Of a stretch of 43,121 bases of DNA, positions 1 to 43,121 are shown one piece after another. Source of the DNA: Planctomyces sp. SH-PL62 (GTDB lineage Bacteria > Planctomycetota > Planctomycetia > Planctomycetales > Planctomycetaceae); contig CAMDPX010000037.1 of NCBI GenBank assembly GCA_945905295.1, positions 1 to 43,121 of the forward strand, written 5' to 3'. Made by a program: the position numbers and the translations under genes. How positions within the stretch are numbered: position 1 is the first letter of the stretch; each line of letters starts with the position of its first letter. Under the pieces are notes generated by a model. The model worked only from the letters and a program-made list of their open reading frames with translations, searched no databases and was not told where the DNA came from.

Positions 1-4
1 AGCG

Positions 5-60
5 GGGCGGCGTCAGCCCCCCGGTTTTATCACGAACACACCGGGGGGCTGACGCCGCCC
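5..60. repeat. Inverted repeat upstream of truA (GTCAGCCCCC family)
   Basis: Two perfect 21-bp arms (5-25 and 40-60) around a 14-base spacer. The arms contain GGCGTCAGCCCCC, which recurs in the repeat at 9702-9775, so this is one member of a dispersed family. It lies between truA and whatever precedes the window. As RNA it would form a very stable hairpin and could act as a terminator for an upstream gene, but no clear T-tract follows. Confidence 0.85.
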
Positions 61-99
61 GCTCGCCTGCGCAACTTGAAAGAGGGTCCAGTCAGCGCC

Positions 100-930
100 A
101 TGCGGAATCTGAAACTCACGCTCGCCTATGACGGCACCAATTACGTCGGATGGCAAATCCAGTCCAACGGCCGAGCGGTTCAAGAAGTCCTGGAACGCTG
201 TCTCTCGCGGCTGACCGGCGAGGACGCGAAGTTGCTGGTCGCCGGCCGAACCGATTCCGGCGTGCATGCGCTCGGACAGGTTTGCAGCTTCCGCACGAAT
301 AGCCGGATTCCGTGCCATGGGTTTCGGGCCGCGCTGGAAAACATCCTGCCGGATGACATCCTGGTGCGCGAGGTCGAGGAAGTTCCGCTCGACTTTCATG
401 CGACCTTCTCGGCCAAGTTTAAGCATTACCGCTATGTGATCTTGAACTCGAAGTTTCCGAACCCGTTCACGCAGCGTTACGCCTATCACTACCACGTCGC
501 GTTGGACGCCGACGTGATGCACACCGCCGCTCAAGAGTTGTTGGGGACGCACGACTTCCGCTGCTTCGAGACCAGATGGCCCAACAAAGCCACCAGCGTG
601 CGGACGATTCTGCACGCGGCGGTGACTCGGCAGACCGGCTGGCCCGTCTTCACGTATCCCGAGCCGACGTATTCACAGCCGTACGCTTCACCGCGTGCAA
701 AGTCGCCACCCGCCGAACCGGTTGGAGGGGAGTTCCTGTGGATCGATTTGGTTGCCAACGGGTTTCTCTACAACATGGTGCGAACGATCGTGGGCACCTT
801 GATTCGAGTCGGCCGCGGCTATTGGGAACCGAGTGACATCCGCCGCATCATCCACCAACAGGACCGCACCCTCGCCGGCGAAACGGTTCCGCCGCACGGG
901 TTGTACATGGTTAAGGCGACGTACGATTGA
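100..930 (+). CDS. truA: tRNA pseudouridine(38-40) synthase TruA
   Basis: Converts uridine to pseudouridine at positions 38-40 of the tRNA anticodon arm, in the cytoplasm. The 276-aa product starts MRNLKLTLAYDGTNYVGWQ, the usual TruA opening. It carries the catalytic motif GRTDSGVHALGQ at residues 49-60, with the nucleophile Asp52. The C-terminal half has the family's NGFLYNMVR motif and a PPHGLYM-like ending. The frame is open from a TTG at 76, but the ATG at 100 gives the normal family start and lies 13 bases after an AGAGGG stretch. Length is normal (E. coli TruA is about 270 aa). It stands alone between inverted repeats. Identification is firm; only the start is slightly uncertain. Confidence 0.96.
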   Translation: MRNLKLTLAYDGTNYVGWQIQSNGRAVQEVLERCLSRLTGEDAKLLVAGRTDSGVHALGQVCSFRTNSRIPCHGFRAALENILPDDILVREVEEVPLDFHATFSAKFKHYRYVILNSKFPNPFTQRYAYHYHVALDADVMHTAAQELLGTHDFRCFETRWPNKATSVRTILHAAVTRQTGWPVFTYPEPTYSQPYASPRAKSPPAEPVGGEFLWIDLVANGFLYNMVRTIVGTLIRVGRGYWEPSDIRRIIHQQDRTLAGETVPPHGLYMVKATYD

Positions 931-939
931 GCTCTACTC

Positions 940-998
940 GACGTGGAGCACGTTTTCAACGTGCTCGTGACGGGCACGTTGGAAACGTGCCCCACGTC
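940..998. repeat. REP-like hairpin pair between truA and the molybdoenzyme gene
   Basis: Arms of 25 bp (940-964 and 974-998) pair with two mismatches. Each arm is itself a hairpin (GCACGTTTTCAACGTGC and GCACGTTGGAAACGTGC) preceded by GTGG. It lies between two converging genes, 9 bases after the truA stop and 17 bases before the stop of the molybdoenzyme gene, so it may terminate both. It belongs to the GTRG-headed class described in the findings. Confidence 0.85.
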
Positions 999-1015
999 AT
1001 TGCGACTTCTCCGTG

Positions 1016-2281
1016 CTATGGCTTCACGACCAAGCTCACTTGTTCGATCGCCGCGTGTCCCGACTTCTTGAATGGGCGCGGCATCGGTTGAGCTTGTCCT
1101 TTTTCATCAATGGTGCGAGACCGAAGCGTGTATTCGCCGGCGGGGAGTCCCGGACGCAGCGCGGCCCAGTGGACTTTGCACAGCCGCATCGGCCAGGACT
1201 TCGGTTTGCCGTCATCGTCAAAGCCGAGTGTGTTTGCGGGGATCTTGTTGTCCGGCAGATCGCCGCCCCAGTTGCCGGATTTCGGTGGATCGAGAATCGT
1301 CGCGTCGGCCCAGGCCGCGGTGAGGAAGTTGGGATCGCCCTCCGGCTCAGTCCCTTTCGGACAAATCCAAACTTGGACTTTGCTCAACCCGGAGATGCCG
1401 ACCTGCGCGTAGCCGGTCACGGGGATCGGCTGGTTGGCGGCGACTTCTTTCGGGACCGACAACGTCGCGGCCCATGTCTTGAGCGGACTATCGACGTCGT
1501 TGTTGCCGTCGATGTAGGTGTCGTTCGCCGCCGCGAAATTCGTTAGCACGACGTGACTGAGCCACTTGATCGACTTGAAGCCATACGCTTCCGGCACAAC
1601 GACGCGCACCGGACCACCTCGTTCGGGCGACAGGAACTGACCATTGAGCTTGTAGCACAGAATCACGGGGGGCAGATCGTATGGGTCTTCAAGCACTCGC
1701 CCGATCGGCAGCGAACTGCGAAACATCTGGCCGGGTTCGTCGTTGTGATAGCCGTAGTAAAAAACGCGCCGCAGATTCTCGACCGGCTGCGTGCGCCAAA
1801 TGATCTCGCGAAGCGGCACCCCTTCCCAGATGCCGGTGCCGAGCGGGCAGCCGATGTTGAGGCAGGTCATCACCTTCGCGAACCGCACCGAGTGCGTCTC
1901 CGCAATCTGCATCAGCCCGTTGAAGTCGAGTGCCGTGCCGTCGGCTTTGGTCATCGGCTTCCTGAGGCGCGTGGCCGACTTATCGGTGTCGGAAATAACT
2001 TCGAGTTTCCACGTTTCGCGCGTGAGTCCGACTTCCGTCTTCTTCTCCGGCGGGAGCGAGTGCGGCACAGGTTTGCCGCGTGAGACATCGCGAAACTTGT
2101 CGAGCGGTGTCAGCAACGATTCGAGCTTGGCGATCGCCTCGGCTAATTCCGGTGCGAGTTCACTGGCTCGTGCGGCTTGTGGTCCAACGGCCCAAGTCGC
2201 CGCGCCGATCGTGCTCAAGCTCAAGAAGAATCGCCGCGTCAGATGCTGATGCTCATTCAAGAAATCGTCGATCGCTGGCAT
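1016..2281 (-). CDS. Tat-exported molybdopterin-dependent oxidoreductase (sulfite oxidase family)
   Basis: A 421-aa member of the sulfite oxidase/YedY-type molybdopterin family, expected to act outside the cytoplasmic membrane. A twin-arginine signal (TRRFFLSLSTIG, residues 15-26) ends near ARA-SEL. The molybdopterin-binding domain follows at about residues 85-270, with Cys140 in VMTCLNIGCPLG as the likely Mo ligand. The C-terminal part (about 275-420) starts VPKEVAANQPIPVTGYAQVG and fits the Mo-co dimerisation domain of sulfite oxidases. The usual CAGN-type sequence around the ligand Cys is replaced by CLNIGC, so the substrate is open. No haem domain is fused. It lies 27 bases behind the metallophosphoesterase gene on the same strand, so the two are probably co-transcribed. 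Confidence 0.85.
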   Translation of the reverse strand: MPAIDDFLNEHQHLTRRFFLSLSTIGAATWAVGPQAARASELAPELAEAIAKLESLLTPLDKFRDVSRGKPVPHSLPPEKKTEVGLTRETWKLEVISDTDKSATRLRKPMTKADGTALDFNGLMQIAETHSVRFAKVMTCLNIGCPLGTGIWEGVPLREIIWRTQPVENLRRVFYYGYHNDEPGQMFRSSLPIGRVLEDPYDLPPVILCYKLNGQFLSPERGGPVRVVVPEAYGFKSIKWLSHVVLTNFAAANDTYIDGNNDVDSPLKTWAATLSVPKEVAANQPIPVTGYAQVGISGLSKVQVWICPKGTEPEGDPNFLTAAWADATILDPPKSGNWGGDLPDNKIPANTLGFDDDGKPKSWPMRLCKVHWAALRPGLPAGEYTLRSRTIDEKGQAQPMPRPFKKSGHAAIEQVSLVVKP

Positions 2282-2308
2282 GGGATGATCCAGAAAATCT
2301 GCCCCACG

Positions 2309-3085
2309 TTAGGGCACCAATTGCAGCGGCACGCGCACGACGCGAGTGCGGAACGAACCATCGGCTTCCAAGTCGAAAACGCGAAACCCCGGCGGGATGG
2401 GATCGGGGATCAGCCGGTCTGTTTCCGGAAGAAATTGCACGCTGGTTGCTGGAGTCGTGAGCATGAGCACGTCCTTCTGGAAGACCATCATTTCGTGATG
2501 GATGTGTCCGACGCAGACGAACTTCACCTGCCGGTTTTTGGGCAGCAATTCGTGCAACAGATCCGCATCTTCAACGCGAATCTCGTCGAGCCAGCCGGTG
2601 CCGACCTCCAGCGTCGGGTGATGCAAAAAGATTCCCGTCGGTTGGAGTGGTGCGGCAGCCAGTTCGCGGGCCAACCAGTCTCGCTGAGACTCGCCTAATT
2701 GACCGCGCACTTCTCCGACCAATTGCGAATCGAGTCCGATCAACCGCCAGCCTCCGATCGTGTCCGCGAAGACGTTGCGATCGCCCACTGCGGTCACTCG
2801 CTCACCGAAGACCTGCCGCATGAAGCCACGGTTCTCGTGATTGCCCGGAATCACCCGCAGCTTCGGCAGCCATTCGGCCAGCATCTCGCGAAGCACTTCG
2901 TAGGTTTCCAGCAATTCATCGTGAGCCAAGTCGCCGGAGACGATCAGCAATTCGGCCGAGCCGAAATCGCGCCGCAAGACGTCGAGCACCCCCTGCAGAT
3001 TGGTACGGGTGCAAACCCCCTTCAACTCGCCCAGCGGATCAGCCATCAGATGTAGGTCGGTGATTTGCACAATACGAGCAGTCAT
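2309..3085 (-). CDS. Metallophosphoesterase, CpdA/Icc-like
   Basis: A 258-aa calcineurin-like phosphoesterase with the complete set of metal-ligand motifs: DLH (10-12), GDLAHD (51-56), GNHE (81-84), HHP (155-157) and GHIHHE (193-198). This arrangement matches class III cyclic-nucleotide phosphodiesterases (CpdA/Icc, about 270 aa), which hydrolyse 3',5'-cAMP in the cytoplasm. Substrate cannot be read from sequence, because relatives hydrolyse other phosphodiesters. There is no signal peptide. The start MTARIVQITDLHL is the normal family start, and an AAAGGAGAAC ribosome-binding stretch sits just before it. It is the first gene of a likely two-gene unit with the molybdoenzyme. The 220 bases before it hold the terminator of the gene upstream. 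Confidence 0.88.
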   Translation of the reverse strand: MTARIVQITDLHLMADPLGELKGVCTRTNLQGVLDVLRRDFGSAELLIVSGDLAHDELLETYEVLREMLAEWLPKLRVIPGNHENRGFMRQVFGERVTAVGDRNVFADTIGGWRLIGLDSQLVGEVRGQLGESQRDWLARELAAAPLQPTGIFLHHPTLEVGTGWLDEIRVEDADLLHELLPKNRQVKFVCVGHIHHEMMVFQKDVLMLTTPATSVQFLPETDRLIPDPIPPGFRVFDLEADGSFRTRVVRVPLQLVP

Positions 3086-3231
3086 TCAAAAGTTCTCCTT
3101 TGCCGTGATAGTAAACCTCGCTCAAGCCGGAAACGAGCGTGCCAGCATCGCCGTCAGCGAATCCCAAATGCCTTCATATACCGCTTTTCATTTTTCGCCA
3201 ACTCAACTTGCGAATCTCCCAAAAGAGCAGG

Positions 3232-3275
3232 CACAAAACAGAAAAGGCCGCCCGAGTGATGTCACTCGAACGGCC
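3232..3275 (-). terminator. Rho-independent terminator of the YTV-type gene
   Basis: Stem 3246-3275 (GGCCG..CGAGTGA / TCACTCG..CGGCC, two mismatches). Read on the minus strand it is followed by a run rich in T (TTTTCTGTTTT). It lies 31 bases after the stop of the minus-strand gene at 3306. Confidence 0.8.
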
Positions 3276-3305
3276 AGTTCTCTGGCAGAATTGATTGGAG
3301 AGGCG

Positions 3306-4691
3306 TTACGCCTTCGGAGCACCATCGTCGGCTGGCTTCGGTACGTCGCTCTTCGGTGCTTCTTCCTTCGGAACCGGTGCTTCTTCTTCCTTGGGAGGTG
3401 GCTGTGATGCTGGGTCGGCTTCTGGCTTCAAGACCTTGTGCTCTTGAGCTTCTCCGGCCGGAGCGGCCACTCCACACGAACTGCAACCGGTCGGAGTCGG
3501 ATTGCAAACCGTCACGGGGACCATCTGGCAGACTTCGTAAGCGACTTGCTTGGGGACGCAACGAGCCACCATGCGGGTGTACGTCGTTGGCACTTGCTTG
3601 GTCACGCAGCGAGCGACTCGCTGAGTCACCACGTAGGGCACTTGCTTGCAGACTTGATACGGGATCTGGCAGGTCTTGGTCTCTTCAACGTTCTTGTACG
3701 TCGTGCAAGGGACGCTGCGGACGTGCTCTTCCTTAACCCAACGGCAAGTTTGGACCGGCACCTTTTGAGTGACCGTCTCGTTCACGTACTTGACGGTCCG
3801 AACCGGAATCCGATCAACCACTTCCTCATTCACCATGCGGCAGGTGCGAACCGGGATGCGATCCACAATCACCTCGGGAACGTAGCGACAGACTTGTTGC
3901 GGGCAGATTTGACGAACGACTTGCGGCTCGTAGGTCGTGTAGTTGACTTGGCGTTGCACGACCTGCGTTTGCCAGACTCGATAGGTGATCGGGGTCACGG
4001 TCGGCTGCCAACCCAGTGTCGGGGTCGAGTTGCACGGATTGCATTGCCACTTCGGCGTCGACAGTCCGTAATAGCAATCTTGCTTGCAGACCCACTGACC
4101 GCAGACTTGCGGGACAGTCGCGCAGCGAGTCACCGGACGCATGACCGTGTGGCAAACTTCGCGATTGACTGTTTCCGTCACGGGACGCATCACGGTGCGG
4201 CGGCACTCGCGGAAGCTGTCTTCGAAGACTTGCTTCTGGACGGTGCGACGACACTCGCGAACCGACTCCTCCCAAACTGGTTTACAGACCGTGTAGCTGC
4301 GCTCTTGCTCGCAGGTCTCGTGGATCTGCTTCATCACGGTGTAGCGTTCCTCGCGAGCGGAAGTCTCGGCGACTTGCCGGCAGACCGTGTAGGTCTGCTC
4401 GCGATACGCGGTCTCGACGACCGTCTTGTTGCAGGTGACTTGCTGCTCGTCCCAAACGGTCTCATAGACCGTCTTGTTGCAGGTGACTTGTTCGGGCTCG
4501 TACACCGTTTCATAAACGGTGCGGTAGCAGGTCTGACGTTCGACCTTGCAGGACGTGTAGCACGCCGACGGCTGGCAAGCGCTCGTGGGGCAACTGCCGT
4601 AGTTGCAGCTACCACAATAACCGCCGGCTTGAGCGGTGCTCGCGGCGGCGAGGGTGGCGATCGCCACCAATCCCAACACAATGGCTCTCAT
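3306..4691 (-). CDS. Secreted Cys-rich repeat protein, YTV type
   Basis: A 461-aa exported protein made mainly of two blocks of perfectly spaced 16-residue repeats. Block 1 begins at residues 71, 87, 103, 119, 135, 151, 167 and 183, with units like CNKTVYETVWDEQQVT. Block 2 begins at 268, 284, 300, 316, 332, 348, 364 and 380, with units like CRMVNEEVVDRIPVRT. A Cys-rich linker joins them and a Pro/Glu/Lys-rich tail (about 412-461) ends the protein. A Sec signal (MRAIVLGLVAIATLAAAS-AQA) leads. YTV motifs occur in the first block. From memory, YTV proteins are planctomycete-specific and were found among wall proteins of Rhodopirellula. The many regularly spaced Cys suggest a disulfide-linked surface layer (inference). 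The start at 4691 has GAGGAG 8-9 bases upstream. An in-frame extension up to 4871 is unlikely to be coding. Confidence 0.85.
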   Translation of the reverse strand: MRAIVLGLVAIATLAAASTAQAGGYCGSCNYGSCPTSACQPSACYTSCKVERQTCYRTVYETVYEPEQVTCNKTVYETVWDEQQVTCNKTVVETAYREQTYTVCRQVAETSAREERYTVMKQIHETCEQERSYTVCKPVWEESVRECRRTVQKQVFEDSFRECRRTVMRPVTETVNREVCHTVMRPVTRCATVPQVCGQWVCKQDCYYGLSTPKWQCNPCNSTPTLGWQPTVTPITYRVWQTQVVQRQVNYTTYEPQVVRQICPQQVCRYVPEVIVDRIPVRTCRMVNEEVVDRIPVRTVKYVNETVTQKVPVQTCRWVKEEHVRSVPCTTYKNVEETKTCQIPYQVCKQVPYVVTQRVARCVTKQVPTTYTRMVARCVPKQVAYEVCQMVPVTVCNPTPTGCSSCGVAAPAGEAQEHKVLKPEADPASQPPPKEEEAPVPKEEAPKSDVPKPADDGAPKA

Positions 4692-4987
4692 GAAATGTCT
4701 CCTCAGGGTGTGGACCACGTCGCCAAGCGAGGGGTATCTCTGGCGGCCGACAAGGTCATGGGAGCATGATCCCAGTCGGTCTGGTTTTCCGGTTTGTGGC
4801 AGTAGCGTAAGCTGCGTTGAGCGGACTCGTGAGCGAAAAGCTGACGATTCTCTCAGTCTCGCGGCGAGCAACGGTTTTCACACCGCACGACTGCTACTGT
4901 CGGAAAGGTTCCCCCATGTTCGACCCCAAAATGGACGTTGGGGAAGAACATCCCGCCCACCAATCTCGCTAACCCGCAAAGTTTGAC
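4692..4987. other. Divergent intergenic region
   Basis: A 296-base gap between the divergent YTV-type gene and the FAD-linked dehydrogenase gene. It must hold promoters for both, but I cannot name convincing -35/-10 boxes. It contains no inverted repeat of the kind found at most other gene borders in the window. Confidence 0.6.
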
Positions 4988-6412
4988 ATGCTCGACACAA
5001 CCGAATCCCTGAGCACAACCGCTAACTTCGCCGGCTCAGCCGAGCGAACCGCCGTCGTTCAACAACTCAAGACCCTGCTCGGCGAGCGCTGTTCGGATTT
5101 GCCCGCCGATCTCGATCAGCACGCGAAAGACGTCTCGCACCACAAACCGCAGCGGCCGGACTGCGTGGTGTTTCCGCTGTCGAAAGGCGAAGTCGCCGCC
5201 GTCGCGCGGCTGTGTCACGAGCATCGCGTGCCGATCATCCCGTTCGGCACGGGCACGGCGGTTGAAGGCGGAGTCGTCGCCATTTACGGCGGAGTCTGCG
5301 TGGACCTCAGCCGCATGAATCGCATTCTGCGATTCAGTCCCGACGACATGGACGTCACCGTGCAAGCTGGTGTGACTCGCCTGCAACTCAACCAGTCGCT
5401 CGCTGAGTCAGGCACGAACCTCTATTTCCCCATCGACCCCGGAGCCGACTGCACGCTGGGCGGCATGTCCGCAACACGAGCCTCAGGTTCTGCCGCCGTG
5501 CGTTACGGCACGATGCGCGACCGAGTGCTCGCGCTCACCGTAGTCTTGGCACACGGCGAGATCATTCGCATCGGCTCGCGCGCCCGGAAGTCATCGGCCG
5601 GTTATGACCTCACGCACTTGTTCGTCGGCTCGGAAGGAACGCTCGGCCTCATCACCGAGGTCACGCTGCGATTGGCGCGCAAGCCCGATGCTGTCTCCGC
5701 CGCCGTGTGCGCGTTTCCCGATGTTGATGCCGCCGTACAGGCGGCGATCGCGATTCTCACCGCCGGCATCCCAATGGCGCGTCTCGAACTGCTCGACGAA
5801 GTGCAGATGGCGGCGGTCAATCGCTACAGCGGTTTGAGTTATCGCGAGTCGCCGACGTTGTTCTTGGAATTCCACGGCAGCCCCTCAGGAGTCGCCGAGC
5901 AAACGGAAGCCGCCCGCGCGATCATCGGCCAATTCACGAGCGAAGAATTCCAATGGGCAACCGACGAGGCCGACCGTCGCCGCTTGTGGCAAGCGCGGCA
6001 CGACGCCTACTACGCGTCGCTGGCGCTGACTCCCAACGGAGCGGGCTACGTCACCGACGTCTGCGTCCCGATCTCGAATCTCGCCGAGTGCATCCGCCGA
6101 TCCAAAGAGACGCTCAAAAGAACGCGCATCCCGGCACCGCTGTTCGGTCACGTCGGCGACGGCAACTTCCACGTTGTATTCTCGATTGATCCGAACTCCG
6201 CAGAGGAATTTGCTGAAGTCCAACGCCTCAGCGACGAGATCATCACCCACGCCCTCGCGCTCGACGGCACTTGCACCGGCGAGCACGGCATCGGCCTCGG
6301 CAAGCGTGCCGCTCTGCGCCGCGAGTTCGGCCCCGCCGTCGATGCGATGCGAGCGATCAAAACCGCTCTCGATCCACGCGGGATCATGAATCCCGGCAAG
6401 GTGCTGTCGTAG
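4988..6412 (+). CDS. FAD-linked D-lactate/glycolate dehydrogenase (GlcD/Dld family)
   Basis: A 474-aa flavoprotein that oxidises a 2-hydroxy acid (D-lactate or glycolate) and passes electrons to the respiratory chain or a cytochrome. The N-terminal PCMH-type FAD-binding domain (about 55-235) includes PIIPFGTGTAVEGG, PGADCTLGGM and LTHLFVGSEGTLGLITEVTL. The C-terminal FAD-oxidase domain carries GHVGDGNFHV and GTCTGEHGIGLGKR, and the protein ends NPGKVLS. All are standard for the cytochrome-type D-lactate dehydrogenase and GlcD group. Length is normal. No iron-sulfur domain is fused and no GlcE/GlcF neighbours are present, so a stand-alone D-lactate dehydrogenase is slightly more likely. The TAG stop (6410-6412) lies inside the inverted repeat 6408-6490. 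No strong ribosome-binding site precedes the ATG. Confidence 0.88.
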   Translation: MLDTTESLSTTANFAGSAERTAVVQQLKTLLGERCSDLPADLDQHAKDVSHHKPQRPDCVVFPLSKGEVAAVARLCHEHRVPIIPFGTGTAVEGGVVAIYGGVCVDLSRMNRILRFSPDDMDVTVQAGVTRLQLNQSLAESGTNLYFPIDPGADCTLGGMSATRASGSAAVRYGTMRDRVLALTVVLAHGEIIRIGSRARKSSAGYDLTHLFVGSEGTLGLITEVTLRLARKPDAVSAAVCAFPDVDAAVQAAIAILTAGIPMARLELLDEVQMAAVNRYSGLSYRESPTLFLEFHGSPSGVAEQTEAARAIIGQFTSEEFQWATDEADRRRLWQARHDAYYASLALTPNGAGYVTDVCVPISNLAECIRRSKETLKRTRIPAPLFGHVGDGNFHVVFSIDPNSAEEFAEVQRLSDEIITHALALDGTCTGEHGIGLGKRAALRREFGPAVDAMRAIKTALDPRGIMNPGKVLS

Positions 6413-6490
6413 GTCAGCCTTTCCAGGCTGACCCGAATAACGATCGACACGATTTGCCAATTCGGGTCAGGCTGGAAAGCCTGACCTACG
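6408..6490. repeat. GTAG-headed REP pair carrying the stop codons of both flanking genes
   Basis: 31-bp arms (6408-6438 and 6460-6490) pair with two mismatches. The mismatches compensate inside each arm: GTCAGCC-TTTCCA-GGCTGAC in one and GTCAGGC-TTTCCA-GCCTGAC in the other. Each arm starts GTAG, and the TAG of that head is the stop codon of the dehydrogenase gene (+, 6410-6412) and of the GTPase gene (-, 6488-6486). Confidence 0.92.
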
Positions 6491-7475
6491 CATGCAACTC
6501 AACCAAATCTTTGTCGTGCAGCACATGGTCGCGGCCGACTGATTGACCATCGTGAGCGCTGCTGCCCCAGACTTTGGCGAACTTCAGTGTCTCGACCAGA
6601 TCGCGATGCACGACCGCCGCCAAGTCTTCGACCGTGCCGCCCGACTTGATGACGAACGGCGAGGAATAATCGGCGGGCTTCCCCGGCTTCTTCGTGTAGA
6701 GGCGGATGACTCCCAACAATTGGAAGATCGCTTCGCGCAGTACTTCGCGAGCGGCGATCTGATCGAGATCCACTTTGAGCGTCGAGAAATCGGTCTCGGT
6801 CATCTCGCGAAAGTACGCAAGACGATCTTCGACGCCCGGATCATCGCCGCGCGTCACAACGAGCAGAGTTTTTACGCGGATGATCGAAAAGTCCTCTTCG
6901 TCGAAACCGGTCACATCGGACAGCAACGTCTTGCGCGAGGCGAACTGCTTCAACACCTCGGCCGTTTGATCGGGTGCGTCATCGGACGAGCCATCAAACG
7001 CGAGCACCACCGCATCGGCGGCCCGGACGAGATTCAGCAGATACGGTTCAAACTGCGCGTCAGTGATCGGCGGCGTGTCGATCAACTGCACGCTGACGTC
7101 CTGCCAAGGCATCATCCCCGGCAGCGGTTCACGCGTCGTGAACGGGTACGGCGCGACTTCTGGCTCGGCCTTTGTCAGCTCTTTGAGAATGCGGCTCTTG
7201 CCCGCGTTCGGCGCGCCGACGACGACAACCTGTCCCGCCCCCTGCCGAGGAAATCGAAACGTCTTGCCGCGTTTCGGGGCGGATGCCTCCGACTGCAACT
7301 CGGCTTTCGTTTCTTTGAGCTTTGTCTTGAGATCGGCCTGCAGCTTCTCGGTCCCCTTGTGCTTGGGGATCGTCGCCAGCATCTCGTCGAGCAGGTCGGC
7401 CCGTTCCTGAGCGGTCTGTGCTCGGCGGTATTGCTCTTCGAGTCGCTGATATTGCGGAGTGAGGTTCGCGGGCAT
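6486..7475 (-). CDS. Obg/DRG-like GTPase with C-terminal TGS domain
   Basis: A 329-aa cytoplasmic P-loop GTPase resembling the DRG branch of the Obg family. These proteins are linked to ribosomes and translation in other organisms. Order: Lys/Glu-rich helical region (about 1-70), G domain with G1 GAPNAGKS (87-94), a Thr-rich switch region (PFTTRE, 111-116) and G3 DTPP (133-136), then a TGS-type domain (about 255-329, starting IRLYTKKPGK and ending DLVELHA). The expected G4 NKxD is TRGD (208-211), so guanine specificity may be altered. Its stop codon lies in the inverted repeat shared with the converging dehydrogenase gene. No clear ribosome-binding site precedes the ATG at 7475; the upstream DNA is another inverted repeat. 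Confidence 0.82.
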   Translation of the reverse strand: MPANLTPQYQRLEEQYRRAQTAQERADLLDEMLATIPKHKGTEKLQADLKTKLKETKAELQSEASAPKRGKTFRFPRQGAGQVVVVGAPNAGKSRILKELTKAEPEVAPYPFTTREPLPGMMPWQDVSVQLIDTPPITDAQFEPYLLNLVRAADAVVLAFDGSSDDAPDQTAEVLKQFASRKTLLSDVTGFDEEDFSIIRVKTLLVVTRGDDPGVEDRLAYFREMTETDFSTLKVDLDQIAAREVLREAIFQLLGVIRLYTKKPGKPADYSSPFVIKSGGTVEDLAAVVHRDLVETLKFAKVWGSSAHDGQSVGRDHVLHDKDLVELHA

Positions 7476-7487
7476 CGTGTTCGATTA

Positions 7488-7585
7488 GGGGTCGGGGCTA
7501 CGATTTTTCGAAATTGGCCGACGATGGTTTAGACAAGTTCACCGCACGATATCGGCCAATTCCGAAAAATCGTAGACCCGACCCC
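7488..7585. repeat. Long inverted repeat (GGGGTCGGG family)
   Basis: Arms of about 34 bases (from 7488 inward and from 7585 inward) with a few mismatches, beginning GGGGTCGGGGCTACGA and sharing an internal ATTTTTCGAAATTGGCC-like segment. The outer GGGGTCGGG is shared with the repeat at 16975-17061. It lies just upstream of the GTPase start. Confidence 0.8.
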
Positions 7586-7627
7586 GTTTGCCCCAAAGGT
7601 TCCTGTCTACCACGCCTGGAAATGACA

Positions 7628-7658
7628 ACGCCCGACCTTCTGGCAGAAAGTCGGGCGT
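7628..7658 (-). terminator. Terminator-like hairpin after the Spy-like gene
   Basis: Perfect 9-base stem ACGCCCGAC / GTCGGGCGT around a 13-base loop, 33 bases after the stop of the minus-strand gene at 7691. The T-tract is weak, so it is called from the stem and its position. Confidence 0.65.
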
Positions 7659-7690
7659 CGTGCTTCGGAACTGTGGATCGGCGGCTTGGA

Positions 7691-8200
7691 TCAGGCGGCC
7701 TTCTTCTTCTTCCTGGCTTCCGGACGTTTCGGCAGCTTGGCCTTCTGCTCGTCAGTCAGCAGCGGCTTGACCTTCTCCAGAATCTCCAGACGCAGAGCGG
7801 TGACCTTCTTGTCGGCCTCGTCGTAGTTCTTCTGCTGCTCTTCGGTCAGCTTCATCGCGTCCTTGATGGCTTGTTGAAGTTCCTTGCCCTTCCGGCCTTC
7901 TTTGCCCTTCTCGCGAGCCTCTTTCATGACGTCCTGCCGAGCTTTCTTCTGCTCCTCAGTCATCACCTTGTCGAGCTTCTCGCGCAGTTCTTTCATCTTT
8001 GGAGCGTACTCCTTTTCCAACTCCGCGACCTTTGTCTTCTGCTCGTCGGTCAGCGTGATGTCTTTGGGAAGTTGAACGGCGGGTTGCTCCTTGCGAGCGT
8101 TCGGCTTGTTCTTCTTGGCCTTGGCGTCCTCGGCCATCGCAGGGGACAGCAGGAACGCGGCGAGGCTCAACGACAGCAGGCATTTCCAGAACTTGGTCAT
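7691..8200 (-). CDS. Secreted Lys/Glu-rich helical protein, Spy/LTxxQ-like
   Basis: A 169-aa protein with a Sec signal (MTKFWKCLLSLSLAAFLLSPAMA-ED) and an almost entirely charged helical body. Three LT-E/D-EQ motifs appear (LTDEQKTKV, LTEEQQKNY, LTDEQKAKL), with a related MTEEQKKA, spaced along the chain in the manner of the Spy/CpxP LTxxQ family of periplasmic chaperone-like proteins. A stress or chaperone role is inferred from that resemblance only. The C-terminus is RKKKKAA. The start has GAAGGAGATTTCGTC before the ATG, a strong ribosome-binding site. It is the last gene of the minus-strand cluster headed by the ECF sigma factor, but a 154-base gap with an inverted repeat separates it from the DUF1501 gene, so it may have its own promoter. 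Confidence 0.8.
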   Translation of the reverse strand: MTKFWKCLLSLSLAAFLLSPAMAEDAKAKKNKPNARKEQPAVQLPKDITLTDEQKTKVAELEKEYAPKMKELREKLDKVMTEEQKKARQDVMKEAREKGKEGRKGKELQQAIKDAMKLTEEQQKNYDEADKKVTALRLEILEKVKPLLTDEQKAKLPKRPEARKKKKAA

Positions 8201-8284
8201 GACGAAATCTCCTTCTCACTGAGCGGACATGAAAAACGCAGAGCCACCGGAGCAGCTCTGCGTGGGGGAAGTTTTGTAGCCATC

Positions 8285-8345
8285 AGCCGGAACGCGCTAG
8301 CGTCCGGTTCTGGCTGGCATAACCGGACGCTAGCGCGTTCCGGCT
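8285..8345. repeat. Perfect inverted repeat with GCTAGC core
   Basis: Perfect 25-bp arms (8285-8309 and 8321-8345) around an 11-base spacer. Each arm contains CGCGCTAGCGTCCGG. A GCGCTAGC core also occurs in the repeat at 21121-21175. It lies 9 bases past the DUF1501 stop and may end that transcript. Confidence 0.9.
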
Positions 8346-8354
8346 CATTTTCAA

Positions 8355-9653
8355 CTACGCGAACAGTTCCGGGATCACATGGCCGTCGCGGACAATCATG
8401 ATCGGGCGGCCGGTGTCAGTGTGGTATTCCTTCTGATGGTTGATGCCCAACGTGTGGAACAGCGACGCAGCCACGTCATCTGGCGAGAAGCCTTTGCTGT
8501 CGGGCAGGGTCGCATCGGCGTTGCTCTTGCCGACCACTTGGCCGTTCGTGATGCCGCCACCCGCCATGAGCATGAACATGCAGCGCGGATAGTGGTCGCG
8601 GCCGTTGCGAGTCGTGTTGATCTTCGGAGTCCGGCCGAATTCGCCCGTGACGAACACGGTGGTCGTTTCCAGCAGGCCCTTCAATTGCAGACCTTGCAGC
8701 AGACCGGAGAGGCCACTGTCGAGCGGCGGCGACTTCTTCTTCAACTGAGTCCAGTTGTCGTTGTGAGTGTCCCAGCCACCCAGTTCGATGGTGACGAACC
8801 GCGTGCCGGCTTCGACCAATCTCGCCGCCAGCAAGCAGCTCTGGTCGAACGAAGTTTCGCCAAACAGTTTCTGGAAGTTCGGAGATTCCTTGCTGACGTC
8901 GAACGCCTCGCGCGACTTTGGCGAGGTGATCATTGCGTGAGCCTGCTGTCCGAACTTGTCGAGACCCTTCACCAATTGGTTGGTCTCTTCCACGCCACGG
9001 AACGTCTTGTCGAGATCGCTCAGCAACGCTTGCCGCTTCTCGACGGCGTCGATGGTCAGGCCGCCGGCCAGCTTCAAACCACGGACCGAGAACATTTCGC
9101 CCGGCTTCGGAGTCGCACCGGTGTTGAGCGGTGCGTATTGCACGCCGAGGTAGCCGGTCTTCTGACGGCTGGCGGGAATCGCGACGTTCGGCGGGATGTT
9201 GCCATTGCCACCGAGTTCCTTCGTGACGATCGCACCGTAGCCGGGATATTCCAGCGACGGCAGCGGGCGATTGCCGGCGTTGACGTACTCGGTGCCGAGT
9301 TCGTGAGCGCCCAGCGTGTGAGTCACGCCGCGCAGGATCGTGAAGAGGTGCATGTTCTGCGCGAGCTTCGGCAGGTGTTCGCTGATCTGGATGCCGGGGA
9401 CCGCGGTGTCGATCGGATTGAACTCGCCACGGAATTCAGCCTTCGCTTCCGGCTTCAAATCGAACGTGTCCATGTGCGTAGGACCACCGGTCAAATTGAT
9501 GAAAATTGCCGCGTTGGCGGTGGCCTTCGAGGCGACCTCGCCCGCTGATGCGAACTTCAAATAGTTCGCCAGCGTCAAGCCGGTGCCGCCGATCACGCCG
9601 GCCTTCAGAAAATCGCGTCGTCGCACACCATTGCAGGTTGTTGTCGTGGGCAT
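8355..9653 (-). CDS. DUF1501 protein, Tat-exported
   Basis: A 432-aa DUF1501 protein. This family, abundant in planctomycetes, has an alkaline phosphatase/sulfatase-like fold and is nearly always paired with DUF1549/DUF1553 proteins; its reaction is not established. The N-terminus is a twin-arginine signal (VRRRDFLKAGVIGGTGLTLA). Family landmarks are NLTGGPTHMDTFDLKP, PGIQISEHLPKLAQ, VTIELGGWDTHNDNW, VFVTGEFGRTPKIN and GRDHYPRCMFMLMAGGGI. The start at 9653 is chosen because GAAAGGACG stands about 6 bases upstream; the frame continues open to 9785, but that part is largely repeat DNA. It follows the DUF1549/DUF1553 gene on the same strand with a repeat between, as in the second set at 35.9-43.1 kb. 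Confidence 0.9.
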   Translation of the reverse strand: MPTTTTCNGVRRRDFLKAGVIGGTGLTLANYLKFASAGEVASKATANAAIFINLTGGPTHMDTFDLKPEAKAEFRGEFNPIDTAVPGIQISEHLPKLAQNMHLFTILRGVTHTLGAHELGTEYVNAGNRPLPSLEYPGYGAIVTKELGGNGNIPPNVAIPASRQKTGYLGVQYAPLNTGATPKPGEMFSVRGLKLAGGLTIDAVEKRQALLSDLDKTFRGVEETNQLVKGLDKFGQQAHAMITSPKSREAFDVSKESPNFQKLFGETSFDQSCLLAARLVEAGTRFVTIELGGWDTHNDNWTQLKKKSPPLDSGLSGLLQGLQLKGLLETTTVFVTGEFGRTPKINTTRNGRDHYPRCMFMLMAGGGITNGQVVGKSNADATLPDSKGFSPDDVAASLFHTLGINHQKEYHTDTGRPIMIVRDGHVIPELFA

Positions 9654-9701
9654 GAGGGTCGTCCTTTCAAGAGGTAGTTGAGATAAGGGGTCGAGTTTGG
9701 T

Positions 9702-9775
9702 GAGCCGGTGGGCGTCAGTCCCCGGACGATTTCGTTGCTGTCCAGGAACGTCCGGGGGCTGACGCCCACCGGCTC
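9702..9775. repeat. Inverted repeat (GTCAGCCCCC family) between DUF1553 and DUF1501 genes
   Basis: 27-bp arms (9702-9728 and 9749-9775) with one mismatch, containing GGCGTCAGYCCCCGGACG. Related to the repeat at 5-60. It sits between two genes of the same presumed operon, so it could trim or stabilise the mRNA rather than end it. Confidence 0.88.
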
Positions 9776-9786
9776 GCCGAACCAAT

Positions 9787-12543
9787 CTAGTGGTTGACGA
9801 TGAACTCTTTTGTGTTGATCAGCGCCCACAGCAGGTCGCGAGCACCACTCAGTCGGTCTTCGGATTGGGTGAGGAACTTTTTCGAGGTTTCCATTTCCGC
9901 GTCGGTCGGCAGACGGCTGAGGGAGCGGAGGTAGGCGGCCTTGATGATCTCTTCGGGCGACAAGCCGACGACTTCACGCGGCGCGGGCTCTTCGGTCTTG
10001 GACTCAGCCGCTTCTTTCGTCTGCTTGATCTTGTCTTTCAGCTCAACGATTCGCTGTTCGATCTCTTTGATCTCCGATTCCTTGTCCGCCTTGCGAGCCT
10101 TCTTGAGGTCTCGTTCGGCGTTGGTCAGGAGGGTTTCAAAGTTTCTGCGAGCCTTCGTGGCCTCCCCGCCGTTTCGCGCGGGTGGAGCAGCTCGCTTGGC
10201 GGGTGGAGGTGACAGCGAGCGAATCCAGCCTTTGTTGTCGTTGAGCATGCCAAAGACTTGATCGTCATTTTGCATGTAGACAGTTTGCAGAAGGCTGGCC
10301 TCCATGGAGCGGTCGCAGTCGCAGTTGCTCTCGCGAGTCGAACGGCCAAAGACGGTCAGGGCGAAGCCGGCGCCGTTGCCGGCACCGCCGCCGCGGGTGT
10401 TGACCGAACCGGGAATCGCAGTCATGTGGTTCTTGTTGTCAGCCAGCCAGCCGGAGATTTCCGCGTCGGACAACGTCGCTTGCTTGAGAGCATCCAGCGC
10501 GACTTCTGCTGGCAAGCGGCGCGGGATCGCGTGCGAGAAATTCTTCTGGTCGAGCTTGTTGGTTTCGTTCGGCTTCCAGCTTCGCTGATACGCGGCGCTG
10601 TTGCAGATTTCGCGATGCAGCCACTTCATATCAAAATTGCTGGCGATGAATCCTTCGGCCAGATAGTTCAGCAGCGCGGCATTGCTGGGTGCATTCGCGA
10701 GGCTCATGTCATCGACCGGCTGGACGATGCCGACGTTGAAGTAGTTCGACCAGACGCGGTTGACGAACGCCTTGGCGAAGTACGGATTCTTGCTGTCTCG
10801 CAGCCAATTCATCAGCGGCACGCGGACGTCGTCGTGTTCGGAGAGGACGACCGTCTCAGCACCCAGCAGTTTTGCCGAAGGAGGCGGCGCTTCTCGCGCA
10901 CTCTTCTTGCCGTTGTCCTTGTCTTTGTTCTTGTCGCGAGCATTCGCCTTCGGGGCTTCTGGCCGAGTGGTGTAAAGCTCCGGAATGGGAATCACTTCAC
11001 CAGCGGTCACCTTCTTGGAAAGCTCCTTCTGCAATTCGCCGTTCGGGAGCTTGGCGGAAATTCCCAATTTCTCTTTCAGAGCCAGTTCTTCTTTGCGATC
11101 GCGGGGATTGGTTCCATAGGCCGTCCCCTTGAAGAAGCCGGTGAACTGGTTGAAGTCATCCTGAGTCCATTGATCGAACGGGTGCTTGTGGCACTGAGCA
11201 CATTGAATGCGAATCCCCATGAACGTGTAGGCGAAACCAATGGCTCGCTCTTCCGGCTTGAGGAAATTGCGGCGAGCCCAGAAGTAGGTCAGCCCACCCG
11301 ACTCGGCAAAGGTGCCCTCCTTTTTCGGGCCGTACAGCGCGGTCATTCGCTCGCAGTATTCGGTGTAGCTTTCACCCGGCTTGCGGCTGACGGCGGTGAC
11401 GATCCCTTCGATGAGCTTGTCATACGGCTCGTTCTTGGCAACTCGGTGATAAATCCAGTCGTACCATTCCTGGGTCCGGTCAACTTTGTAGCCGTTGTTG
11501 ATGTTGAGATTGTTGGCGTTGTTGCCAGTGAAGTCGCAAAGCTTCGTGGTCCACCAGGCGACGTAGCCGGGACGCTCCAGCAACTCGTCCACTTTCTTAG
11601 CTCGTTTGTTGGGATCGGTGTCCGACTGGAACGCGATGATCTCTTGCGGGCTCGGCAGAGTGCCGGCGATGTCGAGGCTGGCCCGGCGGAGGAATTCGTG
11701 ATCGTCGCACACGTCCGACGGCACGATGCCGAGCTTGCTGAGTTTCTGCACGACGAGTTCATCAACCTTCGTCGGTGTCGCAACCTTCGGGTACTTCTTG
11801 CCGCTCTTGTCGCTGACGGGGCGGATGACCGGGATCGGCACGACTCCGGCGTCGTAGTTCACAACGATGTGCGTATCACCCGATGTGCCGGATTTGACCA
11901 ACCCGTTCGCGTCGATCGCTGCGATCAAGTCGTCGTTCGAGTTGAATCGGCAGAGTGGCGTGACGTCTTCGCGTGAGCCATCGGACCAGACCGCCACGGC
12001 TTTGATCTGTGTCTCTTGGCCATCCTTGCCGAACTGAATTTCCGACGGCGTCACTTCCAGCTTTACGAACTTCGGCGAGTCTTCATCGACGCTCTTCGCA
12101 CCGGCTTTGATCCAGTTGCGAAAGATGTTGTATTGCCAGCTATCGGCGTCCATTCGCTTGCCACCGCGGTGCGGCGTTTCGAGCGTCGCCTTCAACAGCG
12201 CGAGACTTTCTTCCGGCTCCTCGATCAGGACGCGCGGTTCTTTGTTCTTGTCTTTGTCCCCTTTGGCCAGACCTTCGTGGTCGAGCTTGAAGTCGTAACC
12301 GAACAACGACAGGCGAAAGCCCCCCTGCCCTTGGAACGACCCATGACAGGCTCGGCCATTGCAGCCCAAGCGGCTGAGTAGCGGTACCACATGCTGCTGG
12401 AAGTTCGGCGTTTCGCTGGCGTCTTTGCTGGCAAATCGCAGATTCGCCGGCGCGATGATCTCATCAGCGGCGAAAGTCGCCGAGCCGAACGAAAGCGTGG
12501 CCGCGGCAGCGGTTAGCAACCAAGGTCGAATGGAACGAGACAT
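9787..12543 (-). CDS. Secreted DUF1549/DUF1553 cytochrome-like protein with Ig-like domain
   Basis: A 918-aa protein with a signal peptide (MSRSIRPWLLTAAAATLSFGSATFA-AD). Order: a cytochrome-like segment with CNGRACH (61-67), a CX4CH haem-like motif; an Ig-like/BIG2-type segment (about 165-250, ITP-like start VTPSEIQFGKDGQ); the DUF1549 domain (about 265-475) with IQCAQCHKHPFDQW, a CXXCH motif; and the DUF1553 domain (about 575-800, NPYFAKAFVNRVWSNYFNVGIV). A Lys/Glu-rich coiled coil (about 815-865) interrupts its end before the closing LLWALINTKEFIVNH. This is the standard planctomycete PSCyt/PSD layout; function is unproven, and an extracytoplasmic redox or polymer-degrading role is usually suggested. 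It belongs to the sigma-headed cluster and precedes its DUF1501 partner. Confidence 0.88.
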   Translation of the reverse strand: MSRSIRPWLLTAAAATLSFGSATFAADEIIAPANLRFASKDASETPNFQQHVVPLLSRLGCNGRACHGSFQGQGGFRLSLFGYDFKLDHEGLAKGDKDKNKEPRVLIEEPEESLALLKATLETPHRGGKRMDADSWQYNIFRNWIKAGAKSVDEDSPKFVKLEVTPSEIQFGKDGQETQIKAVAVWSDGSREDVTPLCRFNSNDDLIAAIDANGLVKSGTSGDTHIVVNYDAGVVPIPVIRPVSDKSGKKYPKVATPTKVDELVVQKLSKLGIVPSDVCDDHEFLRRASLDIAGTLPSPQEIIAFQSDTDPNKRAKKVDELLERPGYVAWWTTKLCDFTGNNANNLNINNGYKVDRTQEWYDWIYHRVAKNEPYDKLIEGIVTAVSRKPGESYTEYCERMTALYGPKKEGTFAESGGLTYFWARRNFLKPEERAIGFAYTFMGIRIQCAQCHKHPFDQWTQDDFNQFTGFFKGTAYGTNPRDRKEELALKEKLGISAKLPNGELQKELSKKVTAGEVIPIPELYTTRPEAPKANARDKNKDKDNGKKSAREAPPPSAKLLGAETVVLSEHDDVRVPLMNWLRDSKNPYFAKAFVNRVWSNYFNVGIVQPVDDMSLANAPSNAALLNYLAEGFIASNFDMKWLHREICNSAAYQRSWKPNETNKLDQKNFSHAIPRRLPAEVALDALKQATLSDAEISGWLADNKNHMTAIPGSVNTRGGGAGNGAGFALTVFGRSTRESNCDCDRSMEASLLQTVYMQNDDQVFGMLNDNKGWIRSLSPPPAKRAAPPARNGGEATKARRNFETLLTNAERDLKKARKADKESEIKEIEQRIVELKDKIKQTKEAAESKTEEPAPREVVGLSPEEIIKAAYLRSLSRLPTDAEMETSKKFLTQSEDRLSGARDLLWALINTKEFIVNH

Positions 12544-12564
12544 TTCCGTGTCCTTCGCAGTTTA

Positions 12565-12640
12565 GTAGCCGCGTTCGCCAGAACGCGGGTTCTTGGGCCA
12601 TGCTCTCAGTTGAGCCCCGCACTCTGGCGAGTGCGGCTAC
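12565..12640. repeat. GTAG-headed REP pair (TCGCCAGA family)
   Basis: Two hairpins in inverted orientation, CGCGTTC-GCCA-GAACGCG and GCACTC-TGGC-GAGTGC, with GTAG at 12565 and CTAC ending at 12640. The arms differ from each other, but every difference is matched inside its own stem. It lies between the coiled-coil gene and the DUF1549/DUF1553 gene. Confidence 0.9.
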
Positions 12641-12643
12641 GGG

Positions 12644-13360
12644 CTACTTGTCTTTGTCACCGGTCCGCTTCAAGGCCGGCCTTGTCACCGGCTTCTTTCG
12701 CGTCTCGGCGGTCTTCTTGATCCGGTCAAACTCACGGTCGATACTCGTCTCGCGACTTTGGACGTGCTCGGCAATTTGCTCGTCCATCTTCTGCAAGCGA
12801 GTCTTCGATTTCTCTCGATCGTAAGTCAGGAGTTGCAGCCTAACGTCATGTCGTTCGGTCAACACCTGTCGCAGTTCGGTTTCGAGTTCTTCCGAGGTGC
12901 TCATGGTGATCCGCGCCGCCAGCAAGCGGACGCGCGAATCGAGTTGCCATTCGTGAAGCAGAATCGCGTAACGTTCAGCATCGTTCTCACGAGCCTTTTC
13001 GAGCCGCGCGCGCGTCTTATCCAACTCGCGCAGAGCCTTCGTGTATTGCTCGGGATGACTGGCTTTGAGCCGCGTGAGCAGTTCGGCCAATTGCGGATGA
13101 TGTTGCTGAGCAAACGCGACCGCCGCCGTTTCTCGCTTGGGCGAGATCGGTTCGTTGTCGACTTTGGACACTTCGGCGGCCGATGGTTTCTTGGCGGGAG
13201 CTTTGTCGGCGGCGGGCTTGCCGACTTTCGCCGGCTTGTCGTCGGCCATTGAACGGACCACAAAGCCGCTCACGAAAACAGACGCAGCGACGCCGAGCCA
13301 AATCGCTCGCCGTCGCAGCGAACTGTTGCCAAGCCAGTCTGTGAGTTGATCGAGCCGCAT
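12644..13360 (-). CDS. Single-pass membrane coiled-coil protein, unknown function
   Basis: A 238-aa protein that I cannot assign to a family. It has a short cytoplasmic N-terminus with LRRRAIW, one hydrophobic segment (about 19-38, IWLGVAASVFVSGFVV), an Ala/Lys/Pro-rich linker (about 40-75), and then a long charged helical region (about 80-230) rich in Glu, Arg and Lys, fitting a coiled coil. It ends KRTGDKDK. The gene starts 3 bases after the stop of the anti-sigma-like gene, so the two are co-transcribed. The position suggests a partner in envelope signalling controlled by the ECF sigma factor, but this is inference from location only. Confidence 0.7.
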   Translation of the reverse strand: MRLDQLTDWLGNSSLRRRAIWLGVAASVFVSGFVVRSMADDKPAKVGKPAADKAPAKKPSAAEVSKVDNEPISPKRETAAVAFAQQHHPQLAELLTRLKASHPEQYTKALRELDKTRARLEKARENDAERYAILLHEWQLDSRVRLLAARITMSTSEELETELRQVLTERHDVRLQLLTYDREKSKTRLQKMDEQIAEHVQSRETSIDREFDRIKKTAETRKKPVTRPALKRTGDKDK

Positions 13361-13363
13361 CGG

Positions 13364-13912
13364 TTAGTTTTCTCGGATGTCGTCGTTGCCGGGGAGTTGT
13401 TCTTTCACGTCTTCAACCGTCAGCGCCGCGAGCATCCAGTCGGGCGGATCAAGATCATCGTCATCAGTCGCGTCGAGGAGATCATCGTCGTCAGAGTTAT
13501 TTCGAGCCGCTTCACCAGAGGCCCAAGCTGCGACGATTCGATCGGCTCCATCCTTGCGGGCAATCCCGTTCGTCGTTGAGCCGATGTGTCCGACCATCAA
13601 CGCGATGCTCGCCGCCACGGCTGCCAAAGCCGCCAATGCGGAGAGGGACGCGACCGACCAGCGGGTCGGGGTGACGGTCTCGTGAGTCGGTCGTGCGACC
13701 GGTTGCGAAGGCTCTTGGTCGAACGCGGCCGCGATCGCCAGATTCAGTTCCATCGCGTCAGCGACCGCGCTGCAAGCCGCTACGTCGGTCTCCAGGCGAG
13801 CCTCGAACGCCGCAGTCTCATCGACCGAGAGTTCGCCTGCGACGTAGCGGTTTGCCAGCCACGCGAGTTCGTTTTGAATGGTTGCTTCCGAGGTCGTCAT
13901 GTTCTTAATCAT
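13364..13912 (-). CDS. Anti-sigma factor-like membrane protein
   Basis: A 182-aa protein with the usual layout of anti-ECF-sigma regulators: a cytoplasmic N-terminal part with NRYVAGELSVDETAAFEARL (21-40), one membrane helix (about 86-108) and an Asp-rich outer tail ending DVKEQLPGNDDIREN. The zinc-binding HX3CX2C motif of many anti-sigma factors is absent, so binding to sigma would be zinc-independent. It lies directly downstream of the ECF sigma gene, with a REP pair in the gap, and 3 bases ahead of the coiled-coil gene. The start could also be the second Met (ATG at 13900). Identification rests on layout and context rather than a strong motif. Confidence 0.72.
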   Translation of the reverse strand: MIKNMTTSEATIQNELAWLANRYVAGELSVDETAAFEARLETDVAACSAVADAMELNLAIAAAFDQEPSQPVARPTHETVTPTRWSVASLSALAALAAVAASIALMVGHIGSTTNGIARKDGADRIVAAWASGEAARNNSDDDDLLDATDDDDLDPPDWMLAALTVEDVKEQLPGNDDIREN

Positions 13913-13921
13913 CTATTCGTC

Positions 13922-13999
13922 GTAGCCACGCTCGCCAGAGCGTGGGAAGCACCAATCAATTATCACGCCGCTCACCCACGCTCTGGCGAGCGTGGCTAC
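13922..13999. repeat. GTAG-headed REP pair (TCGCCAGA family) between sigma and anti-sigma genes
   Basis: Perfect 25-bp arms (13922-13946 and 13975-13999). Each is a hairpin CACGCTC-GCCA-GAGCGTG with a GTAG head. The TAG of one head (13998-13996) is the stop codon of the ECF sigma gene. It separates sigma from anti-sigma inside one transcript and could set their relative expression. Confidence 0.92.
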
Positions 14000-14559
14000 T
14001 TCAACTCCGCCAATCGGTCTCGTAGTTTTTCCGTCGCCAGTCGCATGCGCGTCAGCACAGTTCCGAGAGGCACCTTTAATTCGCTCGCGATAACCGCGAA
14101 GGTTTTGTGTTCGTAGATTCGCATTCGGACCACTCGCCGCTGTTCGGCCGGCAGGTCGTCCAATGCGAGTCGCACTCGTTCAATCGTTTCGGCTTGCAGA
14201 ACGAATCCGGCAGGGGATTCATTCCGAGTGACCGAACCTCCCGCTGACTCGTGGCGACGGGCGTCGTTCTGAGCCAATTCGCGGAAGGATTTCTGCTGGA
14301 TCTTCGCTCGCCGCTTGAGGACCAACGCTTCGTTCAAAGCCACTCGGAACAGCCACCCGCGACGAGTCTCCGGCCGAGCCTCATGGCCTCTCTCGAGCGC
14401 CTTGACCAGCGTGGCTTGCAGGGCCTCGCTCGCCGAGTCGTCGTTGCGGAGCACTCCCAGGAGGAAGGCCCGCAACTCTCCTGCGAGTTCGGCGAACCAC
14501 TCTCTTTCCGGTGAGTTCGCCGCATCCGCAGGCTCGAAACTGTCCTTGCCGGTGGCCAA
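13996..14559 (-). CDS. ECF-type RNA polymerase sigma factor
   Basis: A sigma-70 family factor of the extracytoplasmic-function type. Region 2 is seen in LRAFLLGVLRNDDSASEALQ and the following TRRGWLFRVALNEALVLKRR. Region 4 is the helix-turn-helix stretch from LDDLPAEQRRVVRMRIYE to LKVPLGTVLTRMRLATEKLR. The frame is open to 14766, but its first 20 codons are the REP pair at 14704-14775 and the next 50 look non-coding. I choose the TTG at 14559 (187 aa, the usual ECF size), with CGGAG about 9 bases upstream; this start is uncertain. It probably directs transcription of the anti-sigma, coiled-coil, DUF1549/DUF1553 and DUF1501 genes behind it (inference from order and strand). Confidence 0.85.
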   Translation of the reverse strand: MATGKDSFEPADAANSPEREWFAELAGELRAFLLGVLRNDDSASEALQATLVKALERGHEARPETRRGWLFRVALNEALVLKRRAKIQQKSFRELAQNDARRHESAGGSVTRNESPAGFVLQAETIERVRLALDDLPAEQRRVVRMRIYEHKTFAVIASELKVPLGTVLTRMRLATEKLRDRLAELK

Positions 14560-14703
14560 AGCATTCGTCTCCGTCCGCCGGCAAAGGTCGCAGCCTCCAA
14601 GCGATGCGCGGCTTTCCGGGGTTATTCTCCGAGCCGGGCAAAATTCCCAACCCGCGAGCCGGACTATCCTTTCGAGTCGCTCGCGCAGCCGCAAGCAGCC
14701 AAC

Positions 14704-14775
14704 GCGCTCGTAGTGACCCGATTTATCCGGTCCGCGTCGCTCGCTCGACCCCATGAATGGGGTCACTACGAGCGC
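14704..14775. repeat. GTAG-headed REP pair (TGACCCNATTTAT family), copy 1
   Basis: Outer arms GCGCTCGTAGTGACCC (14704-14719) and its complement (14760-14775). The inner hairpins are GACCCGATTTATCCGGTC and GACCCCATGAATGGGGTC. The copy at 19281-19354 has the same two hairpins in reverse order, so the two elements are inverted relative to each other. Confidence 0.9.
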
Positions 14776-14778
14776 GGA

Positions 14779-16947
14779 TCAGCCACAAACCTTCGCGTAC
14801 CGGCCCAGCGCCATCAGCGGGAAATAGATCCGGTAGAGGTGGTACTTCAAATAGAAAACTTTCGGGAAGCCGGTGCCGGTCCAGGTTGGCTCGTGCCAAG
14901 TTCCGTCCGGCAACTGAGTGCGCAAGAGATAATCGACTCCGCGTTGCGCCTCGTCCGAATGACCTTCACCGGCGGCGATCAGGCCGAGCAATGCCCACGC
15001 GGTTTGCGAGGCGGTCGCTTCACCTTGCCCGCGCAAGGCTGGCTCGTCGTAGCTGCGAATCGTTTCGCCCCAGCCACCGTGTCGTTGCTGCTTCGCCTTG
15101 AGCCACTCAACCGCGCGGCGGATGCGCGGGTCGGTTGTCGGAATCCCGATACCAGTCAGACCGACAATGACTTGCCAAGTTCCGTAGAGGTAGTTGACCC
15201 CCCAGCGGCCGTACCAGCAGTGATCGTGCTCTTGCTTGGACCAGACGAATTTTAATCCGCGTTGAATCGCCGGATGGTCGATCGACACATTCAGCCCGGC
15301 GAACATCTCGATCATCCGCGCCGTCAGATCGGCGGTGCTGGGATCGATCATCGCGTTGTGATCGGCGAACGGCACGCGGGTGAAGAGTTCTCGCGTGTTG
15401 TCTTTGTCGAACGCGCCCCAGCCACCATCGCTCGACTGCATCGCCAGCACCCACCGAGCGCCGCGATGAATCGCGCTCAGCAGCGGTCCCATCGCATGAA
15501 CCTGAGCGACCGCACCTTCGGCATCCTCGGCCTTCCCAGCCACGACGGCGGCGACGTCCTTGTCTTCGGGATGCCAGCTCCATTCGTCGAGCAAAACGTC
15601 CGTTGACCAATTGTGTTCCGGCAGGCAGCGGCTGAGCGCAATACAAACCATGCCGGTGTCATCGACGTCCGGGTAGAACGCATTGCGGAACTCGAACGCC
15701 CAGCCAGATGGTTCGGTTTTCGAGTCTCGTTCCGCCCAGTCACCGCTCCGGCGAATCTCTTGAGAAAGCAGCCAACGCACTGACTGTTGCAGCGCCGGAT
15801 GCTCTGGAGGTACGTCGGCATCGCGCAGAGCAATCGTGGCGATGGCCGTATCCCACACGGGCGACTTGCACGGTTGCAGGCGATCAACGCCGTCCTCGGA
15901 AATCGTCAGCCGTTCAAGTTCCAGCATCTGCGAACGGACTTCCGGTGAGTCGTCGGAATAGCCCAGGCAACGCAGCGCGACGATGCTCCAAATGATCGGC
16001 GGGAAGATCGCTCCGAGCCCGTCGCTGTCGGCGAACCGGTCGAGCATCCATTTGGTGGCCTTGCGGATCGCTCGCTTGCGGAGCGGTCGGATTCGCCAAC
16101 GGTCGATCGTTTTCAGCGCGGCGTCCGCGAGACGGAAGAAGGCTTCCCAGTCGATCAGCGTCTGCTTCGACAACTGATCGAGCTGTTCGCACTTCGGCAT
16201 CGAAGCCGGCAGCTCTTCCGGAGAATTGACGAACAGCTCGCGAATCCCTTGCTCCGCCGGCAACCGAGTGACCGGACGAAACGCCCACATCAAGCTGAGC
16301 GGCACGATGATCGTCCGCGACCACGCCGACATCTCCGAGATATTGAACGGCATCCACTTCGGCAACAGCACAACTTCAGGAGGCACTGCCGGACATTGCT
16401 CGTAAGAAATCACACCGAGCAGCGCCAGATAAAACCGAGTGAAGCTGTTGACTCGCTCTGCCCCGCCAGCCGCCAGGATCGCCTGCCGTGCGCGAAGCAT
16501 GTGCTCGGCGTCCCCCGAGTCACCGACGATCTTCAGCGCGAAGTACGCCTTCACCGACGCGCTGACCTCTAACGGTCCACCCGGATAGATCGCCCACCCG
16601 CCGTCGGTCAGTTGTTGTTGCCGAATATAATTCGCGCACCGCTGCGATTGTTCCGACTGTCCGCGACCGAGATGCGTCAGCAGCAGGATGTATTCGCTTT
16701 CGAGGATCGTGTCCCCTTCCAGCTCACCGCACCAGAAGCCGTCCTCGTGCTGAATCGAGAAGAGGTACTCGCGCGTGCGGCCAATCGCATCATGCAATTG
16801 TGCTCGTTTCGGAGCCTTCGCCAACAAAGTCGCGTCGAGTTCTGCCGCTGTGTTCTCTTGAGCCGTTGTAAACGCCGGGCCGCGTCCGAACCGCTCGTGG
16901 GCGGGATCAAAGCGTAAACCACGAGAATCTAACCAATCCGCGCTCAT
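14779..16947 (-). CDS. shc: Squalene-hopene cyclase
   Basis: Cyclises squalene to hopene/hopanol, the first step of hopanoid synthesis, at the cytoplasmic membrane. The 722-aa product has the catalytic DXDD motif as PDVDDTG (Asp residues at about 427-430) and several QW repeats (for example QSSDGGWGAFDKDN and KQQRHGGWGE). The N-terminal part has IQHEDGFWCGELEGDTILESEY, typical of the family. It ends YRIYFPLMALGRYAKV. I start at the ATG at 16947 (MSADWLDSRG), because the open frame upstream to 17007 (MLCGMKKTPDPF) is encoded by one arm of an inverted repeat; GGGAG stands 12 bases before the chosen ATG. No squalene synthase genes are adjacent. Hopanoids are known from planctomycetes. Confidence 0.95.
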   Translation of the reverse strand: MSADWLDSRGLRFDPAHERFGRGPAFTTAQENTAAELDATLLAKAPKRAQLHDAIGRTREYLFSIQHEDGFWCGELEGDTILESEYILLLTHLGRGQSEQSQRCANYIRQQQLTDGGWAIYPGGPLEVSASVKAYFALKIVGDSGDAEHMLRARQAILAAGGAERVNSFTRFYLALLGVISYEQCPAVPPEVVLLPKWMPFNISEMSAWSRTIIVPLSLMWAFRPVTRLPAEQGIRELFVNSPEELPASMPKCEQLDQLSKQTLIDWEAFFRLADAALKTIDRWRIRPLRKRAIRKATKWMLDRFADSDGLGAIFPPIIWSIVALRCLGYSDDSPEVRSQMLELERLTISEDGVDRLQPCKSPVWDTAIATIALRDADVPPEHPALQQSVRWLLSQEIRRSGDWAERDSKTEPSGWAFEFRNAFYPDVDDTGMVCIALSRCLPEHNWSTDVLLDEWSWHPEDKDVAAVVAGKAEDAEGAVAQVHAMGPLLSAIHRGARWVLAMQSSDGGWGAFDKDNTRELFTRVPFADHNAMIDPSTADLTARMIEMFAGLNVSIDHPAIQRGLKFVWSKQEHDHCWYGRWGVNYLYGTWQVIVGLTGIGIPTTDPRIRRAVEWLKAKQQRHGGWGETIRSYDEPALRGQGEATASQTAWALLGLIAAGEGHSDEAQRGVDYLLRTQLPDGTWHEPTWTGTGFPKVFYLKYHLYRIYFPLMALGRYAKVCG

Positions 16948-16974
16948 TCCGTTGAAACTCCCTGTGTCCGAAAA

Positions 16975-17061
16975 GGGGTCGGGAGTCTTTTTCATGCCGC
17001 ACAACACGAGTCACGCAACCGAAACGCTCTCGGCTGCGGCATGAAAAAGACTCCCGACCCC
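16975..17061. repeat. Perfect inverted repeat (GGGGTCGGG family) upstream of shc
   Basis: Perfect 26-bp arms (16975-17000 and 17036-17061) beginning GGGGTCGGGAGTCTTTTT. They share GGGGTCGGG with the repeat at 7488-7585. An arm reads as codons in the shc frame and creates a false upstream start. Confidence 0.9.
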
Positions 17062-17222
17062 CTCGCGATCACGACCATCCGGATAACCACTGAGAGTCGA
17101 TCATCCCTGACCGATTCACCAACAAGACTCATACCGCGCGGATCGTAGGACAGCTTTTGTCAGAGCAGCAAGTTCAATTGAGCTTATAGCATACCGGGCA
17201 CAGCTTCAGGCGAGCGCGTCGA

Positions 17223-18611
17223 TTACTTCGCCGCGCGTTCGGATTCCGGAATGTGAATCGCCGCGAACGCGCACAGGCCGAAACCCTTCGTCTTCATCGA
17301 CCCCGGACGCACGTTGTCCGAAGCGTGTCCGTTGAGGTTCACATAGATCGTGCTGCCATCCGCGCTCAGCTTAAGACCGTAGGTGCCGCCAGGGACGTAG
17401 TCGCACTCCTTCTCGCAGACGTCCGCCAAGAACGCCAATACTTTTCGACGTCCGGTGGCGATCTCGTACTGCATGACCGGCGTGCCGTCTTTGAACGCTT
17501 GGCCGTGAGCTCCCGGCTGGTAATACACGAACCGCTCGTCCGGCGAGAACACGCACACGGCCGTGTACATGCCCGAAAGCCAGTTTGGGCCGAGCATCTC
17601 CAACTCATCGCGGCCGACGTGATAGCGAAAGAGTTCATTGGTCTGATGTGTGATGCCAAACACGAACCCGTCCTTCGATTCGAGCGTCGAGGCGCGCATC
17701 CCGTGGCTCTTCTGAAACCACGATTTCTTCGGAACGAGCTGTTTCGTGCCGGCATCGTAGCGCACCAAGCTGCTCTCGCCGTTGAACAGGATCGACCCAT
17801 CCGCCAAGAGCGCGAAGTTGCGGTTGAATCCCAGCGAGCCATCCGCCCCCTGAAACACCGGCTGCTTGGTCGTGAGGTTCAGCCCCCAGAGCGCGTTCCC
17901 TTCGCCCGCTTCGAGGTTGCACCACCAGATATTCCGCTCACGATCGAGCAGCGACGTCGCCGTACAACGCTTCGGCGGCAGATTGGCAAAGACCGACGCT
18001 TTGCCGGTCTTCGGGTCGTATTGATAAAGCTGCGCGCCGGGCAACGCTTCACTCCACTGATACGCCGGCAGCTTGGCTCGGTTGCCGTCGTTGAGCGTTC
18101 CGCAGAAATAGATCATCCCATTCGAGCCTTCATCCACCTTCGCGTGCATTTTGGACCAAGCCGGCTGCCCCGGCTCGCGCGGCACGATGGAGTTCACGTC
18201 CACGACTTGAGTGAGCGTTTTCCGTTTTGGATCCCAGCAATACAGGAAGCAGCGTGCATCGCCGCCGACGTCATTGCCGTGGTCGCCGATGCCGCAATAG
18301 ACCCGGCCATCACTCGCCAGACAGATATCGCCCCACGAAGACCACAACCGCCGTGTGATCGCGCCCGGTCCAAGCTCGTGATGAAACGCCAACTCCACGA
18401 TCGGCGGAGTCTTGGCCATGACAAACGGAGCCGCTCCTTCTTTCTCGCGAGCCGCAACCACCGAATCGGGCACCTTCAAGAATTGCTCCGACCGCAGCGT
18501 CACTGTGCCGTTAACCGCGCCGCTGAGTAACGGCGGCCACGGGTTTTCATCGGCGACGAGCGGGCCGGCGAGAGCAGCCAACAAGATCATTACGGGCTTC
18601 AATAAACGCAT
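17223..18611 (-). CDS. Secreted propeller-like protein, unknown function
   Basis: A 462-aa protein with a Sec signal (MRLLKPVMILLAALAGPLVA-DE) and repeated short segments of the kind seen in beta-propellers: ICLASDGRVYCGIGDHG, ARCFLYCWDPKRKTL, IYFCGTLNDGNRAK, FALLADGSILFNGESSLVRYD, FVFGITHQTNELFRYH, VCVFSPDERFVYYQPG and LKLSADGSTIYVNLNG. I recognise no catalytic motif, so binding or an enzyme role stays open. The start at 18611 is well supported by GGAGG 7 bases upstream; the open frame extends to 18677 without a signal-like start. It is divergent from the fae homologue, with 121 bases between starts. No obvious operon partner. Confidence 0.75.
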   Translation of the reverse strand: MRLLKPVMILLAALAGPLVADENPWPPLLSGAVNGTVTLRSEQFLKVPDSVVAAREKEGAAPFVMAKTPPIVELAFHHELGPGAITRRLWSSWGDICLASDGRVYCGIGDHGNDVGGDARCFLYCWDPKRKTLTQVVDVNSIVPREPGQPAWSKMHAKVDEGSNGMIYFCGTLNDGNRAKLPAYQWSEALPGAQLYQYDPKTGKASVFANLPPKRCTATSLLDRERNIWWCNLEAGEGNALWGLNLTTKQPVFQGADGSLGFNRNFALLADGSILFNGESSLVRYDAGTKQLVPKKSWFQKSHGMRASTLESKDGFVFGITHQTNELFRYHVGRDELEMLGPNWLSGMYTAVCVFSPDERFVYYQPGAHGQAFKDGTPVMQYEIATGRRKVLAFLADVCEKECDYVPGGTYGLKLSADGSTIYVNLNGHASDNVRPGSMKTKGFGLCAFAAIHIPESERAAK

Positions 18612-18732
18612 GAGGAAACCTCCAGAACGGATGGGGACACTTCGGGCCACGAACTTGAAGCGAACCGTGCGGGACACCTACTCTTCGTCGGACACACTTT
18701 TATCAATTGCCCCCCGCACCGAAAGGACCACC

Positions 18733-19278
18733 ATGAGTCAGCGAATTGTGATGCGCACCGGAGAAGCCTTGGTCGAAGCCGCCCCCGCCTGGTCGGCCGC
18801 GGAACCGGAGGTCGTCATCGGCGAGCTCGACGGTCCGGTCGGGAACGCCATCGCCAACATGATCGGCGATCAGTCGAAAGGACACTCGAAGGTCTTCGCG
18901 ATCCTCAACTGCGACGTGCAAGTCCGGCCGGTGACGGTGATGGTCAGCAAAGTCACCGTCAACAACGAGAAGTACACGAACATCCTGATGGGGACCGTGC
19001 AGGCCGCCATCGCCAACGGCGTGCTGGATGCCGTCCGAGCCGGCGACATTCCCAAAGAGAAGGCCAACGATCTGGGAATCATCATCTCGGTCTGGCTGGA
19101 CCCCAGCGTCGTCCACGAAAAGATCGACCACGCGATTCTGTTCCAAACGCACCGCGCCGCCACCGCCAAAGCGATTCACAAGGCGATGCACAACGAACCG
19201 TCGATCGACTGGCTGCTGGAGAACCAGGAGAAGACGACCCACTGCTTCCATCAAATGGCGCTGGACGGGCAGATTTGA
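18733..19278 (+). CDS. Formaldehyde-activating enzyme homologue (Fae family, divergent)
   Basis: A 181-aa member of the Fae family. Canonical Fae joins formaldehyde to tetrahydromethanopterin in C1 metabolism, and H4MPT-linked genes are known in planctomycetes. Seen here: GEALVEA (10-16), IGELDGPVGNAIANMI, VMVSKVTVNNEKYTNILMGTVQAAIANGVLDAV, NDLGIIISVWLDPSVV and ATAKAIHKAM, all lining up with Fae. The AHID segment, whose His is considered catalytic in canonical Fae, aligns with AEPEV (23-27), so that His is absent. It may be one of the Fae-like side branches (Fae2/Fae3 type) with another substrate or role. GAAAGGACCACC precedes the ATG, a good ribosome-binding site. It runs alone, divergent from the propeller gene, and ends just before a REP pair. 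Confidence 0.85.
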   Translation: MSQRIVMRTGEALVEAAPAWSAAEPEVVIGELDGPVGNAIANMIGDQSKGHSKVFAILNCDVQVRPVTVMVSKVTVNNEKYTNILMGTVQAAIANGVLDAVRAGDIPKEKANDLGIIISVWLDPSVVHEKIDHAILFQTHRAATAKAIHKAMHNEPSIDWLLENQEKTTHCFHQMALDGQI

Positions 19279-19280
19279 GA

Positions 19281-19354
19281 CGCGCTTGTAGTGACCCCAT
19301 TTATGGGGTCGAGTTTGCGGCCCAGACCCGATAAATCGGGTCACTACGAGCGCG
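19281..19354. repeat. GTAG-headed REP pair (TGACCCNATTTAT family), copy 2
   Basis: GTAG at 19288-19291 and CTAC at 19344-19347, with hairpins GACCCCATTTATGGGGTC and GACCCGATAAATCGGGTC and GCGC-rich outer flanks. Inverted relative to the copy at 14704-14775. It lies 3 bases beyond the fae-homologue stop and just before the stop of the converging peptidase gene. Confidence 0.9.
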
Positions 19355-19356
19355 GG

Positions 19357-20577
19357 TCAGAACACCGACAGCAGCAGCAACTGCGAGATGCGGATCAGCC
19401 ACTTGCGATCGTCGGCGTTGAACGTGCCGCGATCGAGAATCTGCTGACACTTGTTGTGAGCCTGCGTGACGATCAGCCGTTGCAGGTCGGTGAGCGGTTT
19501 TTTCTCACCGGCTTTCAGCAGCGAGTCGGTGATGCGCTGCACGGCTTTGACCTCGTCGAGATCGGGCGGGACTTCGTCGATCCACTCCGGAGTGGTCTCC
19601 GAGTTCGCCGCCCCCTCGACGACCTTCAGCACGAGGCTCGACACGCGGGCGACTTTGTCGAAGTCGAGCTTCTCCGGCACATCGCGCGGCGAGTGGTAAT
19701 CAGGGTGCTCTCCTGTGGAGAAAAACAGAAACGGAATCTTCTCACCCCAGAACGGACCATAGTCGCTGCGCACGCCGATCAGATCGACTCCCAGCCGAGC
19801 GACTTCCAAACCGCTCGGCGTGCCGACATCGTCGAGCAATGTTTTCAAGCGCGGGGCGTGCTCGCTCCCCATCACGAAGACGATCGGCAGCGGCAGATTT
19901 CCCAGCGACCGGCCAATCATGTCGGCGGTGATAAACAGCTTGACGCGACTGAGTTCAAACGGTGGATGCGCGACGAACCAGCGCGAACCCCACAGCAGTT
20001 GTTCTTCGAGATCAAAGCCGACGAAGACGATGCTCCGCTTCGGCCGCTGCTTCGCCGTGGCCAATTGCCGAGCGATCTCCAGCATCATCGACGTGCCGCT
20101 CGCGTTGTCGTCTGCACCGCGATAGATCGCTCCGTTGCGAACTCCGAGATGATCGAAGTGTGCTCCGATCACGATCAGTTCGTCGCGCAGTGCCGGGTCG
20201 CTCCCTTCCAGGAACGCTCCAACGTTGCGGCCGATGATGCGCGGCGTCTTGAGCGGCGGATCGACGTCGCCGCCCCCGTTGGCTGAGTTGGCATTTTCCA
20301 CAGGCTCTTCGGCCGAGGTGGGAATTGCTTGCTCGAAGTCTTTGTCTGGGAACAGTGGCAGAAGTTTTGATTTGCGAAACTGCTGAATCAGGTAGTCGGA
20401 AGCTTTGTTCGAATTGGCTCCGGATCGCCCCGCGAGCTGAGGGCTTGCCAGAAACTCGACGTGCGGACGGACGTGCTCCGGCTTGATCGAGCCTTCCCAT
20501 CCGTTCGGCAGATCGTCGGCGTAGACCGATGTCGCGGCGCAGACCAAGGCGAGAAGACATCGAACGAATCGAGACAT
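19357..20577 (-). CDS. Secreted M28-family zinc metallopeptidase
   Basis: A 406-aa exported aminopeptidase-like protein. The signal peptide is MSRFVRCLLALVCAATSVYA-DD. The M28 co-catalytic zinc site is complete: His140 (GAHFDHLG), Asp156 (RGADDNASG), the Glu pair 191-192 (GFDLEEQ), Asp219 (ITADMIGRS) and His295 (DYHSPRD). A nearly 60-residue segment between the start and the catalytic core (SAEEPVENANSANGGGDVD) is low in structure. The family releases amino acids from peptide N-termini; the substrate here is unknown. GGAG stands 7 bases before the ATG. It converges with the fae homologue across a REP pair and has another REP pair upstream, so it is probably a single-gene unit. Confidence 0.9.
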   Translation of the reverse strand: MSRFVRCLLALVCAATSVYADDLPNGWEGSIKPEHVRPHVEFLASPQLAGRSGANSNKASDYLIQQFRKSKLLPLFPDKDFEQAIPTSAEEPVENANSANGGGDVDPPLKTPRIIGRNVGAFLEGSDPALRDELIVIGAHFDHLGVRNGAIYRGADDNASGTSMMLEIARQLATAKQRPKRSIVFVGFDLEEQLLWGSRWFVAHPPFELSRVKLFITADMIGRSLGNLPLPIVFVMGSEHAPRLKTLLDDVGTPSGLEVARLGVDLIGVRSDYGPFWGEKIPFLFFSTGEHPDYHSPRDVPEKLDFDKVARVSSLVLKVVEGAANSETTPEWIDEVPPDLDEVKAVQRITDSLLKAGEKKPLTDLQRLIVTQAHNKCQQILDRGTFNADDRKWLIRISQLLLLSVF

Positions 20578-20603
20578 CGCAGACTCCGTTGCTGAGAGAA
20601 ACC

Positions 20604-20656
20604 GTAGCCGCGTTCGCCAGAACGCGGCCCGCCCGCACCCTGGCGAGTGCGGCTAC
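20604..20656. repeat. GTAG-headed REP pair (TCGCCAGA family) upstream of the M28 gene
   Basis: First hairpin CGCGTTC-GCCA-GAACGCG after GTAG (20604-20607); the second half ends GAGTGCGGCTAC at 20656 but has an imperfect stem (CACCCTGGCGAGTG). A short member of the family also at 12565 and 13922. It lies only 27 bases upstream of the peptidase ATG. Confidence 0.85.
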
Positions 20657-20803
20657 GTTATGGCCGATCGAACGCGCGGCTCAAGCGGAAGAGTTTGCTG
20701 GTGTGTAAAGCTCTGCCGGTTTTTCCTGCGGTGCGGATCGTGCCGATGCCGATGATATGGAGGGCAGTCGGTCCGACTTTGAAGACTCAGGAGCACGTGA
20801 GCC

Positions 20804-21106
20804 ATGTTGCGACGAATTTTGATTCTGGGACTTCTCGGCACAGCGTTGGTCGCCGCAATGCACTTCGGCAGCCCAACCGCGAAAGCGGCAGGACGGGGGC
20901 AACCGACCGATTGGAATCGGTTCATGTACTACCCGTTCCTTTATTACCCGCACAACTTCCAGCGGCCGCAAGGGAGCAACGACAACTTGTACTATCGGTA
21001 TGGGCCTCAGCAGCGCATCCCGGTGCTCAACAAGAATTGGCACAACTTCCACGACACGGCTCAGCCGTACCACAAAGGGCATCACTTCGTTCTGGATGTC
21101 TTCTAG
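20804..21106 (+). CDS. Small secreted Tyr/His-rich protein, unknown
   Basis: A 100-aa protein with a clear signal peptide (MLRRILILGLLGTALVAAMHFG, cleavage probably after AKA). The mature part of about 70 residues is rich in Tyr, His, Asn and Pro (MYYPFLYYPHNF, NLYYRYGPQQRIP, HKGHHFVLDVF) and has no Cys. I do not recognise a family with certainty; similar small YYP-rich secreted proteins are common in planctomycetes as far as I recall. The many His could bind metal (speculative). AGGAG lies 10-12 bases before the ATG. It is followed by an inverted repeat and a strong hairpin terminator. Confidence 0.75.
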   Translation: MLRRILILGLLGTALVAAMHFGSPTAKAAGRGQPTDWNRFMYYPFLYYPHNFQRPQGSNDNLYYRYGPQQRIPVLNKNWHNFHDTAQPYHKGHHFVLDVF

Positions 21107-21120
21107 GTTTTGCAAATGAG

Positions 21121-21175
21121 CCGCCGGGCGCTAGCCCCGGTTTTCGTCACACAAACCGGGGCTAGCGCCCTGCGG
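21121..21175. repeat. Inverted repeat with GCTAGC core
   Basis: 22-bp arms (21121-21142 and 21154-21175) with one mismatch, containing GGGCGCTAGCCCCGG; related to the repeat at 8285-8345. It lies 14 bases after the stop of the small Tyr/His-rich gene. Confidence 0.87.
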
Positions 21176-21282
21176 TTGATTGACGGAACAGAACCAAGGC
21201 CCGACGTGTCCGCGAAGCGCTGAACAGGAATGTTCGCCGCCGGCAAGGAAGCCACGCTTCCGGACTCATTGTGGCCACAGCG

Positions 21283-21314
21283 AAAGCCCGCTCGATTCGT
21301 CGAGCGGGCTTTTT
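21283..21314. terminator. Bidirectional rho-independent terminator
   Basis: AAAGCCCGCTCGA-TTCG-TCGAGCGGGCTTTT: a 13-base perfect stem with a TTCG tetraloop, T-run on the plus strand and a shorter one on the minus strand. It lies between the convergent small Tyr/His-rich gene and the kinase gene, 8 bases past the kinase stop. Confidence 0.92.
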
Positions 21315-21321
21315 GCGTTGG

Positions 21322-22494
21322 CTACTCCACTTCCTGCAACCACAAACGAATTTCGTTTTCGTATTCGCTGGAGAGGTTCCCCTTCACGAGTTCTCGCTGA
21401 AACTTGGCGGCTCCGTGATCGAACAAGTCGGCGGCTTCGGCGTTGGGGAAACGATTGGCGGGGTCCGGTGCGATCAAGCCGCGCAGCAGGGCGAGCAGGC
21501 GTTCGTCCTGCTTGATCTCAGGCGGCAGAAACTCCGGCAGGCGCTCGGGGAGTTGTTTCTTCGCGGTGATGAGATCAGCAAAGCGTTGCATTCCGGTGAA
21601 CGGAGACAGGCCGCACAGCAGATCGACCAGGACGTAACCCAAACTGGCGAGATCCGACACGGGAGACGAACTCGCACCGCGCAGGACTTCGACGGCGGCA
21701 TATTGCGGCGTGCAAGCGCGCGGGGCGGTCTTATCATCCATCTCGAACGCGAAGCCAAAGTCGATCACCTTCGCGTTGCCCGTCCGCTTGAGCATGATGT
21801 TGGACGGCTTGAGATCGGCATGGACGATCCCATTGCGGTGAATGGCCGCCAGCGCCGACAGGCATTCGCGCAGAATCGCGATCGCGAATCCCGGCTTCAA
21901 ACGGGAGTGCTGCGGGCCGTCGGTGATGAGCACATCGGTCAGGTAGTCAACTCGTTCAGGGCTAAGCCGGCGTTGCACACCGCGCAGAGTGGCCGGCAGC
22001 AGCAGATGCCGCAGGTCAAATCCATCGACCCATTCCATGACCAACATCCGCACGCCGCGGCATTTCACGAAGTTTTGAACGTCCAGCACATGGTCTTGCT
22101 GAATCAACGCCAAGTGCATTGAGACGCGTGCCATCCGTTCCATTTCGTGGCGGTACGCTCGCGAAGTGGCGTGCGACTGCGGGGAGAAGACCTTCAGCGC
22201 GACAGGCAGCGAGATGTTGTGGGCACCCTGCCGCTCGGCCAGGAAGACAATTCCTTGGCTGCCCGCCCCCAGCCTTTTGATCAACCGATAGTACGTCGTC
22301 CAGCGCACGTTGGCGCTGGCGATGATGTTGTCAAACTGCTCATGGAGTTCGCGTAGCGCGTGATTGGCGGCGTGGGGTGGATCGCGACGGGAAAGGAATC
22401 GCGTGGAGGGCAACGAGTCCTTCGGAACAGGCTCCGAAGCGATGAGATCCTGTGAGTCGGTCAAATGCTGGGGGGTAATCGCGAAGTCGGTCAT
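21322..22494 (-). CDS. Eukaryotic-type Ser/Thr protein kinase
   Basis: A 390-aa soluble kinase of the Hanks type. Landmarks: glycine loop LGAGSQGIVFLAE (75-87), ATP-site Lys101 in VALKVFSP, the catalytic loop HADLKPSNIML with Asp227 and Asn232 (HRD is replaced by HAD, as in many bacterial kinases) and metal-binding DFG (245-247). A CTPQYAAVEVLRG activation segment and a DLASLGYVLVDLL helix follow. All key catalytic residues are present, so it should be active. There is no transmembrane helix or extracellular sensor; the first 65 residues are a non-conserved extension. AAAGGA lies 7 bases before the ATG. Neighbours give no clue to targets. It ends at a bidirectional terminator. Confidence 0.93.
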   Translation of the reverse strand: MTDFAITPQHLTDSQDLIASEPVPKDSLPSTRFLSRRDPPHAANHALRELHEQFDNIIASANVRWTTYYRLIKRLGAGSQGIVFLAERQGAHNISLPVALKVFSPQSHATSRAYRHEMERMARVSMHLALIQQDHVLDVQNFVKCRGVRMLVMEWVDGFDLRHLLLPATLRGVQRRLSPERVDYLTDVLITDGPQHSRLKPGFAIAILRECLSALAAIHRNGIVHADLKPSNIMLKRTGNAKVIDFGFAFEMDDKTAPRACTPQYAAVEVLRGASSSPVSDLASLGYVLVDLLCGLSPFTGMQRFADLITAKKQLPERLPEFLPPEIKQDERLLALLRGLIAPDPANRFPNAEAADLFDHGAAKFQRELVKGNLSSEYENEIRLWLQEVE

Positions 22495-22535
22495 GGTTCA
22501 ATCCTTTGACTGAGGTAACCGTCGGCTGACTCTCC

Positions 22536-22634
22536 GAGGCTGTGAACTTTTTGGTAGCTGAAGTCGCCAGACTTCAGAGTTCGCCGAGAAAACTGAACTC
22601 TGGCGAGTTCAGCTACCAATTCTTTCACAGCCTC
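22536..22634. repeat. GTAG-headed REP pair nested in a longer inverted repeat
   Basis: GTAG (22554) and CTAC (22616) frame two hairpins, TGAAGTC-GCCA-GACTTCA and GAACTC-TGGC-GAGTTC, of the TCGCCAGA family. Outside these, GAGGCTGTGAA (22536-22546) pairs with TTCACAGCCTC (22624-22634). It lies upstream of the kinase gene. Confidence 0.87.
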
Positions 22635-22909
22635 TCCGAGTCGGCTCTCTCGTACTCTCAGTAGACACGAAGACGCCGGAGTGTAGCTGATGTCGCCACG
22701 CTTCGGGCTTCCCAGGCAAAGGATTCACGGTCGGCGGCCCCGTGGATGCAATGGACATACCAAGGCTCTCGGCCCGCCAGAAAAGCGTGGCACACCACGG
22801 ACCCCCCGTGAGATTTCAACGACAAGCCGCTCGGCGACCTGGCACAGTCGGCGCGATCCGTTGGCAGCGAGCGGCTCGTCATCGGACTTGTCCGATGTGA
22901 GATTGCCGA
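22635..22909. other. Non-coding gap with small inverted repeats
   Basis: No gene that I can support. A degenerate REP-like start (GTAGCTGATGTCGCCACGC) is seen at about 22683. Short inverted repeats AGCCGCTCG/CGAGCGGCT (22825-22833, 22868-22876) and ATCGGACTTGTCCGAT (22881-22896) follow; the last could end transcription of the pseudogene next to it. Confidence 0.5.
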
Positions 22910-23255
22910 CTACTCCGGCAACTCCGTCCCTTTGGTCTCCGGTGCCCACTTCAACAGCGCGATGCCAACCAGAAACAGCAGGCTCAGCAGCGAGGCCGCT
23001 TTCTGCAACGCGTCGCCTTCATCGTCGGCTTGTGTCCGCAGAGTGTCCTGACCCGGCACGTAACCGTTCGGCAACAGCACGTTGTTGAAGCCGGCTCGTT
23101 GCGGTCAGGACCAAGTCGCGGCAATGTTCCCAACTGCTGCGCAACCGCACGTCCGGGACGCCAAGGAATTCATATTCGTCCGCGCGCAGTGCGCTGAACC
23201 ACGAGACTTCAACGGCGGCGAGTCGTGGCGAACGAATCACGAGGTTTGAGTTCAT
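22910..23255 (-). pseudogene. Chimeric remnant: LLM-class monooxygenase start joined to MFS transporter end
   Basis: From the ATG at 23255 the minus strand reads MNSNLVIRSPRLAAVEVSWF and then DEYEFLGVPD and RSSWEHCRDLVLTA. I recognise this as the beginning of a luciferase-like (LLM, SsuD-type) flavin monooxygenase. Near 23105 the frame breaks; the continuation AGFNNVLLPNGYVPGQDTL, which such enzymes have next, is found one frame over (open 23104-22910). After about 20 residues that frame changes character to ALQKAASLLSLLFLVGIALL-KWAPETKGTELPE and stop, a typical last helix and PETKG end of a major-facilitator transporter. So the remnant has a frameshift plus a fusion of two gene ends, best explained by an internal deletion of two former neighbours. 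GGAG still precedes the ATG. Not expected to be functional. Confidence 0.72.
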
Positions 23256-23285
23256 CGAACAATCTCCGGCGATGACGATTCGGCG

Positions 23286-23359
23286 ATCCGCGTCCTCCGT
23301 GAAATCCGTGTTCCCGCTCAGTTCAGAGACGGAACACGGATGACGCGGATTTCACGGAT
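23286..23359. repeat. Modular inverted repeat (ATCCGYG units)
   Basis: 29-bp arms (23286-23314 and 23331-23359) built from the same short blocks (ATCCGCGTC, CCGTGAAATCCG, TCCGTGTTCC), but with two blocks exchanged in order between the arms, so pairing is only partial. It lies upstream of the chimeric pseudogene. Confidence 0.7.
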
Positions 23360-23484
23360 GGGCGAAAACCAGCAGGTGCTTGCCGCGGTTGATCCCCACT
23401 AGCCCGCCGGTCTTCGGATCGTGAGCGAGACACAGACATCGGCAGTTCGTCATCATCAAGGGACTACCGTTGTCGCGATCTGTC
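23360..23484 (-). other. Short open remnant without identifiable gene
   Basis: Minus-strand reading gives a short stretch CRCLCLAHDPKTGGLVGINR followed by GKHLLVFAHP and a stop inside the adjacent repeat. It looks protein-like but is too short to place and has no start context; it may be a further decayed gene end. Otherwise nothing seen here. Confidence 0.3.
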
Positions 23485-23588
23485 CGGCTGATGGCCGTTG
23501 GCTGAAAGCTGATGGCTGGGATCACAAAATCCTCGGACCTCGTTGTCGGGATGACAGCCATCAGCTTTCGGCCAACAGCCGTCAGCCG
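23485..23588. repeat. Long modular inverted repeat (GCTGATGGC units), copy 1
   Basis: Arms of about 33 bases: GGCTGATGGCCGTTGGCTGA-AAGCTGATGGCTG and its near complement in front of 23588, with about 36 bases between them. The stop codon of the SMP-30-like gene (23582-23584) lies in one arm. Its blocks recur in the repeat at 25257-25369. Confidence 0.85.
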
Positions 23589-24616
23589 GGCATGACAGGC
23601 GACTTTGGCCCGGGCTGTTTCGTCCGCACGCTCAGCAACCAGTCGCCGCAGGTGATGAACAGTGTCCGGCGATCGTCACCACCGAACGTGCAATTCGTCA
23701 GCGTGTCGGTTGGCGTCGCGAGGTACGCCAACAGTTTTCCGTTTGGCGCGAGAACATGTATCCCCGGCTTCGTATCGAGCGTTTCGGAAGTGCCGCGTGT
23801 CTTGTGCAAACCGGCCGCGACATAAAGGTTGCCCTCCGCATCGACGCACAAGCCGTCGCCCCCTCGGCCGGGGGAGAAGTCGATGATCCGCCGCGTGTTC
23901 GTGGCCGTGCCGTCCGCTTTCAAGTCGTAGGCGAAGAGGCAGCGATTACGGTTCTCTCGCCCATCCGATTCGATCAGATACAGCGTGCGGCCATCGGGCG
24001 AGACTTCGACACCGTTGGGCATGTGGATGTCCGGCTCATGGAGGACTCGCGCGACCTTGCCGTCGGAGTCGATGCGATAGACCGAGCTCACGTTCAGCTT
24101 CTTGTCGTCCGTGTTTGGCAACCGCGATGTGAAGTAGATCCGCCCTTTCGCGTCGATCGTCAAATCGTTCGGCGCGCCGAGCGGATGGCCGTTGAACTGA
24201 TCGACCAGGACGGTGATCTCGCCCGTCTTCAAATCGGTGCGAGTCACTCGGCCAGACTTCCCTTCGCACGCCAGCAAGCTGCCGGAGTGATCGAAGAGCA
24301 ACCCGTTCGCCTCGCCGCTGTTCTCGCGATAGGTCGAGAGTTCGCGCGACTTCGGATTCCAAATCAGAATCTTCGCGCCGTAGGCATTCGTGAAGAAGAC
24401 TCGTCCATCGGGTGCGACGGCCGGACCTTCGGTGAAGACCTTTTGATCGACGATCTTCGTTTCTTCTCTCAGCGGACCTGCGAAGAAGTCGTCCGATTTC
24501 AAGCCGGCGTAAAGCTCCGAGATGCCGGCCGCTCGCGCGGACACGGCGAACAGCGTCATACCGGCAGCAGCGTTCGCTGCGAGAAACTCGCGCCGAGTGA
24601 CCGATCGAGATTTCAT
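23582..24616 (-). CDS. Tat-exported SMP-30/gluconolactonase-like protein
   Basis: A 344-aa six-bladed beta-propeller of the SMP-30/gluconolaconase/LRE-like family, whose members hydrolyse sugar lactones with one divalent metal. A twin-arginine signal (VTRREFLAANAAAG) opens it. Family segments: EGPAVAPDGRVFFTNAYG, GEANGLLFDHSGSLLACE, GAPNDLTIDAKGRIYFTS, HMPNGVEVSPDGRTLYLIES, RGGDGLCVDAEGNLYVAAGL and TNCTFGGDDRRTLFITCG. The Glu, the two Asn and the Asp that bind metal in the family have counterparts in EGP, PND, PNG and GDG. The start at 24616 is set by GAGGAGG 6 bases upstream; the open frame to 24697 is repeat DNA. Located next to a DinB-like gene on the same strand but separated by a REP pair. 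Confidence 0.87.
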   Translation of the reverse strand: MKSRSVTRREFLAANAAAGMTLFAVSARAAGISELYAGLKSDDFFAGPLREETKIVDQKVFTEGPAVAPDGRVFFTNAYGAKILIWNPKSRELSTYRENSGEANGLLFDHSGSLLACEGKSGRVTRTDLKTGEITVLVDQFNGHPLGAPNDLTIDAKGRIYFTSRLPNTDDKKLNVSSVYRIDSDGKVARVLHEPDIHMPNGVEVSPDGRTLYLIESDGRENRNRCLFAYDLKADGTATNTRRIIDFSPGRGGDGLCVDAEGNLYVAAGLHKTRGTSETLDTKPGIHVLAPNGKLLAYLATPTDTLTNCTFGGDDRRTLFITCGDWLLSVRTKQPGPKSPVMPG

Positions 24617-24648
24617 CGGGATCCTCCTCAAATTCAGCCGCGACACAA

Positions 24649-24728
24649 GTAGGTTGGGACTCCGTCCCGACCAGCCGATGGTTGAGACAATTCGCAAGTC
24701 GATTGGTCGGGACGGAGTCCCAACCTAC
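24649..24728. repeat. GTAG-headed REP pair (GGGACTCCGTCCC family), intergenic copy
   Basis: GTAGGTTGGGACTCCGTCCC at 24649 and its exact complement ending at 24728, about 32 bases between arms. The inner hairpin is GGGAC-TCC-GTCCC. Two related elements lie inside the giant gene at 29395-29464 and 30176-30250. Confidence 0.93.
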
Positions 24729-24734
24729 GGAAAG

Positions 24735-25223
24735 TCAGATCACCACCGGCTTGCCGAGCACTCGGCGCGCGGCGGCGATTTGCCCCGAGTGCATCGTCAC
24801 ATGGCCGGCCAGCAAGTTGAACACCAGGCCGACGGTCGGGCACATCTTGAAATCGGGCGGGCCAGGCTTGTCGAGGTCGGCGTCCGGCAGCGCATCGAGC
24901 GCGGCCTTCGATGCCGCACGCTGCAGGTCAAACAGTTCGAGATACTGCCCCTTCGTCAGAAACTTCGCCGGATCATCGCAGCGAGTCGATTCCTTGCCGT
25001 GCTGCTCCGCGAAGCCGGCCGGCAAGGACGCTCCCGCGCCGGGGCAGACCATCTCCAGCAATTGCTTCTCTGAATTGATCAGATGCCCGATTTGCCAAGC
25101 GAGATGATTGCTCCCCACCGTCGGCCGAGTCATCAAATCCGCATCGGACAAATCACCGAGGTACGTCTTCAGAACGTAGTCCCCCAAATCCATCTGAGCC
25201 TTCAAAACATCTTTCGCATTCAT
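24735..25223 (-). CDS. DinB-family metalloprotein
   Basis: A 162-aa four-helix-bundle protein of the DinB/YfiT group. The three metal-binding His are present: His47 (LAWQIGHLINSE), His141 and His145 (GHVTMHSGQI). Members include thiol transferases (bacillithiol or mycothiol S-transferases) and proteins of unknown role; the reaction here cannot be read. AAGGAACGCC before the ATG is a good ribosome-binding site. No signal peptide, so cytoplasmic. Flanked on both sides by inverted repeats and probably transcribed alone. Confidence 0.85.
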   Translation of the reverse strand: MNAKDVLKAQMDLGDYVLKTYLGDLSDADLMTRPTVGSNHLAWQIGHLINSEKQLLEMVCPGAGASLPAGFAEQHGKESTRCDDPAKFLTKGQYLELFDLQRAASKAALDALPDADLDKPGPPDFKMCPTVGLVFNLLAGHVTMHSGQIAAARRVLGKPVVI

Positions 25224-25256
25224 GGCGTTCCTTTTCTTCTTGCGAGCGTCCGTGTT

Positions 25257-25369
25257 TGGCCGTTGGCCGTCAGCCGAATGCCGATGGCCGTTATCCTTTT
25301 TCCCCGAGTGCTGGATGACTCAAAGAAAAGGATAACGGCCATCGGCTCACGGCTCACGGCATTCGGCCA
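25257..25369. repeat. Long modular inverted repeat (CCGATGGCC units), copy 2
   Basis: 44-bp arms (25257-25300 and 25326-25369). The inner 19 bases CGATGGCCGTTATCCTTTT pair perfectly; outer parts are built from GGCCG, GTTGGC, GAATGCC and GAGCC blocks in shuffled order. Related to 23485-23588. It lies between the stop of the giant gene and the DinB-like gene start. Confidence 0.88.
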
Positions 25370-25381
25370 GACAAATCTGGG

Positions 25382-28300
25382 CTACTGCTTTGGCGGGTTG
25401 GCCTCCTTCACGATCGCACCGTGCTCGTCGCTCATCACGAGCACCGAGAATTTTGCGACTGCGTCGAGGTCGTTGGTATTGAGGCTCGAATAATCGAAGC
25501 GGCCGCGGAGGTCGGTGTAGCCGTCTTTGTAGAACCGCGATGAGCCGTCAGGCCGCTGAGCGTAGACCTTCACATACGCCTTCGCGATTGGCTTGTTGGT
25601 GGTCGAGTGCGTGACCTTCACTTGGCCGTAGTTCTCGATGAGCTGCACGGTCAGCGAGTTCGAGTAGTACGCCTGCGTCTTCGTCTGGCCGCCGCCGGTG
25701 ATTTCGACGAGGACGTTCTTGTTGTGCAGATCCTTCGGCAGTTCGACCTTCTTCGACCCTTGAGTCGCTTCGGTCTTTTTCGTCCCTTCAGTCCCTTCCG
25801 GTCCACCACCCAGACCGCCGTTCGCCGCGACTTGCCGTTCGCGCAGCCCCACGGTGTCCACTCGGTTGGGTTGAATCATGCTGAACTGGCCGCGGAATTG
25901 TTGAACGAATGGGTTGCGGCTGAAGAGCAGCTCGACGTCCATCAGGTAGTAGCTGACTTTGACCTCGTCGAGGTTTTGGTGGTTGATCGTGAGCTGTTTC
26001 GCCTCGACAGTGAAATCGAAGTTCGGGTTGGTCGCGGCGAGCTGCGTCTGGTCTTGGTTGCGGTCGTCGGTGTCGATCTTCTTCGGGCCGGCTCCGTCGA
26101 TCTCGTCGAGCTGGGCCTTGATCGAGGCGAACGCATTTCGCCAGCGGTCCACCGGGTAGTCGGTGTATTTGGCGGCGATGGCTCGCGCGAGCTTCGGGTT
26201 GTCGGTGAAGAAATCGAGGTACGCCTGGAAGTAGTCGTATTGCAGCCGAGTCGGCAGCCGCTCCGGGTTCACGCGAGCGAACGTCGTCAGCGATTCTTCG
26301 ATGCGGTCCTGCAACAGCAGGTCGTAGGTCACGACCATCAGGTCATCGTCGGTCAGGCTGCGTTGGTACGAGAATTCGCGCAGAGAGCGGTGATATTGCT
26401 CGTTGAACTTCGCGTTGACGATCTGGCGTTGCTGGCCGAGTCGATGGGCTCGCGCGTTGACCAGCGGCTTGTAGTCGAGGTGCTCGTAAGTGCGACGCTC
26501 GACCGGGTTGATCGTCAGCAGCGTGCTGGCCAGCCGGCCGCCGCACTCGTTGACGAAGCCGTCTTGGTGTCGCAGGAATTCGTTGATCGGGGGGACTCGG
26601 TTGTGCAACAGGCCGTAGGACCAGAGCGTCATCTGGAAGGCGTGCCGGCTGCTCAGCAGCGAGATCGCCGCGTCGAAGAATTTCGGGTCGTGCATCCGCC
26701 ACGCCATCCGTTCGAGGTTCAGGCCGTGGACGTTGTGGTTGTTGAGGAACTTTAGGCAGTCGTCGGCCGAGGCGTATTGCGAGACGTAGTCCCAGCTCTC
26801 GGTGTCGATCTTGGTCGGTTTGTCGACGACGTTGAAGGTGCTCGGCGAGGCGAACGCGATCAGCTCGCCGTTCTTCGCGACGTGAATCGGGAAGTGCGGG
26901 AACTGGCCGGCGGCCGGGAAGTAGAAGAAGTAGTCCAGCGTCTGTGTGTGATACGGCTGCAGGTCCACATGCACGCTCTTGGTCGGCTGACCGTTGGCGA
27001 CGGGGATCGCTCCTTGCGGCACTTGCAGCAGCACGGTCAGTTTCTGCCGAGCGGAAGTCGGGTTCGTGACGACCACCTGGCAGCCATAGACGGTGTGAAT
27101 GACGAACTCATCGGCGACGTACTTGTCGATCTGCTCGCCGTTTTCCATGCGATGCCGGTCGCCGTGCCGGAAGAAATTCTGGCTGACGAGGATCGGCACC
27201 TTATCGGCGGCGGGCTGAGCGGCTTTGACCTCTTCATGGAAGACGATCATCGGGCTGCCGGCCGCGAGCGTCATCTGCGGACCATCGAATTTCGATTCAT
27301 GCTTCGCCGGCTCGAACGGCAGATCGAGCACCGCCAGCGCGAGCATCATCTCCGTGAAGTTGCGGCTCGCGTCCGCGATGTTCGTCGAGAGGAACGGTTT
27401 CGTCGGATCGTGCTGAGCGTAGTCGCGCCAGAACGAGTTGACCGTGATGAGTCCGGCGTGCTGCTCGGCGATGGCGAGGTGGTAGTAGTTGTTCTCCGCC
27501 CATTCCTTGGTCGGGTCCATCTTGCGGTAGAGCTGACGGACTTGGTCTATGAGGCGGTCGTGGTCGAAGAACTCCGCTTTGTCGTCAAGCTTCGCGCCAT
27601 CCATGTCCGCGACGGCGAGGTCGGGCCTGCCATTCTTGGTCGAGTCCTTCTTATCTGCTGCGGCTCCACCGCGCTTTCGGAACGCATCCTGCGGCTTGCC
27701 ATCGCGTTCGAGACCTCGCCGCAAACGATCGGTTCCGGCTTCTTCCTTGGCCTTCTCGCGAAGTCCGAGTTGCTGCTTGGCCGCCTTCTTGGCTTCGGCT
27801 TGTTCGCCCGCCATCCCACCCCCACCACCAAATCCTCCGAGTACTCGATTCGCCGGACGAGCCGCACCCGCGACCGGAGCCGGCGCATCGGCAAGGCGCT
27901 CGAACATCACTTCCGATTCCTTCAGTTGCCGTTCGAGATTCGATTTCAATCCGAGGCCGTCACTGGTCTCCAGCGAACTCCCCTTCGCTGCCGTGTCGAA
28001 CAGCAACAAGAACCGGTCGATGTTCGGCGGCTGCAACTTGAACAACTCGTCGATGTGCCGCGAGGTCTTCGGTCCCTCGCCGTTGATGTGCTGAGCGAGG
28101 AACACTCGCTCGGCCACGTTGAGCTGCCCGTGAGACCACGGTTGCAGGAACGGATCCACCTTGTCGTCCAGCAGCCAGCGATCGAGGAATGTCTTGTCCT
28201 TCTTGTTCGCGAGGTATGGCTTCACGACCGCATTGAAGAATTTGGGATCCTTCTTCGCGAGGAACACGTTGAGTTCATGGCAGGCGAACTTGGAATACTT

Positions 28301-31300
28301 TTCTCGCTGCTCTTCCGGCTTGAGCTTCGGCCAGTTGAGCAGGAACGAGAACTCGGCCAGCTTCGGATCGTGCGTCAGCGTCGTGAACAGCAGATAGACC
28401 CGCGCGAGACTGTCATACGCCTCGAACTTCGACGTGGCGATATCCGCCAACGTAAACGGCTGCCCGGCTCCGACGAGACTGATTCGCTTCTGCTGCGTGA
28501 AGTGCTTCTTCGGATCCAGCCCGTTCGCCAACCGCAAATCAATGAACGTCGACTTCGGTTCCTCAATCGCAACGCTCCGCCAAGTCGTGCTGAGCGGATC
28601 GCAGGCGACGACGTGCAGATGCTGATGCGCTCCCAGCAGATCACGCTTCAACACGATCTTGCCGTCCTTGTCCGGCAAAAGGTTCACGAACACCGACGAC
28701 GCTTCCGCGAGGAAGTCGAGATTTGCGAAGTCTCCACCGCGTGCAACCCCTGCCGCTTGTGACTCACCGCGCGCCATCGCGCTTGCTGGCGGCGGTCCCT
28801 TCGCTCCGAAATCATCGCCGACGGCCGCGATTTGCTCACCAGTCTCAGTCGAACGTAACACCCAGGGGTTCAGCAACAGCGACGGACGCTCCAGGGTGTT
28901 CCCCGGAAACTTCTTCGCGTACTTGCGGTCGATGATGTAACGATACTCGTCGCCGATGTTTCGTCCGGCCAGATACACCGACTCGGCCGGCGACGTGCGA
29001 ATCGCATACGGCTCGGCCTGCGTGATCCGAGCGAGATGATTCCCCGCCGGAAACGCCGGAGCAAACCGCGTCGCAAACAAATGCACGCGAGCAAACTTGT
29101 TCGCGTTGCTGAGCTGAATGACGAGATCCTTGTCATCCGCTTTGACACTCTCAACCTGCAACGCCTTGAGCGGTTTCGTCTCCAACTGCCGCACATTGCC
29201 GAGCACATACCCATGCTTCGTCTCTCCCGGAGCGATGCGAATCCGGACGTGCCGATTCAGCGACTTCAGCCACAGGTCGTAATCCCCTTCTTTCAACCCA
29301 CTGATCGTGATGAGTCCGTTCATGATCGTCAGGTTCTCGAAGCGATCAACGAGGAACGAATCGCCGCGCAGTTCGAGAAGGGAGAGCGCGGCGCGTAGGT
29401 TGGGACTCCGTCCCGACCCTTCCGCATCCTTCGCCAATACGGTCGGGACGGAGTCCCAACCTACGAACGGCAGCGTCAGCACTTCGCCGACTCGGCCGTG
29501 CAGCGATTGCGAATAGACATGCTCGTCCGGCCGAATCGGCCAAGCGTGCTGCGTCCCCTGCGGCCCGGTCGCCGTGATCGCGACGATGTCTTCCAACTGA
29601 CCGAGCGACACGCGACCAACCTTGTCCGACTTAAACGTGAAATGCACCGGGTCACGGAAGTCGCGATGTTTCAGAACGATTTGGATCGGCCGCGAAACCT
29701 TCGGCTCGCCCGTCTTGCCGAGCAGTTCCACAAAGTACCCAGCGCTGGTCCGGACCAAGTGCAGGTCTTCGATCTTGTCCGTCCGGTCGATCTCGTTGAA
29801 CGCGAACGATTCCTGAGCCGCCAGCGCGATCGTCTGATTCGTGCTGAGGACTTTGATTTGCCCGATCAACTGAAAACTCAGCGCCTGTGTCCGCGGCGGA
29901 ACGGAGAACTCGTGCGTCGATTCGCGGTCCTCGAACAACTTGAAATCCGGGATCTCGGTCGACGACGCAACGCCGTCGTGATCGGTCGAAACGATTTGCA
30001 GTTTGACCTGCTCAAGCAACTTCGAGCTGACCGGCGTCCCATTCAACGTGAGCTGCGGCCGAACGACAACGGTCGCCTTCTTGCGACTGAGCAACGATTC
30101 GCGATCGACGAAGATGCCAGCCGACAACGCGAACGCTTCCCCTTCATGCTGGAAGTAATCGAGACAGGCGTATTCGTAGGTTGGGATTCCATCCCGACCC
30201 TTCTTCGCGTCCTCGCCGCCCCGAGCGGTCGGGTTGGAAACCCAACCTACGAGGATCACCGGCTGCCTTCCCGGCTGATGTGTGAACGGCACAGCGATCT
30301 CGCCGTTCTTGTCGGCGACGTACTCATGCCCGCCCAACAGGATCTTCGCGTCATCGACTTTTTGATTCTTCTCATCCAGCACCGTGAAGACCTGCCCGGC
30401 CGGGACCGTCTTCGCCAGGAATTTCAGTTTCCCTTTGCGGATCAGCGCCCGGCTGCTCCGGCCGTTGCCGATGAAATCGACGACGTACACGCCCGGCTTC
30501 TTCAACTCCGGCAGTTCAAAGCGGCGACGGACGCGGCGAAACGACGTGTCGTTGTAGGTGTGCGTCGTCTCACGATTGGCGACCAGCCCGTCGAGATTTA
30601 CGTCGGTGTCCACCTCGCGGAGTTGCTCGCGATAGAAATTCTTCGTGTTGATCTCGAAGACCTTCACGATCAGGGTGCCGACATTCTTGACGTGCAGGTC
30701 CAGCGCGACTGGCTCATCGGCCGAGTACGTCGTGCGGTTTGTCGGATCGAATTCAATCTCGACCCGCTGCTTGAGTTGCTGGAAGAGTTCGGCAGGCAGC
30801 ATCGCCGCCCATTGCTCCGGCTCGCCGAGGCCATTGAGGATCTTCGTCTCGGCGAAGAGATGTTTCAGGTAGATGTCGTTGATGAACGGCTCGAACTCCT
30901 TCGGGTTCGGGGCGTCGAGCAAGAAATGTTGCAGGTAACTGCGAACGAGCGGCTCGTCATTCGCGATCGGCGGCAGCAACGATCCGGGCCGCAGGTCGAT
31001 CCCGACGTTAGCGGGGAATTGCTTCAGCGCCGGCGATTCGGCCATCGCTTTCGACAAGTATCCGACCGGCCGAGGCAGTTGCAGATACGCGAGGAAGCGA
31101 TCTTTATCGAGCTTGCCCAGCGACCGATCGAGCCACAACCGGTGATACAGCGTCTGCGCCTTGAGCGCGTTCTGCACCGGCGGCAGTTTCGCATTGAACG
31201 CGATCAGCCGATCGAGATACGCGGCCATCGCCTTCGAATCGTGCTGCCAGTCCTCATCCGGCCCCGGCTGCAACTTGATGAGCGACGCGACCACCCAATG

Positions 31301-32017
31301 CTGATTGTTGACGAGGTCCGGCTTAGCCTTCAGCAACTCGTCCAACTGCGCCTGCGTTAGCAACCGATGAATGTTGAACTGCCCGAAGCCGCCAGAGTTC
31401 GGATGCCCCCAGTCATCGAGAATCAACTTCGTCAACCCCGCGTAATTCGGCCGAGCCAACCGCGAGATCAAATGCCTCCGCCGATCACCGTCCAGCTTCT
31501 CATTGATCAGCCAGTCGAGCGCCGCGTCCTCGAAGCCATCGGTGTTGGCATGCTGAAACGCTCGCGGCATCAGAGCGGCACGAGTGATCTGCTGCGGATC
31601 GAGCTTCGTCGGCAGGTTCGGTTCAACGCCAAGCTCTTCCTTCTGATGCCCGAAGTTCACCCCCAGTTTGTTGCGGAGGAACTCCAGCGTCTTCTGCGGA
31701 TTCTTATCGTAGGTCAGCAACGCCTGCCGCGCGAGGATCTCGTTGACGCGCTGCGTGTGCCCGATCTTTTGAATCCATTGCGTGACGAGCGGCTCGACCT
31801 TGTCAAACTGCTCGGCCTGCTGCGCGTGCAGGCAGTGGAAGTAATAGAAGTCTTCCGTCCCCGGCACGAGCTGCTTGAGCGGCACCGCTCGATCCGGCGC
31901 GAGGGCGAAGTCCTCAATGAAATTGATCTCACCGGCACGAGTTTGTGCGATCCCGACTGTTCCAACGCCAATCGCCAACGTGACGCCAACCGCTCGCAGC
32001 CAATGAGACCATCGCAT
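25382..32017 (-). CDS. Giant secreted protein with macroglobulin-like segments, function unknown
   Basis: A 2211-aa exported protein (signal MRWSHWLRAVGVTLAIGVGT-VGIAQTRA). The first 400 residues are mostly helical. At about 420-560 a segment reads like the MG (macroglobulin) beta-domains of alpha-2-macroglobulin relatives (TTYSADEPVALDLHVKNVGT, PGVYVVDFIGNGRSSRALIR). More beta-rich segments follow to about 1060, then helical regions. A low-complexity stretch (about 1390-1480, with GGFGGGGGMAGEQ and many Lys/Ala/Asp) divides the chain. The second half has VVVTNPTSARQKLTVLLQVP and ends with another beta-domain (VQLIENYGQVKVTHSTTNKP). I see no thioester CGEQ motif, so it should not trap proteases covalently. 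Two REP pairs are translated in frame (about residues 590-614 and 852-875). GAGG precedes the ATG by about 6 bases. The stop TAG falls in a GTAG sequence. Confidence 0.75.
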   Translation of the reverse strand: MRWSHWLRAVGVTLAIGVGTVGIAQTRAGEINFIEDFALAPDRAVPLKQLVPGTEDFYYFHCLHAQQAEQFDKVEPLVTQWIQKIGHTQRVNEILARQALLTYDKNPQKTLEFLRNKLGVNFGHQKEELGVEPNLPTKLDPQQITRAALMPRAFQHANTDGFEDAALDWLINEKLDGDRRRHLISRLARPNYAGLTKLILDDWGHPNSGGFGQFNIHRLLTQAQLDELLKAKPDLVNNQHWVVASLIKLQPGPDEDWQHDSKAMAAYLDRLIAFNAKLPPVQNALKAQTLYHRLWLDRSLGKLDKDRFLAYLQLPRPVGYLSKAMAESPALKQFPANVGIDLRPGSLLPPIANDEPLVRSYLQHFLLDAPNPKEFEPFINDIYLKHLFAETKILNGLGEPEQWAAMLPAELFQQLKQRVEIEFDPTNRTTYSADEPVALDLHVKNVGTLIVKVFEINTKNFYREQLREVDTDVNLDGLVANRETTHTYNDTSFRRVRRRFELPELKKPGVYVVDFIGNGRSSRALIRKGKLKFLAKTVPAGQVFTVLDEKNQKVDDAKILLGGHEYVADKNGEIAVPFTHQPGRQPVILVGWVSNPTARGGEDAKKGRDGIPTYEYACLDYFQHEGEAFALSAGIFVDRESLLSRKKATVVVRPQLTLNGTPVSSKLLEQVKLQIVSTDHDGVASSTEIPDFKLFEDRESTHEFSVPPRTQALSFQLIGQIKVLSTNQTIALAAQESFAFNEIDRTDKIEDLHLVRTSAGYFVELLGKTGEPKVSRPIQIVLKHRDFRDPVHFTFKSDKVGRVSLGQLEDIVAITATGPQGTQHAWPIRPDEHVYSQSLHGRVGEVLTLPFVGWDSVPTVLAKDAEGSGRSPNLRAALSLLELRGDSFLVDRFENLTIMNGLITISGLKEGDYDLWLKSLNRHVRIRIAPGETKHGYVLGNVRQLETKPLKALQVESVKADDKDLVIQLSNANKFARVHLFATRFAPAFPAGNHLARITQAEPYAIRTSPAESVYLAGRNIGDEYRYIIDRKYAKKFPGNTLERPSLLLNPWVLRSTETGEQIAAVGDDFGAKGPPPASAMARGESQAAGVARGGDFANLDFLAEASSVFVNLLPDKDGKIVLKRDLLGAHQHLHVVACDPLSTTWRSVAIEEPKSTFIDLRLANGLDPKKHFTQQKRISLVGAGQPFTLADIATSKFEAYDSLARVYLLFTTLTHDPKLAEFSFLLNWPKLKPEEQREKYSKFACHELNVFLAKKDPKFFNAVVKPYLANKKDKTFLDRWLLDDKVDPFLQPWSHGQLNVAERVFLAQHINGEGPKTSRHIDELFKLQPPNIDRFLLLFDTAAKGSSLETSDGLGLKSNLERQLKESEVMFERLADAPAPVAGAARPANRVLGGFGGGGGMAGEQAEAKKAAKQQLGLREKAKEEAGTDRLRRGLERDGKPQDAFRKRGGAAADKKDSTKNGRPDLAVADMDGAKLDDKAEFFDHDRLIDQVRQLYRKMDPTKEWAENNYYHLAIAEQHAGLITVNSFWRDYAQHDPTKPFLSTNIADASRNFTEMMLALAVLDLPFEPAKHESKFDGPQMTLAAGSPMIVFHEEVKAAQPAADKVPILVSQNFFRHGDRHRMENGEQIDKYVADEFVIHTVYGCQVVVTNPTSARQKLTVLLQVPQGAIPVANGQPTKSVHVDLQPYHTQTLDYFFYFPAAGQFPHFPIHVAKNGELIAFASPSTFNVVDKPTKIDTESWDYVSQYASADDCLKFLNNHNVHGLNLERMAWRMHDPKFFDAAISLLSSRHAFQMTLWSYGLLHNRVPPINEFLRHQDGFVNECGGRLASTLLTINPVERRTYEHLDYKPLVNARAHRLGQQRQIVNAKFNEQYHRSLREFSYQRSLTDDDLMVVTYDLLLQDRIEESLTTFARVNPERLPTRLQYDYFQAYLDFFTDNPKLARAIAAKYTDYPVDRWRNAFASIKAQLDEIDGAGPKKIDTDDRNQDQTQLAATNPNFDFTVEAKQLTINHQNLDEVKVSYYLMDVELLFSRNPFVQQFRGQFSMIQPNRVDTVGLRERQVAANGGLGGGPEGTEGTKKTEATQGSKKVELPKDLHNKNVLVEITGGGQTKTQAYYSNSLTVQLIENYGQVKVTHSTTNKPIAKAYVKVYAQRPDGSSRFYKDGYTDLRGRFDYSSLNTNDLDAVAKFSVLVMSDEHGAIVKEANPPKQ
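25745..25805 (-). repeat. Short GGGACTGAA-type direct repeats inside the giant gene
   Basis: The minus strand reads GGAAGGGACTGAAGGGACGA and then AAAAGACCGAAGCGACTCAA, i.e. degenerate 8-9-base units, encoding a Thr/Glu/Lys/Gly linker (EGTEGTKKTEATQGSKK) between two beta-rich segments. It looks like replication-slippage growth of a linker. Confidence 0.6.
29395..29464. repeat. GTAG-headed REP pair inside the giant gene, copy A
   Basis: GTAGGTTGGGACTCCGTCCC at 29395 and its exact complement ending at 29464. Read in the gene's frame it gives FVGWDSVPTVLAKDAEGSGR-SPNL at about residues 850-876, unlike the sequence on either side. Same family as 24649-24728. Confidence 0.93.
30176..30250. repeat. 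GTAG-headed REP pair inside the giant gene, copy B
   Basis: GTAGGTTGGGATTCCATCCC at 30176; the other arm ends GGGTTGGAAACCCAACCTAC at 30250. The stems are GGGAT-TCC-ATCCC and GGGTT-TCC-AACCC: the bases differ from copy A but pair within each hairpin. 75 bases, in frame, encoding VGWVSNPTARGGEDAKKGRD-GIPTYE at about residues 590-615. Confidence 0.92.
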
Positions 32018-32309
32018 GGGAACCTCGCTGAAAAGTGAGAAACGAGTTCAAAGCCGTTCCGCGACCGTCAGGGAGCGGCCCATCTTGTCGAAGACGGGCC
32101 GCTCCCTGACGGTCGCGGTACGGCTGCCGAGATCGGATCAAAGAGTAGAGACCAACTGCGCAGAATGTTTGTCGTGTCACGACAGGGACGTGCCAAGAGG
32201 CGGTCGTCTTAGAAAAAGTTCCTGCGGATTCTACAAATGCCGAGACAACAACGCAGAGAAGCGGTTGTTGGAACAGATCTCCGATGATTGGCGTCGGGGG
32301 ACGCGGCCA
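32018..32309. other. Intergenic region between the giant gene and the Uma2 gene
   Basis: 292 bases upstream of the giant gene and downstream of the Uma2-like gene, both on the minus strand. Apart from the inverted repeat at 32052-32125 I see no gene; the rest (32126-32309) shows no clear hairpin or coding signal. It should contain the promoter of the giant gene. Confidence 0.55.
32052..32125. repeat. Inverted repeat upstream of the giant gene
   Basis: 30-bp arms (32052-32081 and 32096-32125) with a single mismatch, containing CCGCGACCGTCAGGGAGCGG, and a 14-base spacer. No GTAG head. A stable hairpin 35 bases upstream of the giant gene's ATG. Confidence 0.9.
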
Positions 32310-33125
32310 TCAACGATCAGTCGCCACACCCTGAGCGGCAAGCAACTGCTTGAGTCGGCCCAATTCCGCTTCGGCGCGAGCGGCTCGTTCAGACTCCGCT
32401 TCGGCACGTTCCGCCTCGGCGTTGGCACGATCCATCTCGGCGTTGGCACGCTCCGCCTCGGCGTTGGCACGGCGAGCCTCAATGTCGGCGCGCGCGGCGG
32501 AGACCTCTGCGTCGTACATACAAACTTCACCGTCATTGTTGAACCATCGCAGCCACGTCGACGTCAGCGAGTCGTATTCGCCATCCCAAGATCCCAGCCA
32601 CAGTTGCAGCTCTTCGCTCCACAACCGTCCGTTCGCGGCGGGTTCGATTTGCTGATAGCGCCGGCGAGCGTCCAGACGCCAGCCGCGCAGTTCGTGCGTG
32701 TCCGGGTCGTAGCAGAAATACTCCGGAGTGCGCAGCGTTTGTTCGTAGAGGTCTTTCTTGTCGGTGAGGTCGTAGTCGGCGGTGCTGTCGGACAACAATT
32801 CAATGGCGACATCCGGCCCACGATTGCCTTCCAACCAAGTGGCCCACACGCGACGCGGCTGATGCAAATCGACCCCTTGCACGACAAACACATCAGGGCC
32901 GAGAAAATCGCGGTTGCGAGCCTGTTCGAGACTGTAATAGACGCATATGTTGCCGCCGACAAAGTAATCTCGGCGATGCCGCCAGTGCTGTTGCAGCGAC
33001 GAGCATAGCAGATTGATGTTCTTGCGATGCCAGGGAGTCTCCAACGGGACACCATCCGTTTCCGGGAGAGTGACACTCTCGACCTCTTGCAACAGCGGAG
33101 CGTGCATTAGAGTCGTCGTGGACAT
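32310..33125 (-). CDS. Uma2-family (DUF820) nuclease-like protein with repeat-built coiled-coil tail
   Basis: A 271-aa protein. Residues up to about 190 match the Uma2/DUF820 family (PD-(D/E)XK nuclease fold, common in cyanobacteria and planctomycetes). Segments are FVGGNICVYYSLEQARNRDF, LGPDVFVVQGVD, RGPDVAIELLSDSTADYDLTDKK, YFCYDPDTHELRGWRL. The Asp of GPDV and the Glu of AIELLS with the following Lys fit the nuclease site. The last 70 residues are a charged helix of 7-residue units (RANAEAE, RANAEMD) ending in ELGRLKQLLAAQ, encoded by 21-bp direct repeats. The biological role of the family is unknown. The ATG at 33125 is chosen over two upstream in-frame ATGs; the ribosome-binding site is weak, so the start is uncertain. 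Confidence 0.82.
   Translation of the reverse strand: MSTTTLMHAPLLQEVESVTLPETDGVPLETPWHRKNINLLCSSLQQHWRHRRDYFVGGNICVYYSLEQARNRDFLGPDVFVVQGVDLHQPRRVWATWLEGNRGPDVAIELLSDSTADYDLTDKKDLYEQTLRTPEYFCYDPDTHELRGWRLDARRRYQQIEPAANGRLWSEELQLWLGSWDGEYDSLTSTWLRWFNNDGEVCMYDAEVSAARADIEARRANAEAERANAEMDRANAEAERAEAESERAARAEAELGRLKQLLAAQGVATDR
32399..32482. repeat. 21-bp direct repeats in the Uma2 gene
   Basis: Four head-to-tail 21-base units (start 32399, 32420, 32441, 32462) of the type GCGTTGGCACGNTCC-NCTCG. The unit length equals one coiled-coil heptad, so unit number can change without breaking the frame. Confidence 0.85.
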
Positions 33126-33324
33126 GTCGATGCGCTTTCTGAAGGATGGGACGGCCCGCCTCATCTTCGGCGAGACTAATCCCGAAGCATTCACGGCGGC
33201 ATGCTAGCAACGGATCATCGCGCCGTCTCCGACAAATCGCCCGGTTGATTGACGCTCCGCCGTCTCGCTCGCAATTATCCGGTCGCTCACCAGATCTCGT
33301 TTCACGATCACTTTCGAGGCCCTC

Positions 33325-34806
33325 ATGTCCGATTCGCCGTCCCCCACTGAAACCCCGGAACCGCATCGTTTGGAGGCCGCTCGGCTGGAGAAACTACACA
33401 AGCTCGAAGCGTTAGGCATCGACCCGTGGGGCCAGCGGTTTGACGGGCATATCGGGATCGGAACGGCTCGCGACAAGTGCCCCACCGAGTTCGGCACAGA
33501 TGGTGAGACGGTGCGCGTCGCCGGCCGGATCATGTTGCAGAACGATCGGGGCAAGCTGAAGTTCTTCCATATTCAAGACGCGACCGGCCGAATCCAGTTG
33601 ATGATCTCGAAGAAGGACGTACCGGAAACGACTTGGCTGGCCATTGAGCAACTCGACCTTGGCGACCTCGTTGGCATCGACGGCCGGCTGCGAGTCACCA
33701 AGACCGGTGAGAAGACGATCTTCGTCGAGCAACTCACACCGCTGTGCAAATCGCTGGCGACGCCTCCAGAGAAATTTCACGGGGCGCATGACATCGAGAT
33801 GCTCCTGCGGCACCGCTATATCGACATGATCTACAACGAGGGAGTGCTCGACCGGCTGCTGAAGCGAACGAAGATCATCAGCTCGATCCGAGCGACGCTG
33901 GCCGGGCACGGCTACGTCGAGGCAGAGACTCCCGTGTTGCACGCGATCGCCGGCGGTGCGGCGGCGCGGCCTTTCGTCACGCACCACAACGCGCTGGACA
34001 TCAATTTGTATCTGCGAATCGCGCTGGAACTGCATCTCAAGCGGCTGATGGTCGGCGGCATCGAGCGGGTCTATGAGATCGGCCGCGTCTTCCGCAACGA
34101 GGGGATCGACGCCACGCACAATCCTGAATTCACGATGATCGAGCTGTATCAAGCCTATGCCAACTACGAAGTGATGATGGACCTGTGCGAGCAGATCACC
34201 CTCGATGCCTCGAAGGCCGCCGGTAACGAGTCGCTCGTCGTGCCTTGGGGAGACAAGACAGTCGATCTGACTCCTCCCTGGAAGCGCTGCAAGTACGCCG
34301 ACCTCTTCCGCGAACACGCCGGCTGCGACATGCACGACGCCGACGCCGTGCTGGCGAAAGCCAAGTCGCTGCACATCGAAACCAAAGGCAAGCACCCGGA
34401 TGTGCTCGTCAACGAGGTCTTTGAGGCGACCGTCGAAGATGCGCTCGAGGGCCCGGTCTTCGTCATCGACTACCCGGCTTCGATGTGTCCGCTGACCAAA
34501 CGGAAAACATCCGATCCGAGCATCGCCGAGCGATTCGAACTCTTCATCCACGGCCGTGAGATCGCGAACGCCTACACCGAACTCAACGACCCGCGCCTGC
34601 AAGAAGAAACGTTCCGCACGCAGCTTGCCGGTCAGGCGGAAGAAGACTCGATGGCCAAGATGGATCACGAGTTCGTCTACGCTCTGAAAGTCGGGATGCC
34701 TCCCGCCGGAGGCATGGGAATCGGCATCGACCGCCTGGTGATGCTGCTGACGAACACCAATACAATCCGCGACGTCATCGCCTTCCCGCTCTTAAAACCG
34801 GAATAA
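33325..34806 (+). CDS. lysS: Lysyl-tRNA synthetase, class II
   Basis: Charges tRNA-Lys with lysine in the cytoplasm. The 493-aa product has the N-terminal OB-fold anticodon-binding domain ([20 protein letters not shown], about residues 60-150) and the class II catalytic core. Motif 1 region is [12 protein letters not shown]...VEAETPVL, motif 2 is [20 protein letters not shown] and motif 3 is [15 protein letters not shown]. Length matches bacterial LysRS (about 500 aa). GAGG stands 6 bases before the ATG. Single gene, followed by an inverted repeat. The middle GRE(I)[10 protein letters not shown] sequence is also typical of the family. Confidence 0.97.
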
Positions 34807-34826
34807 CCACCGTTCGACCTGCCCGC

Positions 34827-34899
34827 CATTCGTCGTCTCCTTCCATTCGTCGGGCTCTTTTCAATCAAGTGCCCGACGAATGAAAGGAGACGACGAATG
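34827..34899. repeat. Inverted repeat after lysS
   Basis: 29-bp arms (34827-34855 and 34871-34899) with one mismatch, containing CATTCGTCGTCTCCTT and CATTCGTCGGGC. It begins 20 bases after the lysS stop and can serve as its terminator. Confidence 0.9.
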
Positions 34900-34937
34900 T
34901 GAGGCTCGAAAGAACTTTGCTTTTGAAGGAGACAATC

Positions 34938-35639
34938 ATGTTTGCCATTCGGAATCGTGTGCTGATTGCTGTGTTGTCGATCGTCGTCTTGAGCGGCTTC
35001 GTCGCCTCACGCGCGGAAGATAAGAAAGCCGATCCGAAGCCGAAGCGAGAGATCAAACTCTTCAACGGCAAGGATCTCGATGGCTGGAAGAACTCGATGT
35101 TCGGCGGCGACGGTGAGATCACGGTTGAGGACGGTCACCTGATTCTCGACCGAGGCACCGAGCTGACCGGCGTCACGTGGAAGGACGGGAAGACTCTGCC
35201 GAAGTTTAACTACGAGATTTCGCTGGAGGCTCAGCGCGTCGACGGCAGCGACTTCTTCTGTGGGCTGACGTTTCCGATCAAGGAAGACCCGTGCAGCTTG
35301 ATCCTCGGCGGTTGGGGCGGGACGGTCTGTGGGATCTCCAGTCTCGACTTCAAAGACGCTTCGGAAAACGAGACGACGCTGTTTCGCGAATTCAAGAACG
35401 GCCAGTGGTACAAGATCCGCCTGCGAGTCTTGGAGAAGCGGCTGACCGCCTGGATCGACGGCAAGGAAATCATCGACGTCGATCTGACCGGCAAGAAAAT
35501 CGGCATCCGCAGTGAGGTCGACCCCAGCAAGCCGCTGGGATTCTGCTCGTATTCCACGAAGGCCGCGCTGCGAAACATCGTGTTGAAAGAGATCGAGCCT
35601 CCGAAAGAAAAACCGGCCGCTGCCGATTCTTCCAAGTAA
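34938..35639 (+). CDS. Secreted DUF1080 (3-keto-disaccharide hydrolase-like) protein
   Basis: A 233-aa exported protein of the DUF1080 family, a concanavalin-like beta-sandwich. Some members cleave 3-keto-glycosides; others are only known as sugar-binding domains. The signal is MFAIRNRVLIAVLSIVVLSG-FVASRA. Family hallmarks: IKLFNGKDLDGWKN, ITVEDGHLILDRGTELTG, FNYEISLEAQRVDGSDFFCGLTFP, GQWYKIRLRVLEKRLTAWIDGK and a closing ALRNIVLKEI. AAGGAG lies 5-6 bases before the ATG at 34938, which is therefore preferred over the in-frame ATG-like start at 34899. It precedes the giant cytochrome/WD40 gene by 220 bases on the same strand. Confidence 0.88.
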   Translation: MFAIRNRVLIAVLSIVVLSGFVASRAEDKKADPKPKREIKLFNGKDLDGWKNSMFGGDGEITVEDGHLILDRGTELTGVTWKDGKTLPKFNYEISLEAQRVDGSDFFCGLTFPIKEDPCSLILGGWGGTVCGISSLDFKDASENETTLFREFKNGQWYKIRLRVLEKRLTAWIDGKEIIDVDLTGKKIGIRSEVDPSKPLGFCSYSTKAALRNIVLKEIEPPKEKPAAADSSK

Positions 35640-35859
35640 GGGGCTTCCGGATGGTCCATTGCTGAAAAATCCTGGACTCGACAGTCGCTTTCTCCTGACG
35701 GGTTCGGATACGCTGGTTCTCAATGTTCCTGAGGCGGCTCGGCGGATCTGAGTTGGCTTTCCGGAACCCCGCCAAATAGTCCCACCAAATCAATTCCGGT
35801 TGAACGTTTCGCGTCGGATGCGGAGTTCAATGACGGCCCTTTAAGAATGAGGTGTTGCG

Positions 35860-40980
<5,121 letters not shown>

Positions 40981-40996
40981 GAAGAGGATGACCGCC

Positions 40997-41251
40997 ATGA
41001 AAACCCTCCAGAAACCAAAAGGCATTAGTCGCCGGCCTAGCCCTGCGAAAAACGTGAAGAGTGCTCCGCTGCCAAGTCCCAAAGAGACGGTCCTGGAATT
41101 GGTTCGTCAGCAACCCGATGACGCGACTTGGAGCGACCTGATGTATCGACTTTATGTTCGCGAGCGGATTGAACGTGGCCTTCAGCAAATCGCCAGCGGT
41201 GAGACCGAAGATGGTGAATCCGTGTTCGAGGAGTTGCTAAAGGACGGATAA
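40997..41251 (+). CDS. Antitoxin-like protein of a RelBE/ParDE-type pair
   Basis: An 84-aa protein lying 3 bases ahead of a RelE/ParE-type toxin gene. The N-terminal 30 residues are basic and Pro-rich; the rest is helical (KETVLELVRQQPDDATWSDLMYRLYVRERIERGLQQIASG) and ends in the acidic GETEDGESVFEELLKDG typical of antitoxin tails that wrap the toxin. The DATWSDLMYRLYVRERIERGL segment resembles the antitoxins often annotated beside plasmid-stabilisation toxins. The ATG at 40997 has GAGG 9 bases upstream; the ATG at 40988 overlaps that site, so it is less likely. It starts only 16 bases after the giant cytochrome gene and is probably co-transcribed with it. Confidence 0.8.
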   Translation: MKTLQKPKGISRRPSPAKNVKSAPLPSPKETVLELVRQQPDDATWSDLMYRLYVRERIERGLQQIASGETEDGESVFEELLKDG

Positions 41252-41254
41252 CGA

Positions 41255-41554
41255 ATGCCGCGGTATCGGATCAGCAAGGATGCCAAAGAAGATTTGAAGG
41301 AACTCAGACGTTACATTGCCCGTGATTCAAAACAGAATGCCACGAGATTCCTTCAAAGAATCCGAAACGCCCTGCGAGGACTCGAACGCTTCCCAGAAGC
41401 CGGTGCCTTAGTCCCCGAATACAGCCGGTTCGATCTTCGTGAGGTTTTTGTGGGGAATTACCGAATTGTTTACCAGCTCATTGATCGAGTACCAAATGTC
41501 ATGTTGATTCAGCATGGTGCGCGACGACTTCCGGATTCGTTGGGTCGAATTTGA
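41255..41554 (+). CDS. RelE/ParE-family toxin
   Basis: A 99-aa basic protein of the RelE/ParE superfamily (ParE branch). It has the expected helical hairpin followed by a beta-sheet: YRISKDAKEDLKELRRYIAR, RFLQRIRNALRGLERFPEAG, LREVFVGNYRIVYQLIDR and VMLIQHGARRLPD. ParE-type toxins poison DNA gyrase and RelE types cleave mRNA at the ribosome; sequence alone does not decide which. The gene begins 3 bases after its antitoxin. The pair lies between two genes (DUF1549/DUF1553 and DUF1501) that usually are adjacent. The open frame looks intact. Confidence 0.9.
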   Translation: MPRYRISKDAKEDLKELRRYIARDSKQNATRFLQRIRNALRGLERFPEAGALVPEYSRFDLREVFVGNYRIVYQLIDRVPNVMLIQHGARRLPDSLGRI

Positions 41555-41603
41555 TTGCCGTCCCGCACCATCAGATGCAAACCTCTAGCCAGGAGCTTTT
41601 CAA

Positions 41604-43073
41604 ATGCTTTCTCTTCTTGGGCAACGTGCAAAAGATTTGTGTGATCGCCGACAGAGTATGTCGCGCCGCGATGTGCTGCGAGTTGGCGGCAGCGGCATGT
41701 TCGGGCTGACGCTCGGTTCGATGCTGAAGATGCAGGCTCAAGCCGAAGAGACCAAGATCACTGGTGGGCCGGGTTGGGGGAAAGCCAAGAGCGTCGTGCT
41801 CATTTACCTTCAAGGTGGGCCTTCGCATTTGGACCTGTGGGATCCAAAACCGGATGCTCCGGACAACGTGAAGAGCATCTTCCAGCCGATCAACACCAAG
41901 CTGCCCGGCGTGAGCTTCACCGAGATTCTGCCGAAGCTCGCACAGATCAACGACAAGTTCACGATGATCCGCTCGCTGGGCTACACGCCCAACGGCTTGT
42001 TCAACCACACGGCCGCCATCTATCAGATGATGACCGGCTACACGACCGACAAGGTCAGCGCGTCGGGCCAATTGGAGCCTCCGAGCCCCAAGGACTTCCC
42101 GAACTTCGGCTCGAACATCATCCGGCTCAAGCCGCCGACCGAACCGATGCTGCCGTTCGTGATGCTGCCTCGGCCGCTGCAAGAGAGCAACGTGGTCGGC
42201 AAAGGAGGGACCGCCGGGTTCCTCGGCAAAGCTTTCGACCCGTACACGCTCTACCCAGAGGGTGACGATCTCGACATGAACAAGATGGAGAAGATCAAGG
42301 TTGATGATCTCCAGCTTCGCCCGGAAGTCTTCTCTGTCCGGCTCGAACGCCGCGCTCGTTTGCGCGACACGATCAACGCCAGCATGAAGTCGATCGACGC
42401 GGCGGTGAAGGACTACAACCTCGACGCTTACTACGACCAAGCATTGCGTTTGATCGTCTCCGGCCGTGCCCGCGAAGCGTTCAACCTCTCGGCCGAAGCT
42501 CCGGAGATGCGCTCCCGCTATGGTCGCACGACGTTCGGTCAGAGCTTGCTGCTCGCTCGCCGCTTGGTGGAAGCCGGCACGCGCGTTGTCGAAGTCGTTT
42601 GGCCGAAGGTCGCCAACAGCGACAATCACTCGTGGGATCATCACGCCGGTTTGCCGGATCGCATGAAGAAGCAGTCGGGCCCGATGCTCGACACCGGCTT
42701 GTCGGCGTTCCTCAGCGATCTGGATGAACGAGGGATGTTGGAAGACACCCTCGTCCTGTGCGTCGGCGAGTTCGGCCGCAGCCCGAATCGTGGAGTCAGC
42801 ACCTCCGGCAACAGCAACACGGCCGATGGCCGCGATCACTGGCCGTACTGCTACACCTGCGTCATGGCCGGTGCCGGCGTGAAGCGCGGAGTCGTCTACG
42901 GCAAGAGCGACAAGACCGCCTCCAGCCAACTCGAAAACCCGGTTCATCCGATTGAGTTGCTGGCGTCGATCTACCACTCGTTCGGCATTCACCCGGAGAC
43001 GATCGTCTACAACCACCTCAACCAACCGCGCGAGTTGGTGAAGGCTCAGGCCGTGACAAGCTTGTTCGCGTAA
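41604..43073 (+). CDS. DUF1501 protein, Tat-exported (second copy)
   Basis: A 489-aa DUF1501 family protein, partner of the giant DUF1549/DUF1553 protein upstream. A twin-arginine signal lies after a short N-terminal extension ([20 protein letters not shown], residues about 19-38). Landmarks: [87 protein letters not shown] and [21 protein letters not shown]. It is longer than the copy at 8355-9653 and only distantly similar, so the two are not a recent duplication. AGGAG stands about 10 bases before the ATG. It is separated from the cytochrome gene by the toxin-antitoxin pair. Confidence 0.92.
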
Positions 43074-43097
43074 CAACGTGATTCGAAACCAGTGCGT

Positions 43098-43121
43098 CGT
43101 TCGCCGTGATCACGGCGAACG
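43098..43121. repeat. Perfect palindrome at the window end
   Basis: A 24-base sequence centred on GTGATCAC that equals its own reverse complement, 25 bases after the DUF1501 stop. It could be a terminator stem or part of a longer element cut by the window edge. Confidence 0.8.

Follow-up and report, generated by a model that had tools for sequence, protein, structure and literature searches.

A planctomycete YTV-family protein whose two repeat arrays probably form the strands of one very long beta hairpin

Our data indicate that the gene at positions 3306 to 4691 of the window (here the whole 43,121-nucleotide stretch of DNA that was analysed) is best explained as encoding a secreted YTV structural protein in which two repeat arrays, referred to here as arm A and arm B, together make up a single, very long beta hairpin with antiparallel strands, a reading to which we give a probability of roughly three in four. 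A pairing of the arms in which the two residue numbers add up to a constant is supported indirectly, by a charge register, by mirrored units and by a double deletion at facing sites, and two continuous strands are supported by one structure model of moderate confidence. The family itself is known; the mutual relation of the two repeat blocks appears to be the new part.

A YTV-family protein with two 16-residue repeat arrays

The reading frame is open from an ATG at 4691 and encodes 461 amino acids with 34 Cys (Table 1). Its N-terminus, MRAIVLGLVAIATLAAASTAQA, resembles a Sec signal peptide by eye, and the protein looks like a secreted, putatively exported one. The GAGGAG sequence lies 7 nt upstream of the ATG. 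At the 3' side of the gene a stem of 13 pairs with a T run extends from 3275 to 3246; shuffling of the scanned stretch gave 2.5 terminator-like sites by chance, and the 13-pair stem is long. The C-terminal tail (residues above 400) varies among ten close orthologues, with 22 of its 61 positions invariant. Elsewhere in the window (7691-8200, minus strand) lies the gene of a small secreted-looking protein of 169 amino acids that is Lys/Glu-rich and probably helical.

Table 1. Positions in the window of the YTV gene, its signals and the parts of its protein.
Feature	Position	Strand	Basis
YTV-family wall protein, 461 aa	3306..4691	-	uninterrupted frame; Pfam PF07639 2.2e-21, 76 bits
Signal-peptide-like N-terminus, residues 1-22	4626..4691	-	translation judged by eye
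Cys-rich N-terminal cap, residues 23-48	4548..4625	-	sequence; relatives have similar caps
Arm A (block A), residues 49-192, 16-residue units	4116..4547	-	periodicity, family profile chain
Hinge, residues 193-249, predicted tip region of hairpin	3945..4115	-	no 16-residue period; between arms
Predicted hairpin tip N218-P-C-N221	4029..4040	-	hinge comparison; centre of best charge register S=442
Arm B (block B), residues 250-399	3495..3944	-	predicted pairing: arm A residue i with 442-i
Variable Pro/Glu/Lys-rich C-terminal tail, residues 400-461	3309..3494	-	ortholog comparison
GAGGAG ribosome-binding site	4699..4704	-	sequence
Intrinsic-terminator-like stem-loop and T run	3246..3275	-	stem scan

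Four stretches of the protein match the YTV profile PF07639 (76 bits against a curated cut-off of 21; 2.2e-21), while an NCBIfam profile search with the window protein gave no match. By its sequence the protein is a member of the known planctomycete YTV cell-wall family, and the Pfam match means that the protein itself is not new. The proposal of a planctomycete wall protein, which had been made from the DNA alone, is supported by this match and by the reported presence of YTV proteins in wall fractions of relatives. According to excerpts of published work, YTV proteins are rich in cysteine and are main components of the wall in relatives, and one of them is listed among the essential genes of Planctopirus limnophila, in which rodA, pbp2, murJ, ftsQ and others are dispensable (PMC8567305, PMC10632474, PMC5287468). 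Excerpts of two of these sources also report YTV proteins of relatives in the SDS-resistant wall fraction (PMC5287468, PMC8567305).

In the class of the window, taken as Planctomycetia from the published distribution of the family, 147 of 148 sampled genomes have a YTV match, the one without it being an 81% complete genome. The phylum sample has a match in 23 of 294 genomes; the 14 control genomes have none. Two of the 23 genomes lie outside the class and have single weak matches (L041 in G013 and L042 in G063, the only such matches in the phylum sample). These matches fall in repeat stretches rich in Thr/Val/Lys or Thr/Val/Glu, with 0 or 2 Cys, within large proteins; L042 has a prepilin-like N-terminus by eye, and from their sequences both are possibly an independent beta repeat of similar look. 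The genome of the window has two YTV genes, the second of which is on contig C71 (L009:3274-4764, minus strand). The two copies differ in Cys load, with 72 in the second chain (14.5% of a 496-aa frame read from the upstream Met) and 34 in the window copy.

Over residues 26-400 of the window protein, identity at a lag of 16 residues is 17 s.d. above shuffles. It reaches 0.50 in block A (residues 49-192; 0.097 +/- 0.026 with a maximum of 0.211 in 2000 shuffles) and 0.349 in block B (residues 233-400; shuffles 0.104 +/- 0.024, maximum 0.224), which confirms the preliminary description of two 16-residue repeat blocks in a secreted-looking, Cys-rich protein. That description had also counted 16 units without insertions. 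The frames 57-184 and 249-392 are indeed free of insertions, but they hold 17 units in register, 8 in block A and 9 in block B, and, by the family profile, a half-unit of 8 residues lies close to the outer end of block B. A recurrence of Cys at the same unit position, likewise claimed, is seen in block B, where a single phase holds 5 of 11 Cys (p about 0.002), but not in block A, where 10 Cys have no significant concentration (p about 0.09). The 34 Cys make up 7.7% of the mature chain, and 28 of them are invariant among ten close orthologues, the window's included. Within the repeat region the invariant fraction is 19/21 for Cys versus 240/291 for other residues; Cys is conserved, yet not dramatically above other residues.

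Matched lengths and mirrored irregularities of the two arms

We compared the two arms across the family in 120 stretches taken from class genomes, comprising the best matches listed and under-sampled families. Together with further loci, these gave 151 distinct proteins from 169 loci in all; of the proteins, 145 have two arms and form 63 clusters at 60% identity; the clusters share ancestry. With one protein per cluster and an equal penalty for every unit length except 16, the 995 unit spacings comprise 787 of 16 residues, 134 of 14, 57 of 12, 15 of other even lengths and 2 of odd length. Spacings are thus even in 993 of 995 cases. A change in length by an even number of residues leaves the in-out alternation of a beta strand intact, and even unit lengths are what alternating beta strands would lead one to expect. 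The family profiles have the consensus units REERYTVCKPVYETVY (arm A) and PVTVCRMVPEEVVRKV (arm B). One branch (L039, L098, L102, L140-L142, L148-L150 and similar) has mostly 14-residue units in both arms, so that the period is common to the two.

Unit counts were taken from a family-profile chain, which replaced arm lengths from a simple lag track that proved noisy (Pearson 0.72); L042, L052, L052b and L055, which are not family, masked or fragments, were left out of the counts and of the tip set. Arms range from 6 to 20 units, and in 54 of 62 clusters the counts of the two arms are no more than 2 apart, compared with a permutation mean of 26 clusters and a maximum of 39. The Pearson correlation between arm A and arm B counts is 0.60 over all clusters and 0.88 without L112 and L118, in which the arm split is misplaced. 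Contrasts between nearest clusters gave a weaker value, 0.51 over 29 pairs, and in six of nine large changes both arms moved the same way. Within the L070 cluster, near relatives have arm unit counts of 9/14, 12/9, 12/13 and 13/14. The one-sided changes (9/14 and 12/9 units) among these close relatives (L070, L130-L133) may be artefacts or real losses; an artefact is possible because draft assemblies can collapse repeats.

A hinge motif resembling D-P-x-T/C-G occurs in 65 of 147 proteins, representing 42 clusters. It fits the turn better than an EPG motif 6 residues before it, which was dropped. The distances from this tip motif to the two outer arm ends are equal within 17 residues in 32 of the 42 clusters (permutation mean 10.3, maximum 21) and within 2 residues in 10 (permutation mean 2.5); in the 10 clusters outside the 17-residue limit the difference is larger. 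In the window protein, N218-P-C-N221 was assigned by hand as the counterpart of the motif. The position of the tip bears on whether pairing might instead join neighbouring molecules, each arm A lying against the arm B of another chain, to give an endless sheet or fibre. Such pairing would benefit a wall polymer, and the register and charge data are blind to which chain an arm belongs to; however, a conserved turn-like tip near the mirror centre suits a hairpin of a single chain, and pairing between chains offers no reason for the centring. We consider it unlikely.

Antiparallel pairing was defined as i+j=S. In a test with free offset, parallel order fitted several mixed arrays as well as antiparallel order did; the two orders are separated only by a fixed register. 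With the register fixed at S=2D+7 and one protein per cluster, five clusters together have 18 sites with 14-residue units in arm A, and 15 of these face a 14-residue unit in arm B (L104 6/6, L132 5/5, L089 2/3, L086 1/3, L117 1/1); further mirrored sites are found in L050 (2/2), L070 (3/3) and L119 (1/1). One unit off register the number falls to 0 or 1. L130, L131 and L133 have no tip by the pattern used and were left out of this scoring. Relative to 11 aligned relatives, L117 and L119 have two residues absent in arm A and two in arm B. The deletions correspond to residues 152-153 and 340-341 of L028, and the register, which had been set without L117, pairs 152 with 341 and 153 with 340. No second clean double deletion in the interior was present among 197 within-cluster pairs, and the other 2-residue indels between close relatives are unmirrored and lie mostly at outer arm ends or in ambiguous L070 alignments.

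Charge register and structure models

The charge tests covered those proteins, from 31 of 63 clusters, in which a tip motif was recognised and the anchor residual is -2 or -1. In the cluster of the window protein N replaces D and the tip was placed by hand, and L169 was dropped from the anchor, charge, unit-permutation, mirrored-unit and half-split tests. The register phase was picked by an offset scan, with whole-unit shifts, unit permutation and half-splits as guards. In both main hinge groups by mirror residual (21 and 11 clusters) the charge excess peaks at S = a+b+1, where opposite versus like charges number 408/34 and 151/22. The joint register pairs 577 opposite versus 55 like charges, compared to 464/110 and 440/129 one unit off register and 370/167 in the best parallel register. 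Compared with the mean of the two one-unit shifts, the tip-centred register scores higher in 30 of 31 clusters (17 of 17 with all-16 units); it outscores every one of the six shifts by one to three units in 24 of 31. The match declines in 25 of 27 clusters when the B units are put in shuffled order (Stouffer z 10.9), 22 of 27 are above the permutation mean when fully paired units only are counted, and random half-splits chose the same offset 1000 times out of 1000. According to the profiles, K/R of arm A faces E of arm B, E of A faces R/K of B and V faces V, while Pro of both arms lies on one face (695 vs 10). For the window protein itself S=442 is the best of S=420-469, with 17 opposite and 2 like charges, and permutation of its unit order gave p=0.0006 at S=442 versus 0.08 and 0.12 one unit off.

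Facing of Cys by Cys was tried as register evidence and rejected, with 29 cases versus 36 expected in the larger group (residual -2). The preliminary description had envisaged a beta-strand ladder cross-linked by disulfides. Our data favour the beta-strand ladder, but Cys is not placed to bridge facing strands, so the disulfide ladder is unproven.

The charge match also bears on the reading that the arms stay apart, their equal lengths and mirrored irregularities arising from linked mutation, such as gene conversion, or from a common upper limit such as the width of the periplasm. The A and B profiles are related (correlation up to 0.60, reached at a phase shift of 13), so exchange between arms would be possible, and the single-arm changes of the L070 cluster fit this reading as well. 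Exchange would, however, copy units in parallel order and make them alike, whereas the consensus units of A and B stay distinct, and, when only fully paired units are counted, mirror order gives the better charge match over reversed unit order in 21 of 27 clusters, with 3 ties. We regard this reading as quite improbable.

The hairpin was also approached with AlphaFold2, using alignments of 12 sequences. The full protein gave no fold (mean pLDDT 28.7, pTM 0.12). A second run, centred on the hinge (residues 121-321), gave exactly two strands, at 4-69 and 115-180 in fragment numbering, with pLDDT of 80-84 in the strand cores and low values in the loop (pTM 0.24). The structure prediction of the repeats that had been suggested gave a model of moderate confidence for the fragment and no fold at full length. 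Two modelled strands of 66 residues joined by a loop of 45 residues can hardly be other than antiparallel. Their ends sum to 184, equivalent to a register of about 424 in protein numbering and thus about one unit from 442, a discrepancy that we tentatively read as unit slippage. Most matches of the fragment model in a Foldseek search against the PDB are pore-forming and phage tail proteins with long hairpin stems, at TM below 0.2, and a PDB profile search for a solved relative gave chance-level matches only (E 0.54 and 1.2).

These results can be set against the preliminary idea of a rod or solenoid, in which each block is its own beta-solenoid with one 16-residue unit per coil and stacked Cys, the two rods perhaps lying side by side. 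The exact 16-residue period of both blocks agrees with it, as does the phase shared by 5 of 11 Cys in block B. Such a fold does not, however, predict antiparallel charge pairing residue by residue, a double deletion at facing sites or the rule of even lengths, and the fragment model, with its moderate confidence, contains two continuous strands and no stacked coils of consecutive repeats. Gly and Asn are also scarce in the window protein, at 2.5% each, in contrast to many solenoids, in which they are not low. Overall, a solenoid for each block is improbable, and the evidence points to A pairing with B in one antiparallel hairpin.

A proposed ribbon model of the wall and its known counterparts

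We hypothesize that arm A runs outward, that the polypeptide reverses direction at the hinge tip (N218-P-C-N in the window protein, D-P-x-T/C-G in relatives) and that arm B returns, so that residue i would face 442-i. On one face, each 16-residue unit would contribute one K/R-E and one E-R/K salt bridge and one V-V pair; the opposite face would carry Thr, Pro and much of the Cys. Since Cys does not face Cys across the arms, its likely use would be between ribbons, many of which may pack side by side and become cross-linked into an insoluble wall layer. An extended beta strand spans 0.33 nm per residue pair, and a fully extended ribbon of 172 pairs would be about 50-60 nm long. We infer the wall location of the window protein, the packing of ribbons, the disulfides between them and the ribbon length.

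Machinery for peptidoglycan and disulfides was searched for with profiles. The peptidoglycan polymerase family FtsW/RodA (PF01098) occurs in 43 of 148 class genomes, namely in 37 of 37 from the window's own family versus 6 of 111 from other families. All 37 sampled genomes of the own family carry both YTV and FtsW/RodA, so YTV is not simply a replacement for peptidoglycan. Profiles of VKOR and DsbA had no match in the window's genome, and the DsbB profile had one weak match (4.4e-4) over its cut-off.

We lean slightly towards a broader proposal, namely that the protein wall of Planctomycetia consists of giant hairpins, two-stranded ribbons tens of nanometres long whose arms match residue by residue in length and charge and whose Thr/Pro/Cys faces stack and cross-link. 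If so, the arms of YTV proteins would be a protein counterpart of a base-paired stem, and the paired-arm hairpin would explain how planctomycete protein walls are built. YTV is nearly class-wide (147/148), a main wall protein in relatives and listed as essential in P. limnophila, unlike several peptidoglycan genes, and a literature search of partial coverage found no description of its fold. The residue-level pairing map makes the composition of the planctomycete protein wall, an old question, directly testable.

The window protein shares with the YTV family a sequence match over the cut-off, a signal-peptide-like start, richness in Cys, tandem repeats, confinement to the class and the presence of two genes in its genome, and no feature separates it from the family. 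Published descriptions, as far as excerpts of them go, present YTV proteins as cysteine-rich wall proteins and leave a paired-arm fold unmentioned (PMC8567305, PMC10632474, PMC5287468). The hairpin stems of pore-forming and phage tail proteins (6qz9, 5ec5, 3j9c) likewise have two long antiparallel strands; their TM-scores are below 0.2 with 3-14% identity among the matches listed, a likeness of shape only, and the Val/charged and Thr/Pro/Cys faces of the window protein look unsuited to a membrane. Beta-solenoid repeat proteins have regular beta-rich repeats in common with the window protein; their coils stack within an arm, whereas in the window protein each arm would be a single strand run and the two arms would pair with each other.

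Follow-up and report, generated by a model that had tools for sequence, protein, structure and literature searches.

Window and in-frame doublet

The window is the whole stretch of DNA that was analysed, 43,121 nucleotides long; it is the entire contig C37 of an 8.6-Mb, 476-contig assembly (genome G000). The features below are given in window coordinates.

25382-32017, minus strand: host gene, an ORF of 2211 aa with orthologues in congeners and in more distant planctomycetes; dN/dS about 0.12
30176-30250 (75 nt), minus strand (reading frame): copy B, an in-frame REP doublet (REPIN), residues 590-614 of the 2211-aa gene
30176-30199, plus strand: REP hairpin 1 of copy B, GTAGGTTGGGATTCCATCCCGACC
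30200-30226, no strand: spacer of copy B, 27 nt
30227-30250, minus strand: REP hairpin 2 of copy B (inverted), GTAGGTTGGGTTTCCAACCCGACC on the minus strand
29395-29464, minus strand: copy A, another in-frame REP doublet of this family, starting at residue 852; other types at the same site in congeners
25780-25815 (approximate), minus strand: site C, a low-complexity linker near residue 2070; empty in G000
24649-24728, no strand: third doublet of this family, in an intergenic position according to the gene calling used; three other palindrome types at this spot in congeners

Both ends of copy B (GTAG and CTAC) are intact. Within the minus-strand frame 25382-32017 the element encodes VGWVSNPTARGGEDAKKGRDGIPTY followed by E, residues 590-614. 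Where the two arms diverge, the changes compensate one another (GGGAT-TCC-ATCCC versus GGGTT-TCC-AACCC), so both hairpins remain paired. The hairpin is 24 nt long with GTAG at one end, within the range of GTAG REPs (imperfect palindromes of 20-40 bp). The pattern GTAGGNNGGGN7CCC (up to 1 mismatch) occurred 6 times in the window with 0.29 expected, and none of the shuffles reached 6; in the whole of G000, the family pattern was found 140 times forward and 154 times in reverse, with 0 and 1 matches for a reversed-pattern control. As is usual for REPs, the copies are many and, judged by all long palindromes sampled, of any family, mostly outside genes, and the family includes inverted doublets of the REPIN kind. 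Doublets range from 48 to over 120 bp; their spacers vary widely in length and are mostly unrelated among loci, some of those near RAYT genes being shared. Copy B is real, lies far beyond chance and belongs, as a REP doublet, to a GTAG family associated with RAYTs. The sequence-only reading, in which a 75-nt REP pair with GTAG ends lies in frame inside the giant gene, was borne out by the coordinates, the translation, the family counts and the dN/dS of the host gene.

Other long palindromes of several families are present in the window (22525-22645, 23481-23592, 25253-25373, 32052-32125 and 34827-34899). All five lie outside genes by the gene calling used; some are kept in congeners and some occur only in G000. 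A dispersed repeat of about 130 bp (G000:C1 near 131147-131285; L106:11147-11285) has over 20 near-identical copies in G000 and many fewer in congeners; it resembles a distinct, recent family of MITE-like elements.

RAYT-like genes and end preferences

Copy-B-family doublets flank two RAYT-like genes of G000:

1414-2223 of L071: RAYT-like gene, flanked by copy-B-family doublets
132-941 of L072: RAYT-like gene, flanked by copy-B-family doublets

In both proteins the N-terminus is encoded by a REP arm (VGTESQPT). Both pass the Pfam Y1_Tnp cut-off and score 58 and 52 bits against NCBIfam REP_Tyr_transpos, under its cut-off of 80. At these two loci a cognate RAYT is flanked by the same REP, as in REPINs. 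A third RAYT (L070), which passes the REP_Tyr_transpos cut-off, adjoins GTAGGGTGGG palindromes. From the family link we infer that a RAYT probably moved the copy-B doublets. Of the 132 REP ends, 88 are flanked by C at position -1 and 54 by T at -2. Three Y1 transposase genes (L067, L068, L069) are flanked by palindromes beginning GGGGTCGGG, a second family with its own putative transposases.

Host gene and protein

The host-gene frame is open in the full-length congeneric orthologues, and dN/dS between G000 and seven congeners of the main clade is 0.11-0.13, indicating purifying selection; the host reading frame is therefore real. No Pfam or NCBIfam model matched the protein. An AlphaFold2 model covering residues 425-1000 (mean pLDDT 81) shows a chain of beta domains, and the best Foldseek matches of this part were CD109, complement C3/C4/C5 and alpha-2-macroglobulin (E to 4.5e-10). 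TM-scores were low, so the predicted likeness is limited to the level of the domain chain.

Copy B corresponds to model residues 166-190. Between strands 159-170 and 188-200 of the model, pLDDT falls below 50 over residues 172-184; the copy-B peptide is predicted to be the disordered tip of a beta-hairpin, an unstructured surface loop. Copy A, 260 residues downstream of copy B, sits in the model's other long stretch with pLDDT below 50 (430-448).

Two copies of the giant gene are present in G006 (G006:C126 and G006:C24), the second identical to that of G004 over the region compared, which may reflect strain mixing or contamination of that assembly. The gene in G009 (G009:C19:35681-37174) is reduced to broken fragments with in-frame stops and is apparently a pseudogene.

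Orthologous sites in the host gene

Orthologous contigs were taken from separately assembled, metagenome-assembled Planctomycetota genomes; isolate names pointing to lakes suggest a freshwater genus. Site B is empty in five same-genus orthologues (G004, G006, G010, G011, G003) and in nearly all of the more distant orthologues aligned. The empty site holds three native codons between Leu and Glu (e.g. V-R-G or T-H-G); in the outgroup G012 about seven additional, unrelated residues stand there. Six genomes are filled, each with a different REP type: GTAGGTTGGG in G000, GTGGGACAGG in G002, GTGGGGCACG in G005, GTAGCCAAGG in G007, a single GTAGGGCGGG hairpin in G001 and the GTCTCGCC type in G008. 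Some of these types are themselves repeated: G000 has 425 hairpins of the GTGGGGCACG pattern (up to 2 mismatches) and G005 has 162, and GTGGGACAGG-like hairpins occur 9 times in G002 and 72 times in G006.

All six filled alleles start after the same Leu codon and stop before the same Glu codon. In G000, 75 nt stand in place of 9 nt, and the same 9 nt are lost in all six. The gain is thus 22 residues net and not the 25 first proposed; the expectation that a length divisible by three could insert without a frameshift held insofar as the frame is open through the element, but the insertion was not clean. The prediction that orthologues would lack residues of about 590-614 was likewise right for five congeners and nearly all outgroups, and wrong for the five congeners that carry another REP type within the same boundaries. 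Conservation of the segment had been named as evidence against insertion; in the alignment its residues differ between species and are absent from five congeners.

Clean insertion of the IS200/IS605 kind loses no target sequence. Here, 9 nt were replaced at site B and about 12 nt at residue 820 of a PSD-type gene. No target-site duplication, the mark of a MITE, is visible at sites with an empty orthologue, and a classical MITE was rejected on this ground. The filled and empty orthologues show that a doublet came to lie in a loop that tolerates it and took the place of 9-12 nt of the target.

In the flanking-gene tree the filled site-B alleles are not monophyletic. Gene trees conflict along the host gene, which suggests recombination between species, able to scatter one old insertion. 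One flanking codon only is linked to the filled state (Y for F in four of the six filled alleles); G012 also has Y, and this single codon was not taken as a decisive sign of common descent. The non-monophyly and the single associated codon weaken the case for shared descent of the site-B insertion. Site-B spacers are mostly at chance similarity (among ten pairs, G002-G007 alone reaches p 0.016), and a shared spacer was therefore rejected as proof of overwriting.

At site A the types also differ between congeners, broadly into GTAGGTTGG and GTAGGTCAG classes, within identical boundaries; the spacers between different arms show a modest likeness (G006-G001, z 3.3, p 0.006). Site C is filled in frame in three genomes: G002 and G005 share a palindrome type, and G010 has another.

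Genus-wide survey and single loci

Long inverted repeats were counted in about 558 kb of the genus: 161 were found, and none in block-shuffled controls. Thirty of the 161 (any family; about 19%) fall within genes as called by a simple method based on codon usage, a few of them with a weak coding signal on one side. As 85-92% of the DNA is coding, genes are avoided, yet not spared. The hosts include gamma-glutamyltranspeptidase (gGT), a FadB-like fusion, and SecA-like, transglutaminase-like and planctomycete cytochrome-c families; close orthologues of the SecA-like gene were not found, which makes it uninformative on type turnover.

Of the 22 orthologous sites where two or more species have palindromes, 18 held at least two palindrome types (six of seven intragenic, 12 of 15 intergenic), with types clustered at a similarity cut-off chosen by the author. 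This tally is conservative, because some single or degenerate hairpins (e.g. G007 and G001 at site B) are scored as empty and two gGT stem subtypes are counted as one type. Across the genus, orthologous sites as a rule differ in palindrome type. Co-location in intergenic DNA is unsurprising because the gaps are short; intragenic co-location is not so explained.

The gGT loop has CACG stems in G000 and G002 and CAGG stems in G010, G007, G006 and G005, in both hairpins. Doublets of the two kinds have the same length and spacing and a similar spacer; single hairpins occur in G004 and G009, and a non-REP linker in G011, G003 and G001. The stem difference is, as judged from these alleles, a concerted change in place. 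In a TgpA-like gene, G010 and G002 have one arm with the same or similar following sequence, and the inverted second arm is present in G000 only. One site of the PSD-type gene is filled in G000 only; its residue 1271 site holds three types, whose boundaries differ. The FadB-like linker is filled in G000 only, where 12 nt of the spacer match the native linker of G002 in register (base-shuffle p 0.0045, codon-shuffle p 0.11), a likeness that is suggestive at most of an origin of the spacer from the native linker.

Origin of the different types

We consider it probable that copy B is a RAYT-associated GTAG doublet that replaced three beta-hairpin codons, and that sites A and B each go back to an old insertion whose arms were later overwritten and which was spread by recombination. 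A GTAG doublet of a RAYT family would have landed in a beta-hairpin tip of a giant protein with alpha-2-macroglobulin-like domains, at the cost of three codons. It may have persisted because the doublet and the lost target are both multiples of three, the frame stayed open and the peptide would form an unstructured surface loop. The arms of the one old insertion would subsequently have been overwritten by other REP types, either by REP single strands annealing to REP ends or by template switching between inverted arms, and recombination would have carried the insertion among species. A more general form, in which such sites are fixed sockets where other REP families, acting in trans, overwrite the resident arms and leave the place, the frame and in some cases the spacer as they were, is put forward tentatively.

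It is quite possible, though somewhat short of an even chance, that there was no overwriting and that different types repeatedly entered the same permissive loops and gaps through tolerance and a weak target preference. The filled genomes are scattered in the tree, the ends prefer C at -1 and T at -2, boundaries at residue 1271 of the PSD-type gene are unequal, and intergenic coincidence is expected where gaps are short; but six genomes share both site-B boundaries and the 9-nt loss, the boundaries at site A are identical too, and the gGT stems change in concert around a similar spacer. The identical boundaries and target loss at A and B, with the concerted gGT change, favour overwriting of an existing REP; the scattered filled alleles, the mostly chance-level site-B spacers and the unequal PSD boundaries point in some cases to repeated insertion. 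For sites A and B, overwriting has a modest edge over it.

A local origin of the palindromes, by template switching of the polymerase (homogenisation of arms, inverted duplication) and with a minor role for RAYT mobility, would fit the TgpA-like gene, where one arm has become two around the same spacer; template-switch homogenisation of arms is documented in coding DNA (PMC8604942). We regard such an origin as improbable: hundreds of unlinked near-identical 24-nt arms, also around RAYT genes, require transfer between loci, and the 12-nt match between spacer and native linker at the FadB-like site, which would also speak for it, is weak under codon shuffling. Occurrence at the same place in several species would suit a conserved functional loop that is palindromic by chance, but this is contradicted by the alignment, with residues that differ among species and are missing from five congeners and nearly all outgroups, and by the low pLDDT; its probability is very small. 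Just as small is that of an assembly or frame artefact: the genome is a 476-contig, metagenome-assembled one, but separately assembled congeneric genomes have in-frame REPs at the same site and the arm family is abundant in G000.

The genus bears on the general problem of how REPs spread and persist. In-frame orthologous sites that are filled, empty or re-typed give direct access to boundaries, target loss, single-arm intermediates and type replacement, and the reading frame screens such events. This is a route by which selfish DNA could keep feeding new surface-loop sequence into ordinary proteins; if the socket reading is true, protein loops are periodically rewritten by competing RAYT/REP systems.

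Comparison with known systems

Rickettsia palindromic elements (RPEs) are palindromic repeats translated in frame inside functional genes. The palindromes described here work alike, being in frame in a functional gene, but RPEs are rickettsial and the host here is a Planctomycetota genus, so that the two are set apart by lineage; what marks the present system is its association with RAYTs and the turnover of types at fixed sites. To call such insertions rarely noted beyond Rickettsia went too far: intragenic GTAG and CGTC REPs are listed for many species, with the highest number of GTAG ones in the verrucomicrobium O. terrae, and in recB of Xanthomonas different REPs occupy roughly one site (Di Nocera et al. 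2013, PMC3733652). In-frame REP insertion was thus already known; type turnover at fixed in-frame sites looks new. Our literature search found no account of in-frame sites at which REP types turn over across a genus, though one may exist.

Template-switch homogenisation (PMC8604942) shares the concerted change of inverted arms in genes, but concerns short local repeats of yeast, whereas dispersed multi-copy families are involved here. Different REP classes also occur at orthologous RAYT genes of related Pseudomonas and Stenotrophomonas strains (PMC3686654); there the common chromosomal place is beside RAYT genes, and here it is within host proteins and at ordinary intergenic sites. The closest likeness is to GTAG REPs and REPINs with RAYTs (PMC3733652; Bertels and Rainey 2011, PMC3116915), with which the family shares the GTAG foot, the short palindrome, inverted doublets, hundreds of copies, members that flank RAYT genes and some copies inside ORFs. 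REP doublet spacings in SBW25 cluster at 71 and 110 bp (PMC3116915), whereas the doublets here range from 48 to >120 bp with mostly unrelated spacers, and in the genus-wide comparison differences of type at orthologous sites are the rule.
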